In this document: one piece after another, positions 1-64,000 of the stretch | How positions within the stretch are numbered: position 1 is the first letter of the stretch | How the letters are laid out: each line of letters opens with the position of its first letter | Source: Candidatus Scalindua sp. SCAELEC01 | GTDB lineage: Bacteria > Planctomycetota > Brocadiia > Brocadiales > Scalinduaceae | DNA length: 64,000 bases | Assembly (NCBI GenBank): GCA_004282745.1 | Contig: SHMT01000025.1 | Coordinates: 1-64,000 of the forward strand | Direction of reading: 5' to 3' | The notes under the pieces: model-generated | What the model was told of the DNA's origin: nothing | The model's database searches: none | What the model saw: the letters and a program-made list of their open reading frames with translations, nothing else | Made by a program: the position numbers and the translations under genes

Positions 1-81
1 CTTGCTAAAAAGCTATGCTTCTTGCTTTGGGGATATGTTAGACTTGAAAAGTTAGAAAATTAGAATTTCAAGCAGTAAACC

Positions 82-687
82 GTGTTGCTCGACGTATTTT
101 TACACACGGATTTAATCAACAAAATCAGTAATGGTGGTAATTTTCATGGCCAACCAATTGCCCTTGCCATGGACTTTCTCACGATAGCGCTTTCTGAGAT
201 AGCCAATATTTCTGAGAGAAGGATAGAGAGGCTCGTAAATCCTCTCTTAAGCGGACTCCCGGCATTTCTGGTTAAAGATGCGGGGCTAAATTCCGGTATG
301 ATGATTGCCCAGTATACGGCTGCCGCACTCGTATCAGAAAATAAAACGTTATCTCATCCGGCTAGCGTAGACTCTATCCCAACGTCGGCAAACAAGGAAG
401 ATCATGTGAGTATGGGGAGTATTGCAGCAAGAAAGTGTAAACAGGTTTTGTTGAATGTTGAGAATGTGATTGCCATTGAATTATTATGTGCTGCACAGGC
501 TCTTGACCTATTTACAAATTGTAAGGCGGGAAAAGGGACAATGGAGGCGTACTCAACAATTAGGCAATATATTACTCATCTAGATACGGATAGGATACTC
601 TCTGAGGATATTGACAAGATGCGCAGATTATTACGAGACGGGTTGATACTATCCGCTGTGGAGGAGAGGATCGGAATTCTTAATTAG
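82..687 (+). pseudogene. hutH: Histidine ammonia-lyase (HAL/PAL family), C-terminal remnant
   Basis: The 201 readable residues match the C-terminal 40% of aromatic amino acid ammonia-lyases: GGNFHGQP (about 18-25), SERRIERLVNP (44-54), LNSGMMIAQ (69-77) and PTSANKEDHVSMG (100-112). Full-length HutH has about 500 residues, and the Ala-Ser-Gly that forms the MIO cofactor lies in the missing N-terminal half, so this piece cannot be catalytic. Reading the same frame upstream to base 1 meets two stops (TAG at 61-63, TAA at 76-78), so the upstream part is decayed in this frame even though the window edge hides the rest. The stop codon TAG (685-687) coincides with the first bases of a family-1 palindromic repeat, so the repeat may have set the 3' end. 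Confidence in family is high; that it is a pseudogene rather than a split gene is inference. Confidence 0.8.
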
Positions 688-813
688 TGTTTGAACGAAA
701 ACTACCCATCTACGTCGTTGCTGTAACAATTTTGTAATCCTCAAGTACTATGGTACGTTCCGGTTATGAAATTGTTACGCGCCTTGTATCTAGGCAGTTT
801 TCGTTCAAACACT
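686..813. repeat. Family-1 palindromic element, copy A
   Basis: Outer arms are GTGTTTGAACGAAAACT and its exact reverse complement at the right end. The inner arms (ACCCATCTAC...GTACTATGGTAC...GGCAG) are imperfectly complementary, so the whole unit can fold into one long hairpin. The left end overlaps the TAG stop of the hutH remnant. A short tail of a second arm (CGTTCAAGCACT) follows to about 832. Confidence 0.9.
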
Positions 814-838
814 GAATTTACGTTCAAGCACTCATTCG

Positions 839-990
839 TGGTTGAATGAAAACTGCTCGCACCTTGCGTTACGGTGAAAATTCCGTAATCATCGAGTACT
901 TGAGCACTCACGTACAGGGGGGGAGGCTCAATCGCCTGAGTCCCCGTAAACTTCGGTTCCGAAGGTTTCATGCACCTTGCACTGGGCAGC
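839..990. repeat. Family-1 element, degenerate copy
   Basis: Begins GTGGTTGAATGAAAACTG, has the central TCCGTAATCATCGAGTACTTGAG and ends near GCACTGGGCAG, as in the intact copies. The central part and right arm are diverged and interrupted by a G-run region. It abuts copy A and the family-3 element that follows. Confidence 0.6.
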
Positions 991-1176
991 TAAGGGTGCA
1001 GGAAAAAATAACTTGTTGTTTATAGCGCTCAGTTTTAGATCAGATTTGGTCGATCTGATCGAGCAGGACCGCAGGCGTAGCCTGAGCTACAGCGAGGATA
1101 CTGCGAGTGAAGAGCGGTCGAAGGTGGCCTGAAAATGAGATGCAAGAACGACAAGTTATTTTTTCCTGAGCCCTAA
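991..1176. repeat. Family-3 element with terminal inverted repeats, copy 3a
   Basis: The two ends match over about 30 bases with a few mismatches (core CAGGAAAAAATAACTTG at the left, its complement CAAGTTATTTTTTCCTG at the right). The interior (about 1045-1135) recurs inverted at about 3460-3560 with high identity. Together with copy A and its degenerate neighbour it fills the gene-free stretch 688-1416; I saw no coding signal there. Confidence 0.75.
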
Positions 1177-1416
1177 GTTGAATCGCGAAGCGGGAGTGTC
1201 AAAGGTCAGGGATTAATACGCGGGTGTTTTTTCGAGGGAAACAGTATCTCTTATTTTTCCTATTTCACTATTGATTCATTCGCTGTATAATGAGTATCCG
1301 CGAAAAGACAAATTTATCACTTAGCGCGGGCCATAAACCAAAACTGGTTTATTCTCACTGACGATTTTGTCTCTATTCTGAAGATTTCGAAGTTGATGTT
1401 AATGAAAGGGGTTTTT

Positions 1417-1899
1417 ATGATACATTTGGTTAAGGTCTTTCTCTTTTGTGTTCTCATTATGATAATAAATACATTTCTTCCTGGCATTGATTCGTCTAAA
1501 CGGAGTGTAGCATATGCACAACATCAAGATGTTTTCAATCTCGATAAAGACGAACTTCCACAAAAGGTCAAACCTGATGCACCGGAGAGTGAGTGGATAA
1601 CGGTTGAAGACCGTATTAGCTATACGGTATGTGTTGAAAAGGAAAAATACGAGGCAAAAGAGATTTCGATGGAGGACATAGAGTTGTGGGAGATTGTGGA
1701 CAAATCTCCGTTTGAGTGGCATCAGGTAGACTACTATATTGAAAAACACATCGTCGAGAACCATACGAGGACTTTTGGAAAACAGAGTTGTAAACGATCA
1801 AGAAAAGGGACACTTTTTTGGCTGAAAAGCGGAAAGAAGTGTATTTTTTGGTCTAAATGGAGCGGCTGGGACTGTAGGTCCGATGAAGGGATCAAGTAG
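1417..1899 (+). CDS. Hypothetical exported or membrane-anchored protein
   Basis: 160 residues. The start ATG at 1417 follows the purine-rich AAAGGGG and gives a clean N-terminus: a Lys at position 5, a hydrophobic stretch VFLFCVLIMIINTFLP (about 6-21), then a hydrophilic body, consistent with a signal peptide or anchor. An earlier in-frame ATG at 1393 would push the hydrophobic segment inward. The mature part is acidic in the middle (EKEKYEAKEISMEDIELWEI) and has several Cys (VCVEKE, KQSCKRS, KKCIFW, WDCRS) in the C-terminal half that could form disulphides in the periplasm. I recognise no family. It stands alone between repeats, with no obvious operon partner. Confidence 0.55.
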   Translation: MIHLVKVFLFCVLIMIINTFLPGIDSSKRSVAYAQHQDVFNLDKDELPQKVKPDAPESEWITVEDRISYTVCVEKEKYEAKEISMEDIELWEIVDKSPFEWHQVDYYIEKHIVENHTRTFGKQSCKRSRKGTLFWLKSGKKCIFWSKWSGWDCRSDEGIK

Positions 1900-2096
1900 A
1901 GAGTTCCAGAAGGTCTCCTCTCGTAGCGATCCTTTCCGTTATTGATCTGTTTCTCCTTAAAGGGTTTTAATCGTTGTTATTTATGTTAAAGGTATATTAA
2001 AAAACTGGTTGTGCGGAAGGTCTTCGATCTGTTTCAACGGTCTTTTATCTTCCGTATTTTCTTCAACAGATGGAAGATTTATTGAAAGGAGAAATC

Positions 2097-2264
2097 ATGG
2101 ATATCTTAAAGCAGGTGAGCAATCTGAAAGATTTTCTGGGAGACGTATACTGTTTTCTTGAAGAGAATGAGGAGAAATTGGAAAATTCGGATGAATTTGA
2201 TGACATAAAGACAAGGACGTGGGAATGGCAACAGGAACTCGCCAAGTTTCTTCCGGAGATCTGA
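2097..2264 (+). CDS. Small hypothetical acidic protein
   Basis: 55 residues starting MDILKQVSNLKDFLGDVYCF and ending QQELAKFLPEI, probably all helical and very acidic (EENEEKLENSDEFDD). I chose the ATG at 2097 because GAAAGGAG lies 6-13 bases upstream; the longer in-frame start at 2070 has no such site and would place the ribosome site inside the gene. No signal peptide or membrane segment. No family recognised. It sits between a secreted hypothetical protein and rubrerythrin, with about 200 bp on each side, so it is probably monocistronic. Confidence 0.5.
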   Translation: MDILKQVSNLKDFLGDVYCFLEENEEKLENSDEFDDIKTRTWEWQQELAKFLPEI

Positions 2265-2530
2265 ATACCATAAGTGTATCTGTTTTCTGATTCCAGATCA
2301 GCTCCTCGTCGATATCATTGCGAAGAATGACAGGTTCTAAATCAGGTAGATTTTCATCTTCTGGAGAGATAGCGTTGATTGTTCAAAATATAAATAATAG
2401 ATTATTTCCATTATTCCTTCACTCTTCTCCGAAAATTCCTTATTGATTTTTAGTCTATATCATTTATAATTTTGTATTGTGAAATAATTGTTAATGAGTA
2501 ATTCTGTATAAATAAGAAAGGGGAGAGTGT

Positions 2531-2950
2531 ATGCCTGAATTAGTGAATGAGAATAAGATTGGGAGTGCTAAGGGGAGTCCGGTAGAGGATGCAGTGAACG
2601 CAAACTTTCAAGGTGAGACTGCTGAGGTGGGTCTCTATTTGGCAATGTCTCGACAGGCACAAAGGGAAGGCTATCCCGAGGCGGCGAAAGTCCTGAAATC
2701 AATCGCCATGGATGAGGCGTGGCATGCCGCTCGCTTTGCTGAACTTAATGGAAAGATAAGTGAATCAACAAAAGCGAACATAGAGCAAATGTTGTCCGGT
2801 GAAAAGGGGGCAAATAGGGGGAAAAAGGCTGCTTCTGATAAGGCCAAAGAGGCCGGGTTGGATGAAGCGAGTGCGTTCTTTGATGAATCTTCGAGAGATG
2901 AGGGACGGCATGCGCGAGCTCTTGAAGGCTTATTGAAGAGATATTTCTAA
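2531..2950 (+). CDS. Rubrerythrin-family ferritin-like di-iron protein
   Basis: 139 residues, preceded by a good ribosome site (AAGGGGAGA). The ferritin-like four-helix bundle shows iron-ligand motifs: NFQGETAEVGLYLAM (about 25-39) in helix 1, DEAWHAARFAEL (about 60-71, ExxH type) in helix 2, and SSRDEGRHARALEGLLKRY near the C-terminus with a second ExxxH. The rubredoxin domain that ends classical rubrerythrin (two CxxC knuckles) is absent, so this is the short 'erythrin' form. Such proteins reduce hydrogen peroxide or handle iron in anaerobes, in the cytoplasm. About 260 AT-rich bases upstream probably carry its promoter. A family-1 repeat follows 28 bp after the stop. Confidence 0.85.
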   Translation: MPELVNENKIGSAKGSPVEDAVNANFQGETAEVGLYLAMSRQAQREGYPEAAKVLKSIAMDEAWHAARFAELNGKISESTKANIEQMLSGEKGANRGKKAASDKAKEAGLDEASAFFDESSRDEGRHARALEGLLKRYF

Positions 2951-2978
2951 CAAACCATTAAAGAATGAAGAGGTCAAT

Positions 2979-3141
2979 ACCTAGATAGTGTCTGAACGAA
3001 AACCCTGTGTTTGAATGAAAAGTGCCTAGGTACAAGGCTCGTAACAATATCGTAACCGGAACGTACAATTGTACTTGAGGATTTCGAAATTGTTGCAGCA
3101 ACGTAGTAGATGGGTAGTTTTCGTTCAAACACTATCTAGGT
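2979..3141. repeat. Family-1 palindromic element, copy B (long form)
   Basis: The outermost ends ACCTAGATAGTGT and ACACTATCTAGGT are exact inverted repeats. Inside, the left side carries two tandem arms (GTCTGAACGAAAACCC then GTGTTTGAATGAAAAGT), and the core reads GTACAATTGTACTTGAGG. Orientation is opposite to copy A. With the family-3 copy after it, it accounts for most of the gene-free interval 2951-3732. Confidence 0.9.
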
Positions 3142-3387
3142 GATTGTTTGGCTTATCGCACAGGGACTTTTCTCCTACTCGCTGCTTTCAAACCAATCTG
3201 TTTTATTTATTCACAACTGAGCAGATGCCCATTCCAAACTCTTTTTGCAATGGATATGAACAAACCTTCTGAATGTAAGACTTTGAGAGTCCCCATTACC
3301 TGATCCTGCTGACCTGACTTTGAGTAGCGATCAATACTTGGCCAAGTCTGGCCGTCAATGCATACTGATGTCCAGTTTGTTAGTACT

Positions 3388-3565
3388 GAGGGCCCGGGAA
3401 AGAATGACTCGTTGTTCTCGCCTGTCCGAATAGCTGGTAGGCCGGGCGGGCATATCATTTTCAGGCCACCTTAGGACGCTCTTCACTCGCAGTATCCTCG
3501 CTGTAGCTCAGGCTACGCCTGCGGTCCTGCTCGATCAGATCGGCCGAATCTGGCCTATGTCGAAG
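3388..3565. repeat. Family-3 element, inverted copy 3b
   Basis: The interval about 3460-3560 is the reverse complement of about 1045-1135 with few changes (shared GTAGCTCAGGCTACGCCTGC). The left end GGGCCCGGGAAAGAATGAC resembles the family-3 end; the right end is not clear. A short piece (CCGAATAGCTGGTAGGCCGGGCGGGC) resembling the GC-rich insert of family 2 lies inside. An 83-codon minus-strand reading frame here is a by-product of the repeat. Confidence 0.65.
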
Positions 3566-3732
3566 GTGGTAATCAATTAAAATATAGAGAAATTTATATA
3601 CTATTGCCTGCCAATTTGTTTAAAATGATTTTTAATATGATTACCAGTTCCTCATTTCAGATTGCGCAGTGGTATTGGTTCTGTCTGCGGAGAGAGAAAT
3701 GAGATGGAAGATATCAAGGGGATTGATGTAAC

Positions 3733-5403
3733 GTGTTTAAAGAGACGGTAATAAAAGCAGAACTTATTGAACGTATGCAATGGCTCATTCGGTTACGGTG
3801 GATTGCCATTTTGGGTCTGTTTATCACCTCGTATGTAGCCAGTAACGTTTTTTATGTTGTGACATGGGTTACTCCGCTCTATGTAATTGGGGTTCTCTTA
3901 CTGATATCTAATATCGTTTTTAAGTCCTATGCGGGAGTACTGAGAACAAAGAGTTACTCGTCAGTTCAGAGGTGTGCCGGCGTGCAAATCATGTGGGACC
4001 TATTTTCGTTGATGAGTCTCATCTATTTTGCCGGTGGGGCCTGGAACCCCTTTATCTTGTACATCTTGTTTCACGTAATCATTGCGGGAATACTCCTTGA
4101 AAAGAGATATAGTTATTTACAGGCCACTTTTGCTACATTTCTGTTAGCGTTGATGCTTGCTTTGGAATATTATTCAATAATTCCACATCAACCGCTAATG
4201 ATCTCCTCAACTATTTCATTTAACAAAGAATCCTGGCATTATGAAGTATATATTTTGGGTATGTTTTTTGCCATTTCAAGTACGATCTTTATCTCTGTCT
4301 ATTTCGTTACTTCGATCATGGATAGGTTAAAGAAGAGCAGGGGAGAGGTGTTGTTTGAGATAAAGTCTACGTTGGAGAATATGGCGGAGGGTGTAATATT
4401 TATTGATGCGGATGATAAGATAACCATGTGCAATAATGAGATTGAAAAGGCGTGGAATGTGAAAAGAGAGCAGATAATTGATATATCGATAAAAGATTGC
4501 TCTATTCCTTATGTTGGAGATGAGGTACTGAAGATCATTGAGAGTTTCAGAGGCGGAAGTTCTATATCACAGAATCAAGAGATAAAGGTGGATAGCGGTT
4601 ATCTGTATAATACCTATTCAGCAATATTTGATAACGATGATAAATACTGGGGTACTGTTCTGACGAGCCATGACATCTCTGAGAGGAAGAAATTGGAAAA
4701 CAAGTTATTCCATGCAAAGCGTTTAGCGACAATTGGTGAAATGTCTGCTAAAATTGCTCATGAAATACGGAACCCCCTAAGCTCTATCAGTCTAAATGCC
4801 GAGTTGTTGCATGATGAGATTGCAGGTTATAAAGAGAGTAAAACAGACGAGGCGGAGGAGTTGGTTCAATCAATTCTGGAGGAGGTGGAAAGGCTCACTG
4901 AAATCAGCGAGGAGTATCTTCGATCAGCTCGGTTCCCAAAATTAGAATTACATGCGACGTCTATCAATGATTTATTGGGTGAGCTAACCAAATTTCTCAA
5001 AGAGGAGATGGTCCAACGGAATATTGTATTAAAAGAGGAGTACGGCAAGGTGATGCCGGAAGTGTTTCTTGATAGGAATCAGATCAAGCAGGCATTTGTC
5101 AATTTTTTTAGAAACTCTTTTCAAGCAATGCCTGATGGGGGCAAATTGTCTATATCTACAAGATACACAGGCAAAAATATTGAAATTCTCATTACGGATT
5201 CCGGTGCAGGTATTTCAAAATCTGAGGTCCAAAAAATCTTTGATCCATTTTATAGTACTAAGGTGAATGGTACAGGTTTAGGCCTTGCTTTAACAAGAAA
5301 AACCATAGAAGAACATTGCGGTGAGATCTTTTGTAAAAGTACCTTGGGTGTTGGTACAACCATGAAAATTCTTTTTCCCATTACACCAAAGAAGAGGAGG
5401 TAG
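3733..5403 (+). CDS. Membrane PAS-domain sensor histidine kinase (NtrB/AtoS-like)
   Basis: 556 residues. About six membrane helices fill residues 20-200, followed by a PAS-like domain (about 210-320: EVLFEIKSTLENMAEGVIFIDADDK). The HisKA box is AKIAHEIRNPLSS with the phospho-accepting His near residue 343. The ATPase part shows the N box NFFRNSFQAM (about 457), G1 DSGAGIS (about 490) and G2 GTGLGLAL (about 513). The start is GTG at 3733; an ATG (MQWL) lies 15 codons downstream. It lies one base before the sigma-54 response regulator, so the two form a co-transcribed phosphorelay pair. The signal is unknown; the many-helix N-terminus suggests a membrane-associated or small hydrophobic signal. 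No target gene is obvious from adjacency. Confidence 0.92.
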   Translation: MFKETVIKAELIERMQWLIRLRWIAILGLFITSYVASNVFYVVTWVTPLYVIGVLLLISNIVFKSYAGVLRTKSYSSVQRCAGVQIMWDLFSLMSLIYFAGGAWNPFILYILFHVIIAGILLEKRYSYLQATFATFLLALMLALEYYSIIPHQPLMISSTISFNKESWHYEVYILGMFFAISSTIFISVYFVTSIMDRLKKSRGEVLFEIKSTLENMAEGVIFIDADDKITMCNNEIEKAWNVKREQIIDISIKDCSIPYVGDEVLKIIESFRGGSSISQNQEIKVDSGYLYNTYSAIFDNDDKYWGTVLTSHDISERKKLENKLFHAKRLATIGEMSAKIAHEIRNPLSSISLNAELLHDEIAGYKESKTDEAEELVQSILEEVERLTEISEEYLRSARFPKLELHATSINDLLGELTKFLKEEMVQRNIVLKEEYGKVMPEVFLDRNQIKQAFVNFFRNSFQAMPDGGKLSISTRYTGKNIEILITDSGAGISKSEVQKIFDPFYSTKVNGTGLGLALTRKTIEEHCGEIFCKSTLGVGTTMKILFPITPKKRR

Positions 5404-5404
5404 A

Positions 5405-6787
5405 TTGATTCATTCAGAAAAAGATGATGTGATTTTAGTTGTTGATGATCAGGAGAGTATCCGGCTTGCGTTAGCAAAGATGCTTACAAAAGAGGGCTAT
5501 GAAGTTGTTTTGGCAGAGGAGGGAGAGGACGCCCTTGAGATACTGCGCAAAAGGAAGATAAACGTAATCCTTACAGACCTCAGAATGCCAAAAATGGACG
5601 GCATCCAGTTGTTGAGGGCTTCTAAACTGATCAGGCCGGAGGTTGAGGTAATACTGATTACGGCTCACGGAACCATCGAAAAGGCAGTGGACGCCATGAA
5701 GCTTGGCGCTTATGATTTTATTACAAAACCGTTTAAGAAGCTAATAATTGTCAATATGATCAAAAAAGCCATTGAGAAACAGGCCTTGCTGATTGAAAAC
5801 AGGTTATTACATGAACAGCTTGAAAGATCTGGATATGGACAGGCGGACATTGTTGGGCAAAGCGATGCAATTCGGGATGTAATTAAAATTGCCGAACAGG
5901 TTGCTCCCAGCCAGGCGTCGGTCTTGATTCAGGGGGAAAGCGGTACCGGGAAAGAGGCGATAGCTGCTCTTATTCACAAGCGAGGCACAAGAAAAGATAA
6001 ACCATTTATCAAGATGAGCTGTGCCGCACTGCCTGAAACTCTTTTAGAATCAGAACTCTTCGGATATGAAAAAGGTGCGTTCACGGGCGCTGCTAGCCAA
6101 AAAGAGGGGAGATTTGAATTAGCCCACAATGGAACGTTGCTTCTTGATGAGATAGGAGAAATTGTGCCGTCTCTCCAAGTTAAATTATTAAGAGTTCTCC
6201 AGGAAGGAGAATTCGAACGTTTAGGCGGTACAAAAGTAATAAGAAGTAATGTCCGCATTATCTCAGCTACAAATGTTGATCTGACAGACGCGATAAAGGA
6301 GAAGAAGTTTAGAGAAGATCTGTTTTATCGACTGAATGTGATAACGATAACGATCCCCCCGTTACGTGATCGAAAAGAGGATATTCCTCTTTTAGTGAGC
6401 CATTTTCTGAAGATTTATCAAGAAAAAAATGATAAACCTCTGGAGGGGATATCGGAAGAGACTCTAGAGATTCTCACCGATTACAAGTGGCCAGGAAATG
6501 TTCGTGAGTTAAAGAATGTGGTTGAACGAGCGGTTGTTTTAACACAAGATAATATTGTTACTCCCCATGATCTACCGGACAATATCGTTAAGAATTTAGT
6601 TAAAGATAGAAAAATGACGATACCTTTTGGAATGTCACTTCGTGAGATTGAGAAAAAAATTATTGTGGAGACATTGAAAAGGACAAACGGTGACAAGGAA
6701 ATAACGGCAAATTTACTTGGTATTGCGTCACGGACGATATATAGGAAAATGAATTCATTGGAAGATGAGAAAAGGGAAGAGCAATAA
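5405..6787 (+). CDS. NtrC-family sigma-54-dependent response regulator
   Basis: 460 residues in the classic order. The receiver domain (about 8-120) has an acidic pocket VVDDQ and phospho-Asp in LTDLRMP (about residue 58). The AAA+ domain has Walker A GESGTGKEA (about 178-186), the sigma-54 contact loop GAFTGA (about 226-231) and Walker B LLLDEIGEI. The C-terminal Fis-type helix-turn-helix is NLLGIASRTIYRKM. The start is TTG at 5405, one base after the kinase stop; there is no better ATG before the receiver motifs, so coupled translation is likely. It should bind enhancer sites and open sigma-54 promoters when phosphorylated by the upstream kinase. No clear GG-N10-GC promoter was noticed nearby. 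Confidence 0.94.
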   Translation: MIHSEKDDVILVVDDQESIRLALAKMLTKEGYEVVLAEEGEDALEILRKRKINVILTDLRMPKMDGIQLLRASKLIRPEVEVILITAHGTIEKAVDAMKLGAYDFITKPFKKLIIVNMIKKAIEKQALLIENRLLHEQLERSGYGQADIVGQSDAIRDVIKIAEQVAPSQASVLIQGESGTGKEAIAALIHKRGTRKDKPFIKMSCAALPETLLESELFGYEKGAFTGAASQKEGRFELAHNGTLLLDEIGEIVPSLQVKLLRVLQEGEFERLGGTKVIRSNVRIISATNVDLTDAIKEKKFREDLFYRLNVITITIPPLRDRKEDIPLLVSHFLKIYQEKNDKPLEGISEETLEILTDYKWPGNVRELKNVVERAVVLTQDNIVTPHDLPDNIVKNLVKDRKMTIPFGMSLREIEKKIIVETLKRTNGDKEITANLLGIASRTIYRKMNSLEDEKREEQ

Positions 6788-6812
6788 GTCAGGATGAAAA
6801 CTCAATTTATGT

Positions 6813-6857
6813 ATGGGCAGTTTTGGCTCAAACACAGGGTTTCCGTTCAAGCACTAA
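6813..6857. repeat. Family-1 fragment (right end only)
   Basis: Reads GGGCAGTTTTGGCTCAAACA then GGGTTTCCGTTCAAGCACTA, which is the right terminus of the long-form element; the left part is missing. It lies 26 bases after the response regulator stop. Confidence 0.7.
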
Positions 6858-6989
6858 ATACGGACGGCATCCTCCCCCATTTTCTTTCCCTGTCTTTCTG
6901 CCAATACGGTCTTTGAAGAGGTCCTTATAGGAAAAACCTTGAATTTTGAGAGTTATTTTTCTATTCTAAACGTGTCAAAAAAGATAATT

Positions 6990-7175
6990 TATACTCATCT
7001 CATAATGGCCTTCGGACCTGACCGTGCGTAAGGAGCACACGCAGACAGGTAGAATCCGAGATCAATTGAGTGAGTAAAGAGTAAAGCCCTCGGCGCCTCT
7101 TGTCCAGGGGTAACGGCCCGCCGGAACGATATGCCGTGCAGGCAACCAAGATTTGGTAGAGTATCGACTATTGGC
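6990..7175. repeat. Family-2 element, copy 2a (diverged)
   Basis: Begins TATACTCATCTCATAATGG, continues with GAATCCGAGATCAATTGAG, CCTCGGCGCC and AGATTTGG, as in other copies, but has an extra segment (about 7017-7050) and its other end is eroded. With the family-1 fragment it accounts for the interval 6788-7230. Confidence 0.8.
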
Positions 7176-7230
7176 ATTAAGGGGTGTCAAAATTTTTTAA
7201 ACGGGTGATATTGCCGAGAAGGAATATTCT

Positions 7231-8073
7231 ATGTTGCCAGGACAGGACAACACAATTGTAACCATCATACGAAAGAGAGAGAACCTTAATTCACTTCTAC
7301 ACCTCCCCAATAAGTATCTCTCTATCTACCGGGATATGGTCTCTGAAGCGGAACCAAAGTGGTTTGATTCAATCCTGGAAAAATTGAACGTTAAAAGTTT
7401 TGTTGCCAGGCGTAAAATGTCCCGACTTGATAATTTACTTAAAATGGTTCATAAGAAAGAGAATGAGGCCTTACATATTCTAGAAGAGATGGTTAACCGT
7501 GCGATAAAGATAAGGGAAGAGTCCGCTAGTGATAACCGGTTACAAATTGGAGACATTGTGCGCCTTGAAGTGGAGCAAAAGATTCAAAAGAGAGTTGTCG
7601 TCACTATTATGGATGAATGTAGCGAAACAGTAGAGTTTGTGCAAAAACGATTAAGGGACAAATTGCCTGAAGAGTATCATGATTGGACGGAGATCAATTT
7701 TGACCCCACCTCTGTTGCGTCTGAATTACCCATTAAAGAGCGTGTAAGACTTCAAGAGAAATGGTTAAGATTAATCGATGAAATTCAAAATGAGAAGACG
7801 ATAACGAGTAGATTAAGAGGTGCCGAGTCGATGAGAAATTTCTCCTTTCTGTCAGAGCAGATCTGTAATCGATTGATAAATGATGCAAACCGTGAACGAG
7901 CGATGATGGTTGCACGTTTTAAGTCCTTACGGGTGGCAATTGAACTGGGGGAATTGTCAAAAATAGCAAACTTTCTTAATGAACGAACGAACGGAGCATC
8001 CCTCGTCGATCTGGAGTCGAATTTCTTAAAACTGGCAGAGAGTTTCAATGATCAGGGTGATCTATCAGCCTAA
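7231..8073 (+). CDS. Hypothetical cytoplasmic helical protein
   Basis: 280 residues, start ATG at 7231 with GAGAAGG upstream. There is no signal peptide or membrane segment. The sequence is rich in charged residues and mostly helical, with likely coiled-coil stretches (NLLKMVHKKENEALHILEEM about 69-88; REESASDNRLQIGDIVRLEV about 95-114). I recognise no family and no catalytic motif. It stands alone between the NtrC-type regulator and the antiporter, separated from each by about 300-440 bp of repeats or leader, so it is likely its own transcription unit. Codon use looks like its neighbours. Confidence 0.7.
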   Translation: MLPGQDNTIVTIIRKRENLNSLLHLPNKYLSIYRDMVSEAEPKWFDSILEKLNVKSFVARRKMSRLDNLLKMVHKKENEALHILEEMVNRAIKIREESASDNRLQIGDIVRLEVEQKIQKRVVVTIMDECSETVEFVQKRLRDKLPEEYHDWTEINFDPTSVASELPIKERVRLQEKWLRLIDEIQNEKTITSRLRGAESMRNFSFLSEQICNRLINDANRERAMMVARFKSLRVAIELGELSKIANFLNERTNGASLVDLESNFLKLAESFNDQGDLSA

Positions 8074-8101
8074 TAAATGGGTAGATAACCCACCACATTA
8101 T

Positions 8102-8299
8102 TTATTCACTTCTCAGATTTCTTCCCAAACCTTTGCCTGGTTCGGTTTTCTGTAAATCTCTCAATAGGGAGATTTTGCTCATGACGATAATGGCTCTTTT
8201 TAAATCAGCAATCCGTGTTTCAGTAGTTTTCTCTCTATTGCTTTGTAAACGCAAGCTGTCTCTTATTTCTTGAGTGGTAACCAACGTAGACCTTTTCAT
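8102..8299 (-). CDS. Possible small basic hypothetical protein
   Basis: 65 residues (MKRSTLVTTQEIRDSLRLQS...). It fills the only sizeable gap here and is basic and helix-prone, but there is no convincing ribosome site and no family match. It could be chance; kept because the gap holds nothing else. Confidence 0.25.
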   Translation of the reverse strand: MKRSTLVTTQEIRDSLRLQSNREKTTETRIADLKRAIIVMSKISLLRDLQKTEPGKGLGRNLRSE

Positions 8300-8366
8300 T
8301 TCGGGTAAAGGTCAAGTAAAATTTCCCACTATTTTTTCACAGATTTGTTGTTAAACAGGTATCAAC

Positions 8367-10028
8367 ATGGATGATTTAGGCTCTATAACATTTATCATAG
8401 ACATTGTCATCATCATCTCTGCATCTTTCTTATTCGGTATCTTTGCGTATAAGTTGAAGCAATCGGTGATTCTTGCTTACATACTCGTAGGCATATTGAT
8501 TGGGCCGTATGGCTTTGGTTTGATCCAAAGAGTGGGTGAAGTGAACTCTCTTGCTGAAATTGGCGTTGCCCTCCTCATGTTTGTTATCGGAGTGGAATTT
8601 AGATTTTCTAAGCTTGGGAATATTTGGAATGTCATCATCTTTGGCGGTATTTTTCAGATCGTATCCATGGTTGCTGCAGGCTATTACCTTTCTCGATTCA
8701 TGGGGTATTCATTGCAGAATTCACTCCTATTGGGAATGATTGGTTCCATTAGTAGTACCATGATTATCGTAAAGATTCTCACTGAACGGAGAGAAATGGA
8801 GTGGTTGCACAGCAGGATAGTTGTTGGACTCCTTATCGTTCAGGACCTCGCGGTGGTTATTATGGTCTGTTTTATTATCAATTTTGAGAATATCGCAAGT
8901 GGAAATATTTTGAATTTTGCAAAAGTACTTGGATTCAGTGCAACGATTCTTGCTTCTATAGTATTTATAGGGAGAAAACTTTTACCAAGGGTAATGTACC
9001 TCATAGTAAAGACAGGAAACAAGGAGATGTTTCTTCTCTCTATCTTCTCATTTGCAATCGGCATCTCTGTGACCACACACTTGTTGGGACTCTCTATTTC
9101 GTTGGGCGCCTTTATCGTAGGGTTTTTGCTTTCCGAGGCCGAATATAACATGGAAATCTCGGCCCAAATTCGTCCTCTCAAAGATATTTTTATTGTTATT
9201 TTCTTTGTTTCAGTTGGATTGTTTATCAATCCTATGATACTCATGAATAACATCGTATTCGTTGCACTGCTTACCTTTCTCATCATGTTTGGTAAATTTT
9301 TCTGCTGTGCATTGCCTACATGGATATTTGGATATGATGGTAAGACCTCTGTAAGGGTGGGTATGAGCATGATGCAAATTGGTGAATTCTCCTTTGTGAT
9401 GCTGACTATTGGTCAGAAACATGGATTTCTGTCTCCTACCATATTCTCATCAACAATTGCTGCCGCCCTTATTTCAATAATGCTCACGCCTATTGCAATT
9501 AGTCAGTCAGATAGAGTTTACGGGTTCTTTACGAAAACATTTCCTTTGGGTAACTTGTTGAGATATATTCCTCACTATACGTTGGTGGAGAGTAAAGAGA
9601 CCAAAACAGATTTACATGATCATGTCATTCTCTGTGGTTATGGCAGTTCGGGAAGCAGGGTTGCTGATGGATTAAAGGGGGAGAAAGAGATGCTCGTCAT
9701 TGAAAATGACATAAAGAAGATAAAAACGCTGAAAAATAATGGATTCAGATATCTGTTTGGGGATGCAATAAACCATCACCTTTTGATCAAGGCGGGTCTC
9801 CCGGCTGCCAAGGTATTGATTCTGGCTATCCACGATATGCAAACAAAGAAGATTGCCACCAGATATGCGAAAGTATATAACCCTGAAATCATGGTCATTG
9901 CAAGGGCCTTCACCGAGGGTGAAAAGCTGGAGTTGGAACAGATTGGAGTAGATTATACCATAATTCCAATGTCTCTGGAGGCAAAGGAGATTATTGGTAA
10001 AATAATGGGGATGTGCGAACGCACATAA
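8367..10028 (+). CDS. Kef-type monovalent cation:proton antiporter with TrkA-N domain
   Basis: 553 residues. The first 390 form a CPA2-type Na+/K+:H+ exchanger domain of about twelve membrane helices, including LMFVIGVEFRFSKLG and SISLGAFIVGFLLSEAEY. A soluble Rossmann RCK/TrkA-N domain follows from about residue 415 (HVILCGYGSSGSRVADGL), which gates transport by binding nucleotide. There is no C-terminal TrkA-C domain, unlike many relatives. Likely role: inner-membrane potassium or sodium efflux coupled to proton entry. The next gene starts 7 bases after the stop, so the two are probably one operon. KefB/KefC identity cannot be decided from sequence. Confidence 0.9.
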   Translation: MDDLGSITFIIDIVIIISASFLFGIFAYKLKQSVILAYILVGILIGPYGFGLIQRVGEVNSLAEIGVALLMFVIGVEFRFSKLGNIWNVIIFGGIFQIVSMVAAGYYLSRFMGYSLQNSLLLGMIGSISSTMIIVKILTERREMEWLHSRIVVGLLIVQDLAVVIMVCFIINFENIASGNILNFAKVLGFSATILASIVFIGRKLLPRVMYLIVKTGNKEMFLLSIFSFAIGISVTTHLLGLSISLGAFIVGFLLSEAEYNMEISAQIRPLKDIFIVIFFVSVGLFINPMILMNNIVFVALLTFLIMFGKFFCCALPTWIFGYDGKTSVRVGMSMMQIGEFSFVMLTIGQKHGFLSPTIFSSTIAAALISIMLTPIAISQSDRVYGFFTKTFPLGNLLRYIPHYTLVESKETKTDLHDHVILCGYGSSGSRVADGLKGEKEMLVIENDIKKIKTLKNNGFRYLFGDAINHHLLIKAGLPAAKVLILAIHDMQTKKIATRYAKVYNPEIMVIARAFTEGEKLELEQIGVDYTIIPMSLEAKEIIGKIMGMCERT

Positions 10029-10035
10029 AACAAGT

Positions 10036-10752
10036 ATGAATAGTTCGGTACAGACAATTCCGTTTATCAATTTACTGTTGGCTTTCATTCCGGCGATAGC
10101 TGTTATTGGAATACTTTGGAAATGGGGGCTTGGTTACGGGAACTCACTCTACGCCATTTTCAGGATGCTCATTCAGCTTTTAATGATTGGGTATTTTTTG
10201 ATCTTTATCTTTAAATCTGATAACTATCTGATCGTTTTTGCTGTTTTGACGGTAATGCTTTTTGCGTCGAGCTGGATCGCTCTGCGTACGGTTAAAATCC
10301 CTCGCAGGCTGCTCTATCTGAAATCATTGTGCTCTATAGCAGTTGGTGGAGGCACAATTCTCCTCCTTATAACGCAAGGCGTCCTCAATCTCCAGCCGTG
10401 GTATCTGCCGAGTTATGTTATTCCACTTGCCGGGATGATCTTCGCCAACGCTATGAATAGTGTCAGTATTGCGGTAGAGAGACTTGCCGCGGAAATTGAT
10501 AGGGACGTTTCGTATGAAAAGGCGCGTGTTATAGCGCTTCGCGCTTCTCTTATCCCTATAACAAATTCCCTTTTCGCTGTAGGCCTGGTTTCCCTACCGG
10601 GGATGATGACAGGCCAAATTCTATCGGGGGTTTCACCATTCGTAGCCGCAAGATATCAGATCATGGTTATGTGTATGCTATTCGGTTCGGCAGGTATCTC
10701 ATCGGCCTGTTTTCTGAGGTTAGTCAGGTGCCATTTTAGAGGGAATAAATAG
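10036..10752 (+). CDS. FetB/YbbM-type ABC transporter permease (UPF0014)
   Basis: 238 residues with about seven membrane helices. Family signatures include WIALRTVKIPRR, PLAGMIFANAMNSVSIA, VIALRASLIPITNSLFAVGLVSLPGMMTGQIL and GVSPFVAARYQIMVM. In E. coli FetB works with the ATPase FetA in iron homeostasis; no ATPase partner is present here, so it may be encoded elsewhere. The ATG at 10036 lies 7 bases after the antiporter stop, implying joint transcription. Confidence 0.9.
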   Translation: MNSSVQTIPFINLLLAFIPAIAVIGILWKWGLGYGNSLYAIFRMLIQLLMIGYFLIFIFKSDNYLIVFAVLTVMLFASSWIALRTVKIPRRLLYLKSLCSIAVGGGTILLLITQGVLNLQPWYLPSYVIPLAGMIFANAMNSVSIAVERLAAEIDRDVSYEKARVIALRASLIPITNSLFAVGLVSLPGMMTGQILSGVSPFVAARYQIMVMCMLFGSAGISSACFLRLVRCHFRGNK

Positions 10753-10772
10753 GGAGAGCCTGAGAGAACCAG

Positions 10773-10796
10773 GTAGGGGCACGATGCCTCGTGCCC
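10773..10796. repeat. REP hairpin upstream of RAYT gene
   Basis: GGGGCACGATGCCTCGTGCCC is palindromic (GGGCACGA..TCGTGCCC type) and lies 8 bases before the RAYT start. The same sequence in the same orientation lies just after the gene and again at 21412. Confidence 0.85.
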
Positions 10797-10803
10797 ATAA
10801 AAT

Positions 10804-11376
10804 ATGGATAAAATATTGAAACGAATAAAATATAATCCTGAAATTCATCACCGTCGTTCAATCCGATTAAAAGGTTACGACTATTCGCAGGATGGATTGT
10901 ATTTTATTACCGTTTGTACCTTCAACCATGAAAGGTTGTTTGGGTATATTGATAACGGTGAAATGGTTTTAGGGAAATTTGGGGAATTTGCACACAATGA
11001 GTGGTGTCGAACTGTTGAAATGCGGAGAAATATCTTTTTACACGAATTTGTGATCATGCCGAACCACATGCACGGCATAATTGAAATTGACGATTCAAAC
11101 CGTAAGGGAACGAACCATAAGGGCACGTTGCAACGTGCCCCTACAATCGAACAATTTGGTAAACCAACGTCAAACACAGTGCCAACCATTGTTCGTGGTT
11201 TTAAATCAACGGTTACAAAACAGATAAATAATATTAGAAAAACACCAAGGCAAGTTGTTTGGCAACGCAGTTATTACGAACACGTTATACGAAATGAGGA
11301 ATCGTATAACAGGATATCAGAATATATCAGGTATAATCCGACAAAATGGTTGGAAGATAAATATTACGTGGAATAG
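10804..11376 (+). CDS. REP-associated tyrosine transposase (RAYT, Y1/HUH family)
   Basis: 190 residues. N-terminal HHRRSIRLKGYDYSQ and FFITVCTFNHERLFG-like segments, the metal-binding HUH motif MPNHMHG (about 85-91), and a C-terminal helix with the candidate catalytic Tyr in RSYYEHVIRNEES identify a single-stranded-DNA transposase of the RAYT group. Known relatives bind and cleave REP hairpins. The gene is bracketed by two identical REP hairpins, and a third palindrome of related sequence lies inside the reading frame (11121-11144), encoding KGTLQRAPT. Frame is intact, so it may be active. A decayed fragment of a second copy lies at 21480-21571. Confidence 0.92.
   Translation: MDKILKRIKYNPEIHHRRSIRLKGYDYSQDGLYFITVCTFNHERLFGYIDNGEMVLGKFGEFAHNEWCRTVEMRRNIFLHEFVIMPNHMHGIIEIDDSNRKGTNHKGTLQRAPTIEQFGKPTSNTVPTIVRGFKSTVTKQINNIRKTPRQVVWQRSYYEHVIRNEESYNRISEYIRYNPTKWLEDKYYVE
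11121..11144. repeat. REP-like palindrome inside the RAYT reading frame
   Basis: GGGCACGTTGCAACGTGCCC is a perfect 20-base palindrome, followed by CTAC. It matches hairpins at 14539 and 21491. It lies in frame, between the HUH motif and the C-terminal helix, and is translated. Confidence 0.85.
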
Positions 11377-11410
11377 ATATTTACGGTATAATCGGAATTA
11401 ACGATTTAAC

Positions 11411-11434
11411 GTAGGGGCACGATGCCTCGTGCCC
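11411..11434. repeat. REP hairpin downstream of RAYT gene
   Basis: Same sequence and orientation as the hairpin at 10773. It lies about 35 bases after the RAYT stop and 10 bases before the chosen start of the ceramidase-like gene. Confidence 0.85.
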
Positions 11435-11443
11435 AATAGTACT

Positions 11444-12064
11444 ATGGAATATTGCGAGCGTTGTGGACCAGGATTATTTGCAGAGCCGTTTAACGCAATC
11501 TCGAATGTGGCGTTCTTCCTTGCGGCATTTTCTGTCTGGTTGCTTGCTCAAAGAAGGTGTGGTCTGTCAACGGGCACCTGGATCCTGATTGGTCTCGTTA
11601 TCGCAGTTGGGACTGGCTCCACTCTGTGGCATACGTTTGCAACACCGTGGGCAGAGGCGCTTGATCGTATCCCCATTCTCCTCTTTCAACTCGCATTCTT
11701 GTGGCGCTACTCTTGGCAGATCATGCGCTTTCGGTGGTATCCTACAGTCGCCCTCCTTGCAGGATTTCTCTTGATGGGATTTGGTATGACGTTACTCCCA
11801 CCGATTCTGAATCGTTCACTCCTGTATCTGCCAGCATTTGTCTTGCTTTTGGTCCTGGGCGTCTATCATTACCGGAGAAGCAGGAAAGAGCCCTCCATTA
11901 TGCTTACCGCAGCAGGTGTCTTTCTCTTCGCAATAATCTTCCGTACGATCGACCTCATTGTCTGTTCCTCCTTTCCTATCGGCACACACTTTTTGTGGCA
12001 TATTCTGAATGGACTGACTATGTATCTGGTCATCCGTTCTCTGATTGTGAATGAGAGGGTTTGA
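11444..12064 (+). CDS. Ceramidase-like (CREST superfamily) membrane hydrolase
   Basis: 206 residues from the ATG at 11444; an in-frame GTG at 11429 lies within the REP hairpin and is less likely. The start YCERCGPGLFAEPFNAISN is typical of the alkaline-ceramidase domain. About seven membrane helices follow. Candidate zinc and acid residues of the CREST fold are seen: the STLWHTF His, the DRIP Asp and the paired His in THFLWHILNG near the C-terminus. The family hydrolyses amide or related bonds at the membrane; the substrate here is unknown. Its stop is 8 bases before the UbiA-like gene, so they are co-transcribed, hinting at a lipid-modification job. Confidence 0.8.
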   Translation: MEYCERCGPGLFAEPFNAISNVAFFLAAFSVWLLAQRRCGLSTGTWILIGLVIAVGTGSTLWHTFATPWAEALDRIPILLFQLAFLWRYSWQIMRFRWYPTVALLAGFLLMGFGMTLLPPILNRSLLYLPAFVLLLVLGVYHYRRSRKEPSIMLTAAGVFLFAIIFRTIDLIVCSSFPIGTHFLWHILNGLTMYLVIRSLIVNERV

Positions 12065-12072
12065 GAACACGT

Positions 12073-12927
12073 ATGAAACCTTTAAATCATTACGTATTAC
12101 ATTTGAGGCCTCGGTCGTGGCCAATCGTAGCAGGTCATATGGCGGTTGGGTACCTTATTGCGGTATCACCATCAGGGTGGATGACGCACATGCCGAAGTT
12201 ATGCCTGGGTGCCATTATCTGGAGTATTATGTTAAACGGTGGTACCCTTGCCTTCAATAGTGCCTTCGACCGGGACACGGGCAATATCGGGTATCTTGAT
12301 TCCCCGCCACCGGTTCCCAAGAGACTCTGGTTCTTGGGCCTGCTTCTCATGATCAGTGGCGGCATCTCTGCCTTTTTTATCTCTTACTCCTTCACCATTG
12401 CATATTGGATCTGTTTTTTTATGAGTGTTGCCTATTCATGTCCGCCTCTCAGGTTAAAGGCTAGGGCTGGTTTTGATATTGCTATCTGTGTAATAGGGTA
12501 TGGGGCCCTCACGACGTTTGCCGGATGGTCGTGTGCAAGGGGTTCTCTTACTCCATTCATAGTGCTTACCTGCTTGGCGTTCACCTTTTTATTTGGGACT
12601 CTCTATCCACTTACCCAGATATACCAATCTGATGAAGATCATTCCAAGGGAGATAAGACCTTTACTGTCGCAATGGGTCTTCACTGGTCATTACTCTTTT
12701 CTCTCCTGTGTCTCTTTTGTTCATTTTCTCTCTTTTTTTATCTCTCATTTTTGCTACAGAGCTGGTGGTATCTTTTTCTATTCCCACTGCTTGTTTGGTT
12801 GATAATACTCATCCCGTGGATAAAGAGAGGGGCTGGTTATCCGGCAAAACTGGGTATGTATCGATCACTCTGGGCATGGATTATTACCGATCTTACGGTT
12901 GTAATAATTTTTTCTGTTCTTGTGTAA
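12073..12927 (+). CDS. UbiA-family membrane prenyltransferase
   Basis: 284 residues from the ATG at 12073 (GAGAA upstream), with about eight or nine membrane helices. The first Asp-rich motif appears as NSAFDRDTG (about 63-71), a variant of NDxxDxxxD, and the second as SDEDHSKGDKT (about 192-202). UbiA enzymes transfer isoprenyl chains to aromatic or other acceptors at the membrane; whether the acceptor is a quinone, chlorin, heme or lipid head group cannot be told. The spacing RPRSWPIVAGHMAVGYL near the N-terminus recalls the chlorophyll-synthase/DGGGP-synthase side of the family. Paired with the ceramidase-like gene just upstream. Confidence 0.85.
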   Translation: MKPLNHYVLHLRPRSWPIVAGHMAVGYLIAVSPSGWMTHMPKLCLGAIIWSIMLNGGTLAFNSAFDRDTGNIGYLDSPPPVPKRLWFLGLLLMISGGISAFFISYSFTIAYWICFFMSVAYSCPPLRLKARAGFDIAICVIGYGALTTFAGWSCARGSLTPFIVLTCLAFTFLFGTLYPLTQIYQSDEDHSKGDKTFTVAMGLHWSLLFSLLCLFCSFSLFFYLSFLLQSWWYLFLFPLLVWLIILIPWIKRGAGYPAKLGMYRSLWAWIITDLTVVIIFSVLV

Positions 12928-12966
12928 AAAGAGGTTTTGCCCCTCTGTTAACAGTTCATTGTGTGA

Positions 12967-13605
12967 TCAGGATATGACCAAATCGGCATATTTCTTTGTC
13001 TGGGCAATCAGATCAAAATTTTGCATATCAACCTTTCTGATTTTTTCTAAGGCAAGATCTCTTTTTTCCCCTCCGCGTATACGTCTTTCCAGTAACCTTC
13101 TCTTGCAAACACTCTTTTTCACTTCTCGATAGATCTTGAAATCAATACTGTCCTTTAGCTCAGCCCAGACTCCCCAATCCAAGAGAAGATAATTACCCTC
13201 TGTTATTATTATCCGGTGATGTGGTTCGATCAAGAGGGCATTATCAATCACATCGTGGAGCTCGCGAGAATAGGCAGGGGCTTTTACAATTTTTCCACGT
13301 GTAACGCGCTTAAGCGTTGACAGATACCTCTCTCCATCAAATGTTTCCGGAGTACCCTTTAGAGAGATAAGGCCTAACTGTTTCAGTTCACTATTTCTCC
13401 TGTGGAAACCATCCATTGGAAGGATCTGCACGATATCTGATTTTGTGGTATTATTGATATGCTCTCTTAATTGATCAGCGAGTGTAGATTTACCTGAACC
13501 TGGTCCACCGGTAATTCCAACAATGAATCGAGGTGATCTCTTCCCGTTTGCTTTTGAGAGAATAGTTCTGGAGAGATCTTCTAAATGAGGAGCCATAGGG
13601 TACAT
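12967..13605 (-). CDS. Uridine kinase/phosphoribulokinase-like P-loop kinase (YggC-type)
   Basis: 212 residues. Walker A GGPGSGKST (about 32-40), a PMDGFH motif (about 64-69) typical of the uridine-kinase/pantothenate-kinase fold, a middle PAYSRELHDVI segment (about 107-117), ITEGNYLLLD (about 134-143), then a lid region RRLLERRIRGGEKRD. These fit the nucleoside/nucleotide kinase family that includes E. coli YggC and sugar kinases of the same fold; substrate unknown. It is convergent with the UbiA-like gene (39 bp between stops). Soluble, cytoplasmic. Confidence 0.85.
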   Translation of the reverse strand: MYPMAPHLEDLSRTILSKANGKRSPRFIVGITGGPGSGKSTLADQLREHINNTTKSDIVQILPMDGFHRRNSELKQLGLISLKGTPETFDGERYLSTLKRVTRGKIVKAPAYSRELHDVIDNALLIEPHHRIIITEGNYLLLDWGVWAELKDSIDFKIYREVKKSVCKRRLLERRIRGGEKRDLALEKIRKVDMQNFDLIAQTKKYADLVIS

Positions 13606-13808
13606 TCCCGGATTTATTTGGATATGAAAGAGCGTATCCTACACTCAATGATTTTCTTTTTCAACCACTTATTAGTAGAGTAGTGTATAGGGATTTTCAT
13701 TATAAACCTTTGCAAATTGAGTATTGATCATTTTATTTTAACGCAGAGGCGCAAAGGACGCAGAGAGTAGTAAAGAGTGATAAAAAAGAAAGGATTTATT
13801 TATTCTAT

Positions 13809-13993
13809 ATATACCCATCACAAATTGGTTTTAGGTTTTCAGAACCCGATTTCATATGAAATTTAGACTTTTCTCAATCTCAAAATCCTCGACTTAGTAT
13901 TACTAAGCCTCTGGTTTTGTTCAATCGAAAAATCTAAATTTCAAGCAAACTCCAGCCCAGAAATTCCTAAAACCATTTTGCAATGGGTATACA
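13809..13993. repeat. Large imperfect palindrome (about 185 bp)
   Basis: The ends TATACCCATC...AATTGGTTTTAGG and CCTAAAACCATTTTGCAATGGGTATA are inverted repeats, and the inner arms (AAATTTAGACTTTTC / GAAAAATCTAAATTTC) also pair around a centre near GACTTAGTATTACTAAGCC. No coding signal. It fills much of the gap 13606-14185. A phrase like GCGCAAAGGACGCAGAG just upstream (about 13745) belongs to the family-6 type. Confidence 0.7.
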
Positions 13994-14185
13994 TATGAGA
14001 TATTAGTGAAAATAATTGGTGTGGCAAGAGAAGTTTAATAATAGGTTTTCACGTTAAAGTATTTTATGAGGGAATTATCCGTTTGTATTTTTAAAGATGG
14101 TATGATGAGCAATTTATCTCATGATTTAATAAAATATGTTACGAATTTGAATGTTGATATCAATGTGGCGGAAAATGGTTTCGAT

Positions 14186-14488
14186 TCAGGGAGTGTCATG
14201 ATCCCTCAGCTTGTTTAAGGCTATCTCCGCCGGGGTCAAATATTTCTTCTTGTTGTTGCAGGCCTTGCAACACGGTACGATATTTCCCTTTGTACTTTTG
14301 CCCCCCCTTGATAAAGGGACAATATGGTCCATGGTAAGTTCATCAGCTGGGACTTTATTGTGGCAATAGGAGCAAACACCCTGGGAGATCTTGTTCTTCC
14401 ACCAGTGCAATTTTCTCATATCCTGTGCCTTTGCCTTTTCCCTGGCAACATGCTTCGGATCTTTTTCAATATGAATCCACTCAGACAC
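14186..14488 (-). CDS. Small HNH endonuclease
   Basis: 100 residues. The HNH nuclease core is plain: CSYCHNKVPADELTMDHIVP (about 38-57) followed by GGKSTKGNIVPCCKACNNKK, giving paired CxxC zinc knuckles around DHIVPLSRGG and the final Asn. Such short HNH proteins cut DNA and often ride with mobile elements or phages; a target cannot be read here. The gene stands alone among repeats with no methylase or terminase beside it. Intact frame. Confidence 0.88.
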   Translation of the reverse strand: MSEWIHIEKDPKHVAREKAKAQDMRKLHWWKNKISQGVCSYCHNKVPADELTMDHIVPLSRGGKSTKGNIVPCCKACNNKKKYLTPAEIALNKLRDHDTP

Positions 14489-14538
14489 GAGTTTTTACCT
14501 CCATTAACCAACCTCTCCAATGGTAATAGAAAGAACAT

Positions 14539-14562
14539 GGGCACGTGGCAACGTGCCCCTAC
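14539..14562. repeat. REP-like palindrome
   Basis: GGGCACGTGGCAACGTGCCC plus CTAC, matching the hairpins at 11121 and 21491. The rest of 14489-14885 is AT-rich with short direct repeats (AACAAACAAAT, AATAAACAAACA) and no convincing gene. Confidence 0.8.
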
Positions 14563-14885
14563 CATGGAAATATCCCACAACCCCAATCCAAAATCCTTGA
14601 AAATCCTTATCTTGTGATGTGTAGGAACTTCAATTTTACCAAAATTATTGACGGGTAAGCACCAAATAATAAATTCCAAATAACAAACAAATCCTAATAA
14701 ACAAACACAAAATTCAAAACAGATTGGTTTTGATAATTTCTTTCTGCCAAAAGGCAGATGAACATTGGAATTTGTAATTTGTTTATTGTTTGTGATTTGA
14801 TACTTGTAGTTTCTTTACCCCTGTTAGTTCTCGCTCGTCCAGGAAAGGAATAATAAAGGTACAAGTTTTTTACCGAAGGCGCCCC

Positions 14886-15010
14886 TAGTGGTTGTACCAA
14901 ACGTCCAGATACAAGGCGCGTGGAAATTCCGGAACCGGAGCGTACGTTTGGTACGCGAGGATTACGAAATTTTAACAGCAACGCCGTAGGTGGGCAGTTG
15001 GTTCATCCAC
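14886..15010. repeat. Family-1 element, degenerate copy D
   Basis: Retains ATACAAGGCGCGT, GGAACCGGAGCGTACG, a central palindrome and AACAGCAACGCCGTAGGTGGG, but the outer arms are changed to GTGGTTGTACCAA / TTGGTTCATCCAC. Lies 2 bases beyond the asnS stop. Confidence 0.7.
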
Positions 15011-15012
15011 AA

Positions 15013-16404
15013 TTAGAATTCAGCCGATTTAGGTGTCCTGGGAAAAGGGATCACGTCTCGGATATTGTCCATGCCGGTAACAAATTGCACAAACCGTTCA
15101 AATCCGAGACCAAAGCCGGAGTGGGGTACAGAACCAAACTTTCTCAGATCACGGTACCACCAGTAGGGGGCGAGACTCATTCCCTGTTCCTGAATACGAG
15201 CATCAAGTTTCTGCAGATCATCCTCTCTTTGCGATCCACCGATTATCTCTCCTATCTTGGGTACCAGAACGTCCATTGCTGCTACCGTTTTACCATCATC
15301 ATTCTGTTTCATATAGAAGGCCTTGATCTCTCGTGGATAGTGGGTGACGATTACGGGCCTCTTAAACTCTTTTTCAGTAAGAAAACGCTCATGTTCTGTC
15401 TGGAGATCACGTCCCCAAATTGTATCGTATTCAAACTGTTGTCCCGACTTATTTAAGATCTCAATCGCTTCTGTGTAACTTATGCGCATAAACTCACTCT
15501 CATTGACATGGTGTAGTGTCTCCAGGATAGTTTTGTCGATATGCTTATTAAAGAATTCCATATCCTCGGAGCACTCATTAAGGACCAGCGTAATCAGATA
15601 CTTTATATACTCCTCTGCCAGTTCGGCATCATCATCGAGGTCGGCAAATGCCATCTCCGGCTCTATCATCCAAAACTCCGCCAGATGGCGAGAGGTATTG
15701 GAGTTTTCTGCCCGGAAGGTGGGGCCAAAGGTGTAGATATTTCCCAGGCCAGTTGCGTAACACTCCCCCTCCAGCTGGCCGCTTACGGTCAGAAAAGCCT
15801 CTTTCCCGAAAAAATCATGACTGAAATCAACTCTCCCTTCACTCTTTGGCAGGGCGGAAAGATCGAGGGTGGATACCCTGAACATCTCTCCAGCGCCCTC
15901 ACAATCGCTGGCCGTTATAATGGGGGTGTTGATGTAAAAAAACCCACGCTCCTGAAAAAAATCGTGGGTAGCCTTGGCCAGTTTATTGCGGACGCGGGTT
16001 ACTGCCCCGAAGGTGTTGGTTCTTGCCCTGAGATGGGCAATCTCACGCAGGCGTTCAAACGAAACCCGCTGTTTACCGATCACATACTCCTCAGGATCAC
16101 AGTACCCGTAGACTTTTACCTCATTCGCCTTCACCTCAACGCTCTGTCCACCTCCCTGAGATTTTACCAGAGTGCCCTTTACGGCAATAGAGCTGCCAGG
16201 GAAGAGTTTTAAGACTTCATTCTGATAGTTATCGAGATCCGCGTCAATAATTATCTGTAGATTGCGGAAGCAGCTGCCGTCATTCAGCTCGATGAAGGAA
16301 AAGCCTCCTTTTGAGTCCCGTCTTGTCCTGACCCAGCCCTTCACGAGTACCTCCTTATCGATATCTGTGCCGCTAAGGGCTTTAACGATATAGACTCTTT
16401 TCAA
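15013..16404 (-). CDS. asnS: Asparagine--tRNA ligase
   Basis: 463 residues, the normal length of bacterial AsnRS. It has an N-terminal OB-fold anticodon-binding domain ([20 protein letters not shown], about 21-40) then a class II catalytic core: motif 2 is seen around [22 protein letters not shown] (about 232-253) and motif 3 at [11 protein letters not shown] (about 432-442). The absence of the AspRS-type insertion and the residues after motif 2 ([11 protein letters not shown]) support Asn over Asp. Charges tRNA-Asn in the cytoplasm. Starts ATG at 16404; a 10-bp hairpin lies in the upstream region. Confidence 0.95.
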
Positions 16405-16490
16405 CTACATCTCCCAACCTGGCCAAGCCAGAACGAAAAAAAGAAAAGTCATCAAATAGGTCCTGGCTCATCCAGGTTGTTTAATGAAAA

Positions 16491-16524
16491 CCTGCGGTCT
16501 TCAAGCCCTGGCCCAGACCGCAGG
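16491..16524. other. Hairpin in the region upstream of asnS
   Basis: CCTGCGGTCT at 16491-16500 pairs exactly with AGACCGCAGG at 16515-16524 across a 14-base loop. It lies about 90 bases upstream of asnS in the gap 16405-16700, which otherwise holds nothing I can name. It could be a terminator relic or a leader structure; no T-run follows on either strand. Confidence 0.4.
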
Positions 16525-16700
16525 GCGAATCGTACCAGGGCAGGACTTTCCTTAAAAGATTGCTAAATGATAATGCCGTTTGCCTTGGGTGTTAAATGGT
16601 TATTACTGAAAAAACCTCAGCACCCATAAGGAATTTCATCGTACCGGCCTGGATATTAAAACAGAACGGCACGATATTGCAATAATCAGCCTATCCCAAT

Positions 16701-17627
16701 TCATATGTGTGATCCAACTGCAAGATAATGGACCTCTCTTTTGGTTTCGGGCAGAGCAAGGAATTCATCAATAGTGGCAAGCATCTGCTCTCTGTTCTCT
16801 TTCACGACACCTGAAACGTGTACATAATTATTTTCGTGGTCACAGACCAGAAATGTGGAAAGGTTGTTGAGCTCTTCAATCAACATCTTCAGCTCTTGAA
16901 CGCTTCCTTCAGGAGTTTGTGGATTAAACAAACCGTTCCGAATCTCTCCCAATAGGGGACTTTCTGGACCGGAAAAGTGGGGATCACCTTCATAGAGCCA
17001 CAACCGCCGAATGCGAACGAATTCCGGTTCTGTTTCATTAATAAGTTGGGCTGTTTTATGAATGTGCCTCCGCCAATGGTCTCTGCCTCCAAGACCGAGG
17101 AGGACATAGAAGGATATTTCAATACCTGCCTCCTTCAACCAGGCTGCGGTCTCTTTTACCAATTTCGGAGAGTGTCCTTTCCGGTGATAACGCAAGGTCT
17201 CTGGGTCTCCCGATTCAAGCCCAATATGTACCCGGTTCAAACCTGCATCGGAGAGAAGCTTGATCTTATCTCCTTTGAGTTTCCAGAGCGTTGATGCCCT
17301 TGCATAGCAGGTGAGTCGTTGAATAGGGAGCACGTGCCGAACGTATCTGGCTACTTCAGTAAAGGCTTCAATTCCCACTAGTAACGGGTCAGCATCACCG
17401 AAGAAGGCAGTTTCTGCATCGGGGTGAATCTGCTTAAGGAGATCAATATCGTGCTTGATCTCAGCAACTGATCGTTTGGTAAACCCCGGCTCACCGAGAT
17501 GGGGGTAGATGCCGCAAAATCGGCAGCGGTCCCATTCGCACCCTCTGGTAAGACGTACGAGCAGACTACGCCATTCACTCGGTGGGCGTATGGTTGGTAT
17601 TTCGGGAATATCGCTCTTTAACGACAT
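16701..17627 (-). CDS. Radical SAM protein
   Basis: 308 residues. The 4Fe-4S ligands are in RGCEWDRCRFCG (about 29-40; CX4CX2C spacing), followed by the usual beta-strand landmarks: FFGDADPLL (about 75-83), GLNRVHIGLESGDPETLRYHRKGH (about 129-152, SAM-binding GxE type) and FYVLLGLGG. This resembles the B12-independent 'Elp3-like' radical SAM proteins of unknown substrate found widely in anaerobes. A soluble enzyme. It stands between asnS and dinB on the same strand but with gaps of more than 200 bp, so no operon is implied. Confidence 0.9.
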   Translation of the reverse strand: MSLKSDIPEIPTIRPPSEWRSLLVRLTRGCEWDRCRFCGIYPHLGEPGFTKRSVAEIKHDIDLLKQIHPDAETAFFGDADPLLVGIEAFTEVARYVRHVLPIQRLTCYARASTLWKLKGDKIKLLSDAGLNRVHIGLESGDPETLRYHRKGHSPKLVKETAAWLKEAGIEISFYVLLGLGGRDHWRRHIHKTAQLINETEPEFVRIRRLWLYEGDPHFSGPESPLLGEIRNGLFNPQTPEGSVQELKMLIEELNNLSTFLVCDHENNYVHVSGVVKENREQMLATIDEFLALPETKREVHYLAVGSHI

Positions 17628-17744
17628 ATGAAAATGATAGATGAAAGGTGATTGAATTTCAAGAATTTTTAAAAATGAATCAAAAAATCAGCCTATTGAT
17701 GTTAAATTTCTATTTATGTGGCTACTAGTAGCTAGCATTAAGCA

Positions 17745-17891
17745 ATGAAAAGAATTAAGACCGTAGGAATAAAAAATCTTAAAGACCATTTAAGCGTTTA
17801 CTTAAGATCTGAACTCTGTAACCCTAATTCAAAAATTCTACGGTTAACCCTGAACCGGGAACGATGGCTTAAGCAGGTGGCGAAAATCTAG
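17745..17891 (+). pseudogene. Phd/YefM-type antitoxin, N-terminal fragment
   Basis: An ATG at 17745 opens 48 codons whose first 24 (KRIKTVGIKNLKDHLSVYLR) match the N-terminal DNA-binding part of Phd/YefM antitoxins (typical pattern: vgiKelKnhLSeyLr). The remaining codons read antisense through the 3' end of dinB and do not resemble an antitoxin, and no toxin gene is present. It therefore looks like the leftover 5' end of a toxin-antitoxin pair cut at the dinB junction. AGCA precedes the ATG, so no strong ribosome site. Confidence 0.55.
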
Positions 17892-18953
17892 CTGCACATA
17901 TTTCTGGTCATTCGATACAAAATTTGAGACTCCTACCCCAAGCAGGCGCACTCCTTTTTCCTGAAACTCAAGATTGCAGATGTTTTCCAGTGTCTCTTTA
18001 CAATAGTCGAAAATGTCCTCGTGACGAGTAAAAGTTTCATAGTGTGAAATGCTCCTCGTAATTTGTTGGAAATCTCCGAATTTTACTTTGAGTGTTAGGG
18101 TCCTCCCCCGGAGTGATTGCTTATTCAACCTCTCTCTCAATTCACGAACGAGTGTTTCCAGCTCACGTAAAAGTTGTTCTCCATAGGGTAAATCGTTCTG
18201 GAAAGTGTTTTCAAGACTCATCGATTTTCTCACTCTATGGCTACAAACCGGTCGTGGATCGACACCCCTTATGATGTGAAAAAGGCGCTGACCCATCTTT
18301 CCAAAATGTCTGACGAGAAAATCCTCATTTTTTTCCTGTAATTGGTTTCCGTACTTTATTCCAAGTGCTTCCAGTTTCTTCTGTGTAACCTTTCCGACCC
18401 CCGATACCTTACCAACCTCCATAGATTTAAGGAAATCTGGTGCGTCATCCGGCGTGATAACAAATAGCCCGTCAGGTTTTTTCTCGTCCGAGGCTATCTT
18501 TGATAAAAACTTGTTATAAGAGACCCCTGCAGAACAGGTCAATCTCAGTTCGTCCCTTATTTTGTTCTTAATCATTTGTGCTATCTGAGTTGCTGATGGT
18601 ATGTCTTGAAGGTTTACGGTAACATCCAACCACGCTTCATCAAGGGCCAATGTTTCAATATGAACGGTATACCGTTTGAAGATCTCATGAATTCTACGCG
18701 AAATTTCTCTATATCGGGTAAAATTTGGTCTTATAAAGACGGCGCCCGGACACAATCTTTTCGCCAGAGAGCAAGCCATGGCGGACCTTATGCCAAATTT
18801 CCTCGCTTCGTAACTTGCCGAACAGACAACCGACCGACTGGCCGGATTTCCTCCCACAATTACCGGACGACCTTTGAGTGATGGGTTATCCAAAACCTCC
18901 ACTGCCGCATAAAAGGCGTCCATATCAACATGAATAATCTTCCTAATGTCCAT
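17844..18953 (-). CDS. dinB: DNA polymerase IV (Y family)
   Basis: 369 residues. Y-family hallmarks: IIHVDMDAFYAAVE (about 6-19, first catalytic Asp pair), VCSASYEARKFGIRSAM (about 44-60), ETLALDEAWLDVT (about 100-112, in place of the usual SIDEAYLD), the CSAGVSYNKFLSKIASDEKKPDG block (about 139-161) and HhH repeats (GKVSGVGKVTQKKLEALGI). The C-terminal little-finger domain is present; a canonical QL(S/D)LF clamp motif is not seen, though VQLDFRHLL near the end may serve. Performs translesion synthesis. The last residues (PSFPVQG) overlap a fragment of an antitoxin on the other strand, so the 3' end may have been altered by recombination. Confidence 0.93.
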   Translation of the reverse strand: MDIRKIIHVDMDAFYAAVEVLDNPSLKGRPVIVGGNPASRSVVCSASYEARKFGIRSAMACSLAKRLCPGAVFIRPNFTRYREISRRIHEIFKRYTVHIETLALDEAWLDVTVNLQDIPSATQIAQMIKNKIRDELRLTCSAGVSYNKFLSKIASDEKKPDGLFVITPDDAPDFLKSMEVGKVSGVGKVTQKKLEALGIKYGNQLQEKNEDFLVRHFGKMGQRLFHIIRGVDPRPVCSHRVRKSMSLENTFQNDLPYGEQLLRELETLVRELRERLNKQSLRGRTLTLKVKFGDFQQITRSISHYETFTRHEDIFDYCKETLENICNLEFQEKGVRLLGVGVSNFVSNDQKYVQLDFRHLLKPSFPVQG

Positions 18954-19078
18954 TCTCTGGTATCTGTGTTTGTGTAACTATTTTTTGAAATAATTACTAT
19001 AAATGTAAAATACAAATATGTCAATGGGACTTGTTCCTGCAAAAAAACGCTTGCCTCATCTTCTCTTAAGTTTATAAT

Positions 19079-19209
19079 TAGTGGTTAAACGAAAACTACC
19101 CATCTACTGCGTTACTGTAAAAAATCTGTAATTCTCAAGTACATTAGTACGTTCCGGTTACGGAATTTTTACGCGCCTTGTATCTCAGCAGCTTTCGTTC
19201 AACCACAGG
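19079..19209. repeat. Family-1 palindromic element, copy E
   Basis: Left arm TTAGTGGTTAAACGAAAACT, core GTACATTAGTACGTTCCGG, right arm CAGCTTTCGTTCAACCACA. It lies upstream of dinB. The remainder of 18954-19426 holds the DUF559-associated hairpins. Confidence 0.88.
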
Positions 19210-19322
19210 GGTTCCATTTCAAATGTAAATAAATAAGTGGATTGTAATTTTTGTTTGGATGATGTAACCGTTATTACGTAGGAAAAAGTCGCCTTCTGAA
19301 AGGAGATTTAAGCTTAATGAAA

Positions 19323-19389
19323 TCCCTCCTTCAATGGAGGGTTTTAAGGTTAATGTAATTCCCCCTTTGAAGGGGGATTAAGGGGGATG
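19323..19389. repeat. Hairpin repeats at the left of the DUF559 gene
   Basis: Two hairpins lie in a row: CCCTCCTTCAATGGAGGG (19326-19343) and CCCCCTTTGAAGGGGG (19362-19377) followed by ATTAAGGGGGATG. The second is inverted relative to the block at the far end of the DUF559 gene. Confidence 0.8.
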
Positions 19390-19426
19390 TGAAACCTCCA
19401 AAACAGATTGAGATGAAACGTAAATT

Positions 19427-19864
19427 ATGCCAAGAAACACTATAATACCATACAATCAAAAGTTAAGACGATTTGCTCGTGATTTGCGAAACAGAAGTAC
19501 GTTGTCAGAAGTTTTACTTTGGAAACAATTAAAAGGTAAGACTCTTGGGTACTAATTTCACAGACAGGTGCCCGTTGATGAGTTTATCGTAGATTTTTAT
19601 TGTCACGAATTGATGTTGGCTATTGAAATCGACGGAAGCAGCCACAATGATACATATGATTATGATATGAACAGACAGACGAAGCTTCAGGATTTAGGAG
19701 TTACGTTTATTCGTTTTCAAGATGTTGATGTGAAAAAAAACATGGTTGGTGTGTTGGGCGCTTTGAAAAACAAAATAGAAGAAATTGCGAAGGACATCCC
19801 CCGGGTTCCGCCTGAAGGCAGAACCGTCCCCCTTCAAAGGGGGAATGGATTTGGTGGGGTTTAG
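19427..19864 (+). pseudogene. DUF559 (Vsr-like) endonuclease broken by a nonsense codon
   Basis: Reading from ATG at 19427 gives YNQKLRRFARDLRNRSTLSE then LLWKQLKGKTLGY, a stop TAA at 19553-19555, and continues in the same frame with FHRQVPVDEFIVDFYCHELM, IEIDGSSH and IRFQDVDVKKN. This is the complete DUF559 fold (PD-(D/E)xK type, with Asp of VDFY and the E-x-D of IEIDG). The family normally has Q at the stop position (GYQFHRQ), so a single CAA-to-TAA change explains it. The C-terminal residues (about 19795 on) are encoded by the right-hand hairpin block. A downstream GTG at 19568 could restart but would lack the N-terminal helix. Confidence 0.8.
19795..19846. repeat. Hairpin repeat at the right of the DUF559 gene
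   Basis: CATCCCCC, then a small hairpin (GGTTCCGCCTGAAGGCAGAACC), then CCCCCTTCAAAGGGGG. It is the inverted counterpart of the left block at 19362-19389, with the small hairpin replacing the TTAAT spacer. It lies inside the 3' end of the DUF559 reading frame. Confidence 0.8.
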
Positions 19865-19878
19865 GAGTTCAAGATACT

Positions 19879-20460
19879 ATGAATAAATACTTACTGACAA
19901 TTGTAATCTTGTCATCTCTCCTCCATACAGCTCAGGTTTTAGAGTCAGCGGAAGAGACAACATCCGCGATAACCTTACGTACAGAGTGCAGAAACTTGTC
20001 TATTTCTCAAGTCTATTCAATGGCGAGTATCTCTATCCGTAAAAAGGACGAGTGGGGGTTTTATGGGCACAGCACAATCAGACACAGCTATGAGGCGAAG
20101 AGTGAAAACGGTGTAGATGTGGTGGTAGATCATGCCACCGGTTTGATGTGGATCCAGTCCGGTTCTGACAACTATATGAAGTGGCATGCTGCGAAGGAGT
20201 TGGTAAAGAATTTAAACAGTATGAACTATGCTGGATATAGTGACTGGCGATTGCCGACCTTGGACGAGGCGGTGTCACTTCTGGAACCGACCAAGAGTAA
20301 CGCCCTCTACATTGACCCAGTGTTTGATGGTGAACAGTGGGGGATCTGGTCGTGCGATAAACATGTTTCGGGTGAAGCGTGGAGCGTCTACTTCAGCCTT
20401 GGCAATGTACGTTGGCGCTATAAAAACCGCTACGTGCGTCCCGTCCGATCAATCAATTGA
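19879..20460 (+). CDS. Secreted DUF1566 (Lcl C-terminal domain) protein
   Basis: 193 residues. A signal peptide (MNKYLLTIVILSSLLHTAQV) precedes a DUF1566 domain: HATGLMWIQSGSDNYMKWHA (about 82-101), LNSMNYAGYSDWRLPTLDEA (about 112-131), an IDPVFDG segment and the closing NRYVRPVRS. This compact C-type-lectin-like domain is common in planctomycete and proteobacterial exported proteins; the function is unknown. It starts 14 bases after the decayed DUF559 gene and may have been carried with it, or may simply adjoin. A family-1 repeat starts 5 bases after its stop. Confidence 0.82.
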   Translation: MNKYLLTIVILSSLLHTAQVLESAEETTSAITLRTECRNLSISQVYSMASISIRKKDEWGFYGHSTIRHSYEAKSENGVDVVVDHATGLMWIQSGSDNYMKWHAAKELVKNLNSMNYAGYSDWRLPTLDEAVSLLEPTKSNALYIDPVFDGEQWGIWSCDKHVSGEAWSVYFSLGNVRWRYKNRYVRPVRSIN

Positions 20461-20465
20461 TTATT

Positions 20466-20613
20466 TAGTGTTTGAACGAAAACTACCCATCTACGGCGTT
20501 GCTGCAACAATTACGTAATCCTCACGTACTTGAGTACGCTCCGGTTACGTAATTATTTCGCGCCTTGTACCTGGGCAGTTTTGGTTCAAACACTGGGTTT
20601 TCGTTCAACCACT
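20466..20613. repeat. Family-1 palindromic element, copy F (long form)
   Basis: Left arm AGTGTTTGAACGAAAACT, core TACTTGAGTACGCTCCGG, right arm CAGTTTTGGTTCAAACACTG followed by a second arm GGTTTTCGTTCAACCACTG. It lies immediately 3' of the DUF1566 gene. Confidence 0.9.
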
Positions 20614-20678
20614 GGGTTTTCATGGGTGTATTCCCGTTTCCGTTTAAGCATTCTTCAGATAAACTTTTTCTCCGCTAA

Positions 20679-20718
20679 GGGTCCAGGAAAGAATAACAAG
20701 TTATTCTTTCCTGGGCCC
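20679..20718. repeat. Perfect-stem hairpin made of family-3 ends
   Basis: CCAGGAAAGAATAAC is followed after two bases by GTTATTCTTTCCTGG, extended by GGG(T/C) and GCCC to an 18 of 19 bp stem. The arms equal the ends of family-3 elements joined without interior, so this looks like a minimal or internally deleted copy. Confidence 0.75.
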
Positions 20719-20807
20719 AAACTTTAATCTGTTATGCAATTTGGCAATCTGTTTTAAATGGAGAAAAGATAGGGATTGGAGAAAAGCATCATAGTTAAAA
20801 AAATCCT

Positions 20808-21003
20808 CACACAAAGGCACTGAGACACAAAGGAGTGGTGACTACCTGCTACCCTGAATAGATTTTGTTCAGGCGCTGAAGGACATCAGTGAAAGAACTT
20901 CAGAATTTCACGAGGCAGGTGGAATAATAAAAATTAGAGGGAAAACTCAAATAAAGTCAATCTTTGTGTTCTTTGTGCCTCTGTGCGAGCAATAGTAATT
21001 TAA
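20808..21003. repeat. Family-6 repeat with inverted ends (CACAAAGGCAC type)
   Basis: The left end CACAAAGGCACTGAGACACA and the right end TCTTTGTGCCTCTGTGCGAG are inverted relatives flanking about 120 bases. The end phrase GTGCGAGCAATAGTAATTTAA recurs next to 38520. No gene is seen in it. Confidence 0.6.
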
Positions 21004-21020
21004 TCCAAAAGAGAGGTGGG

Positions 21021-21377
21021 ATGGCAATGGACCCTTTAACCCTAGGAATCACTTCAAATTATCTGTCGAGCATTGCGGCAACTCTTGCCAAACTCAGGCT
21101 GGGAGGAGCTGAAAAGGTTGAGAAGTTACCCGGTTGGGACTAGGACTCGGTAACGGTCCCGGTCAGGATCATTCTGAGGGAATTTGCTGCCTGGATACCT
21201 GTAGACAGAAAATGTGGAAAGGAGGGGCTGGTGTGGGAATATCTTGAACATCTTTTGGGAACGTGGGGATGTCGGGAATACTGCAGCCCTCTGAAACACC
21301 AACTGGACGAACAAGGTGGTGTTATCTTTTTCGACGGGCTTGACGAGGTCAGGGTGGAGGATGAAAAGAGCAGGTAA
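21021..21377 (+). pseudogene. NACHT-family NTPase (bacterial NLR-like) remnant
   Basis: From ATG at 21021 (GAGAGGTGGG upstream) the frame reads MAMDPLTLGITSNYLSSIAA and TLAKLRLGGAEKVEKLPGWD, meets TAG at 21141-21143, then continues in frame with VPVRIILREFAAWIP and GGVIFFDGLDEVR up to TAA at 21375-21377. The latter is the strand-Walker B part of NACHT P-loop NTPases (hhhhDGLDE). The Walker A segment that should lie between the N-terminus and VPVRI is missing, so an internal deletion plus a stop has occurred, and the C-terminal sensor repeats are gone. Beyond the stop another frame gives KRQAQERR, suggesting a frameshift too. Intact relatives are anti-phage or signalling NTPases. Confidence 0.7.
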
Positions 21378-21411
21378 GCGTCAAGCGCAAGAGAGACGAA
21401 ACAACCAATCC

Positions 21412-21435
21412 GTAGGGGCACGATGCCTCGTGCCC
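21412..21435. repeat. REP hairpin
   Basis: Same sequence and orientation as the two hairpins flanking the intact RAYT gene (GGGGCACGATGCCTCGTGCCC). It sits just after the NACHT remnant. Confidence 0.85.
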
Positions 21436-21479
21436 GGATCATTGGCATCACAATTTATCCGAATATAATGCAATGGGAT

Positions 21480-21571
21480 ATGATACGCAAGGGCACGTGG
21501 CAACGTGCCCCTACAACCAAACGATTTGGCAAACCAAAATCAAATACCATACCAACCATTGTTCGTGACTA
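21480..21571 (+). pseudogene. RAYT transposase fragment with internal REP palindrome
   Basis: Encodes KGTWQRAPTTKRFGKPKSNT then IPTIVRDYK, matching residues about 106-138 of the intact RAYT (KGTLQRAPTIEQFGKPTSNT, VPTIVRGFK). It includes the palindrome GGGCACGTGGCAACGTGCCC at 21491-21510. Nothing of the HUH motif remains. Its right side is cut by a family-3 element. Confidence 0.75.
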
Positions 21572-21722
21572 TAAGGGCTCAACCAAAAATAACTTATTGT
21601 TTTTGACTAGTTCCTTTATCCCATCTTTTTTTTTGTATTTCTCCGTTTCTTGGCGATCTTTGCGTCTTTGCGTGATTAATTCCATCTTTTTTCCTGGATT
21701 TCCTGCTTTCCTGAGCCCTCAG
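21572..21722. repeat. Family-3-like element, copy 3c
   Basis: Starts AAGGGCTCAACCAAAAATAA and ends CTTTCCTGAGCCCTCAG, inverted matches to each other and to the ends of copy 3a. The interior is T-rich and differs from 3a, including a family-6-like phrase (TTTGCGTCTTTGCGTG). It abuts the RAYT fragment. Confidence 0.6.
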
Positions 21723-21739
21723 CAATAAAAAACGTGCCA

Positions 21740-23929
21740 TTACGGAATATAGAGTTTTCTGCTGTTTCCAACGTTTCCTTCTGCGTCTACCGCCTCAATG
21801 ACTACATTGTGTCCCTTTGATGACGCATAGGGGATGTCAAGCTGGAAGGTCTCCTCATTTGAATCAAAGATGTTGTCTTTCGGAAAAATTGTTCTGTGTT
21901 CCCCGGCATCTATAGAGTACCGAATCTCACGTATCGTACACAACTCGTCTCGTGTGTTTCCGGTGATGGTCAGAATGTCGTCTTCATCTTTGATTATTTT
22001 TGTCACTTGGGAAATGGTGGGGGATGTGTTGTCTATTAAAAATGTACTGCTCTGTTTTTCGTCGGTCAGCGCCAGTATTTCCGGGTTACTCTGGATGTCA
22101 CTTGCCACAATCTTCACCTGATAATACCCATCTGGCAAGGATTGCGTCTCCCAGATGTATTGCTCCTCACTGCTGATATCAGATTTCAAATTCCTCCACC
22201 TCTTCTCTCCTATCTTCTTGTACTTGAGGTCAAAAGTGAGCGTGTCGCTATTTGGATCACTTGAGGTCCAGGAGATACATTTTGAGGGTAGAGGTTTCTC
22301 AACTTTACTCCCCTCACCCTCTTCGCCCCCCTCATCTGAGGTTACGCCTATTCTCTCAATGAATGGTGCCTGATTTTGCGGCAGATAGTGGATGCCGACG
22401 TGGTCAATGGTTGGGGTAGATGCTGGATTTCGGGTTGTAAAGAGAATCCGATATTGAATGAATCGTGCTGCAGGACTGGTAATCTTCTCACCGCTTTTCA
22501 CATATCCTCGTGACCAATTGCTCCAGGTGATATCGGGCCTTCTACTGTTTCCCGATCGCGTGAAGAGTTTCGTCTCTGTTTGTGGTGGTGTCTGGCTGTT
22601 CCAGGAGATGCTTCCCCACGTGGAGACATACGAGGAGTCGAGAACGGCGGAATCATACGTGCCGTTGTGTGAATATTCATTGGTGAGCAGGTACACGCCT
22701 GCACTGTTCCCTGTTGCAATAGAGTGGTTCCCATCCTGATAGGTAATGATGTCTAATATTTGAGACTCGTCGAAATTGTAAAGCAGGCTGATATCTCCAT
22801 GGTTATTAATTTTGAGAAGTTTTGCCCTGTTTCCCGTACCAACCAGGAGGTCGTCATTTGTGTCCAGGGAGAGAGAGAGGACAAAAGAGTCCTCAATGGT
22901 GAGCAGTTCTCTGACTCTTCCTTCTTCATCAATTCTATAGACGCTATTTTGCCCCGTGGCAATAGATTGCTCAAACGCCTCTTTGATTATGCCATTACCC
23001 GGATTGTAAGGAGCGTTTACCAGGTCGTGTGAGTTTGCATTGGTCTCAAAGAGCATTTCAGCTTGGGGGGGTGGTAGGGGGATAAATTCCGGTTGTAACG
23101 GTAGAGAAGGGGTGAGGGTGGGAGGTGTTCCTGATGATGTCCCTGCGTACACCACACCATCTCTATCTATTGCGAGACAGTGAATCTCTCCCTCTTTTGT
23201 GTCATAGAGTACGGATGCTTTACCACTCTCGGTTACCTTATAGATGATACCTTGCGGCTCACAGGCTGCGTAAACGGTATTGTCCTTGTTGATAACAAGA
23301 TCAAGGATGTTGGTTGAGGGAGAATCGAAGAAAACCGATGGGGTTCCCTCCTCGGAGATTTTATATATGATACCGTTATCTCCGGTGGCAGCGTAGAGGC
23401 AACCATTGTTGTCAAAGAGCAGGTCCCAGACGTAGGGATCCGGTAGATCACAAAAAAGCTCACCCTTACCATCGGGGCTGACCCGGTAAATCCTTCCGTG
23501 GGGAATAGTACCTGCATAAACGTTCCCAAACGTATCGATAGCGATCGTCTGAATGTGTAAGTCTGGTGTTTTATAGAATTCTCTTATTTTCCCAAATTGG
23601 TTGATCATGAAAATGGTTCCAGGATCTCCGGTGCCTACAAATGCTGTATCCGCTTTTTTACTTGCCTGACACCAGACATAGGCTGCCGGGATCTCTTCTC
23701 TCTTCTGTCTCATAGGTGATAAAGTGAGCCTCCCCGTGCTCTGGATAGAGACATTCTCCAATTTTCCCTTTGCAAAATCTGACTCTTCCGTGTCAATCCA
23801 CTGTTTGGTTTCAACTGCATAGAGGGTGCATTTCAGAGAGGTGGAGAGCAGTGAGAGGATGATGATCCCCAAGAGCATGGTACGGACCAATTCCTTGTTG
23901 TAATTTTTTAATTGCATAGGAAATTCCAT
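21740..23929 (-). CDS. Exported beta-propeller protein (NHL/SMP-30-like repeats)
   Basis: About 729 residues from the ATG at 23929; a second candidate ATG is at 23917, and the longer frame to 24013 has no membrane-type N-terminus. A hydrophobic segment MLLGIIILSLLSTSLKCTLY serves as signal sequence or anchor. Residues about 70-400 hold at least six propeller blades with the repeating pattern YAGT..GRIYRVSPDG, YAATGDNGIIYKISEEG, YAACEPQGIIYKVTESG. The C-terminal half reads as beta-sandwich or fibronectin-like domains (WTSSDPNSDTLTFDLKYKK; FLIDNTSPTISQVTKI). It follows the S55 peptidase gene by 117-200 bp on the same strand. Likely periplasmic or cell-surface; ligand unknown. Confidence 0.82.
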   Translation of the reverse strand: MEFPMQLKNYNKELVRTMLLGIIILSLLSTSLKCTLYAVETKQWIDTEESDFAKGKLENVSIQSTGRLTLSPMRQKREEIPAAYVWCQASKKADTAFVGTGDPGTIFMINQFGKIREFYKTPDLHIQTIAIDTFGNVYAGTIPHGRIYRVSPDGKGELFCDLPDPYVWDLLFDNNGCLYAATGDNGIIYKISEEGTPSVFFDSPSTNILDLVINKDNTVYAACEPQGIIYKVTESGKASVLYDTKEGEIHCLAIDRDGVVYAGTSSGTPPTLTPSLPLQPEFIPLPPPQAEMLFETNANSHDLVNAPYNPGNGIIKEAFEQSIATGQNSVYRIDEEGRVRELLTIEDSFVLSLSLDTNDDLLVGTGNRAKLLKINNHGDISLLYNFDESQILDIITYQDGNHSIATGNSAGVYLLTNEYSHNGTYDSAVLDSSYVSTWGSISWNSQTPPQTETKLFTRSGNSRRPDITWSNWSRGYVKSGEKITSPAARFIQYRILFTTRNPASTPTIDHVGIHYLPQNQAPFIERIGVTSDEGGEEGEGSKVEKPLPSKCISWTSSDPNSDTLTFDLKYKKIGEKRWRNLKSDISSEEQYIWETQSLPDGYYQVKIVASDIQSNPEILALTDEKQSSTFLIDNTSPTISQVTKIIKDEDDILTITGNTRDELCTIREIRYSIDAGEHRTIFPKDNIFDSNEETFQLDIPYASSKGHNVVIEAVDAEGNVGNSRKLYIP

Positions 23930-24130
23930 TTTTAAATATAAAAAAATCAAACCAGTACAATATTTGGTACGCCAGCGCACCTGCCCGAGTGAGTCGTTCA
24001 AGCGGGTGCCCAAAATGGCATTAAGAGCCCAGGAAAGTCGTTCAGGCAGTTAGCTATTTTGAATGAGTTGCGCCAGCCTGAAGAGCATTCTGGCGGGCAG
24101 AGAGCACCAACTCGATCGATGTGGAACAAG

Positions 24131-25948
24131 TTAACGCTCATTTTCTACAAACAAATTAATGGAGTCACTACCCGTAATAAGCCATTTGGTTTCAATGTGC
24201 TTCACAATATCACTCTGTAAACTCATTACTCCACTTTGGTTGGAAAGCGCCATAATGTTGAGGAGTGAGTTAGGGAGTGAGGGAAAGTCTTCACCCCGAT
24301 AGGTTAATCCCTTTTTGTTGAGCTGTACTCTCACCATAATATCCTGGTTGCTTTTTCCGTTCTCAATAGAGTGCACTAACTGTTCAAAATTCCTCGGAAT
24401 AAGCTGTCCCGGTGCACAGTTCATCTCCAATAGTTCACTCTGGCTGGCATCGCAGACGGTTACCCTTATGGTACTTCCCGGGCTCACACTCTCCGGTATC
24501 TTTACTGTTACGGGAAGAAAGTGATCCTCTTGTTTGTAAGGTTTTACCCTAACGTGGAGGAGTACATCGTCTCCGGGCGCAACCCATTTTTTGTTTACCC
24601 TGATGTTTTCGATCGATGCGGTGCTTTCCGCATCCAAAATATGTGCCGATAATTTTATCGATTGTATCGTGACGGGTTTAAATTCATTGCTCATCAGGGC
24701 TGCGATAGGCTGAATAATATTGTGTATCTGAAACCAGGAAGGACCCGGATCAAAAAAGACATTTTGAATGGTTATGGGATCGGGTCTCTCGGATATTTCT
24801 ATATCGAGCTTCAGGTCCATCAACTTCTCACCGATGGAATTTTCCGTAGCAAGCAGTGCACTCTCTACTGCCATTTGGAAGAGGTTTGGGGTCAAGAGTC
24901 GATCATGGACAATCTCAAAATTGTAGGTACTATCTAAGGCACCCTTAATCTCAGCCTGGCAGGGGATCATCTGGGTATATGTGCCAATTTTCCCGGCAAT
25001 TGCGGGTCTTCTGTCCTGTCGAATGCTTCCGATTATTTTTTCAGGAACCGCCATCTTCACCGAACCGGATTGGCATGCCAATATCGTATAGACGTGGGCC
25101 GTAGACATCGGCAGGCTGGTTGTCCCAACCTGAACGAAAGGGTGTCCAAATGCAAGAATGTCATCTCCTTCACGATAGGTGAGAGTCCCAATGACTGATG
25201 CACTTAAATCTCCCCTGATTATCTCAACCGCAACCGAGGCGCCGGGTGTAAAGTCCTGCAAGTCTGCGGCAGTACTTGACTCCTCTCGATTCACCTGAAA
25301 AGGGAACCATCCGAATTCATTGAATAGTTGACTAGACCTCCTCAAACTCCTGTTATCGAAACCGGAGACCATCAATGGGGTATGGATGGGAACAAGGTCT
25401 ATGGTAAAGGGGTTTTGTGTGTCCACGTTTGCGGTCAATCCGTTTTTGAACAATGTATCATGCAACAGTAACCGGTTTACGACATCGGGGTCTTGGGCCT
25501 TAGCCGGCACACTCCAAACCTTCTCCCCGTTTACAAGAGTTGAATTCTCAATCTCTGATTCTATATTGAGGACATTGAGCATTGCATGTATCGGAGTTAC
25601 TCCCGCGATAGCCTCTTTCGCAAAGCTCCAGCCATGGGAGACAGCGCCGATTAATTTGTTCTCAACATAAACAGGGCTCCCGCTCATACCCGAAATGATT
25701 CCGGTCCTGCTTAAGGGTCCTCCGGACATCTTGATGAGGATCATGTCGCTTCTTGCTTCCCAATTTTTCAAAACTCCCAGGATCTCTACATGGAAAACCT
25801 CAATTTTCTTGCCGGAAAAAACGGTCTTACCATATCCCTTCATACCGGGCGTAATCTCGTCAACATCCATTATATCGTTTGCCACAACAACCGGGGACAG
25901 GAGGAGAACGCAGATAAAGAGAAGGAGTTGAAGGGTTTTTTGTCTCAT
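24131..25948 (-). CDS. Exported SpoIVB-type (S55) serine peptidase domain protein
   Basis: 605 residues. A signal peptide (LQLLLFICVLLLSPVVVA) is followed by ITPGMKGYGKTVFSG (about 32-46), a PDZ/IRI-like stretch, and the S55 peptidase domain with the catalytic Ser in ISGMSGSPVYVENKLIGA (about 103-120) and later FGHPFVQVG. In Bacillus SpoIVB this family cleaves SpoIVFA; in planctomycetes and other non-spore formers it is common and its job is unknown. The C-terminal 250 residues lack a known domain. Next gene downstream is the propeller protein, so the peptidase and propeller likely work together at the envelope. Confidence 0.87.
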   Translation of the reverse strand: MRQKTLQLLLFICVLLLSPVVVANDIMDVDEITPGMKGYGKTVFSGKKIEVFHVEILGVLKNWEARSDMILIKMSGGPLSRTGIISGMSGSPVYVENKLIGAVSHGWSFAKEAIAGVTPIHAMLNVLNIESEIENSTLVNGEKVWSVPAKAQDPDVVNRLLLHDTLFKNGLTANVDTQNPFTIDLVPIHTPLMVSGFDNRSLRRSSQLFNEFGWFPFQVNREESSTAADLQDFTPGASVAVEIIRGDLSASVIGTLTYREGDDILAFGHPFVQVGTTSLPMSTAHVYTILACQSGSVKMAVPEKIIGSIRQDRRPAIAGKIGTYTQMIPCQAEIKGALDSTYNFEIVHDRLLTPNLFQMAVESALLATENSIGEKLMDLKLDIEISERPDPITIQNVFFDPGPSWFQIHNIIQPIAALMSNEFKPVTIQSIKLSAHILDAESTASIENIRVNKKWVAPGDDVLLHVRVKPYKQEDHFLPVTVKIPESVSPGSTIRVTVCDASQSELLEMNCAPGQLIPRNFEQLVHSIENGKSNQDIMVRVQLNKKGLTYRGEDFPSLPNSLLNIMALSNQSGVMSLQSDIVKHIETKWLITGSDSINLFVENER

Positions 25949-26121
25949 TGATTTAAGTTTCTGAAAGCAATAACTTTAAGGTATTCAACTCTATCAGCTT
26001 GTATATTTTTTGTCAAGGTGAAAAGGGTGGTACGAAGGGGCACTTAAATATTGATATTACTTTTTGCACATGCTATAGTTGATGGGCAAATGAATACTAC
26101 TCATCTAATGCGTCGCTTAAA

Positions 26122-26270
26122 TAGTGTTTGAACGAAAACTACCCATCTACTGCGTTGCTGCAATAATTTCGCAATCCTCAAGTACAATTGTACGTTCCGG
26201 TTACGAAATTATTACGCGCCTTGTACCCAGGCACTTTTCATTCAAACACAGGGTTTTCGTTCAGACACTA
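26122..26270. repeat. Family-1 palindromic element, copy G (long form)
   Basis: Runs from TAGTGTTTGAACGAAAACT to CGTTCAGACACTA, with core GTACAATTGTACGTTCCGG and two tandem right arms. It lies between the divergent S55 peptidase and tsaC genes, in the gap 25949-26408; the rest of that gap shows no gene. Confidence 0.92.
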
Positions 26271-26408
26271 AATAATTTTGTAGTCGTTACGTTCTCAAAT
26301 GCACCTATATGCCGGTCAAGAAATCAGCTCGCAATGGACGGTGTCGTTCTCGCTTAACCATGGGTTAAAGGTGCCGTTTTTTATTAGAAAAGAGGATTTT
26401 ATCGAGGA

Positions 26409-27026
26409 ATGATGAATTTGAGTGTACAACGCCTGGATCTCCAGGATCGGGACTCCTATGGTAAAAATATAGAAAAGGCTGCACAGGCTTTGCTTACCGG
26501 CAAAATCGTGGCGTTTCCTACAGAGACACTCTATGGCCTTGGGGTAAATGCACAGGACAAAGTGGCAATGGATCTCTTATACAGCGTGAAAGAGAGGCCC
26601 GAAGAGAAAAAGATGGCCATCATGGTTGCGAACCCTGCTGAGGCAAAGGAGTGGGTAAGAGAGTTACCACCAATTGCTGAGAAGTTGATGAACCTCTTCT
26701 GGCCGGGTCCTCTTACTATCGTCTTGGTGCTCCCGGATATGGCGACTATAGGGTTGAGGAATCCGGATAACCGGGTGATAAGAGACCTCATGAAGTGTGC
26801 ACAGGTCCCCATTGCCTCTACCAGTGCAAACCTTTCAGGGAGGCAACCGGCCATTGATGCTCAGCAGGTAATAGATTACGTTGGTGACAGGATAGATGTG
26901 GTCCTTGACGATGGACCGACACAATTAAGAACACCATCTACCGTAGTAAAGGTGTATGAGAAAACGGTTGAAATTATTCGACATGGCATTATTCAAGAAG
27001 AAAGGATACGTAGGTGTATAACATGA
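26409..27026 (+). CDS. tsaC: L-threonylcarbamoyladenylate synthase (Sua5/YciO/YrdC)
   Basis: 205 residues. The YrdC-fold signature is clear: KIVAFPTETLYGLGVNAQD (about 33-51), KERPEEKKMAIMV (about 60-72), FWPGPLTIVL (about 97-106), GLRNPDNRVI and ASTSANLSGRQPA. It makes threonylcarbamoyl-AMP for the t6A37 tRNA modification. No Sua5 C-terminal domain, so the short TsaC form; the family also has YciO paralogues that look alike, so the symbol is probable rather than certain. The last bases ACATGA overlap the start of rpiB, implying translational coupling. Confidence 0.88.
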   Translation: MMNLSVQRLDLQDRDSYGKNIEKAAQALLTGKIVAFPTETLYGLGVNAQDKVAMDLLYSVKERPEEKKMAIMVANPAEAKEWVRELPPIAEKLMNLFWPGPLTIVLVLPDMATIGLRNPDNRVIRDLMKCAQVPIASTSANLSGRQPAIDAQQVIDYVGDRIDVVLDDGPTQLRTPSTVVKVYEKTVEIIRHGIIQEERIRRCIT

Positions 27027-27469
27027 AGATAGCCTTAGCCTCAGATCATAGAGGATTTGAATTTAAAAATAGGATAGGGACGCTTATTGCAGAACTTGGC
27101 CATGAGGTCTTTGATTGTGGGACCTCGAACGGAACAGACTCTGTCGACTATACTGATTACGGTGTCGAGGCAGCCAGGTCTGTATCCAAAGGAGAGAGTG
27201 ATCGAGCCATTCTGGTCTGTGGTACCGGGTTAGGGATGTCACTCATAGCCAACAAGGTGAAGGGGGTGCGTGCGACTGTCTGTCACGATCTTCATACTGT
27301 TGAGATGAGCAGGAGGCACAATGATGCAAATGTCTTGTGTCTTGGTGCCGATGTAGTAGATCAGGGGTTACTTGAAAGGAAGATAAAGCTCTGGTTAGAG
27401 ACCCCTTTTGAAGGTGGCCGGCACGCCCGCCGTGTTGATAAGATTATGGATGCAGAAGGGACCGAATAA
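27023..27469 (+). CDS. rpiB: Ribose-5-phosphate isomerase B
   Basis: 148 residues from the ATG at 27023, which overlaps the tsaC stop (ATGA). Signature segments: KIALASDHRGFEFKNRIG (about 2-19), VDYTDYGVEAA, and the phosphate-binding/active-site Cys in ILVCGTGLGMSLIANKVKGVR (about 65-85), then SRRHNDANVLCLGADVV. Interconverts ribose 5-phosphate and ribulose 5-phosphate in the pentose phosphate pathway; LacA/B-type sugar isomerases share the fold but this has the RpiB pattern. The neighbour tsaC is a frequent partner of rpiB. Confidence 0.95.
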   Translation: MKIALASDHRGFEFKNRIGTLIAELGHEVFDCGTSNGTDSVDYTDYGVEAARSVSKGESDRAILVCGTGLGMSLIANKVKGVRATVCHDLHTVEMSRRHNDANVLCLGADVVDQGLLERKIKLWLETPFEGGRHARRVDKIMDAEGTE

Positions 27470-27473
27470 CTGC

Positions 27474-27640
27474 TTGAGTAGAAAACCAAACTGCTACATT
27501 ATAGGAAAAAGTCCGTAACCATCAAGTACTCAGACATGCAAGCACGAAAGCACGGACGTGCTCATACATTCCGGTTCTGAAATAGTTGCCTGACTGGTAT
27601 CTGGGCAGTTCTGGTTCAAAACTGCGTTTCCGTTTAAGCG
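27474..27640. repeat. Family-1 element, degenerate copy H
   Basis: Recognisable by GTCCGTAACCATCAAGTAC, CATTCCGGTTCTGAAATAG, CTGGGCAGTTCTGGTTCAAA and CGTTTCCGTTTAAGC. An extra internal palindrome (AGCACG..CGTGCT) replaces the usual core. It starts a few bases after the rpiB stop. Confidence 0.7.
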
Positions 27641-27724
27641 TTAATGAGATGTATTGGGAGTTCTAGGTAAACGCAGCGAGTAATAGAGGTACATTTACTG
27701 TATAGTCTTTGCATTTTAAAAACT

Positions 27725-28390
27725 GTGAGAAGTAACAAACTCCGTAAGTTCAGTGAACTTGAGAATTTTGAAAACATCATACAGGGTACTGATCAACCCG
27801 AACAAAATGTTTTTCGATTTTACGGAACATGGTCTGAAGATCATTTCAAGAACCGTAATCCAATAACCTTAGAGCTTGGGTGTGGTAAAGGTGCATATAC
27901 CCGCTCTTTTGCAGAGAAATATCCTGACAGAAATTTTATCGGTATTGATGTTAAGGGTTCGCGTTTATGGTATGGATGTGTTGCCGCGCAAGAGCGTGGC
28001 CTTCATAATGTTGCTTTCCTTCGTATAGAGATTTTGAAACTCGCGCACTATTTTGCAAAAGGGGAAGTCGAGGAGATATGGATAACGTTCCCCGATCCTT
28101 TTATGAAGTCAAGTAAGTTGAAGAGAAGGCTCACTACCTCCCGTTATCTGGCTATCTATAAAAGTGTGATCAAAGAGGGAGCGCCAATCCACCTGAAAAC
28201 AGATTCAAATCCCTTTTTCGATTTCAGTCTTAAATCGTTGACCGAAAACAGCTGCGTTATTGAAGAGAAGATAGACAATGTTTATGATGGCAACAAGCGA
28301 CAGGAAGATCTTTACATTAAGACCGATTATGAAAAAAGGTATCTTGCTGATAATCGAGAGATCAAATATGTACGTTTTCTCCTCGCATAA
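27725..28390 (+). CDS. trmB: tRNA (guanine-N7-)-methyltransferase-like protein
   Basis: 221 residues from GTG at 27725. RSNKLRKFSELENFENIIQ is the characteristic N-terminus of TrmB. The SAM site is LELGCGKGAYTRSFA (about 53-67), FIGIDVKGSRLW (about 77-88), and the catalytic region is WITFPDPFMKSSKLKRRLTT (about 118-137), corresponding to FPDPWPKxxHxKRR in standard TrmB. The middle of that motif differs (FMKSSKL), a variation seen in Bacteroidetes-type TrmB. The C-terminal TDxxxY segment (LKTDSNPFFDFSL, KTDYEKRYL) is present. Makes m7G46 in tRNA. Stands alone. Confidence 0.88.
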   Translation: MRSNKLRKFSELENFENIIQGTDQPEQNVFRFYGTWSEDHFKNRNPITLELGCGKGAYTRSFAEKYPDRNFIGIDVKGSRLWYGCVAAQERGLHNVAFLRIEILKLAHYFAKGEVEEIWITFPDPFMKSSKLKRRLTTSRYLAIYKSVIKEGAPIHLKTDSNPFFDFSLKSLTENSCVIEEKIDNVYDGNKRQEDLYIKTDYEKRYLADNREIKYVRFLLA

Positions 28391-28454
28391 TTTTTTCACA
28401 TCCGTTTTCTTTTGTTTGTCGAATGAAACCTACCCATCTCCATCGTCGCAGTGA

Positions 28455-28620
28455 TATACTCATCTCATAATAGCTTTCGGATAAAATCCGAGAGAAAATT
28501 GAGCAAGTAAAATTCTCAGCACCTTTTGTCCGGGGACAACGGCCCGCCTGAACGATATGTCGGGCAGGTAACCAGGATTTGGTTTCCGGTATAACCGAAA
28601 ACCAAATCGGTTTTAGTATC
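28455..28620. repeat. Family-2 element, copy 2b
   Basis: Begins TATACTCATCTCATAATAG, ends AACCAAATCGGTTTTAGTAT, with the shared interior TTTTGTCCGGGGACAACGG and the inserted CGGCCCGCCTGAACGATATG. It lies between trmB and the MATE gene, and one candidate ATG/GTG of the latter lies within it. Confidence 0.88.
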
Positions 28621-28659
28621 GTTGGAGTTCAAACAGTAATGTATAAAGAGAAATTTTCA

Positions 28660-30036
28660 ATGAATCGTTCTGTGAAGAGATATGTAAGCGGTCCGGGTGG
28701 GATTTTAGAGCTTCTCGTAATCGCAATGCCCATGGTGATTTCTCAAGCGTGTGAAACCGTTATGCTGTTTACCGATCGACTTTTTCTCTCCCACTTAAGC
28801 CCTACGCATATGGCGGCTTCGATGAGTGGCGGGTTAACGGCATTCATGTGTATGACTTTTTTTATTGGGTTAACGGGATACACTACCCCGTTAGTGGCCC
28901 AATATTTTGGTGCCGGGCAGGAGAAAAAATGTGCGGTTGTTGTAACACAAGCGGTCATTATCTCGGGAGCGGCCTATCCTCTTATGTTAGCCTCTATCCC
29001 TATCGGGCATTGGTTATTTCAAATTGTTGGTCATAGTGAGGAGCAGCAGGAGCTCGCCCAAATCTACTTTGATATATTAATGCTGGGAACGCTCTTGGGT
29101 ATTGTAAGAAATAGTCTGAATGGATTTTTTTGCGGGATTGGAAAAACCAGGATTGTTATGGTCTCTTCCCTCATAACTATGACAATCAATGTGGTTGTCA
29201 ATTATATGTTAATTCTGGGTAAGGGCGGTTTTCCGGTTATGGGAATCAGAGGCGCGGCAATTGGGACTATTATTGGAAGTGCAAGTGGGCTTATGGTTGT
29301 CATTGTTGGATATATCCTCTATCACCGAAGCCACAGAAAGTTCGAGATTTCAGGTAGCTTGTGTTTTGATTGGCACATAATGAAAAAACTATTGCGCTTT
29401 GGTTATCCGGGTGGATTGGAATTCTTTTTTAATTTGTTGGCATTTGATCTCATCGTATTGCTTTTTCACTCCTATAGTCTTGAAGTAGCAGCATCCGTGA
29501 CCATTGCCTTGAACTGGGACCTTGCCTCATTTATTCCCTTAATTGGAGTGAATATTGGGGTGACCTCTTTGGTGGGCCGCTATATGGGGGCTCATTTACC
29601 TGACAACGCAGATCGAACGACACAATCAGGCCTGATACTGGTCAGTGTCTATGCCGTATTCATGCTGGGGTTGTTCGTTCTTTTCCCCCAACCACTGGTG
29701 TCTCTCTTCCTGTCAGAAGCTGAGAAGGCAAAGGATTTTGCTGGATTAGCTGAGTATATGGTCAGAATGATTGCCGTTTATGTGATTGCCGACGGATTTG
29801 CACTGGTCTACTCCGGGGCCCTTCGTGGGGCTGGGGATACATTCTGGGCGATGGTCATCTCCGTCTCGTTTCATTGGTTGCTTGCAGCGGAAGCGGTAGT
29901 GATGATTCGGGTCTTACATTTATCACCAAAAATCAGCTGGACCGTAGTGGTTTTTTCGATACCGCTTATTGCAACGGCCTTTTACCTGAGATATCGTAGT
30001 GGAAAATGGAGACAACTGAAAGTGGTTGGAATATGA
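28660..30036 (+). CDS. MATE-family multidrug/sodium exporter
   Basis: 458 residues from ATG at 28660 (AAAGAGA just upstream). The frame is open back to 28579, but that part is family-2 repeat sequence and is unlikely to be coding; ATG 28639 is an alternative. Twelve membrane helices in two six-helix halves (LLVIAMPMVISQACETVMLF at the start; LRFGYPGGLEFFFNLLAFDL opening the second half). GAGDTFWAMVISV is typical of the NorM/DinF-like group. Exports cationic drugs or metabolites using a sodium or proton gradient. Substrate unknown. Confidence 0.88.
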   Translation: MNRSVKRYVSGPGGILELLVIAMPMVISQACETVMLFTDRLFLSHLSPTHMAASMSGGLTAFMCMTFFIGLTGYTTPLVAQYFGAGQEKKCAVVVTQAVIISGAAYPLMLASIPIGHWLFQIVGHSEEQQELAQIYFDILMLGTLLGIVRNSLNGFFCGIGKTRIVMVSSLITMTINVVVNYMLILGKGGFPVMGIRGAAIGTIIGSASGLMVVIVGYILYHRSHRKFEISGSLCFDWHIMKKLLRFGYPGGLEFFFNLLAFDLIVLLFHSYSLEVAASVTIALNWDLASFIPLIGVNIGVTSLVGRYMGAHLPDNADRTTQSGLILVSVYAVFMLGLFVLFPQPLVSLFLSEAEKAKDFAGLAEYMVRMIAVYVIADGFALVYSGALRGAGDTFWAMVISVSFHWLLAAEAVVMIRVLHLSPKISWTVVVFSIPLIATAFYLRYRSGKWRQLKVVGI

Positions 30037-30260
30037 AAACGGAAATAGGACCAGGGAAAAAACAACATGATTGTATCGGTAATTTTGATCCTGTCTATCT
30101 GTCGAAAGGCAGTCGATAATTGGAATTTGCAATTTGTTTGTAGCTTGTGGTTTGAGTGTTGTAATTTTTGAATCCTTTTTGGTTCTGGCTCAATCAGGTT
30201 ACGCACAAAAAGGGAGCAATGATTTTGCCGAATGCCTGAATTTGTTGATATCGAACCGCA

Positions 30261-31295
30261 TCATGATGTCTCTTCAGACTTCTTCAGGTCTTTATAGAGA
30301 AGTATCCCCCCAATAGCACAGTTCACGTAAAGGGTGCATAGTCTCCATAAGAAGGTATAAATAGGGGTTAGGGGATTGCCAATAAAGGACGTCATCAACA
30401 CGAGTGAACTTACCTCCGCCATACCAGAGCCTCCGGGAGTAGGACTGAAGTAACAGATAAGAATAATAAACAACTGAATGTACATCACTTCAACTACATG
30501 TGCACTGCCTCCCAGCCCGATAATTATGAAATAGGGAATGATAAACCGTATGGCAAAGAAAAGGCAGGTGAAGAGAAAGCCCAGAAAAAGGGGTAGTAAG
30601 CCACGCTTATACATTAACATGATAGACTCTCTATAGGTTACGAGCCCGGCGGCAAGTTTTTTTATCAGATTTTCAAAAGTCCCTTTTCTGTCCTTAATAA
30701 TTCCCCTGTTTTTCAAACGGGTGAATAACGAAAATTTAACATTGTTAATTGAGTGTGTGAAGAGGACCGAGATAAGCAGGATCAGGGTTGTAGATGCCAC
30801 TAAGATTGCAGCGCTCTTCATCATTAATTGAAAAGAGTATCCCATCGTTGGAGAGGTGAACAGGGCGGTTGAAATCATTGCGGTTGTCAGAAAGAAGAGA
30901 GTGCAGACAAAAGATAAGATAGATCCTGCTGTGGCCTGTGATATAGGAATGTTGTCCTTGGTGATGAAATAAACCTGAGCAACACCTCCGCCAGTTTGTG
31001 AGGGTGTTGCCGCCCCCAGGAAAATATTCCCATACGCAGCCTTAACCGAGGAGAGATAGGTAATACGCGGATTTATGACCCTCATGATGAAAAAAATTCG
31101 AAGACCAGAGATTGGTCCTTCAAGCCATGCGAGGCAAAAGGCAACGCTCAGAACAGAATAATTCATTTTGTGAAAAGGAATAGTGAAAGATAGGCCACCA
31201 TTGTGATACGAAGAGTAGATAAATATTCCCAACTGTGTGACAAGTGAAATCGCCACAAAGATTTTTATGCCAAACAATATCTTATTTCGATCCAT
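30261..31295 (-). CDS. UPF0104 / lysylphosphatidylglycerol synthase TM-region-like flippase
   Basis: 344 residues with about eight membrane helices. The family marks are an N-terminal GIKIFVAISLVTQLGIF helix, AAYGNIFLGAATPSQTGGGVA (about 87-107), and near the C-terminus YFSPTPGGSGMAEVSSLVLM (about 285-304). These proteins include the membrane half of MprF and many stand-alone relatives proposed to move lipids across the inner membrane. No glycosyltransferase neighbour is seen. The preceding gap 30037-30260 shows nothing. Confidence 0.85.
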   Translation of the reverse strand: MDRNKILFGIKIFVAISLVTQLGIFIYSSYHNGGLSFTIPFHKMNYSVLSVAFCLAWLEGPISGLRIFFIMRVINPRITYLSSVKAAYGNIFLGAATPSQTGGGVAQVYFITKDNIPISQATAGSILSFVCTLFFLTTAMISTALFTSPTMGYSFQLMMKSAAILVASTTLILLISVLFTHSINNVKFSLFTRLKNRGIIKDRKGTFENLIKKLAAGLVTYRESIMLMYKRGLLPLFLGFLFTCLFFAIRFIIPYFIIIGLGGSAHVVEVMYIQLFIILICYFSPTPGGSGMAEVSSLVLMTSFIGNPLTPIYTFLWRLCTLYVNCAIGGILLYKDLKKSEETS

Positions 31296-31420
31296 TTGTC
31301 TTGTAGGAAGAGAGGTTGTATTTCAACAAGCTGTTGAGGAATAGAGACCCTGTGGTTAAAAAAATACCAAACAGTGAAAATTAAAGATTAAGGAGCACTA
31401 CTTTTATTCAGTAGCGTCCG

Positions 31421-31574
31421 GTTAGGTTTTTGCGTATTTAATTTGTTGTCCCAAAACTTGTCATTCCCGCATGTTTTTAGCAGGAATCTATGATGAAACG
31501 AGTCTCTGGATACCCGATAAAGGCGTTCGGGTATGACGAAAGCCGTCTAAGCAAAAACCTAACCGGACAATGAT
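31421..31574. repeat. Family-7 element with inverted ends
   Basis: GTCCGGTTAGGTTTTTGC at the left and GCAAAAACCTAACCGGAC at the right are exact inverted repeats 31427-31568 apart. The interior includes GGAATCTATGATGAAACGAG and CTGGATACCCGATAAAGGCG, a type of dispersed repeat. A fragment of the end recurs at 34776. No gene in it. Confidence 0.8.
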
Positions 31575-31694
31575 GACTTTTATTGATATAATAAACAAAA
31601 TTTATGAGCAAATCATCCAATATTTTCTCGATAAATCCTATTCATTATACGTAAAATAAAATGGGCAGCTGCTGTTAATAAGGAATCGTGTGGA

Positions 31695-31781
31695 TATACT
31701 AAAACCGATTTGGTTTCCGGCCCGCCCGGCCTGTCAGCCATTCGGACGGGTATAACCGAAAACCAAATCGGTTTTAGTATA
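31695..31781. repeat. Family-2 element, short copy 2c
   Basis: Both ends are the same type here: TATACTAAAACCGATTTGG at the left and CCAAATCGGTTTTAGTATA at the right, with a GC-rich middle (CCGGCCCGCCCGGCCTGTCA). It is thus a symmetric 87-bp inverted-repeat unit lacking the TATACTCATC end. Confidence 0.85.
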
Positions 31782-31947
31782 GAGTTGTCCGTTACTCGTA
31801 AAGACAACCAAAGGTTATGTGGAAATTCCAATTTATACTGTATTGTATTTTATGGTAATGAAATCTGTAACTTCCGGTACCGTTCCCCTCTGTTTGATGT
31901 TCTTTATTTAATCCTGTTCAAAGATTGAGTGGGGAGTAAAATGTAAG

Positions 31948-33245
31948 ATGAGTCATTTTGTGAACGATCTGAATGCGTGTGTTACCGAGGCGCTTGAAGG
32001 AGTGGCACTCAGCTCCTTTGGGAATTTAGTTTTAGTGCGTGGGAGGAATGTTATTCTCCTTAATCCAGAAAAGGGGAGGAATCGAAGTAAAGTAGTAATT
32101 GTGTGTGGGGGAGGGAGTGGTCATGAACCGGCACACTCTTCCTTCGTTAACCACGAAATATTATCAGCTGCTATATGTGGGGACGTGTTTGCCTCTCCAA
32201 GTGTCGGTGCGATTGTAGATGGGGTTCGTTCTCTTGCTGGTAAAAGCGGAGACCTGCAGAAAGATACTGGTCAGGCGAGTACGCAGACAGGTGTCCTCGT
32301 AATTATTAAAAATTACACGGGTGATAAGATTAATTTTGGTATGGCCTGTGAAATACTATCCTCTGAAGGTCTCTTATTGAGGAAATTAATTGTTGCTGAT
32401 GATGTCTCTTTGTCTCAGGTGAGCGATAGAAGGGGTGTCGCCGGTACCATTTTAGTATATAAAATAGCAGGTGCTTTTGCTCTCCAACAGCAAAATGGTA
32501 ATGACAATATGCAACGACAACTAGACGAGGTATACGAAATGGCAAAGAAGGTGAGTGATAACATCCATTCAATAAATAGCTTAGACAGGGAGTGCGGAGA
32601 TGGTGATGCCGGTGATACATTTGCTACTGCTTGTAACGCTCTATTGAGTAACATACGATACTTTAGTGTCTGTAATGTAAATGTATCTTTTAGGAGAATT
32701 GCCAAATGTTTAACCGATGCAGTGGGGGGTACGAGTGGACCACTGTATGCCGTTTTTTTTATCCGTGCTGCCACCGCTTTCTCTTCTCAAACAGATATTA
32801 AAGACAGGAAAGAGTGGAAATCAGCTAACAACTGGAAAGAGGCAATGTATAAAGGGATTTTGGGAATTGAAGAGCTAGGTGGGTGTGCTAAAGGTGATAA
32901 GACGATGTTCGCCCCGCCTGCGGCGGTGCGAATGCGGAGTTGAGGAGCAACGGCCTGGCCGCCGCAGGCGAGGCGAACAAGTCGTTTGAGTCAGACAACA
33001 TTTCAATGTTGCTCCTCAACTCCGCATTAGATGCCCTCTATCCTGTGTATGATGTCATAAAGAACAGGGGAGTCGAAAGGGATAGTGGGATGGAAGCTTT
33101 TGCACAAGCGGTAAAGGATGGAACTGAACAGACGCGTAATTTAGAAGCCAAGGCCGGACGAGCTCGGTATGTTCAAGGGAGAGGAGTGGGGAAAGTGGAT
33201 CCCGGTGCCTTTGCTGTTTATCTGTTGCTAAAAGCGCTCTTGTGA
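31948..33245 (+). pseudogene. ATP-dependent dihydroxyacetone kinase, deleted and interrupted
   Basis: The first ~195 residues are the DhaK domain (VCGGGSGHEPAHSSFV about 51-66; GDVFASPS about 80-87; KNYTGDKINFG about 119-129). After KKVSDNIHSI the frame jumps straight into the DhaL ATP-binding domain (LDRECGDGDAGDTFA), so about 130 residues including the substrate-binding His of DhaK are missing. DhaL then runs to GGCAKGDKTM, where a 119-bp palindromic insertion (32910-33028) shifts the frame; the DhaL sequence resumes at LDALYPVYDV and reaches KVDPGAFAVYLLLKALL, stop at 33243-33245. Both lesions abolish enzyme function. Confidence 0.85.
32908..33028. repeat. Interleaved inverted-repeat insertion in the kinase gene
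   Basis: Two inverted repeats are interlocked in the order a-b-a'-b'. Pair a: 32907-32927 with 32958-32978 (19 of 21 match; core CGCCTGCGGCGG). Pair b: 32931-32951 with 33008-33028 (21 of 21; GCGGAGTTGAGGAGCAAC). It is flanked by TT at both sides (32908-32909 and 33027-33028), a possible two-base target duplication, and is more GC-rich than its host gene. Confidence 0.85.
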
Positions 33246-33385
33246 TAGATTAATTCTCGAAATTGAAGCAATACAAGTGGGGCGGATCTTTTTTGACTGA
33301 GGTCTTGACTTCTTATAGTGATTGTAGTAATTTTGTGTTTAATAATTGTGATCGATCGAATGCAGCTTGAACAATGTATCCAATT

Positions 33386-33552
33386 AGTGGTTGAAAGAAA
33401 ACGATCCATCTACTACGTTGCTGCGAACATTCCGTAATCCTGGGCCCTTGAGTACGAGAGTGCGTAAGTACCCGCTCGTTCCGGTTGTGGAATCAGCGTG
33501 CCTAGTATCTGGGCCATTTTCTTTCAATCACACGGTCTTCGTTCGTGTGCTC
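33386..33552. repeat. Family-1 element, copy I with expanded core
   Basis: Left arm TTAGTGGTTGAAAGAAAACG, then CTACTACGTTGCTGCG, an enlarged centre (GGGCCCTTGAGTACGAGAGT...), and right arms CCATTTTCTTTCAATCACAC and GTCTTCGTTCGTGTGC. Lies in the gap 33246-33597 ahead of the channel gene. Confidence 0.78.
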
Positions 33553-33597
33553 AACGCATTACATGATTTTGTAATTTTCAAACCTTAAGGCAAATTA

Positions 33598-34635
33598 GTG
33601 CAATCTTTTTCGTCAAATAAGTTTATTTTGCCCACAATCCTTCTTGCCTTTGTGTTAGTGGTGGGCACCTCGGGCTACACTATTATTGAGGAGTGGAAGA
33701 TCTTTGATTCTCTCTATATGACGATCATTACCCTTTCTACGGTAGGTTTTCATGAGATAGCTCCACTTTCAGCACAGGGCAAAGCATTTACGATGGGCCT
33801 TATATTTCTGGGTCTGGGTGTCGTCGGATATGCGATAAATACTGGTGTCAGGGTTATATTTGAAGGTGAGATTAAGGCGGTTTTCGGGAGGAGAAAATTG
33901 AAGAAAACATTAGATTCACTGAAGGACCATTACATTGTCTGCGGTTATGGTCGCATGGGGAAGGTGATTTGCAACGAATTTAAGGCAAAGAGGGTACCCT
34001 TTGTTGTTGTGGAAAAGGAGTATCAGGTGGAACACGATACAGTCGAAGATTTCATCATCGCTTACGGAGATGCGACAAAAGATGAGCATCTGAAGAGGGT
34101 GGGTATTGAAAGAGCAAAAGGCCTGATATCGGTCCTTGATTCAGATGCCCAGAATCTTTACGTTGTGCTGAGCGCAAAGGGATTAAAAGAGGAGCTATTT
34201 ATCGTGGCAAGGGCAAGCGAGGAGGGTACTGAACGCAAACTGATAAGGGCGGGTGCTAACAAGGTTGTTTCTCCATATTACATTGGAGGCCTCAGAATCG
34301 CCCATACAATACTCAAACCTACGGTGGTTGATTTTCTTGAGTTGACGGCAAAAACAGGCAACATGGAAATTCAGATAGAGGAAGTTTTAGTTGAAGAGGG
34401 ATCTTTACTGGCGGACAAGAGTATCAAAGATGCAGATGCCCGTGCGAAAAATGGGGTCATCATCGTTGCCCTCAAAAAAAAGGGGGGAAAGATATTATTC
34501 AACCCTATTGATCATACCAGGATAGAGGTGGGAGATAAGGTGGCCGTAATAGGAGAGCCAGAACACTTCAATCAATTGGAGAAACTGGCCAGAGGAAAAA
34601 ACGTAAGGAGGCCGGCAGATGAGGCTGTTAATTGA
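33598..34635 (+). CDS. Potassium channel protein with RCK (TrkA-N/TrkA-C) domains
   Basis: 345 residues from GTG at 33598. Two membrane helices surround a pore loop with the filter-like TLSTVGFHEIAP (about 44-55; the usual TVGYGD is altered to TVGFHE). The RCK domain starts at about residue 112 (HYIVCGYGRMGKVICNEF), and a TrkA-C domain follows at about 255-330. The layout equals the bacterial MthK/Kch-like two-helix channels gated by a nucleotide- or ion-binding ring. The changed filter (Phe-His for Tyr-Gly) is seen in a subgroup of bacterial channel-like proteins and may alter selectivity. Inner membrane; monocistronic. Confidence 0.88.
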   Translation: MQSFSSNKFILPTILLAFVLVVGTSGYTIIEEWKIFDSLYMTIITLSTVGFHEIAPLSAQGKAFTMGLIFLGLGVVGYAINTGVRVIFEGEIKAVFGRRKLKKTLDSLKDHYIVCGYGRMGKVICNEFKAKRVPFVVVEKEYQVEHDTVEDFIIAYGDATKDEHLKRVGIERAKGLISVLDSDAQNLYVVLSAKGLKEELFIVARASEEGTERKLIRAGANKVVSPYYIGGLRIAHTILKPTVVDFLELTAKTGNMEIQIEEVLVEEGSLLADKSIKDADARAKNGVIIVALKKKGGKILFNPIDHTRIEVGDKVAVIGEPEHFNQLEKLARGKNVRRPADEAVN

Positions 34636-34775
34636 GATCTCTCCAAGAAAGGGTAGGCAGAGGGGGCCACGATTTCACCAAGAAGTGGTTTCTCTGTAGG
34701 ATACCAACTTTTGCCGCTTCTGGTTCAAAGGTAAAAGAGTTCGAACCGATCCTGGAAAGTAACAGGAGTAATAAA

Positions 34776-34797
34776 AAACCTAACCGGATGCTACTGA
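34776..34797. repeat. Family-7 end fragment
   Basis: AAAACCTAACCGGATGCTAC matches the reverse complement of the family-7 left flank (GTAGCGTCCGGTTAGGTTTT) with one change. Only the end is present. Confidence 0.6.
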
Positions 34798-34876
34798 AAA
34801 AACATGGTTACCAGTCTGACAGGTTGTTCTGCTCAAGTATCCCGTGCATCCGGGATTTCACTATTACCAATGGTTT

Positions 34877-34904
34877 TGGGCCTGCATTGTTCATATGCAG
34901 GCCC
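34877..34904 (-). terminator. Hairpin downstream of the SWIB gene
   Basis: TGGGCCTGCAT and ATGCAGGCCCA form a perfect 11-bp stem with a 6-base loop, 12 bases beyond the stop of the SWIB gene. There is no long U-run on either strand, so it is terminator-like but not a textbook case. Confidence 0.45.
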
Positions 34905-34916
34905 AACGCTTTAAGC

Positions 34917-35243
34917 TTATTCGATGTTTGCGCCGACAATAGCCGCCATCTGCATCATGTTGATCGTCTGGCCCACTTTCAGTTTTGTAAGGTCTGTGAC
35001 CTTGCCTGATTTGCTTTTGGATTTTGTCTTTTTGAAGATCGGGAGCAACTTAGCATCAACCACAATAAACTTGCCTGCATTTTCAGGTTTTCCGTTTTCA
35101 CTCTTTGTTTGAAGTTTATTCGCTTTAATATAGTCCCACAGTTTTTTTGTGATCTCTGTTCTTGGAAGCTCTTTTGATCCCAGAAACGCTGCCAATTCAC
35201 TTTTTAGCTTTACCGGTTTACTCAATCCTTTTGCTTCAGCCAT
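34917..35243 (-). CDS. SWIB/MDM2 domain protein
   Basis: 108 residues. The SWIB domain covers most of the chain: LSKPVKLKSELAAFLGSKEL, LPRTEITKKLWDYIKANKLQ and KFIVVDAKLLPIF. I chose ATG at 35243 because AAGGAG lies 6 bases upstream; a further ATG at 35258 would place that ribosome site inside the gene (as MKESK). Small bacterial SWIB proteins are known in chlamydiae and planctomycetes, where they are linked to DNA topology or nucleoid functions by analogy only. The C-terminus carries a Lys/Ser-rich segment (KKTKSKSKSGK) before a last helix (LKVGQTINMMQMAAIVGANIE). Confidence 0.9.
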   Translation of the reverse strand: MAEAKGLSKPVKLKSELAAFLGSKELPRTEITKKLWDYIKANKLQTKSENGKPENAGKFIVVDAKLLPIFKKTKSKSKSGKVTDLTKLKVGQTINMMQMAAIVGANIE

Positions 35244-35327
35244 TTTTGACTCCTTCATGTTTAGATGTAAATAAAATTAACTCCAGGGTAAGATTTTCTG
35301 TTATCGTTTATTTGTTTCTACCTGTTT

Positions 35328-35551
35328 TATACTCATCTCATAATGGTTTTCGGATAAAATCCGAGATCAATTGAGCGAGTAAAGTCCTCGGCGCCTTTTG
35401 TCCGGGGATACCTTCACCAAGATTTGGTTTCCGGCCCGCCCGGCCTGTCAGCCGTTCGCCAGCCCCCGTCCGAATGGCTGACAGGCCGGGCGGGCGACGC
35501 TCTTTCTGGCGGAGACGGGTAAAACCGAAAATCAAATCGGTTTTAGTATAT
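35328..35551. repeat. Family-2 element, longest copy 2d
   Basis: Starts TATACTCATCTCATAATGG, ends AATCGGTTTTAGTATA, and includes TTTTGTCCGGGGATACCTTC plus an inner GC-rich palindrome (GCCCGCCCGGCCTGTCAGCC paired with GGCTGACAGGCCGGGCGGGC). It fills most of the gap 35244-35654. Confidence 0.9.
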
Positions 35552-35654
35552 TAGTCTCGCATATAGATTATTCATTCGATTTTTCAGCTCTTTCTCAGGC
35601 ACTGCCTGCGGAAGAGCGGTGCTGTTGTTCATACCTGTACCTCCTATTGTTAGA

Positions 35655-36155
35655 TCAGGTCCGGTAAAAATCTACCCAAGAAATCGTAATCTCCCTTGTC
35701 TCTTTATCGAACAGAGGAGAAGGAAGTGTAACTTCAAAAAATCCATCTCGTTTTAGATGCTGTTTTTGATCAAGTAAGTTACCGTCATTATCAAAGGCCT
35801 TGACAGACACTTCGTTCAGATCTAAGGTTATTTTTCCATTTGTAACAGAAAACCCTTCCAATCCTGCTAGATGAAGATGTACGTCAGCTTTCTCAGGCCA
35901 CCTCCCTTTGGCCAGAAAAATTGTTACCGTTCCAATCCCAAATTCACTTGAAACATCAATTATCGTCCTGTTTTCACTCCTGAGAATAGATACATAATCT
36001 TTACATTCATCTGATTTATCCTGATCCTTTGGATAATATATTTCGAAATTTGAGGTATCTGTCTCATGTATAGCGTTTGTTTCTGCAAATATCCTATTCC
36101 CTAACGAGCTGAAAAGCAAAAAAAATATTAAAGCAAACATTTTGCATTTCATCAT
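35655..36155 (-). CDS. Hypothetical secreted protein
   Basis: 166 residues. The start is taken at ATG 36155 (MMKCKMFALIFFLLFSSLGN), which yields a standard signal peptide ending near IFAE; the frame extends to 36227 but those residues look unlike an N-terminus. The mature chain has alternating beta-strand patterns (GTVTIFLAKGRWPEKADVHL, FFEVTLPSPLF, EITISWVDFYRT), suggesting a small beta-sandwich. No family is recognised. The nearest gene on the same strand is pepF upstream, more than 250 bp away. Confidence 0.6.
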   Translation of the reverse strand: MMKCKMFALIFFLLFSSLGNRIFAETNAIHETDTSNFEIYYPKDQDKSDECKDYVSILRSENRTIIDVSSEFGIGTVTIFLAKGRWPEKADVHLHLAGLEGFSVTNGKITLDLNEVSVKAFDNDGNLLDQKQHLKRDGFFEVTLPSPLFDKETREITISWVDFYRT

Positions 36156-36412
36156 TGTTCTGATGTCTAGATGAGGTGTACGGATTTTGAGAGACTCCTC
36201 AAAATCGATCAATACTGAGGTTGCCATAAATCTTGTTCCCTAAACGTATCATAATCATTAAAGCAAGTGTTTGCGACATTATCTCGATTTCTGCACAGAG
36301 TATCAACTTAATTATTGTGAAACGAGCACGTTTCTCCAAAATGGCAATGTTTTCCGAATTCAGGGATAATTCCCTTCCAGGTTCAGGTTTGTTCACCGGT
36401 ATACGGTTTCTT

Positions 36413-38197
36413 CTACAAAGACTTAAACTCCTCCAATAATGTTTGAAATTTTCTCACCGTTACTTCATATGCATCCTTTTCTGTGAGGTCGACACCGGCA
36501 TCGTTGAGGATTTCGAGCGGTGTTTTGTGTGATCCTGCACCGAGAAACAGCAGGTAATCTTCTATCGCGCCCTTTTCACCGGCAGTTATACGAACAGACA
36601 ACGCTATTGCTGCAGATAGACTTGTCGCGTATTTATAGACATAAAAGGCATTATAAAAATGGGGTATGCGTGCCCATTCGTAGGATAATTGATCATCGAT
36701 TATCATCCCTTCACCGAGATAGGCGGCAAGATTATTCCGGTAAACGTCCGTTATGCTCTTCGCCATAAGTACACCGCCACCTTCAGCCAACTCGTGAATA
36801 TCTTTTTCAAAATTGGCGAACATGGTCTGTCTATAGAAGGTGGCCTCTATCCGCTTCATGTTATGATAAAGGAAAAATTTTTTCTCCTCTTTCGATTCTG
36901 CAATCTTTGACATGTGGTCAAAGAGGAGCGTTTCATTCACCGTTGAAGCTACTTCTGCCAGGAATATTGGATTCTGATAATAGATAAAGGGCTGATTTTT
37001 GATAGAGTAATCGCGGTGCAGGCAGTGCCCCAGTTCGTGTGCAAATGTGGAGACATCAGAAAATTTTCCCGTGTGATTGAGAAAGACGAGACCACGGCTT
37101 GCATAACTCCCCCAGGAGAAGGCGCCTGATCGTTTGTTGCGAGATTCAAAGACATCGATCACGCGCGCCTCGATGGTATCATCATACTTCGCTATGTATC
37201 CTGAACCAAGAGGCTGAAGTGCCGAACGGACCAGCTCAATCGTCTCCTGATATGGATACTCTTTGTCTACATCTTTCACCAGTGGAACATAGTTGTCATA
37301 AAAGTGAAGTTCTGAAACACCAAGCTCTTTCTGCTTGAGGGCGTTAAATTCACTGATCACATCTATATTCTCTTTTACCACTTCAACGAGATTGTGAAAT
37401 ACTATGGAGGGTAAATAATCGGGAAACAGGGCCCTATCCAGCATAGAAGGGTAGTTGCGGATTTTCGTAAGTTTGATATTTGCCAACACATGAGCCGCAT
37501 AGGTATTTGCCAATACATCAATATTTTGCTGGAAAGGTCTGTAATAGTAATTGAACGTTTTTGTGCGTAGTTCTCGGTCAGGAGACTCTAATATTTGGGA
37601 GTAACGCGCATGCGAAAGGTGTATTTTTTCTCCATTATGTTCAAACTCTTCAAACTTTATATTGTTATCATTATAGGCCGAGAAGATATCGTCAAGCTTT
37701 CCAATCACTATTCCAAGTTCTGCCAAGACAGTTTCTGTCTCTTCGGAGAGGATATGGGGACTGTATCGGGCATAGCTCTCTAAAAAGAAGCGATACTCCT
37801 CCATTTGAGGCTTGTTCGTCAGCATTGCATCAATATTCTCGTTTGTCAACGAAGAGAGCTCTTTCTTTATAAAGACTGTGTCTGTCGCAATCTTTGAGAT
37901 GAGTAGCTCTATCCTCCCCTTCATCTCTTCGTAGGTTGTGTTACCGGTATCTTCAAAAAAGCGTACTATCGCATAGACACATAAATTCTCTTCAACACTG
38001 GAAAGATCAGTATAGAGAGGCATAAACTCTTCAAGTTTACGGGGATCTGCGAGAGACCCTCTGTATGATAAGAGTTGGGAATACTCCTTTTCCGCCTTTT
38101 GGAAGTCTTTTTCCCAATCATCGTCTGATGCATAGAGAACAGAGAGGTCCCATTTGTATTTGTCATCAATCTGGTCTCGTGTTTTTGTCTCACTCAT
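36413..38197 (-). CDS. pepF: Oligoendopeptidase F (M3 family)
   Basis: 594 residues, the normal PepF length. The zinc site is FAHELGHCLHRD (about 377-388, HEXXH) with the downstream Glu in IFLAEVASTVNETLLFDH (about 401-418). An N-terminal KYKWDLSVLYASDDDWEKDF opening and the segment GAFSWGSYASRGLVFLNHTG match the M3B group. Degrades short peptides in the cytoplasm. ATG at 38197. Single gene. Overall identity is confident; the substrate range cannot be told. Confidence 0.93.
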   Translation of the reverse strand: MSETKTRDQIDDKYKWDLSVLYASDDDWEKDFQKAEKEYSQLLSYRGSLADPRKLEEFMPLYTDLSSVEENLCVYAIVRFFEDTGNTTYEEMKGRIELLISKIATDTVFIKKELSSLTNENIDAMLTNKPQMEEYRFFLESYARYSPHILSEETETVLAELGIVIGKLDDIFSAYNDNNIKFEEFEHNGEKIHLSHARYSQILESPDRELRTKTFNYYYRPFQQNIDVLANTYAAHVLANIKLTKIRNYPSMLDRALFPDYLPSIVFHNLVEVVKENIDVISEFNALKQKELGVSELHFYDNYVPLVKDVDKEYPYQETIELVRSALQPLGSGYIAKYDDTIEARVIDVFESRNKRSGAFSWGSYASRGLVFLNHTGKFSDVSTFAHELGHCLHRDYSIKNQPFIYYQNPIFLAEVASTVNETLLFDHMSKIAESKEEKKFFLYHNMKRIEATFYRQTMFANFEKDIHELAEGGGVLMAKSITDVYRNNLAAYLGEGMIIDDQLSYEWARIPHFYNAFYVYKYATSLSAAIALSVRITAGEKGAIEDYLLFLGAGSHKTPLEILNDAGVDLTEKDAYEVTVRKFQTLLEEFKSL

Positions 38198-38473
38198 AGA
38201 TAAATTCCTTAAAAAGAGGGAGTTTACCTTGAATGATCTCTTATTACAATAAGAAAAGTGGCCAAATAGTGCTTAAATGGAAACTCTAAATGTTGGGTTT
38301 TACCTTTATAAATGTCATCACTCTTTATACAATATTCCATGTTTGTGAAATGTTGTTCTTTTATCGGCTTTTGTTGCCTGGTTTCCACCCTGCCAACATT
38401 TCAGCATATGCTTGCCGGAGAACGTTTTTCGGGTGGAGGTAGCAATGATATCCTGGATTCTAAAAAAGTGATC

Positions 38474-38533
38474 AAACAAAGACACAGAGGCACAAAGAAA
38501 TTATAGCTGTCTGCGAGGAAGTAGTAATTTAAT
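38474..38533. repeat. Family-6 end fragment
   Basis: CAAAGACACAGAGGCACAAAG and GCGAGGAAGTAGTAATTTAA closely resemble the ends of the element at 20808-21003. It runs right up to the START-domain gene, so the element may provide its leader. The rest of 38198-38473 shows nothing notable. Confidence 0.6.
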
Positions 38534-39220
38534 ATGAAATATTCCGTAATAACACTATTGTATAGCCACCTGCTCGTTGTCTTTTTTGTGCCTCTTTTCA
38601 TATCTCTCTCTTATGGTGAGGAGGCAAATGGAGATTGGGAGAAGGTGAAAGAGAGTGAGGGGGTTCAAATTTACCTGTCTGAGGTACCGGGGAGTAAATT
38701 TCGGGCATTTCGGGGAATCGTAATCTTGGAGACATCGGTAGAGACTATTCTCGCGGTCTTTAGAGATATACCGTCACACACAAAATTGCTGTTTCGCTGC
38801 ACTCACTCGTCCCTGTTACAGGAGATGAATCCAAGTGAATATATCACCTACACGGTACTCGATGCACCCTGGCCGGTTGCGGATAGGGATAGTGTTAATT
38901 ACATCAGTGTGTTCCACGATCTTGAGAATTTGGAAGTTACGATCACGATGAGGGAGCATCTAGGATCTCTGTCTGAACAGCATCTGGGAGTGAGGGTCAC
39001 GAAGTTTGAAGGTTTTTGGAGACTTAAGAAGGTGGATGTGGGAAACGTCGAGGTAACCTTGCAACTTCACGTAGATCCTGGCGGATGGCTACCTTCGTGG
39101 ATCATCAATCGTGCGGTAGAAGTTTTCCCCTATAAAACGCTTTGCAACCTAAGGAAGATGGTAAAACTTCCAAAATACCTGAATGTCCAATCTAGCTTTT
39201 ATGGAGATACTGTTGAATAA
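38534..39220 (+). CDS. Exported START-domain (Bet v1-like) lipid-binding protein
   Basis: 228 residues. A hydrophobic N-terminus (LLYSHLLVVFFVPLFISLSY) reads as a signal peptide. The mature part is a START domain: WEKVKESEGVQIYLSEVPGS, FRAFRGIVILETSVETILAV, YTVLDAPWPVADRDSVN (the hallmark PWPxxxRD) and the C-terminal helix PSWIINRAVEVFPYKTL. START proteins bind sterols, phospholipids or hydrophobic ligands; bacterial exported ones are uncharacterised. It stands alone, just behind a repeat fragment. It has no membrane segment beyond the signal. Confidence 0.88.
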   Translation: MKYSVITLLYSHLLVVFFVPLFISLSYGEEANGDWEKVKESEGVQIYLSEVPGSKFRAFRGIVILETSVETILAVFRDIPSHTKLLFRCTHSSLLQEMNPSEYITYTVLDAPWPVADRDSVNYISVFHDLENLEVTITMREHLGSLSEQHLGVRVTKFEGFWRLKKVDVGNVEVTLQLHVDPGGWLPSWIINRAVEVFPYKTLCNLRKMVKLPKYLNVQSSFYGDTVE

Positions 39221-39352
39221 ATGACAGTCGAGTCGTAATAGTATTGAAACAGAAATACAGGCATTTATTTCACAAAATCCGTTACTATTCTGACACTAGG
39301 GAATAGCTTGTTGTGTCTAAAAAAGAGAAATGAAAGGGAAAATACAACTTAA

Positions 39353-39703
39353 ATGTTTTTAAGAACGTCCCCGCCACACTCACAACCTGAGAATAAATTT
39401 GAATTAAAGAGAGCTATTCTCTTAAGGAGAGTAAGAATTACTCTCTTTTTACTCTTCATACTCTATTTTCCTTACGCGGCCCTCATGGCTTCAATTTTTC
39501 GATCAAAACCGGTAACTCTCCTCTTCGTCATCCTCTATTTTTGTGTAGTTACCTCTCTTGGTGCTTGGTATAATTTCTCCAAATGTCCAAGGTGTAACAA
39601 CTTTTTCATATGGAAAGGGATCTATGGAAACGGTTTTACCAGTAAGTGCCTTCATTGTGGCTTGAGTATACGAAAGAGAGATTTAACATCTTTAACAAAT
39701 TGA
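39353..39703 (+). CDS. Small membrane protein with C-terminal zinc ribbon
   Basis: 116 residues. Two membrane helices (ITLFLLFILYFPYAALMAS; VTLLFVILYFCVVTSLGAW) precede a zinc-ribbon pair CPRC...CLHC (about 80-105). The N-terminus MFLRTSPPHSQPENK is hydrophilic. No named family recognised. It is 7 bp ahead of the DUF6172 gene and may be co-transcribed with it. Upstream ribosome site is weak, so the exact start is tentative. Confidence 0.6.
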   Translation: MFLRTSPPHSQPENKFELKRAILLRRVRITLFLLFILYFPYAALMASIFRSKPVTLLFVILYFCVVTSLGAWYNFSKCPRCNNFFIWKGIYGNGFTSKCLHCGLSIRKRDLTSLTN

Positions 39704-39710
39704 GATAACT

Positions 39711-40031
39711 ATGAAAAAAACGTTTAAATTGACCCACCCGAGACTCAAGGCTCCCAGGCATGTTGAAGCCATCAAACATGAAGTTAAAAAATATATAAGA
39801 AGAGAACGACGAAAAATCCTGCCTGAAGGTGTCGATTTTTGGGATTTTGACTGTCGGTTCGGAGATGATGAGGCAGGTAGTACCGTTGTTCACCTGTCCG
39901 ATATTAATAAATCTATTGATCAGGCCGTATCAAAACAGCTCAAATCCTTTTATCTGGAGATTTTGGTTAAACCAGGCCATCGAAGCAAAAAGCCCAAGAG
40001 AGAGTGCACGATTGAGAAAGATGATTCATAA
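39711..40031 (+). CDS. DUF6172-type small protein
   Basis: 106 residues beginning MKKTFKLTHPRLKAPRHVEA, followed by HEVKKYIRRERRKILPEGVD, FWDFDCRFG and a SFYLEILVKPGHRSKKPK end. This small cytoplasmic protein family is widespread in proteobacteria and planctomycetes without known function. The basic helix (KKYIRRERRK) could contact nucleic acid. Its end is peculiar: the last codons run into a 65-base fragment homologous to the 3' end of hsdM (40034-40098), so recombination occurred here, though the protein looks complete. Confidence 0.75.
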   Translation: MKKTFKLTHPRLKAPRHVEAIKHEVKKYIRRERRKILPEGVDFWDFDCRFGDDEAGSTVVHLSDINKSIDQAVSKQLKSFYLEILVKPGHRSKKPKRECTIEKDDS

Positions 40032-40098
40032 ATTCGATGCGGATTTGGATAACCTGAGTCGTGTGTTTATGACTTTGCTCAAAGAGGTGCATTCATGA
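40020..40098 (+). pseudogene. hsdM 3'-terminal fragment
   Basis: The frame reads KFDADLDNLSRVFMTLLKEVHS before TGA, which matches the HsdM C-terminus at 41930-41987 ([12 protein letters not shown], then frameshifted -LREVHS). It overlaps the DUF6172 stop and is followed, as hsdM itself is, by a GTAGGATGGGCAAA repeat. Thus two copies of the hsdM 3' junction exist about 1.9 kb apart. Confidence 0.75.
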
Positions 40099-40108
40099 GG
40101 AAGGTTTT

Positions 40109-40146
40109 ATGTAGGATGGGCAAAGGCGATAGCCGTGCCCATCAAT
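40109..40146. repeat. Family-5 repeat (GTAGGATGGGCAAAG)
   Basis: GTAGGATGGGCAAAGGCGAT then AGCCGTGCCCATC forms a short stem. It lies directly behind an hsdM 3' end, the same arrangement as at 42012. Confidence 0.65.
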
Positions 40147-40171
40147 AACTAATCATTACAATTCGATTGAT

Positions 40172-40750
40172 TTATTTTGAGTTGTAAATGAGCCCTCCCC
40201 TCCTTGAATATTCCTCAAGAACCCTTTTTGCATCATTGCGTTTAATGTCGCAAACCACTTCAATCTGTCTCTCACGTAGAGCAGCACGCCAATTATCAAG
40301 TTTCGGGCCTTCATCGAATCCGATACTACGGGCATCGGCATCTCTAGCAGAGGTAACAACCCGACTTACTCCTGACCAAGGTATAGCACCGAAACACATT
40401 GCACAGGGCTCAGTACTTGTTATCAATTCATGCTTTGCCAAACCATCTGCACCTAAATCGTAGGTACCTATTTTTATTTGTGCAAGTGAGAAAGCAATAA
40501 TTTCTGCGTGGAGTATAGATAACCCTTGAGTTATGACAAGATTCACCCCTAATGAAATGAGCTTTCCCGACTCACTCTCAAAAATAGCAGCCGCAAAAGG
40601 ACCGCCCGTTTCTTCTGCAATGTTTCTCTGTGAAGCCTCGATAACAAAACTCATGCGATCTTCAATATCCTTAATATACGACTTCTCTTTCGTGAATTCA
40701 GAAAGCCATGCAGGTAATAAAATCTGAATATTTTCTTTCTGTTTAAACAT
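40172..40750 (-). CDS. Nucleoside deaminase (CDA/guanine-deaminase-like)
   Basis: 192 residues. The zinc signature of the cytidine/deoxycytidylate deaminase fold is intact: HAEIIAFSL (about 95-103) and STEPCAMCFGAIPW (about 122-135). The preceding ASQRNIAEETGGPFAAAIFES and the downstream FDEGPKLDNWRAALRERQIE resemble guanine deaminase/tRNA-adenosine deaminase relatives; the latter usually carry a shorter C-terminus, which favours guanine or cytosine deaminase. The start ATG at 40750 has a plausible upstream context. The substrate is not fixed by sequence. Confidence 0.85.
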   Translation of the reverse strand: MFKQKENIQILLPAWLSEFTKEKSYIKDIEDRMSFVIEASQRNIAEETGGPFAAAIFESESGKLISLGVNLVITQGLSILHAEIIAFSLAQIKIGTYDLGADGLAKHELITSTEPCAMCFGAIPWSGVSRVVTSARDADARSIGFDEGPKLDNWRAALRERQIEVVCDIKRNDAKRVLEEYSRRGGLIYNSK

Positions 40751-40939
40751 TGATATGTCAACTATTGTTTATGTTTAGAAACCATTATTTCTTCGAATAT
40801 CGTAGCAATGATGACTGATTTTTCAATAAAATAGTTAAACAATTTTTGCAGGCATTAAACATCGTATGATTGAAATACAATATCCCACAGACGCATTTTC
40901 AAGCAAAAATGCGTCAATTGTTCATGTAAAGTAAACGTA

Positions 40940-41104
40940 TATACTAAAACCGATTTGGTTTTAGATTTTTCCCGTCCGAACGGCTGACAGGCCGGGCGGG
41001 CTGAAAACCAAAGCTTGGTGAAGGTATCCCCGGACAAAAGCCGAGGACTTTACTCGCTCAATTGATCTCGGATTTTATCCGAAAACCATTATGAGATGAG
41101 TATA
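40940..41104. repeat. Family-2 element, copy 2e
   Basis: TATACTAAAACCGATTTGG at the left, ATTATGAGATGAGTATA at the right, with interior GACTTTACTCGCTCAATTG and the GC-rich CGGCTGACAGGCCGGGCGGG. Orientation opposite to copy 2d. It lies about 100 bp upstream of where the truncated hsdM begins. Confidence 0.9.
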
Positions 41105-41202
41105 CTCGAAAGAGTAAGGCTCTATTATTGATGAATCTGGTAATGGAGAGCATCTCGCTTCACTCATCGCTCACCCAATTTACAATGTAAAGATCATGAT
41201 AA

Positions 41203-42003
41203 CACCAGTTCAGTGATGAACACATTGAAGAGCTGCGTTTTGCCCCAAAACCCTTGAACGCGGCCATGAAATGGATATATGCCGAATACGGAAGCAGCTG
41301 GACAGACGATATTGATTGTGAGTCTTATGGCGTATTAAGCGAACACGAAGCGGATATTCGCACGCATATTAAGAACCACTTTAGCGAGCTGAAAGAGAGA
41401 CAGATTATAAACTTGTTAGATAGAAAAATCTGGTTAAACCAGAAACAGGTACTGTTAAAAGCCAGACAACTGCAAAATGCCATTGGCACAGAACAGCATG
41501 ACGATATGAATGGTTATGAAGATGCCGTTAAAGGGACGGGTGTTACATTAGAGGTCAATGAGAGGAAACAGATAACTGCTGCCGTCAGTTGGAGGAACCC
41601 GGATGCGGAGAAGGTCATAAAGAAAATCCATAAGGGTAAGGCCAATCCTGTTTACGGTCTGTTTAAGGTGGGTGGCAAGGTGATTGAATACAAGGCAGAT
41701 GGTGATCTGCGCGATAACGAAAACGTCGCCATTGATCCTTCCAGGCCGGTTAACGAACTCAACGAAGCCTACTTTGCCAAAGAGGTATTGCCACATGTGC
41801 CCGATGCCTGGATAGATAGCACCAAAAAAGATGAAAAGGACCGGGAGATCGGTATCGTGGGATATCAGATTCCGTTTAACAGGCATTTTTATGTCTATCA
41901 ACCGCCTCGGGATTTAAAAGAGATAGATGCGGACCTGGATAAGGTGAGTCGTGAGATTATGCATTTCTCAGAGAGGTGCATTCGTGATGGCGGCCTGGCG
42001 TAG
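41203..42003 (+). pseudogene. hsdM: Type I restriction-modification M subunit, C-terminal remnant
   Basis: From 41203 the frame reads [30 protein letters not shown] and later [20 protein letters not shown] and [12 protein letters not shown], the C-terminal 260 residues of large HsdM. The N6-methyltransferase domain with its SAM site and NPPF motif (first ~550 residues) is absent; upstream comes a stop (TAA 41200) and then a family-2 repeat about 100 bp away. One base is also missing near 41966: adding a T restores LREVHS and a TGA at about 41985, as in the parallel fragment at 40098. As it stands the protein ends [12 protein letters not shown] at 42003. DNA modification from this locus is therefore impossible. 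Confidence 0.85.
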
Positions 42004-42011
42004 ATGTTGTA

Positions 42012-42102
42012 TGTGTAGGATGGGCAAAGCGAAGCGTTCCCATCTATCTGTTCCACCTAACACCCAAAGATGGGCACGGCAAGCCTTTGCCCATCCTACA
42101 GA
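42012..42102. repeat. Family-5 inverted repeat between hsdM and hsdS
   Basis: GTAGGATGGGCAAAGCGAAG at the left pairs with GCAAGCCTTTGCCCATCCTA at the right; a further ATGGG/CCCAT pair lies inside. It is the full-length form of the 40109 repeat. Confidence 0.75.
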
Positions 42103-42129
42103 GTATGGGGATTGTTTTGTATGGGGTAC

Positions 42130-43455
42130 ATGGTAATGACGGGTAAATATCAGGCATATCCGGAGTATAAGGATTCTGGGGTTGAGTGGTTGGGGAAGGT
42201 GCCGGAGCACTGGGAGGCTGTTCCTTTAAAAAGATTATGTAGTTTAATAACAGGACTAACTCCTCCAACTGAAAATAAAGAAAACTATGTTGATGATAAT
42301 GCAGGATATCCTTGGGTTCGTCCGGAAGATTTAAGTGATAATGGCCAAGTCGTTAAAGCAAGTAAGTATGTTAGTGGTACAGGTTGGAAACTTCTGAGAC
42401 ATGTTTCTGCTCAATCAACATTAATTTGTTGTATTGGGACGATTGGGAAGGTAGGTTACGCTGATGACGAAGTGTCGACAAATCAACAAATAACTGCGGC
42501 AAGATTTATTAAATCACCAAGATACAATTTCTATTTGGTTCAATCTGCAAAATCAATGCTAGAAGAAGTGGCTACAGGTAACGTTGTAAAAATTTTAAAT
42601 TCGGAGCGTTTGGGCAGAGTTAAATTTATATCTGTACCAGGTTTAGAAGCAGCTAAAATCGCCAATTTCCTCGACCACGAAACCGCCAAAATTGATATCC
42701 TGATCGAAAAACAACAACAGCTCATCAAACTGCTGAAAGAGAAACGCCAGGCAGTGATTAGCCATGCCGTTACCAAAGGGTTAAATCCCGATGCCCCCAT
42801 GAAGGACTCTGGTGTTGAGTGGTTGGGTGATGTGCCGGAGGGGTGGGAAATTAAACGAGTTGGTTATGCGTGTCAGATCGATAATAATTTGCGAACACCA
42901 ATAGACAGGCAAACACGAATGGAAATGATTGGTAAATACCCATATTACGGACCGACTGGAATCCTCAATCTAATAGACAAGTATAATGTGGAAGGTGAAT
43001 ATTGTTTGATTGGGGAAGATGGAGATCATTTCCTCAAATTCCAAGAAAAACCAATGACAATTCATGTTGAGGGCCGATTCAATGTAAACAATCATGCCCA
43101 TTTAATAAAAGGAAAAGGTTCATGTTCTACTAAATGGGCTTGTCTGTATTTTGAGCATAAGGATTTATTCCCTTGGTCAATCAAACAGGGAGTTAGTAGA
43201 TACAAGTTGCGAAAAGAGTCTCTAGTTGATATTCCAATTCTGGTACCTCCAGAAAGTGAGCAGGAGTTTATCTTGGAGGAGATCAATAAGAAAAAGTTTA
43301 CTTTTGATTTAATTGTAAGCCGAGCCGAATCCTTAAAGACGATCCTTAAAGAACGCCGAACATCCCTTGTTTCCGCTGCCGTTACCGGAAAGATAGACGT
43401 TCGCAACTGGAAGTCCCCGGAACAAAACAATATCAACAAAGAAGATGCCGTATGA
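42130..43455 (+). CDS. hsdS: Type I restriction-modification specificity subunit
   Basis: About 441 residues. Two target recognition domains each begin with the same signature: YPEYKDSGVEWLGKVPEHWE near the start and MKDSGVEWLGDVPEGWEIKR near residue 225. Each ends in a conserved helix (AKIANFLDHETAKIDILIEK; then FILEEINKKKFTFDLIVSRAE), the spacer helices that hold the two methylase subunits. The frame is intact. I took ATG 42130 (42136 is possible); an upstream in-frame start to 42070 lies in the family-5 repeat. Without HsdM the subunit has no partner here, unless another locus supplies one. Confidence 0.9.
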   Translation: MVMTGKYQAYPEYKDSGVEWLGKVPEHWEAVPLKRLCSLITGLTPPTENKENYVDDNAGYPWVRPEDLSDNGQVVKASKYVSGTGWKLLRHVSAQSTLICCIGTIGKVGYADDEVSTNQQITAARFIKSPRYNFYLVQSAKSMLEEVATGNVVKILNSERLGRVKFISVPGLEAAKIANFLDHETAKIDILIEKQQQLIKLLKEKRQAVISHAVTKGLNPDAPMKDSGVEWLGDVPEGWEIKRVGYACQIDNNLRTPIDRQTRMEMIGKYPYYGPTGILNLIDKYNVEGEYCLIGEDGDHFLKFQEKPMTIHVEGRFNVNNHAHLIKGKGSCSTKWACLYFEHKDLFPWSIKQGVSRYKLRKESLVDIPILVPPESEQEFILEEINKKKFTFDLIVSRAESLKTILKERRTSLVSAAVTGKIDVRNWKSPEQNNINKEDAV

Positions 43456-43507
43456 GCAATAGCATATGTCAATGGATGGTCGAATCGTAATTTGGTGCAA
43501 ATGGTGA

Positions 43508-43615
43508 TATACTAAAACCGATTTGGTGAAGGTATCTCCGGACAAAAGGCGTCGAGGACTTTACTCGCTCAATTTTATCTCGAATTTTATCCGAAAACCA
43601 TTATGAGATGAGTTT
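43508..43615. repeat. Family-2 element, copy 2f
   Basis: TATACTAAAACCGATTTGG at the left and ATTATGAGATGAGTTTAT at the right, with CTCCGGACAAAAGGCG inside. It is 108 bp and lacks the GC-rich centre. It lies between hsdS and the darT leader. Confidence 0.9.
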
Positions 43616-43696
43616 ATTTTGTGATTGTTTTTCGGTTTTCAGATTGCACTAGAGTTGTTTTTACCTATACTATTATAAACAAATGAGCAATATAGA

Positions 43697-43819
43697 ATGA
43701 ATGCATTGGTCCCAAATATGCCACAATTGGAATTTATTCTCTTTGAAGCAGCAGGTACGACAGAATTGAGCATAGGGTTCAAAGGTGCTATGGAGGTCGA
43801 GGAGTGGAAGTTCCGGTAA
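43697..43819 (+). CDS. Possible short ORF coupled to darT
   Basis: 40 codons: MNALVPNMPQLEFILFEAAG, then TTELSIGFKGAMEVEEWKFR. Its stop (TAA 43817-43819) lies past the GTG start of darT (43804), a 16-base overlap in another frame, which would couple translation. The ribosome site of darT (GGAGG) lies inside it. I recognise no family; it may be a truncated N-terminal piece of an older gene cut by the family-2 element just upstream. Confidence 0.35.
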   Translation: MNALVPNMPQLEFILFEAAGTTELSIGFKGAMEVEEWKFR

Positions 43820-44460
43820 AACTAAAGATATACCACATTGTACATGTAGACCGGTTGTCGTCGATTATTGCGGATGGCTACCTGTGGTGTGATGCAGAAA
43901 TCGTTCGACGTTCGCCGCCGGGTACTACTATCGGCATGAATGATATCAAACAACGAAGACTTCAACAGCCCCTGACGAGCCATCAGAATTTACGTGTGGG
44001 CGATTGTGTACCGTTTTACTTTTGCCCACGTTCCATCATGCTTTACTTAGTTTATCAGGGTAATCATCCTGAGTTAACGTATCGAGGTGGGCAAAGTCCC
44101 ATTATTCATCTGGAGGCTGATCTTCATAATACCGTGAAATGGGCAGAACAGAATCAAAAGCGTTGGGCATTTACCCTTTCAAACGCGGGTTCGTTCTTCT
44201 TTGAAGATCGCTGTAATCTGACTCAATTAAATGAGGTTGACTGGAATGCTGTCCAGAATGATCAATGGGGCGGCAGCGGAGTTTCAACATCAATCAAGGA
44301 AGGAAAACAGGCCGAATTTCTGTTGGAGCACAGTTTCCCCTGGCAACTGGTCGAACGTATAGGCGTATATTCAAACGCAATTTCTAGCCAGGTGTTGAGC
44401 ACCTTACCGGCTAATGGCCATTGCCCGCAAATTGATCTAAAAAAAGATTGGTATTACTGA
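43804..44460 (+). CDS. darT: DarT-type DNA ADP-ribosyltransferase toxin
   Basis: 218 residues from GTG at 43804, with GGAGGTCGAGGA upstream. The N-terminal KIYHIVHVDRLSSIIADGYL is the typical DUF4433/DarT opening. The conserved block IGMNDIKQRRL (about 40-50) contains the NAD-loop Arg, and KEGKQAEFLLEHSFPW (about 162-177) holds the catalytic Glu. DarT ADP-ribosylates thymine in single-stranded DNA, blocking replication. It is followed 15 bases later by the DarG antitoxin. The pair sits between hsdS and hsdR in a broken type I R-M locus. The toxin frame shows no lesion and the key residues are present, so it is probably active; this is inference. Confidence 0.92.
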   Translation: MEVPVKLKIYHIVHVDRLSSIIADGYLWCDAEIVRRSPPGTTIGMNDIKQRRLQQPLTSHQNLRVGDCVPFYFCPRSIMLYLVYQGNHPELTYRGGQSPIIHLEADLHNTVKWAEQNQKRWAFTLSNAGSFFFEDRCNLTQLNEVDWNAVQNDQWGGSGVSTSIKEGKQAEFLLEHSFPWQLVERIGVYSNAISSQVLSTLPANGHCPQIDLKKDWYY

Positions 44461-44475
44461 TAAGGAGGCTAAATA

Positions 44476-45534
44476 ATGATAGAATACAAAAGTGGAGACA
44501 TTTTGAGAGAAGATGCTGAAGCACTCATTAACACAGTCAATTGTGTAGGTGTGATGGGGCGTGGTATTGCACTACAATTTAAAAAAGTCTTTCCTGGGAA
44601 TTTCAAGAATTATGCTGCGGCCTGTAAGCAGAAAGAAGTTCAGCCCGGTCGGATGTTTGTGTATGAAACCGGCCTGCTGACCAACCCGCGCTACATCATC
44701 AATTTTCCTACCAAACGGCATTGGCGAGGGAAGAGCCGGATGGAGGATATCAACGCCGGACTCAAAGCATTGGTGGAAGTTATTCATCAATACAACATCA
44801 GATCAATCGCCATTCCACCTCTAGGTAGCGGTTTAGGGGGACTGGATTGGGCAGACGTTAAGCCGTGCATTGAAACAGCATTAAAACCACTAACTGAGGT
44901 CCAGGTAATAATCTACGAGCCTGTGGGTGCGCCACGGGCGGATAAGATAGTGCATAACCGTGAGGTGCCTAAGATGACATCCGGGAGAGCAGCACTCGTG
45001 GAACTCTTGAATCGTTATTTGAATGGTTTACTCGATCCGTTTGTAACACTGCTGGAGGTACACAAACTGATGTACTTTATGCAGGAAGCCGGAGAACCTT
45101 TGCGACTCAAATATCAGCAAGCCCACTATGGCCCATATGCCGAGAATCTTCGCCATGTCTTTAACGCTATTGAAGGTCACTTAATTTCAGGCTATGCCGA
45201 TGGCGGCGACGCACCAGGTAAACAACTTAAACTAGTACCGGGTGCTAGTCAGGATGCCACTGCTTTCCTGAAACAACATGCGCAAACTCGAAAGAGGTTT
45301 GACAAAGTCGCAGAACTCGTTGAAGGTTTTGAGTCTCCATTTGGCATGGAACTGTTGTCTACAGTACACTGGGTGATCAAAAACAACAATGTTCACACCT
45401 TGAAAGATACGGTAAAACACACCTATGTCTGGAATGCCCGGAAACAACAATTTACCCAGCGACAAATTGCTTTGGCTGTGGAAAGATTGGTACAAAAAGG
45501 CTGGATAGACAAACTTGAAGCGCAAGAGCAATGA
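44476..45534 (+). CDS. darG: DarG macrodomain antitoxin
   Basis: 352 residues, ATG at 44476 behind a strong AAGGAGG site. The N-terminal macrodomain (about 1-155) has the ADP-ribose site: ALINTVNCVGVMGRGIALQF (about 16-35) and IAIPPLGSGLGGLDWADV (about 110-127). This part removes ADP-ribose from DNA. The C-terminal 190 residues (PKMTSGRAALVELLNRYLNG onward) belong to the domain that binds and blocks DarT directly. Complete, no lesion. Co-transcribed with darT. The gene ends 45 bases before hsdR. Confidence 0.93.
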   Translation: MIEYKSGDILREDAEALINTVNCVGVMGRGIALQFKKVFPGNFKNYAAACKQKEVQPGRMFVYETGLLTNPRYIINFPTKRHWRGKSRMEDINAGLKALVEVIHQYNIRSIAIPPLGSGLGGLDWADVKPCIETALKPLTEVQVIIYEPVGAPRADKIVHNREVPKMTSGRAALVELLNRYLNGLLDPFVTLLEVHKLMYFMQEAGEPLRLKYQQAHYGPYAENLRHVFNAIEGHLISGYADGGDAPGKQLKLVPGASQDATAFLKQHAQTRKRFDKVAELVEGFESPFGMELLSTVHWVIKNNNVHTLKDTVKHTYVWNARKQQFTQRQIALAVERLVQKGWIDKLEAQEQ

Positions 45535-45579
45535 TGTGCAAAGCGCAGTAATTCCATCACCCCAAAAAACAGAAATAGT

Positions 45580-48500
45580 ATGAATGACAAATTGACCGAA
45601 AACGTGTTTCAAAACGATATGATTAAGCAGTTAATTGCTAATGGCTGGCTGTTGGGTAAGCCTGAAAACTACAACCGTGAACTGGCATTGTATGAAGAGG
45701 ACCTGCTGGGTTTTGTTAAAGAGACACAGGATAGTCAGTGGCAGAAATTCTGCAAGTTATACCCAAATAATCCTGAACAGAAGTTTTTAGAGCGTGTCGC
45801 CTCTCAGTTGAATAAAGCTGATCCCAATGCAGCCAACAGGGAGATGCGTACCTTTGGCACCTTGGGTGTATTACGCCATGAACTGCGTGATCGCGGTACC
45901 CGTTTCAGTCTCTGTCAGTTTAAGCCGGAGCATGATCTAAACCCGGATACGCTGGCGCGTTATGAGAGAAACCGTCTGCGCATAGTGCCTGAGTTAGTGT
46001 ATAGCCCCTGGGCTGATATTTCTACCCTATCCCACCCATCCCCCGAAGGGGAAGGCGACGAACACCTTAAACAGACAGGCACAAAAGCAAAGGCATGGCG
46101 CATTGATCTGGTACTGTTTGTCAACGGATTACCAATAGCAACGTTAGAGTTGAAATCAGAATTTAAACAGGCGGTACACAGTGCCATTAAACAGTATAAA
46201 ACTACCCGCTTTCCCATTGATCCGGCTACCAGGAAACCAGAACCACTATTAACCTTTAAGCGCGGCGCTTTGGTTCACTTTGCCGTAAGCCAATACGAGG
46301 TGTATATGACGACACGCCTTAAAGGAGATGAGACTCTCTTTTTGCCGTTTAATAAAGGCACCGAAGAGGGTGGCACCGGTAATGATACTTCTGAAGATGC
46401 TAACCAGTATGCAACAGATTATTTGTGGAATGATGTCTTACTACCGGATAATCTCTTAAATATCCTTGCCCGTTACGTGCATCTACAGATTGAAGAGAAA
46501 GAGGATTGGGAAGGGCGTAAATATAAGGTAGAGTCGATGATCTTCCCCCGTTACCATCAGTGGGATGTAGTGAATAAACTCATAGATGCGGCCCGCACAG
46601 AAGGCCCGGGGCATAAATACCTGATCCAGCACAGTGCCGGTTCGGGTAAATCAAACTCGATTGCCTGGACTGCCCATCAGTTATCATCACTCTATAATCA
46701 AACAGGCAACAAACAGTTTGATTCGGTGATTATCGTAACTGACAGAACCGTGCTCGATGCCCAACTGCAAGATACCATCTACCAGTTTGAGCATGTAGAT
46801 GGCGTGGTAGGCAGAATCAACAGGGAAGAGGGTGACGGATCAAAATCTGAAAAACTGGCCTCTGCCCTGAAAAGCTCACAACCGATTATTATTGTCACGA
46901 TACAGACCTTCCCCTTTGTATTAGAGGCGATCGAAAACAGCGTTAGCCTAAAGGAACGAAACTACGCGATAATTGCCGACGAGGCCCATTCATCGCAAAC
47001 AGGATCGACAGCACGCAAACTGAAAGAGGTGTTGATGATTGAAGGAGGCGATAAAGAAGAGCTGACAGCAGACGATATTCTGGATGCTGCTGTTGCCTCA
47101 CGTCGTGCTTCAAGTAATCTCAGCTATTTTGCCTTTACGGCAACACCAAAGACAAAAACTCTGGAGCTGTTTGGCCGTCTACCGAATCCGGAGGAACCAC
47201 CTTCTCAAACCAATTTGCCGGAATCGTATCATGTGTACAGTATGCGTCAGGCGATTGAGGAGGGTTTTATTCTGGATGTATTGAAAAATTACACCAACTA
47301 TAAAGTTGCCTATAATCTGGCGTTGGCCATTCAGGGTTCCGATCAAGAAGTGGAAACCAAAAAAGCCAAAGTGAAACTCAACCAATGGGTGCGTCTGCAT
47401 GACTATAACATTTCACAAAAGGTGCAGGTGATCGTTGAGCATTTTAGAGATAATGTGATGGGGCTGTTAGGCGGACAGGCGAAAGCGATGGTGGTGGCCA
47501 GTTCCCGTAAAGAGGCGGTTCGTTATAAATTGTGTTTTGATAAATATATTACCGAGAAGCGTTATCAGAACATCCATGCCATGGTGGCTTTTTCCGGTGA
47601 GGTAGAGTTTAACGAGAATGATCCAAACACCGAAGGCTTGATTGGTGAGAAGTTTACCGAAACCAATATGAATCAGAATCTTAAAGGACGTGATATGCGC
47701 AAGGCATTTAATTCCAAGGATTATCAGGTGATGATAGTGGCTAATAAATTTCAGATTGGTTTTGATCAGCCCAAGCTATGTGCCATGTACGTGGATAAGA
47801 AACTCGGTGGTGTTGAGTGTGTGCAGACTCTGTCTCGCCTGAACCGAACCTATCCGGGAAAAACTGACAGCGGGACATTTGTACTGGATTTCTTTAATGA
47901 GCCGGAAGATATTCTCGAATCTTTCAAGCCGTACTATCAAACTGCAGAACTGGCGGATGTATCAGACCCCGATCTGATTTTTAATCTGTTTGATAAACTG
48001 CGTGCCGCCGGTATTTTCTTATGGCAAGAGGTAGAACAGTTTTGCGATGCGTATTTACAAAAGAGTAAAAGCAGTGCGGCAATTGCCAATATTTGCAAAC
48101 CAGCGGTGGAGCGCTGGAAGAATCGATATAAATCAGCGGTAGATGCTTATAAACAGGCCAAAGAGATGTTTGAACGCACCAAAAAAGCTTCTGATCCGGT
48201 ATTAATTGCCAATGCGGAAAACGGCGTTAAGGAGTGTAGAAAAAGATAACCTGGAAATCTTTAAAAAGGACCTGGGTACCTTTGTCCGTTTTTATGAGTT
48301 TATGTCACAGATCGTTGATTATGATAATAGGGATTTAGAGAAGCTGACTTTGTACGCCCGCAACCTGCGCCCTCTGTTGCGCGAAACATTGATAAACGGT
48401 GATGATATTGATCTGAATAGCGTAGAGTTAAGTCACTAAAGGTTGTCAATCATTCGCCAGCAGGACCTGAGTATTAGAGAAGATACCGCGGAATATAGAC

Positions 48501-48859
48501 TGGTGCCTGGCGAAGGGTTGGGTACTGCAAAAGCCAGAGATAAGAAGGAAGAGCTAATATCACAGATCATCAGCAGATTGAATGAGCTGTTTATCACCGA
48601 TCAACTTACCGACAGTGATTTGGTGAACTATGCCTATGCTATCAGAGATAAAGTGAGAGAAAACGGATTGGTCATGAAGCAGATTACAAATAATACCCCC
48701 GAACAGGCAATGTTGGGTGACTTCCCAAAAGCCGTAGACAACGCAGTGATGGATAGCAGCGAGGCGCATCAAAATTAGATGATGCAACTATTGTCTGATC
48801 CTTCAAAAGCCGCAGGTTTTGCCAGGGTGGTGTTTGACCTGTTGAAGATGGCAAGTTAA
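45580..48859 (+). pseudogene. hsdR: Type I restriction endonuclease R subunit, disrupted
   Basis: The 889 residues up to 48249 show the HsdR order: nuclease domain with IDLVLFVNGLPIATLELKSE (about 187-206, PD-(D/E)xK), helicase Walker A IQHSAGSGKSNS (about 349-360), DEAH box IIADEAHSSQTG (about 466-477), and motif VI region VECVQTLSRLNRTYPGKTDS. Near 48235 an extra T shifts the frame; the C-terminal domain continues in the +1 frame (EKDNLEIFKKDLGTFVRFYE), meets TAA at 48437-48439 in place of a Tyr-like codon, goes on (RLSIIRQQDLSIREDTAEYR), meets TAG at 48776-48778 and ends at 48859. The C-terminal helical domain that docks on HsdM is therefore lost. The main ORF could still make a truncated helicase-nuclease. 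Confidence 0.9.
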
Positions 48860-48860
48860 A

Positions 48861-48938
48861 TAGTGTTTGAACGAAAACTACCCGTCTACTGCGTTGCTGT
48901 AATAATTCCGTAATCATCAAATACATTAGTACGTTCAG
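48861..48938. repeat. Family-1 element, left half only (copy J)
   Basis: TAGTGTTTGAACGAAAACT, CTACTGCGTTGCTGTAATAA and the core GTACATTAGTACGTTCAGG are present, then it breaks off at TTGGGTATTTATGG, where the next gene starts. It begins 1-2 bases after the hsdR stop. Confidence 0.85.
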
Positions 48939-48949
48939 GTTGGGTATTT

Positions 48950-50488
48950 ATGGAAAACAGAAAATATACATTGGAAGAGATACAGAACTGTATCATAACC
49001 CTTGAAGCTTTGGTTGGGGATAGTGAACAGCTTGTCTGCTTAAGCAAGCAGGAGAAGAAGAGACTTTTTACGGCGGCGGGGAAGATTGCGAGGCCGTCGA
49101 CGGAAGAGAGGAAGAAGCGTCGTAAGGACGAAAGAGTTGCGAAGAAGCAGGGGGTAAAGAGAGCGGACCGAATTGCACGGCGCAATACAGGCATTCGAGA
49201 TGCTCGGTTAAAAAAGGTGTTCAGCGCACCGAAAGAGCTTCCGATGGACAGGGTTGAATCTGAGCTTAGGGCAGAAGAGTTGAGTTCCGAACGCAATTGT
49301 TATGTTTGTAAGGCAGAATTTACGACGCTCCACCATTTTTATGATTCGATGTGTAAATCGTGTGGTGACCTGAATTATAGAAAACGATTTCAAACAGCAT
49401 CGCTTCACGGAAAAGTGGCATTGATTACGGGTTCGCGGCTTAAGATCGGTTACCATGCGACATTGATGCTGCTTCGAGCCGGTGCCACGGTAATTGCCAC
49501 CACTCGTTTCCCGGTTGATTCGGCAGAACGATATGCAAAAGAGGAAGATTTTGCTCTCTGGAAAGAGCGACTGCATATTCATGGGCTTGATTTGCGCCAC
49601 ACGCCAAGTGTGGAAATTTTTGCCAGCTACATCGAACAGAGCTATGACCGCCTTGATATACTCATCAATAATGCGGCGCAGACAGTTCGACGCCCTCCGG
49701 GATTTTATGCCCATTTAATTGAAAATGAGATAAAGCCATTACATACCTTATCGGAAGGTGTCCGGATTCTTTTAGGTAACCATGAAGACTGCAAAAATCA
49801 GTTGTCAGCGCTTTGCCAAAACGGACGAGAACAGAGTTCCTCTCTTCCGGTTACCTGGCACGGGGAAGGTCCTGGAATTGGTCTGCGTGCCTCAGCAAAA
49901 CTTTCACAAATTCCCTATAATTTTGACAACTCTCTCGTCGCTGCGGAGCTGTTTCCAAAGGGTGAACTTGATGCGGATCTCCAGCAGGTTGATTTGCGAA
50001 AGACAAATAGTTGGCGTCTGAAGCTTGGTGACATCGAAACCCCGGAAATGCTGGAGGTACAATTAGTAAATGCCGTCGCCCCATTTGTATTGTGCAATCG
50101 TTTGGCGAACCTGATGAAACGTGACTGTACCGGGGAGAAACATATTGTGAACGTAACGGCGGTGGAAGGCAAGTTTTACCGATTTAAAAAGTCAGATCGT
50201 CATCCCCATACGAATATGGCTAAGGCGGCCTTAAATATGCTGACCCACACCTCGGCAGGCGATTTGGAAAAGTATGGTATTTTTATGAATGCGGTCGATA
50301 CAGGGTGGGTAACCGATGAAGACCCGGTAGAGCTTTCCCAATTCAAACAAAGTGTGCATGATTTTCAACCGCCATTGGATATCGTGGATGGAGCGGCAAG
50401 AGTCTGTGATCCGTTCTTTGATGGCATTCTTACCGGTAAGCATTGGGTAGGGAAATTCCTCAAGGACTACTTCCCTATCGACTGGTAA
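48950..50488 (+). CDS. Zinc-ribbon-SDR fusion oxidoreductase
   Basis: 512 residues. Residues 1-115 are a helical, highly basic region ([30 protein letters not shown]), then a zinc ribbon [20 protein letters not shown] with KSC after it (about 117-140). A short-chain dehydrogenase domain follows: [20 protein letters not shown] (about 158-177; a TGxxxKIGY cofactor loop), [19 protein letters not shown] (about 231-249), and near the C-terminus the helix [20 protein letters not shown]. In that helix the usual catalytic Tyr of YxxxK is Thr (TNMAK), and a Ser upstream is not plain. The SDR chemistry is therefore doubtful; binding or a different mechanism is possible. A family with this layout exists in bacteria and plants, function unknown to me. 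Confidence 0.82.
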
Positions 50489-50613
50489 CGTTTATTTGTC
50501 TTCAAAAAGCAAAAATTAATTAGAGAAAACACAAAGTAAGGTTTGAACATGCTGCAACTGTTTTTCGTGATCAGCTGCAATTTCTATTTTTGACAACGAA
50601 CACAGTAGAATAA

Positions 50614-50805
50614 GAATATGATTTTTCAAAAGGAGAACGTGGCAAATTTTACAAACCCAAAGTTAAGCTTAACATGCCTGTATACTTGGATTCAGAAGCC
50701 TATTCTTTTGTTGAAAAGATTGCAGAAAAAAAGCAAGAGGATGTATCGACTATTGTTAATAAGCTTATAAAGACTGACAAAAAAATAACAGAAATGACGC
50801 AATGA
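50614..50805 (+). pseudogene. Ribbon-helix-helix antitoxin-like remnant
   Basis: The frame reads KFYKPKVKLNMPVYLDSEAY then SFVEKIAEKKQEDVSTIVNK and LIKTDKKITEMTQ, a ribbon-helix-helix pattern (beta strand VKLNMPVYL, then two helices). No start lies at the right place: an AAGGAG site at 50630 is followed by GTG in another frame, so one base seems lost or gained near 50640. An internal ATG at 50674 would give 43 residues. No toxin gene is next to it. The rest of 50489-50955 shows no gene. Confidence 0.45.
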
Positions 50806-50954
50806 AATTGAAAGCTAACACTTCTGATCTCTTACATAAGGCCCCGTTTTCGTGCCTACCTATGTGGTCGTACGCAGACAAGCACCGCACAAGTAAGCAT
50901 GTAGATGAAACAAAACCGAAGGGCCGCGATGCGTCGTTCCCAAATACGGTTCAT

Positions 50955-51103
50955 TAGTTGTTAAACGAAAACCCAGTGGTTGAACGAAAACTGCCCAGGT
51001 ACAAGGCGCGTAATAATTTCGTAACCGGAACGTACAATTGTACTTGAGGATTGCGAAATTATTGCAGCAACGCAGTAGATGGGTAGTTTTCGTTCAAACA
51101 CTA
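50955..51103. repeat. Family-1 palindromic element, copy K (long form)
   Basis: TTAGTTGTTAAACGAAAACC then AGTGGTTGAACGAAAACTG at the left, core GTACAATTGTACTTGAGG, right arm AGTTTTCGTTCAAACACTA. Its last bases CTA are the reverse-strand TAG stop of the lipoprotein gene. Confidence 0.92.
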
Positions 51104-51931
51104 ATTAACCTGGATAATCTCTGCCTTCCTTGGTTTCTTGAATTGGAACACCTTCGGTTTCAGGGTTTCGTTAACAGAGGGATCCTTGAAGGTGATCTTT
51201 AATGTTGTGTCTGATTCCGGCCAATTGATTTCTACCTCTTTCGGTAGTGTATAGTCTTCAATGGAGACGTAATCATTGAACGAGGCCTGTACCTTGACTT
51301 GGCTGTCATCCTGAAACAGCGTAAGCTCTGTTATCGTACTATCTATTCTGCTGACCGTTAATCTGCCATAAGGGATAAAGAGTTCCCCGTTTTTATCAAA
51401 AATATGGATGAGCCAAAAGGTCGGCCATGTCTCCATAAATGCAGATCTCCTCTCGAAAAGCTTTTCGTGATCTAAGAGTACGGCAATGTCATCGGGGAAG
51501 AGGTATGTGTTATCGTGGACGACTCTTTTCGCATTACATTTCCCGGTGTAAACGGTCTTCTGTTTGGGGATATAGAACCAGAAGTTTTCGCCATCCGACA
51601 GCATATTAAAGACGGTGGTGGCTAGCTTAAAACCAATCACCCTGATTTTTTCCGGTTTTTGTAGGACAAAGACACCTTTACAGGAGAATGGTCCATTGGT
51701 TTCTGGCGTTGTAAGGGTTATGTCAACATTTGACTTGAGGCTCGCAATCTTTCTCTCTTGAGACAACAGATGCTCTTTTACCTGGGGGAAAGTGCGTATC
51801 TTAATCTTAGCGGTATCCATTTGAGAGATGGCGGTTTGAGTGTCTCGTGGCAGATGCGCCTTCTGTGTAGCACAGCTTGCGAAAAAGAGAGGCAGTATCA
51901 AGAGTAATAGTTTATATGATTTACGCTTCAT
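51101..51931 (-). CDS. Outer-membrane-type lipoprotein (LolA/LolB-like, DUF4292-type)
   Basis: 276 residues. A lipoprotein signal is clear: MKRKSYKLLLLILPLFFASC, with lipobox FFASC and Ala/Thr behind the Cys. The body has the half-barrel strand pattern of LolA/LolB-like lipoproteins (FSCKGVFVLQKPEKIRVIGF; NFWFYIPKQKTVYTGKCN; ELFIPYGRLTVSRID). It may carry lipoproteins or sense the envelope; function not shown. Its stop TAG is supplied by the end of a family-1 repeat. Gene order on this strand is proS, DUF4416, ndk, this gene. Confidence 0.78.
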   Translation of the reverse strand: MKRKSYKLLLLILPLFFASCATQKAHLPRDTQTAISQMDTAKIKIRTFPQVKEHLLSQERKIASLKSNVDITLTTPETNGPFSCKGVFVLQKPEKIRVIGFKLATTVFNMLSDGENFWFYIPKQKTVYTGKCNAKRVVHDNTYLFPDDIAVLLDHEKLFERRSAFMETWPTFWLIHIFDKNGELFIPYGRLTVSRIDSTITELTLFQDDSQVKVQASFNDYVSIEDYTLPKEVEINWPESDTTLKITFKDPSVNETLKPKVFQFKKPRKAEIIQVN

Positions 51932-51993
51932 TTTTTTGAGTTCTTAGTCATCAATTTTATCTGATTGGTTATATGTATGCATCTTAACACTTA

Positions 51994-52413
51994 TTAAGTC
52001 TTTAGCAACTCTTCTGTGCTGAAAAAGAGTGAAATTTCTCTCTCTGCCGATTCAGGGGAGTCTGATCCATGTATCAGGTTATAGCGATTGCTTAATCCAA
52101 AATCCCCACGTATGGTTCCTGGAGCCGCCTTATGGCAATCTGTTTCCCCCATCATGGTCCGGGTAACTTCTATTGCGTTGGTGCCTTCGATTACGAGGAC
52201 TACTACGGGTCCGGAAGTCATAAATTCTATCAGTTTCCCAAAAAACTCTTTTCCTTTGTGCTCTGAATAATTTTCTCTTGCCACATTTTCAGAGATAACG
52301 AGAAGTTTGAGGCCAAGAATTTCAAACCCCTTATCTTCAAATCTCGTGATTATTTTCCCAATAAATCTTCGTTTGACCGAATCTGGCTTAATGATGACTA
52401 ATGTCTTTTGCAT
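51994..52413 (-). CDS. ndk: Nucleoside diphosphate kinase
   Basis: 139 residues. Typical Ndk from end to end: KTLVIIKPDSVKRRFIGKII (about 3-22), the GPVVVLVIEGTNAIEVTRTM segment, and the catalytic His in LSNRYNLIHGSDSPESAERE (about 107-126). Balances NTP pools. The start (ATG at 52413) overlaps the end of the DUF4416 gene by 26 bases, so they are transcribed together. Full length, no lesion. Confidence 0.96.
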   Translation of the reverse strand: MQKTLVIIKPDSVKRRFIGKIITRFEDKGFEILGLKLLVISENVARENYSEHKGKEFFGKLIEFMTSGPVVVLVIEGTNAIEVTRTMMGETDCHKAAPGTIRGDFGLSNRYNLIHGSDSPESAEREISLFFSTEELLKT

Positions 52414-52927
52414 GGTTTGCCCTTACGGTTAAAAAGAAATTTTTATACTCTTCAGTCTGATAATCGGGATAGGTCCAGGGCAGGTTTTCGTATTGACCAA
52501 ATTTATAGTAGAGGGTGACTTCTGCATAAATACCCTTTTGAAGATAGATCCTGTGGAAAAAGTCTTTTGTAGATGCCAGTATGAGTTGGCATTGGGTAAG
52601 ATATCCCGGATCCAGATTTATTGGTCTGCGGATAGGGTATTTCCCATTTTGTTTGAATTTATTTTCCAATTCATTTGTCCACACTTTTATAGCCGCAAGC
52701 TCGACCGGATCGATGATGTTTTTAAAACTATAAAACATGCGCAATAGGTGTGGTCCCATATCTTCCTGGTAGTAATCGGTAAAATCAAAGGGGATAATAT
52801 CGCTTCGTGTCTCAATTTTCCCAAGCCGTTCCTCAAGGAGAGCGGGGACCTCTTGGAAGAGTGCTTTAACGTTTGAAAGCATTCCCACGATAAGTTTGAC
52901 AGGCTGAGGCAGGGTAATCTGAGACAT
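52388..52927 (-). CDS. DUF4416 family protein
   Basis: 179 residues. PVKLIVGMLSNVKALFQEVP near the start, then FDFTDYYQEDMGPHLLRMFY (about 48-67), RPINLDPGYLTQCQLILAST (about 99-118) and LPWTYPDYQTEEYKNFFLTV mark the DUF4416 family, found in anaerobic and planctomycete genomes and of unknown function. No membrane segment or signal. It overlaps the start of ndk by 26 bases and is 88 bases behind proS. Confidence 0.88.
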   Translation of the reverse strand: MSQITLPQPVKLIVGMLSNVKALFQEVPALLEERLGKIETRSDIIPFDFTDYYQEDMGPHLLRMFYSFKNIIDPVELAAIKVWTNELENKFKQNGKYPIRRPINLDPGYLTQCQLILASTKDFFHRIYLQKGIYAEVTLYYKFGQYENLPWTYPDYQTEEYKNFFLTVRANHAKDISHH

Positions 52928-53015
52928 CGCGCTTTACTCTTCAAAGAAAACATCAATAAAAGAAGTAGCAAATTAATTGTGAGCTCTTTGTGACTGTGAC
53001 TGCGTAGTTGGATCT

Positions 53016-54764
53016 TTATTGTAACGATTGTATACGGGTTTTTACTTCCGGAACGATATTAACAGGACTTGAAAATGATATTTCGTTGGAGGAGCGCACC
53101 TTAATTTCCAACTCACCTCTCTCCTTATAGCTCTTTCCCACGGTTATCCGGATTGGAATTCCAATGAGGTCTGCATCCTTAAATTTAAACCCGGGTCTCT
53201 GGTCCCTATCATCGAGTAAAACTTCCACTCCCTCTTCACACAAGTCGTCATATATTTTGGTGGCTACAGCCATAAAGGAGCGATCTTTTATGTTTACCGG
53301 TACGACCAAGACTTCGTACGGTGCCAGAGGCATTGGCCAGACAATGCCATCCTTATCATGTGATCTCTCAATGGTAGCGGCAATGATCCTGTTAATGCCG
53401 ATTCCGTAGGATCCCATAACTATGGGCAGCTCCTTCCCTGTTTTATTCAGGTACTTTGCTCCCAAAGTTTTACTATATCTTGTACCTAATTTAAAGACAT
53501 GGCCTATTTCTATTCCACGGGAAATAGAGAGTAAGTGGTTACATTTAGGGCACTTATCACCTTCTACTGCAAATCTGATGTCGGCAATCTGGTCAACAGT
53601 GAAATCCCTTTCAAAATTCACATTCATCAGATGGGTGTCGGCTTTGTTTCCACCGACAACGCAATTTTTCATATTTACTACTGCCCGGTCTGCGATAATG
53701 TGTATATTTAATCCGATAGGGCCTGCAAAACCTACGGGGGCATTTGTAAGAGTGGTAACGGTTTTTTCATCAGCCAACTCAATTGTGTCTTGTGATAACT
53801 GTTTTGCCAGTTTTGCTTCATTAACCTCGTGATCTCCACGCACAAGGACCGCTATGTGGCTCTTTTGATACGAGTAGAATAAGGTCTTCACCATTCTCCT
53901 TGGTTCGATGCCGAGAAAGCTACTCACCTCATGTATTGTGCAGATGTTGGGGGTTGAGACCTCCTTTCGCTCTTCAGTAATCGCCTCATCTTCCGGTTCT
54001 ATATCTGCGGCGACGGCCTTTTCAAGATTTGCGGCATAATCACATTTTGTGCATTTCGCAATTACGTCCTCTCCATTAAGGTTGGGGACCATAAATTCGT
54101 GAGAAACGTCACCCCCCATAGCTCCCGTGTCTGCCTCAACGACAATATAATCTAATTGACATCGAGAGAGGATGCGACAATAGGTATCATACATCGTTTG
54201 ATAGCTGGTATTGAGTCCGTCGGCATCAACGTCGAAACTATAGGCATCTTTCATGAGAAATTCTCTGCTCCGCAACACGCCAAACCTCGGTCTCGCTTCG
54301 TCTCTGAATTTTGTCTGTATCTGGTAGAGAATAAGAGGCATGTTTTTGTAAGAGCCAAGTTCATTCTTGATTAAGTCTGTAATTACCTCCTCGTGGGTCG
54401 GGCTCAGGGCGATCTCCTTTCCGTGGCGATCTGTCATGCAGAGCAAATCGTTGCCAAAAACAGAAATTCTACCGCTTAACTCAAAAATGGAGAGAGATTG
54501 TAACGCTGGCAACAAAATTTCTACGGAACCAGCAGCATTCATCTCTTCCCTGATGATGGCATTTACTTTATTTAAGACCTTTATTCCTAGCGGTAGGTAT
54601 GAATAGACTCCCGCGGATAATCGCCGAATCATTCCCGAGCGTACCATCAATTTATGGCTATCTACTTCGGCATCGTTCGGGTCTTCTTTTAATGTTGGAA
54701 TTAATGTATGGGTCCATTTCATGGTATTATCGTGGTTGAAAGAGAGATCTAGGGGGGAGAACAA
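53016..54764 (-). CDS. proS: Proline--tRNA ligase (bacterial type)
   Basis: 582 residues. Class II aaRS motif 2 is seen at TKFRDEARPRFGVLRSREFL (about 151-170) and motif 3 near GSYGIGINRIIAATIERSHD (about 448-467). Between them sits the bacterial insertion (editing) domain: TPNICTIHEVSSFLGIEPRR, SYQKSHIAVLVRGDHEVNEA. The C-terminal anticodon-binding domain is present (PYEVLVVPVNIKDRSFMAVA). The frame begins TTG/ATG near 54764; the ATG at the KWTH (MKWTHTLIPTLKEDP, about residue 15) is the better start and would be near 54722. Full function expected. Confidence 0.95.
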   Translation of the reverse strand: MFSPLDLSFNHDNTMKWTHTLIPTLKEDPNDAEVDSHKLMVRSGMIRRLSAGVYSYLPLGIKVLNKVNAIIREEMNAAGSVEILLPALQSLSIFELSGRISVFGNDLLCMTDRHGKEIALSPTHEEVITDLIKNELGSYKNMPLILYQIQTKFRDEARPRFGVLRSREFLMKDAYSFDVDADGLNTSYQTMYDTYCRILSRCQLDYIVVEADTGAMGGDVSHEFMVPNLNGEDVIAKCTKCDYAANLEKAVAADIEPEDEAITEERKEVSTPNICTIHEVSSFLGIEPRRMVKTLFYSYQKSHIAVLVRGDHEVNEAKLAKQLSQDTIELADEKTVTTLTNAPVGFAGPIGLNIHIIADRAVVNMKNCVVGGNKADTHLMNVNFERDFTVDQIADIRFAVEGDKCPKCNHLLSISRGIEIGHVFKLGTRYSKTLGAKYLNKTGKELPIVMGSYGIGINRIIAATIERSHDKDGIVWPMPLAPYEVLVVPVNIKDRSFMAVATKIYDDLCEEGVEVLLDDRDQRPGFKFKDADLIGIPIRITVGKSYKERGELEIKVRSSNEISFSSPVNIVPEVKTRIQSLQ

Positions 54765-55410
54765 CTCTCTTCAGAATTCTGTTTCTTAAATTTCCCCCTT
54801 CTTCTGATGCGTAGTGAAACTGAGAGGGGTTATAGTCAATAGATAACAGGTAACTTGAAATTATATTTTTTATGCGAAAACGTACTAGTCCCTACCACTA
54901 TTCTCTGTTCACATTGGCCAATTTTGGGAACTATTGGGAGGATTATATTGTCGACGATGCGTATTTGCAAGGAATTTAATGTATCAGGAATGAGAAATAG
55001 TGCTTTTGTCTCGTGGCATATTCTCAAAATGTTATTGATCATTATGGCCGCGACTATTTGCCAGCATCCCCAAAATGATGTTGTTAACCCTGATGAATTC
55101 GTTCTGACGGGCTCGTCCGTGTGGGTATGGCGGGGTGGGTGATACTCGAACAGGCGATAATTTTTCTGATGGGAATGACCATTCAATCCTGAAAGAGGTA
55201 GGTCAAGTTCTCCCCGCTTATCATTTTGGTTAATATGGTGCAACATAACGGTTGAATTTAGTCAAAAATTTGGTATAATCTTTGGTTTTGTAGGCATTAG
55301 TTTTTTAAGGTCATGAGAGATACGACTTTATGTTTTTTTAATTCTGTAGTATCAGAGTGGCATGTATTCTGCGAACTTTCAGTCGAAATGAATATGAAAG
55401 GATTTATACT
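54765..55410. other. Gene-free interval upstream of the cytochromes
   Basis: No intact gene is seen. Two overlapping open frames (95 codons forward, 136 reverse) lack ribosome sites and family matches. One forward frame has short protein-like runs (NYWEDYIVDDAYLQGI; AYSQNVIDHYGRDYLPASPK) broken by several stops, which might be a very old pseudogene. The last 100 bases probably carry the promoter of the 55411 gene. Confidence 0.4.
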
Positions 55411-55896
55411 ATGTATAAGTGGTTAATCATTATCTGTTTCTCGTTGGTAGTTTTTCATGGTGAAATAAGGGGGGAAGAGGTTGTTCCTTCAGAACCGGAA
55501 GAAGAGAAGAGTGAATTGGCAAAGCTGATGCACGAAATTGATGTGGACTATAAGGTAGTTGAAGGGATGTCAGGTTGGTATAAGTACAAAAAGAAGCATT
55601 GGAAGATTATACTTAACGCTGGAGAAAACATGGTAAAGGTAACCAAGAAAATTCGGACCAAATTCGCCAGGTATGATGACTGGACCTATCAAGAGTTGAT
55701 GGAAAAGATGCAGATAGCGGCCGAAGAGATGGTAAAAGTTGCAAAAGACGGTGAGAGGGAGGGTGCTCTTGAGGATGCCCAATGGCAGGTGAGGATGTTG
55801 AGGCGGACATGCGCTAAATGTCATAAACATTTAGATATTCACATCTATCCAAATCTGTATAAGAAAAAGGATAAAGAGATACCCCCAGCACCATAG
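55411..55896 (+). CDS. Exported small monoheme cytochrome c (c'-like)
   Basis: 161 residues from ATG at 55411 (GAAAGGA upstream). The signal peptide is WLIIICFSLVVFHGEIRG. The mature part is helical (WKIILNAGENMVKVTKKIRT; ELMEKMQIAAEEMVKVAKDG) and the single heme site CAKCH comes late (RRTCAKCHKHLDIHIYPNLY), the arrangement of class II c' four-helix cytochromes. Works in the periplasm (or in anammox bacteria, possibly the anammoxosome). First of three cytochrome genes on the same strand, though the gaps (100-280 bp) suggest separate promoters. Confidence 0.85.
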   Translation: MYKWLIIICFSLVVFHGEIRGEEVVPSEPEEEKSELAKLMHEIDVDYKVVEGMSGWYKYKKKHWKIILNAGENMVKVTKKIRTKFARYDDWTYQELMEKMQIAAEEMVKVAKDGEREGALEDAQWQVRMLRRTCAKCHKHLDIHIYPNLYKKKDKEIPPAP

Positions 55897-56175
55897 CTTA
55901 CAATAATCCATAGGGCATTTTTGAAAATATGACATTATCTTTTTTTGCTTGACTCTATTGGTACATGTTGATAGTATTCCACATTTGTAACTTTTAGATT
56001 ATTTTCCGTGTTCAGGTGTCTACAATGAAAGAGAAGGGGGGTGACGTTTTTAAACCGAGAAATAGTTTGTTGAACTTTACAAAGTTAGCTACTGTAAGAT
56101 CAATTTATTACTAGGTTTAAGGCTAACCGATAGAAGGCTCATATTTTATTTTTTAATTAAGGAGGCAGAAGTAAA

Positions 56176-56607
56176 ATGAAGAGAAATAATATTTTTTTAG
56201 CAGGTGTTTTCGCATTGTCGTTGTTTGTGACGGGTACAGCAGTTAGTTATGGGGCTACGGATCAAGAGGTTTGTCGTGAGAGCAAGAAGAATTTTGATGC
56301 AATGGTGAGAAATAACGGATTATTACCTGGCGACGAGTTTAATCCGTACAATTACAAAGAAGTAGCAAATGCTGCAACTGCGATGTTGGCAAACGAAAAA
56401 AAACGTGCTCCTGGAGATAAAAACAGGACCGCCCTTATCAGATTGGTATCGATTCACATTGAGAATATCGAAAAAGCAGCAAAGGCTGCAGATGATGGGG
56501 CTGTTGAGTCTGCAGGTCACTCTTTGAGGTTTTTGACACTCTCCTGCAAGGCGTGTCATAAAGTATATGAAACTGAATCTCAGAACAGAAAAATGACGCC
56601 AAAGTAA
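56176..56607 (+). CDS. Exported class II c'-type cytochrome
   Basis: 143 residues. The strong site AAGGAGG lies about 10 bases upstream of ATG 56176. A signal peptide (IFLAGVFALSLFVTGTAVSY) precedes a helical domain (YKEVANAATAMLANEKKRAP; LVSIHIENIEKAAKAADDGA) with the late heme motif CKACHKVYETE. Similar in plan to the gene at 55411 but not a close copy. An additional Cys (EVCRESK) lies near the mature start. Confidence 0.87.
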   Translation: MKRNNIFLAGVFALSLFVTGTAVSYGATDQEVCRESKKNFDAMVRNNGLLPGDEFNPYNYKEVANAATAMLANEKKRAPGDKNRTALIRLVSIHIENIEKAAKAADDGAVESAGHSLRFLTLSCKACHKVYETESQNRKMTPK

Positions 56608-56716
56608 CCTTATATTCTGAAATGGTTTAGTACAATTAACGAACTTAAATTTAGTAGCAGATTAAATTAATTTAAGTAACAATTTTAAATAATAGTTAGT
56701 GGGGGTATGAACCAAA

Positions 56717-57115
56717 ATGAAAAGATTTAATTTTTTGTGCATAATGGCAATTATTGCTGTTTCATGTTTTGCTGTGAGTCAGGTTAGTAGAGCAGGTGAG
56801 GCTGAAGATTTGATTGGCGATCCGGAAAAGACTATTTTCTTTATTTTTGCAACCGGTGGTATTCAGGGTTCATTCGGAACGATGGAAACCTGCGTATTTT
56901 GCCATGGAAATGGTGGTAAAGGTACTGCTGAAGGCAGGAAAATGAATGTTCCTGATTTTACCGATGCAGGCTGGCAGTCATCGCGTACAGATGAACAGAT
57001 GATCGCTCACCTTGAGTCTAACGATAAGGGGTGCACAAAGTGCAGAGGTAGAATTTCTGAAGCTGCTATCAAAAAACTTGTTCAGATCGTCCGAAATTTC
57101 GGAACTGGGTCATAA
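56717..57115 (+). CDS. Exported class I-like monoheme cytochrome c with odd CxxC
   Basis: 132 residues, ATG at 56717; a signal peptide (FLCIMAIIAVSCFAVSQVSR) is followed by the heme site ETCVFCHGNGGKGTAEGRKM (about 53-72). The final part reads SNDKGCTKCRGRISEAAIKK, LVQIVRNFG. In ordinary class I cytochromes this place holds MPxFxGxLsxxEI with the axial Met; here a CTKCR pair (CxxC but Arg instead of His) takes its place. So either Met in RKMNVPDF serves, or the ligand differs. A rho-independent terminator follows. Third and last of the cytochrome series. Confidence 0.85.
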   Translation: MKRFNFLCIMAIIAVSCFAVSQVSRAGEAEDLIGDPEKTIFFIFATGGIQGSFGTMETCVFCHGNGGKGTAEGRKMNVPDFTDAGWQSSRTDEQMIAHLESNDKGCTKCRGRISEAAIKKLVQIVRNFGTGS

Positions 57116-57128
57116 CAAAAGTCTATAC

Positions 57129-57176
57129 GGCTCTTTAAAATATCTTTTCAGGTATTTTAAAGAGCCTTTTTTTTTT
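57129..57176 (+). terminator. Rho-independent terminator of the cytochrome cluster
   Basis: GGCTCTTTAAAATATC and GGTATTTTAAAGAGCC form a 16-bp stem with a short loop, followed by ten T. It lies 14 bases after the 57115 stop. Confidence 0.93.
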
Positions 57177-57233
57177 GAGATTTGCCAGTACTATACTGCG
57201 ACCAAGAGCTGAAATTTAGGTATATTAATGCGT

Positions 57234-58337
57234 TCAGATGGTATGGATTACGTGGTTATAAATGGTGTCTCTTTCAACAGGTTCATGCCCTGTCTCCTCT
57301 ATTAATGATCTGATTTGATTGACCGTTAATGATTCTGGTGTCTTGGCACCGGCAGAGTGGGTAATTTTTTCCTCAATTACTGTTCCGTCAATATCGTCTA
57401 CTCCAAAATTAAGGGAGACTTGAGCTAATTTAATTCCCAGCATAATCCAATAGGCCTTTATGTGGTCAAAATTGTCGAGCATTAACCTGCTTATTGCAAG
57501 CATCTTCAGATCTAAGATCCCTTGAGTGTCGGATAGATTTTGCAGCTCAGTATTTTTTGGGTGAAATGCAAGGGGAATAAACGACATAAATCCATTCGTC
57601 TCATCCTGGAGTTCTCGTAACTGTAACAGGTGATTGATCCGGTCTTTGTCGTCTTCTATATGGCCGTATAACAGAGTGGCGTTACTCCTCAACCCTAAAT
57701 TGTGGGCCTCACGCATGGTGTTTAACCAGACTTCACCGCTAACTTTTTCAGGACAAAGTTCATCTCTTATATGGCCCGCAAAGATTTCAGCTCCTCCACC
57801 GGGGAGTGAACCTAACCCAGCACTCTTTAACAATCTTAGTATTTCTGCAGTTGTTGTTCCCTTCATTTCGGCGAAATGAACAATTTCAACAGCAGTAAAT
57901 GCCTTTAAGTGTACGGTGGGGAAGCAGTCGTGAAGAGACTGTATCATGCTAAGGTAATAATCGAGTTCAATGTCAGGGTGGAGGCCTCCGACAATATGTA
58001 ATTCAGTTGCACCATCTTCAATGATTTGCCTAACTTTTTCTCGTATTTTATCAATACTCAGGAGGAATGCATCGTCACTCTCTTGGGTACGACTAAACGC
58101 ACAAAATTTACAGCTGTTTTTGCAGATGTTTGTATAGTTAATGTGCCGATTTATCACGTAATAGGCGTAATGTTTGTTTAATCTTTCCCTTACAATGTTT
58201 GCGAGATAACCAATGGTGAGAATCTCTTGAGATGCAAACAATCGTAAACCATCCTCATACGTAAGACGTTGTTTGTCCATGACCTTTTCATGTATATCTG
58301 AGAGGTCGGTATCGGTTGAACTCGTAGTTAATGGCAT
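57234..58337 (-). CDS. mqnE: Aminofutalosine synthase (futalosine menaquinone pathway)
   Basis: 367 residues. Radical SAM cluster CKNSCKFCAF (about 62-71), the HIVGGLHPDIELDYYLSMIQ (about 104-123), HLKAFTAVEIVHFAEMKGTT and LPGGGAEIF (about 174-182) segments match MqnE rather than MqnC. It joins 3-[(1-carboxyvinyl)oxy]benzoate to SAM-derived adenosyl to make aminofutalosine. Its presence means the organism uses the futalosine route to menaquinone, as anammox planctomycetes and many anaerobes do. It is divergent from ridA and convergent with the cytochrome cluster. Confidence 0.92.
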   Translation of the reverse strand: MPLTTSSTDTDLSDIHEKVMDKQRLTYEDGLRLFASQEILTIGYLANIVRERLNKHYAYYVINRHINYTNICKNSCKFCAFSRTQESDDAFLLSIDKIREKVRQIIEDGATELHIVGGLHPDIELDYYLSMIQSLHDCFPTVHLKAFTAVEIVHFAEMKGTTTAEILRLLKSAGLGSLPGGGAEIFAGHIRDELCPEKVSGEVWLNTMREAHNLGLRSNATLLYGHIEDDKDRINHLLQLRELQDETNGFMSFIPLAFHPKNTELQNLSDTQGILDLKMLAISRLMLDNFDHIKAYWIMLGIKLAQVSLNFGVDDIDGTVIEEKITHSAGAKTPESLTVNQIRSLIEETGHEPVERDTIYNHVIHTI

Positions 58338-58487
58338 TCCGTTTCCTTAATTTTAAAAAGTAGAGTTTCCTAGAATATCAGATCGGTTTGAAGAATTCAA
58401 GTGGATATCTCTTGATTGTATAGTATCTTCCATTTAAAATGTAAACAAATTATTGTGCACTGGGTATATAAGGATTGGAGGTATCAG

Positions 58488-58910
58488 ATGCAAAAGAGAG
58501 TCATTTCAACAAACAATGCCCCAGGGGCAATCGGGCCATATTCTCAGGCAATTGGCCTGGATAATCTGCTCTTTATTTCCGGGCAGATACCCATAGACCC
58601 CGGATCGGGTGAGGTGGTGAAGGGAGACATTTATGAACAGACACGACAGGTATTGGAAAACCTTAAGGGGATATTGGAGGCTGGTGGCACCCATATGCGA
58701 AATGTTTTGCGTACTACCATATTTTTGGTAGATATGGATGATTATGCCACGGTTAATGAGGCATATGCACACTACTTCACTCATGATCCACCTGCGAGAT
58801 CTACAATCCAGGTATCGAGGCTCCCAAAAGAGGTACAGGTTGAGATTGATGCAATTGCCTTTGTTCCCAACCTGGCCAAACCTGAACAAAAAAAGGGAAT
58901 AGTCATTTAA
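58488..58910 (+). CDS. ridA: RidA/YjgF/UK114-type enamine/imine deaminase
   Basis: 140 residues from the ATG at 58488 behind GGAGG; the longer frame to 58416 lacks support. [20 protein letters not shown] (about 4-23) and [17 protein letters not shown] (about 28-44) open the domain; the substrate-binding Arg is in [20 protein letters not shown] (about 104-123). It removes reactive 2-aminoacrylate and related enamines in the cytoplasm. It is 16-20 bases from the end of dprA, which reads from the other strand. Confidence 0.93.
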
Positions 58911-58930
58911 TAGGTTCTGGCTTGTCCTGG

Positions 58931-60055
58931 TCAGGTCTTGACGAAACGGTTCCCTGAGAGCTGTTTTACCAGTTTTCTGACTTCTAAAATCAATAGTATG
59001 CTCGTAACATTAGATACGGGTATACCCGATTTCAGAGTTATTTCATCGATATTTTTTGGTGTACTTGAGAGAAGGGAGAAGATCCTGTTCTCTTGAGAGT
59101 TAAGTGTAAGGCTTCTCATGTCCTCAACTTTTTTGTTATCGCTTATGTGGAGGGCTTCTGAAAGAGGACCGAACTCCTCTATGATATCGTTGATATCTTC
59201 GACAAGCTTGGCACCCTCTTTAATGAGTTTATTCGTCCCCTTACTGTAATTACTGTCGATGTTACCGGGAACGGCAAATACCTCTTTCCCCTGCTCCAGA
59301 GCCCATCGTGTAGTGATGAGAGAGCCGCTCATTAACGTAGACTCTATCACTAAAACTCCAAGGGAAAGCCCACTGATTATCCGATTTCTTGGGGGGAAAT
59401 TACGGCTGTTGGGAGGGGTATTCATAGGGAGTTCTGAAATCACGGCACCTTGGGAAGCTATCTTCTCCATGAGCTCTCTATTCTCTCGAGGATAGACAGT
59501 ACTCAATCCGCATCCCAGAACGGCTATTGTCCTCCCCTTACCGTTCATTGCTCCTGTATGTGCGCTTGTGTCGATGCCTCTCGCCATACCACTTACAACG
59601 CAGAAACCGACTTGTGCTAATTGTAGTGCAAGTTTTGCGGCTTGGGCTTGCCCATAATAACTGCACTTTCGTGAACCAACGATTGCAATGGCAATGGTAT
59701 CTTTTTTCTCAATATTTCCCTTAATGTATAGTATCATGGGAGGGTCATATATGGCGTTAAGATTGGGAGGGTACTGTTTACTTGAAAACGGGACAATTTT
59801 TACGTTGTTTTTTTCAGCCAGCTTAATCTCTTTGTCGACATCTACCTCCTTTGAAGCATTCACTATCTTTTCCGCTATCTTTGGACCTATGCCGGGGGTT
59901 GATTCCAGTTTACTCTTCGTGGTATTGAGTATTTTCTTCGCTGTACCGAAGTGTTCAATTAAGGTACGATAGGTGATGGTGCCTATACCCGCAATCATAT
60001 TGAGACGAAGGAGGTGTTCTAAGTCGTCCGTGATGGGAATTTCTGTATTTGACAT
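58931..60055 (-). CDS. dprA: DNA-processing protein DprA
   Basis: 374 residues. The N-terminal HhH/SAM segment (LLRLNMIAGIGTITYRTLIE; ESTPGIGPKIAEKIVNASKE) leads into the Rossmann-like DprA domain: IVGSRKCSYYGQAQAAKLAL (about 127-146), VSGMARGIDTSAHTGAMNGK (about 157-176) and NFPPRNRIISGLSLGVLVIE (about 222-241). The C-terminal winged helix is present. Loads RecA onto incoming single-stranded DNA in transformation. Upstream lies a family-2 repeat and aroB. Confidence 0.93.
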   Translation of the reverse strand: MSNTEIPITDDLEHLLRLNMIAGIGTITYRTLIEHFGTAKKILNTTKSKLESTPGIGPKIAEKIVNASKEVDVDKEIKLAEKNNVKIVPFSSKQYPPNLNAIYDPPMILYIKGNIEKKDTIAIAIVGSRKCSYYGQAQAAKLALQLAQVGFCVVSGMARGIDTSAHTGAMNGKGRTIAVLGCGLSTVYPRENRELMEKIASQGAVISELPMNTPPNSRNFPPRNRIISGLSLGVLVIESTLMSGSLITTRWALEQGKEVFAVPGNIDSNYSKGTNKLIKEGAKLVEDINDIIEEFGPLSEALHISDNKKVEDMRSLTLNSQENRIFSLLSSTPKNIDEITLKSGIPVSNVTSILLILEVRKLVKQLSGNRFVKT

Positions 60056-60133
60056 AACACTATCTTTCCACTGGATTTTCGTTCACGCACTACGTGATGG
60101 TTTGTCACTTTTCGGTATCTTGTTTACGGTTTA

Positions 60134-60245
60134 TATACTAAAACCGATTTGGTTTTCGGCGTTATCGGAAACCAAATCTTGGTTGCAGTTATACTCGCTC
60201 AATTTTATTTCGGATTTTATCCGAAAACCATTATGAGATGAGTAT
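60134..60245. repeat. Family-2 element, copy 2g
   Basis: TATACTAAAACCGATTTGG to ATTATGAGATGAGTATA, 112 bp, with ACTCGCTCAATTTTATTTCG inside; the GC-rich centre is replaced by GGCGTTATCGGAAACC. It lies between aroB and dprA. Confidence 0.92.
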
Positions 60246-60279
60246 ATTCTGCGGAATGAGTGTGTCCGTATATTCCCCA

Positions 60280-61377
60280 TTAAAGGTGACGAGAAATTGA
60301 ATCGGAGGTAAGGGATTTTAAAATAGTAGCATCATCTGATTTGTCACTGATTATCACCGTTCCTACTGCCGTTGGGAGAACAAATCTTAGTTTCCCGCCA
60401 ACGGTTTTTTTGTCTTGGTACAATGTTCTCACAATATCATGAGGGTTTACGGTATTATCGCTAAGAGATAAGCCCAACCTTTTCAATAATGTCTCCTGCC
60501 TTTCAAGTACGATCTCATTGGCAAGTTCCATGCTTAAGGCTATCTTTGTGGCATAAATCATACCAATGGCAACGGCTTCTCCATGTCGATACTTTTTATA
60601 TGAAGTTAATGTTTCTAACGCGTGACCGATAGTGTGGCCGTAGTTTAAGATTGCCCGGATTCCCTCTTCTTTCTCATCAATCTCTACAATTTTTGCCTTA
60701 TTCCTGCAGGAGTTGTAGACTATTTCCCTTAAAGCGGTATCATCAAGTTCAAGTATCTGGGAGATGTGTTTTTCCAGATATGCAAAAAATTCGGCATCTT
60801 TGATCACCCCATATTTTATCACTTCAACCATTCCGGCTACCATCTCCTCTTTTGGGAGTGTTTTGAGAGTGTCGGTATCAATAAAGACCGCTTTCGGTTG
60901 ATAAAAGCAGCCAATCATGTTCTTGCCTCTCGGATGATTGACCGCTACCTTGCCTCCTACACTACTGTCAACTTGTGACAATAATGTTGTTGGTATCTGG
61001 ACAAAGGGTACGCCTCTCATAAAAGTGGCAGCAACAAAACCCGTTAAATCACCAATCACTCCGCCACCTAAAGCAAAGATAGTTGATTTTCTATCAACTT
61101 TGTGATCGAATAAGGCTTCATAAAGATATCCTGCCATAGAGAGAGACTTTTTATCCTCACCAGGCTCAATGGAAACCAGCTTGACATCAAAATTGGTTTT
61201 CGATAGGCTATCTAAGACTATTTTTGCGTACAGAGGTCCTACCGTGGTATCGGTTATGACTACGGCTTTTCCCGGTTTGATAATTTCTGAGGTGAGTGTT
61301 CCCACTTGGCTGAGGATACCCTTCTCAATGATAACCTGGTAACTGTATTTATCGAGATTTACCTGAACATTCTTCAT
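60280..61377 (-). CDS. aroB: 3-dehydroquinate synthase
   Basis: 365 residues. NAD-binding GGGVIGDLTGFVAATFMRGV (about 104-123), QIPTTLLSQVDSSVGGKVAV (about 127-146), and the zinc-ligand region NYGHTIGHALETLTSYKKYR then HGEAVAIGMIYA (about 246-277) are all present. Second step of the shikimate pathway. ATG at 61377. Divergent from folC by about 95 bp. Full length and unbroken. Confidence 0.96.
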   Translation of the reverse strand: MKNVQVNLDKYSYQVIIEKGILSQVGTLTSEIIKPGKAVVITDTTVGPLYAKIVLDSLSKTNFDVKLVSIEPGEDKKSLSMAGYLYEALFDHKVDRKSTIFALGGGVIGDLTGFVAATFMRGVPFVQIPTTLLSQVDSSVGGKVAVNHPRGKNMIGCFYQPKAVFIDTDTLKTLPKEEMVAGMVEVIKYGVIKDAEFFAYLEKHISQILELDDTALREIVYNSCRNKAKIVEIDEKEEGIRAILNYGHTIGHALETLTSYKKYRHGEAVAIGMIYATKIALSMELANEIVLERQETLLKRLGLSLSDNTVNPHDIVRTLYQDKKTVGGKLRFVLPTAVGTVIISDKSDDATILKSLTSDSISRHL

Positions 61378-61473
61378 AGTGTAAGTTTGTAAGCTATGTT
61401 TATTTCTTTGTCAAGAAAAAATCACTAGTATTGCTGGTTTTTACCTCCATTTTCAATAAAGTATTGAGTAAAT

Positions 61474-62838
61474 ATGAAGCAGCGGGATCATTTCACTACG
61501 TATGAAGAGGCAGTAGAGTTTTTATTGCAGGCGGTTGATTATGAAAGGTTAACAAATTATAAATACGATTTGGTGAACTTTAATCTCAAAAGGATGGATG
61601 AGATATTATCCGTTGTGCAGCATCCTCACGAAGGTGGCTCGTATGTCCATGTAACAGGCACAAAAGGGAAAGGCTCTACTGCAATAATGATTGCCTCTGC
61701 CTTACAGGGGCTGGGGTACCAAACCGGACTCTTTACGTCACCGCATCTTGAGTGGCTGGAAGAGAGGATAAAGATAAATAATCGGATGATATCACAAAAG
61801 ATGGTTGTAAAACTGGTGAATGAATTTAAGCCCTATATTGAGAGAAAAAGAGTATCAGATTTCAATCTCTCTCCCACATTCTTCGAGACAATAACGGCGA
61901 TTGCACTCGTCTATTTTGCGCGTAAAAAGGTAGACATGTCAGTACTTGAGGTGGGATTGGGTGGGAGGTTAGATGCCACAAACATTATCACTCCACTCGT
62001 CTCTGTCATAACGACCATTGGTTATGATCATACCGACAAGTTGGGTCACACACTAGAGAGTATTGCAGCTGAAAAGGCTGGCATAATCAAGGAAGGGAAA
62101 CCCGTAGTCTCTTCTCTCCAGGAACCCGAAGCACTGTCGACCATTTCAAGATATTGTAGCGAGAAACAGTCTCGTTTATGTCTGATTGGAAAAGATGTCT
62201 TAATACGAGATATAAGGAAAACGAAGAGAAACGGATCTTACGGTACAGAATTTACCATGAGTACCTGGAAGAGGGAGTATAAGGATTTTTTTTTACCACT
62301 GGTTGGGACCCATCAAGCTGAGAACTGTGCAACTGCAATAGGAGCCTTAGAAGTTTTGGAAGACAGTGGTCAAGTGGAAATCAATTGTGAAAAGATCCGA
62401 GATGCATTATTAAGGGTAAAATTGCCGGCAAGGATCGAGATAGTTTCTCGGAGACCACTTATCGTCCTTGATACGGCCCACACCGTAGCTTCAATGAAGG
62501 CCTTAAAAAGTTCATTAAATGCAAATTTCAGTTTTGACAATATGGTGTTACTCTTAGGTCTCTCAGGAGATAAAGACCTTGACGGTGTTTTGCGAGAGAT
62601 AACGACTGCTGCTGATGAGCTGGTTTTAACGAGAACGGGTAATCCAAGAGAAGCGGATCCGGAGCAATTGGCTGATATTGCAAAGCAGTTTTTTCATAAA
62701 GAGCCCATCGTAATAGAAAACATTGGTGATGCAGTAAGGGAGACAATGAAGATTGCCAAAAAAAATTCTCTGATATGTGTAACGGGCTCTTTCTATTTGG
62801 CAGGGAAGGTGAAAAAGATATTGAAGCAGATTGTTTAG
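61474..62838 (+). CDS. folC: Folylpolyglutamate synthase/dihydrofolate synthase
   Basis: 454 residues. The Mur-ligase-type P-loop is VTGTKGKGSTAIMIASALQG (about 60-79), followed by TGLFTSPHLEWLEERIKINN (about 86-105), LEVGLGGRLDATNI (about 160-173) and the C-terminal AHTVASMKALKSSLNANF. It adds glutamates to folates (and, in the bifunctional form, makes dihydrofolate). ATG at 61474. Full length and unbroken. Confidence 0.94.
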   Translation: MKQRDHFTTYEEAVEFLLQAVDYERLTNYKYDLVNFNLKRMDEILSVVQHPHEGGSYVHVTGTKGKGSTAIMIASALQGLGYQTGLFTSPHLEWLEERIKINNRMISQKMVVKLVNEFKPYIERKRVSDFNLSPTFFETITAIALVYFARKKVDMSVLEVGLGGRLDATNIITPLVSVITTIGYDHTDKLGHTLESIAAEKAGIIKEGKPVVSSLQEPEALSTISRYCSEKQSRLCLIGKDVLIRDIRKTKRNGSYGTEFTMSTWKREYKDFFLPLVGTHQAENCATAIGALEVLEDSGQVEINCEKIRDALLRVKLPARIEIVSRRPLIVLDTAHTVASMKALKSSLNANFSFDNMVLLLGLSGDKDLDGVLREITTAADELVLTRTGNPREADPEQLADIAKQFFHKEPIVIENIGDAVRETMKIAKKNSLICVTGSFYLAGKVKKILKQIV

Positions 62839-63030
62839 CTTCACCGTTCATGGCTTATATGGCGTAAGACATTGGGCTCAAGACTAAAAACATACGGTTT
62901 GAGATAATCAAATGGGACGAGTCGGGTGCATCCTGGCTGCCTATGCGCAAGTACGCAGACAGGCTCAACTCTTTCAATGCTACGTCTAAAGGTTTGCTAA
63001 CACTCCCGGTTTGCTCTCAAGAAGAAGCGT

Positions 63031-63075
63031 TATGCTCATTTTATAATGGTTTTCGGATAATATCCGATTATTGTT
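63031..63075. repeat. Family-2 end fragment (copy 2h)
   Basis: TCATTTTATAATGGTTTTCGG and ATAATATCCGATTATTG recall the TATACTCATC end; no other part of the element is present. The rest of the gap 62839-63139 has no gene that I can support. Confidence 0.65.
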
Positions 63076-63139
63076 ACTCACTGTTGCTTGTTCGGATTAT
63101 GGTAATCCAAACGCTACAAAATATTAGTGAGGCTATATC

Positions 63140-63703
63140 TCATTTAAAGCGGGAGAAGTCTACGTCATATCTTTTCGTTCCAAAATCTTTTTCAACGATA
63201 ACCCAACTCTTTGCATTCAGGTCGATTTCTTCATAGGGAAAACTGGTAACGATGAAGTGTGCTTTGTGTTTAGGAGAATTTTTTCCCATTTCAGGTTTTT
63301 TAATCGCTTTAGGCTCGATAACCCTTGTGCCCTGCATTAATTTTATTTTATAGAGATCCTCTCCACCCCGATAGCTTATGGCGAGGGTATCTGATTCTAG
63401 AATGGTGGTAACATCTTCATCGGTTATTTTCTTCTTTGCCCTTACCTTCATGGCTGATATAATGGACAGGCTGACGAGTTTGCTTTTTATTATGCCTCCA
63501 CCAAAATCTGGCCATTCTCCAAACGTAGCTGGTTTTACCAGTTCTGATTCAAAGATGTTTTCGGTGTGAGTTTCTCCGTATTTGATTGCTTCATCAATCT
63601 GCTCCTGTGTAGGATGCAATTCAATACCCTCAGAGGTATTTGAAAGAGACGCAAATAGAATAAATACAATACAAAAGACTAAAAGGCCACATTTTTTATC
63701 CAT
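63140..63703 (-). CDS. Hypothetical secreted protein
   Basis: 187 residues from ATG at 63703, chosen for GGAGAGG just upstream (the open frame reaches 63805 without such a site). A signal peptide (LLVFCIVFILFASLSNTSEG) precedes a soluble domain: ELHPTQEQIDEAIKYGETHT, LVKPATFGEWPDFGGGIIKS and AHFIVTSFPYEEIDLNAKSW. It is monocistronic, and the remaining bases to the window end (63704-64000) show no gene. Family not recognised; the pattern occurs in secreted proteins of planctomycetes by impression only. Confidence 0.65.
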   Translation of the reverse strand: MDKKCGLLVFCIVFILFASLSNTSEGIELHPTQEQIDEAIKYGETHTENIFESELVKPATFGEWPDFGGGIIKSKLVSLSIISAMKVRAKKKITDEDVTTILESDTLAISYRGGEDLYKIKLMQGTRVIEPKAIKKPEMGKNSPKHKAHFIVTSFPYEEIDLNAKSWVIVEKDFGTKRYDVDFSRFK

Positions 63704-64000
63704 TAATCCTCTCCTAAAAATTAATTCGGCATTGACAAAGCCGCCTCTTGTAAAAAAGGCGACGTGGTATACGGGAAGTCTATCACTTTGATTATAGTGT
63801 GTCAATCGTAGAAGTTACCTCCTTCCATAAGAAGTATACAATTACTTATCTCAACTCCTATCTCCTTTTCACTTGACATAAATTTATGGTAAAGTTAGAA
63901 TTATTCCTTTTGCAACTGCCCAAATACAGAAAGCTTGAACATCGACCTTCTTTCGTTTCATTAGCAAAAAGGTCTTGTCCAAAATTTAGTAGAGTCCATT

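Follow-up and report, generated by a model that had tools for sequence, protein, structure and literature searches.

The 64,000-nt stretch of DNA analysed here (the window) carries a dhaK-L (Dak1-Dak2) gene that is interrupted by about 119 bases, which raises the question of what this insert is and how it came to lie inside a coding region. The original prediction placed it exactly between TM and LD of DhaL, and the ends proved to be exact: the Pfam Dak2 profile is matched from 2 to 100 before the insert and from 100 to 172 (of 174) after it, the left flank ends in ...ACG ATG (ATG at 32905-32907) and the right flank begins with TTA GAT GCC (Table 1). Comparison with an uninterrupted DhaL, as had been proposed, fixed the boundary. 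The intact dhaK-L of the relative G014 reads ACT CTA TTA GAT GGA (TLLDGLYP) at this place, and its empty site CTA^TTAGATGG corresponds to ATG^TTAGATGCC in the window. The insertion therefore took nothing from the gene and added nothing besides itself, TT being the sole shared bases. The insert runs from TTCGCC to CTCCGCA and is 119 bp long, or 121 bp if the TT is taken as duplicated, the two readings being indistinguishable. Independently of the insert, the window gene is without about 196 codons in frame (the end of Dak1 and the start of Dak2); the intact homologues in G014 and G005 encode 592-594 amino acids. The gene was probably damaged already before the insertion.

Table 1. Features of the interrupted dhaK-L gene and of its insert (window positions).
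Feature	Position	Strand	Evidence or remark
dhaK-L (Dak1-Dak2), 5' part before the insert	31948..32907	+	Pfam Dak1 2-174/313, Dak2 2-100/174
Insert, read as an ORF-less integron cassette	32908..33026	+	100% copy on G000:C28, 84% copy on C52, homologues in relatives, empty site in G014
Left end TTCGCCCCGCCTGCGGCGGTGCGAA, itself a hairpin	32908..32932	+	Contains repeat a; fold of joined ends
Repeat a	32908-32926	+	Would be the R' side of attC after circle closure
Repeat b	32932..32951	+	Inverse of b'; 20/20 complementary
45-bp segment missing from the simple form in G001:C26	32933..32977	+	G001 simple form against C52 compound form
Repeat a', ending in R''-like box GGCGAAC (32972-32978)	32959..32978	+	Pairs with a
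L''-like box AAGTCGTTTGAG	32979..32990	+	Conserved among the copies; also present in attC-like sites of related genomes
Repeat b' with L'-like box CTCAACTCC	33008..33027	+	Ends in the first T of the target TT
3' part of dhaL, from TTA GAT GCC (LDALYP) onwards	33027..33245	+	Pfam Dak2 100-172/174

The 119 bp carry no ORF. Their GC content is, as had been noted, above that of the surroundings (60% against 42.5% for the window), and the two inverted repeats indeed stand in the order a-b-a'-b': a pairs with a' (32959-32977) at 18 of 19 positions, and b pairs with b' at all 20.

There is no second copy in the window, as the original prediction stated, and the proposed search of the genome and its relatives for the 119-base unit found copies in both. 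In the source genome (G000, 4.59 Mb), where the counts rest on a search of the genome sequence, three copies are present including the one in dhaL: contig C28 carries one that is 100% identical, and C52 one that matches at 84%. Full-length homologues of 122-126 bp occur in four other Scalinduaceae genomes (G004, G006, G007, and G012), and partial or related pieces in further members of the family. The b repeat also occurs in records named Candidatus Scalindua rubra, Brocadiaceae bacterium S225, and Planctomycetes (a MAG), which identifies the group as the anammox family Scalinduaceae. The exact b-repeat pattern was not found in viral contigs, and the plasmid collection searched gave no match. 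Records of Marinobacter and Lachnospiraceae also matched the b pattern; these hits were rejected as chance, the rest of the element being absent. The caveat that a lone insertion shared by all relatives would simply be an old local rearrangement did not apply, as second copies exist and dhaK-L is intact in G014 and G005.

Looking at other insertions to define the ends and the target, a further suggestion of the original prediction, was the most informative step, as the copies begin at integron recombination points, namely at attI or attI-like sites and at attC ends in arrays near intI, and otherwise at lone G^TT or A^TT sites. The left junction is G^TT in 12 of the 14 copies and A^TT in two; the right junction is mostly A^TT rather than the canonical G^TT, with G^TT in G001. 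Several copies lie in arrays directly 3' of another attC: two in G012:C12, with intI in the same stretch about 6-7 kb away, one in G004:C58, adjoining intI, and the one in G000:C28, where the preceding attC is of a type present in the genome's own C22 array. This array adjoins the gene for an intact IntI on C22 (443 aa, 378 bits to TIGR02249 with a cut-off of 265), to which the nearest solved structure is that of the Vibrio cholerae integrase (2a3v, E 3e-75). The attI region on C22 and G001:C26 share 93% identity over a stretch of 129 bp, and this similarity breaks off exactly at the start of the element, TTG^TTC. A 26-base attI motif was then scanned with up to 5 changes over all fetched loci, which had been chosen for integron features and are not a random survey, the exact junction being unselected. 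The motif was found beside intI or its remnant, or with the element directly after it at TTG^TTC (G001, G007, G011, and G006); the one exception is a weaker match on a G011 contig that also holds intI. The flanks examined around the copies at attI-like sites, mostly short, contained no intact intI.

Because copies sit at attI sites and at attC ends, the element can be read as an integron cassette without a gene; one ORF per cassette is typical and not required. We put the probability at roughly 0.86 that the insert is an ORF-less cassette placed by IntI at an off-integron, attG-like site (ATG^TTAGATG) of a dhaK-L gene that was truncated beforehand, and it appears to consist essentially of its own attC recombination site. 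The TT at both ends, a possible duplication in the original prediction, is accounted for by the core G^TT of the integrase and not by duplication through a transposase. The small element of that prediction is an apparently mobile insertion with exact ends and other copies; with copies at attI and attC, it is no new kind of element.

The source genome has further integron features. A decayed second integron integrase with its own attI is located on C23 (L080, 7527-8581). On C28, a second cassette-like element follows an attI-like sequence (L005, about 4800-5000); it has the inverted pair TGCCCAGGATGAGGAGCGC / GCGCTCCTCATCCTGGGCA, the same layout as the dhaL insert, and other letters. The first coding cassette after attI on C22 (L071, 4690-4720) starts with the hairpin TTGGCCGCCAGAAAATGGCGGCCAA, after which comes an inverted L'-like stretch. 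Left ends of the compound type may thus be frequent in this family.

The same sites could also have been left by ordinary gene cassettes, the element being the attC that remains after loss of the gene and the dhaL copy a decayed cassette and no self-moving ORF-less one. Similar attC-like sites without b and a' are in fact found near small genes in relatives (G004:C113, G010:C86, and G009:C42). On the other hand, full-length copies that hardly vary in length (about 119-122 bp) recur in five genomes with sharp integrase-core ends on both sides, and the copies in dhaL and on C28 are 100% identical; therefore, the element appears to have moved at its present size, and we regard gene loss as an improbable origin.

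Somewhat less probable still is a MITE or another IS-derived, non-autonomous element that is moved by a DDE or HUH transposase and has nothing to do with integrons. A short, palindromic sequence with several copies and TT at both ends would suit such an element, and the source genome is rich in other interspersed repeats; however, there are only three copies in the genome, the ends TTCGCC... and ...CTCCGCA are not terminal inverted repeats, and the junctions of many copies coincide with attI and attC cores. A MITE was rejected on account of these ends, and the exact attI and attC junctions strongly disfavour it. Compared with dispersed REP palindromes linked to a RAYT (Y1) gene, the copy number is low (three in the genome), and the junctions are integrase cores.

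Not all copies lie in integrons. Those in dhaL, on C52, and on G012:C5 appear to be off-integron. The C52 copy is flanked by a small gene on one side and a contractile-tail sheath-like gene on the other, and the G006 counterpart is without a copy; the intergenic flanks of the G012:C5 and C52 copies are too diverged to place the empty site to the base. The dhaL copy, as is characteristic of an attG insertion, is precise, lies outside an integron, and has an uninterrupted relative in G014.

To return to the integron reading, the interlocked repeats also find an explanation in it. In any integrated, linear cassette, the R' side of attC stands at the left extremity; this, together with a backward 45-bp second end at the R'' core, would give rise to the order a-b-a'-b'. 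When the ends of the element are joined, the bottom strand folds into a 94-nt attC-like hairpin of -34 kcal/mol with the order R''-L''-L'-R' and the composition a'-AAGTCGTTTGAG...CTCAACTCCGCA-a, the boxes being assigned by eye and the attC judged by eye and by MFE folding. The circle junction b'-a-b, in turn, forms a palindrome of 63 nt (near-perfect, about -39 kcal/mol), which would result from the backward second cassette end and excludes the attC fold. Once the element is integrated, pairing between the target TTAGAT and GGCGAAC is poor.

Taken together with the junctions, these folds suggest a possible route. IntI would excise the cassette from an integron as a 119-nt circle, whose closure would join b' to a so that a'-spacer-b'-a could fold as the bottom-strand attC hairpin. 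The circle would then be recombined by IntI into a G^TT, usually that of attI or of the R' box of another attC; in the case of dhaL, it would have met a chance genomic attG-like site, ATG^TTAGATG, and split the gene without loss of a base. The sequences themselves show the precise insertion, the identical copy, junctions at attI and attC, an intact intI, and the simpler form in relatives; from these we infer the excision as a circle, the role of IntI, and the order of events, and the mobility of the element likewise.

The origin of the backward end can be approached through the relatives, as a simple form of 69-75 bp without b and a' is present in G004:C6 and G001:C26. The C52 copy and the G001 copy differ essentially by one segment of 45-46 bp between GCGAA and CAAGG, with boundaries set by eye since automatic alignment displaced the left end. 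In reverse, the C52 segment starts with TTCGCC and ends with CTCCACA, and its position is that of the opposite-strand G^TT in the R'' box; the corresponding segment of the dhaL insert in reverse starts with TTCGCC and ends with CTCCGCA. In each case, these are the cassette's own ends. Most simply, a cassette end that had been shortened would have entered R'' backwards, the reverse direction, namely loss of the segment, being possible as well. In G004:C6 (L023, 640-800), the 69-bp simple form is itself inserted backwards, inside attI at A^TT. As both forms are present in relatives, the way in which the repeats became interlocked can be tested. A diverged element that is likewise interlocked, with CGAACGACTTG / CAAGTCATTCG as its inverted pair, lies on G032:C41 (L017), from a different family within the order, about 2.3 kb from an intI fragment.

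The pairing could instead have been kept for an RNA function, the element being a structured RNA (a pseudoknot or switch) or a regulatory element. The repeats a/a' and b/b' are complementary across 11 copies, and six pairs are changed on both sides compared with 1.5 in shuffles. This covariation is modest and could also stem from gene conversion, and some of the pairs are broken in most copies. Moreover, an Rfam search of the window gave no match, the copies occur in either orientation and have unrelated surroundings, one of them being inside a gene, and attC folding of the DNA together with palindrome formation accounts for the pairing. An RNA role is thus very unlikely. Of the pseudoknot or alternate hairpins seen in the original prediction, the interlocked pairing remains, and it is more simply described as an attC plus an inverted second cassette end, with no need for an RNA. 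Template switching, a local replication error that can generate interlocked inverted repeats, was hardly worth considering as the source of the palindromes in dhaL, as the identical 119 bp on another contig and the homologues in other species refute a local rearrangement.

Beyond the integron reading as such, it is tempting to speculate that Scalinduaceae harbour a lineage of attC-only cassettes that spreads selfishly by means of IntI, and that the two exclusive folds of the circle, due to the inverted second attC end, could control whether the cassette inserts and in which direction, among other places in reverse into attI and into genes away from integrons. We hold this idea only tentatively and think it rather doubtful.

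Non-coding cassettes without an ORF are known in the chromosomal integrons of Vibrio, where they were suggested to be possibly selfish (PMC1382264). The dhaL element resembles them in having no ORF, in being bounded by integrase cores, and in having homologous copies within one bacterial family, but it differs in consisting essentially of attC only (119 bp), in its anammox Planctomycetes hosts, in its interlocked repeats, and in that several copies lie outside integrons. Off-target insertion of cassettes at G^TT outside integrons is established (PMC10127599), with insertion at secondary sites attributed there to Recchia & Hall 1995 and Francia 1993; attG sites are those of Loot et al. 2024, as cited in PMC11023631 and PMC12901181 and described in the latter. 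The insertion in dhaL is likewise a precise one of a cassette at G^TT outside an integron, whereas it differs from the known attG insertions in being natural, in concerning a chromosomal gene of an anammox lineage and an ORF-less cassette, and in that the site is read from the sequence. The element is also comparable to a miniature transposable element, being tiny, cargo-free, and presumably mobilised in trans, although it is without terminal inverted repeats, any target duplication is limited to the TT core, and its junctions are integrase cores.

The machinery is therefore known, and the interlocked, cargo-free cassette that seems to have spread within Scalinduaceae, both inside integrons and elsewhere, would be a variant of which we found no description; our literature search found no paper on integron cassettes in anammox bacteria. 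If the integron reading is true, the locus would represent a natural, sequence-resolved exit of a cassette from its array that split a chromosomal gene in anammox bacteria, and it suggests that an integron recombination site by itself can act as a miniature transposable element.

Other repeats are also present in the window. A family of interspersed repeats of about 150 bp, 62-94% alike and in both orientations, is found at 679-832, 2986-3134, 19073-19226, 20460-20613, 26116-26269, 48855-49008, and 50955-51103, and also on contigs C22 and C28; it looks like a separate miniature element. A second, composite family (TATACTCATCTCATAATGG... and AACCGATTTGGTTTTAGTAT), again in both orientations, is located at 28455-28620, 31694-31795, 35328-35550, 40926-41109, 43507-43621, and 60133-60251. 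Finally, short near-palindromic repeats, GTAGGGGCACGATGCCTCGTGCCC, occur at 10773-11435, 14537, 21412-21511, and 50918.
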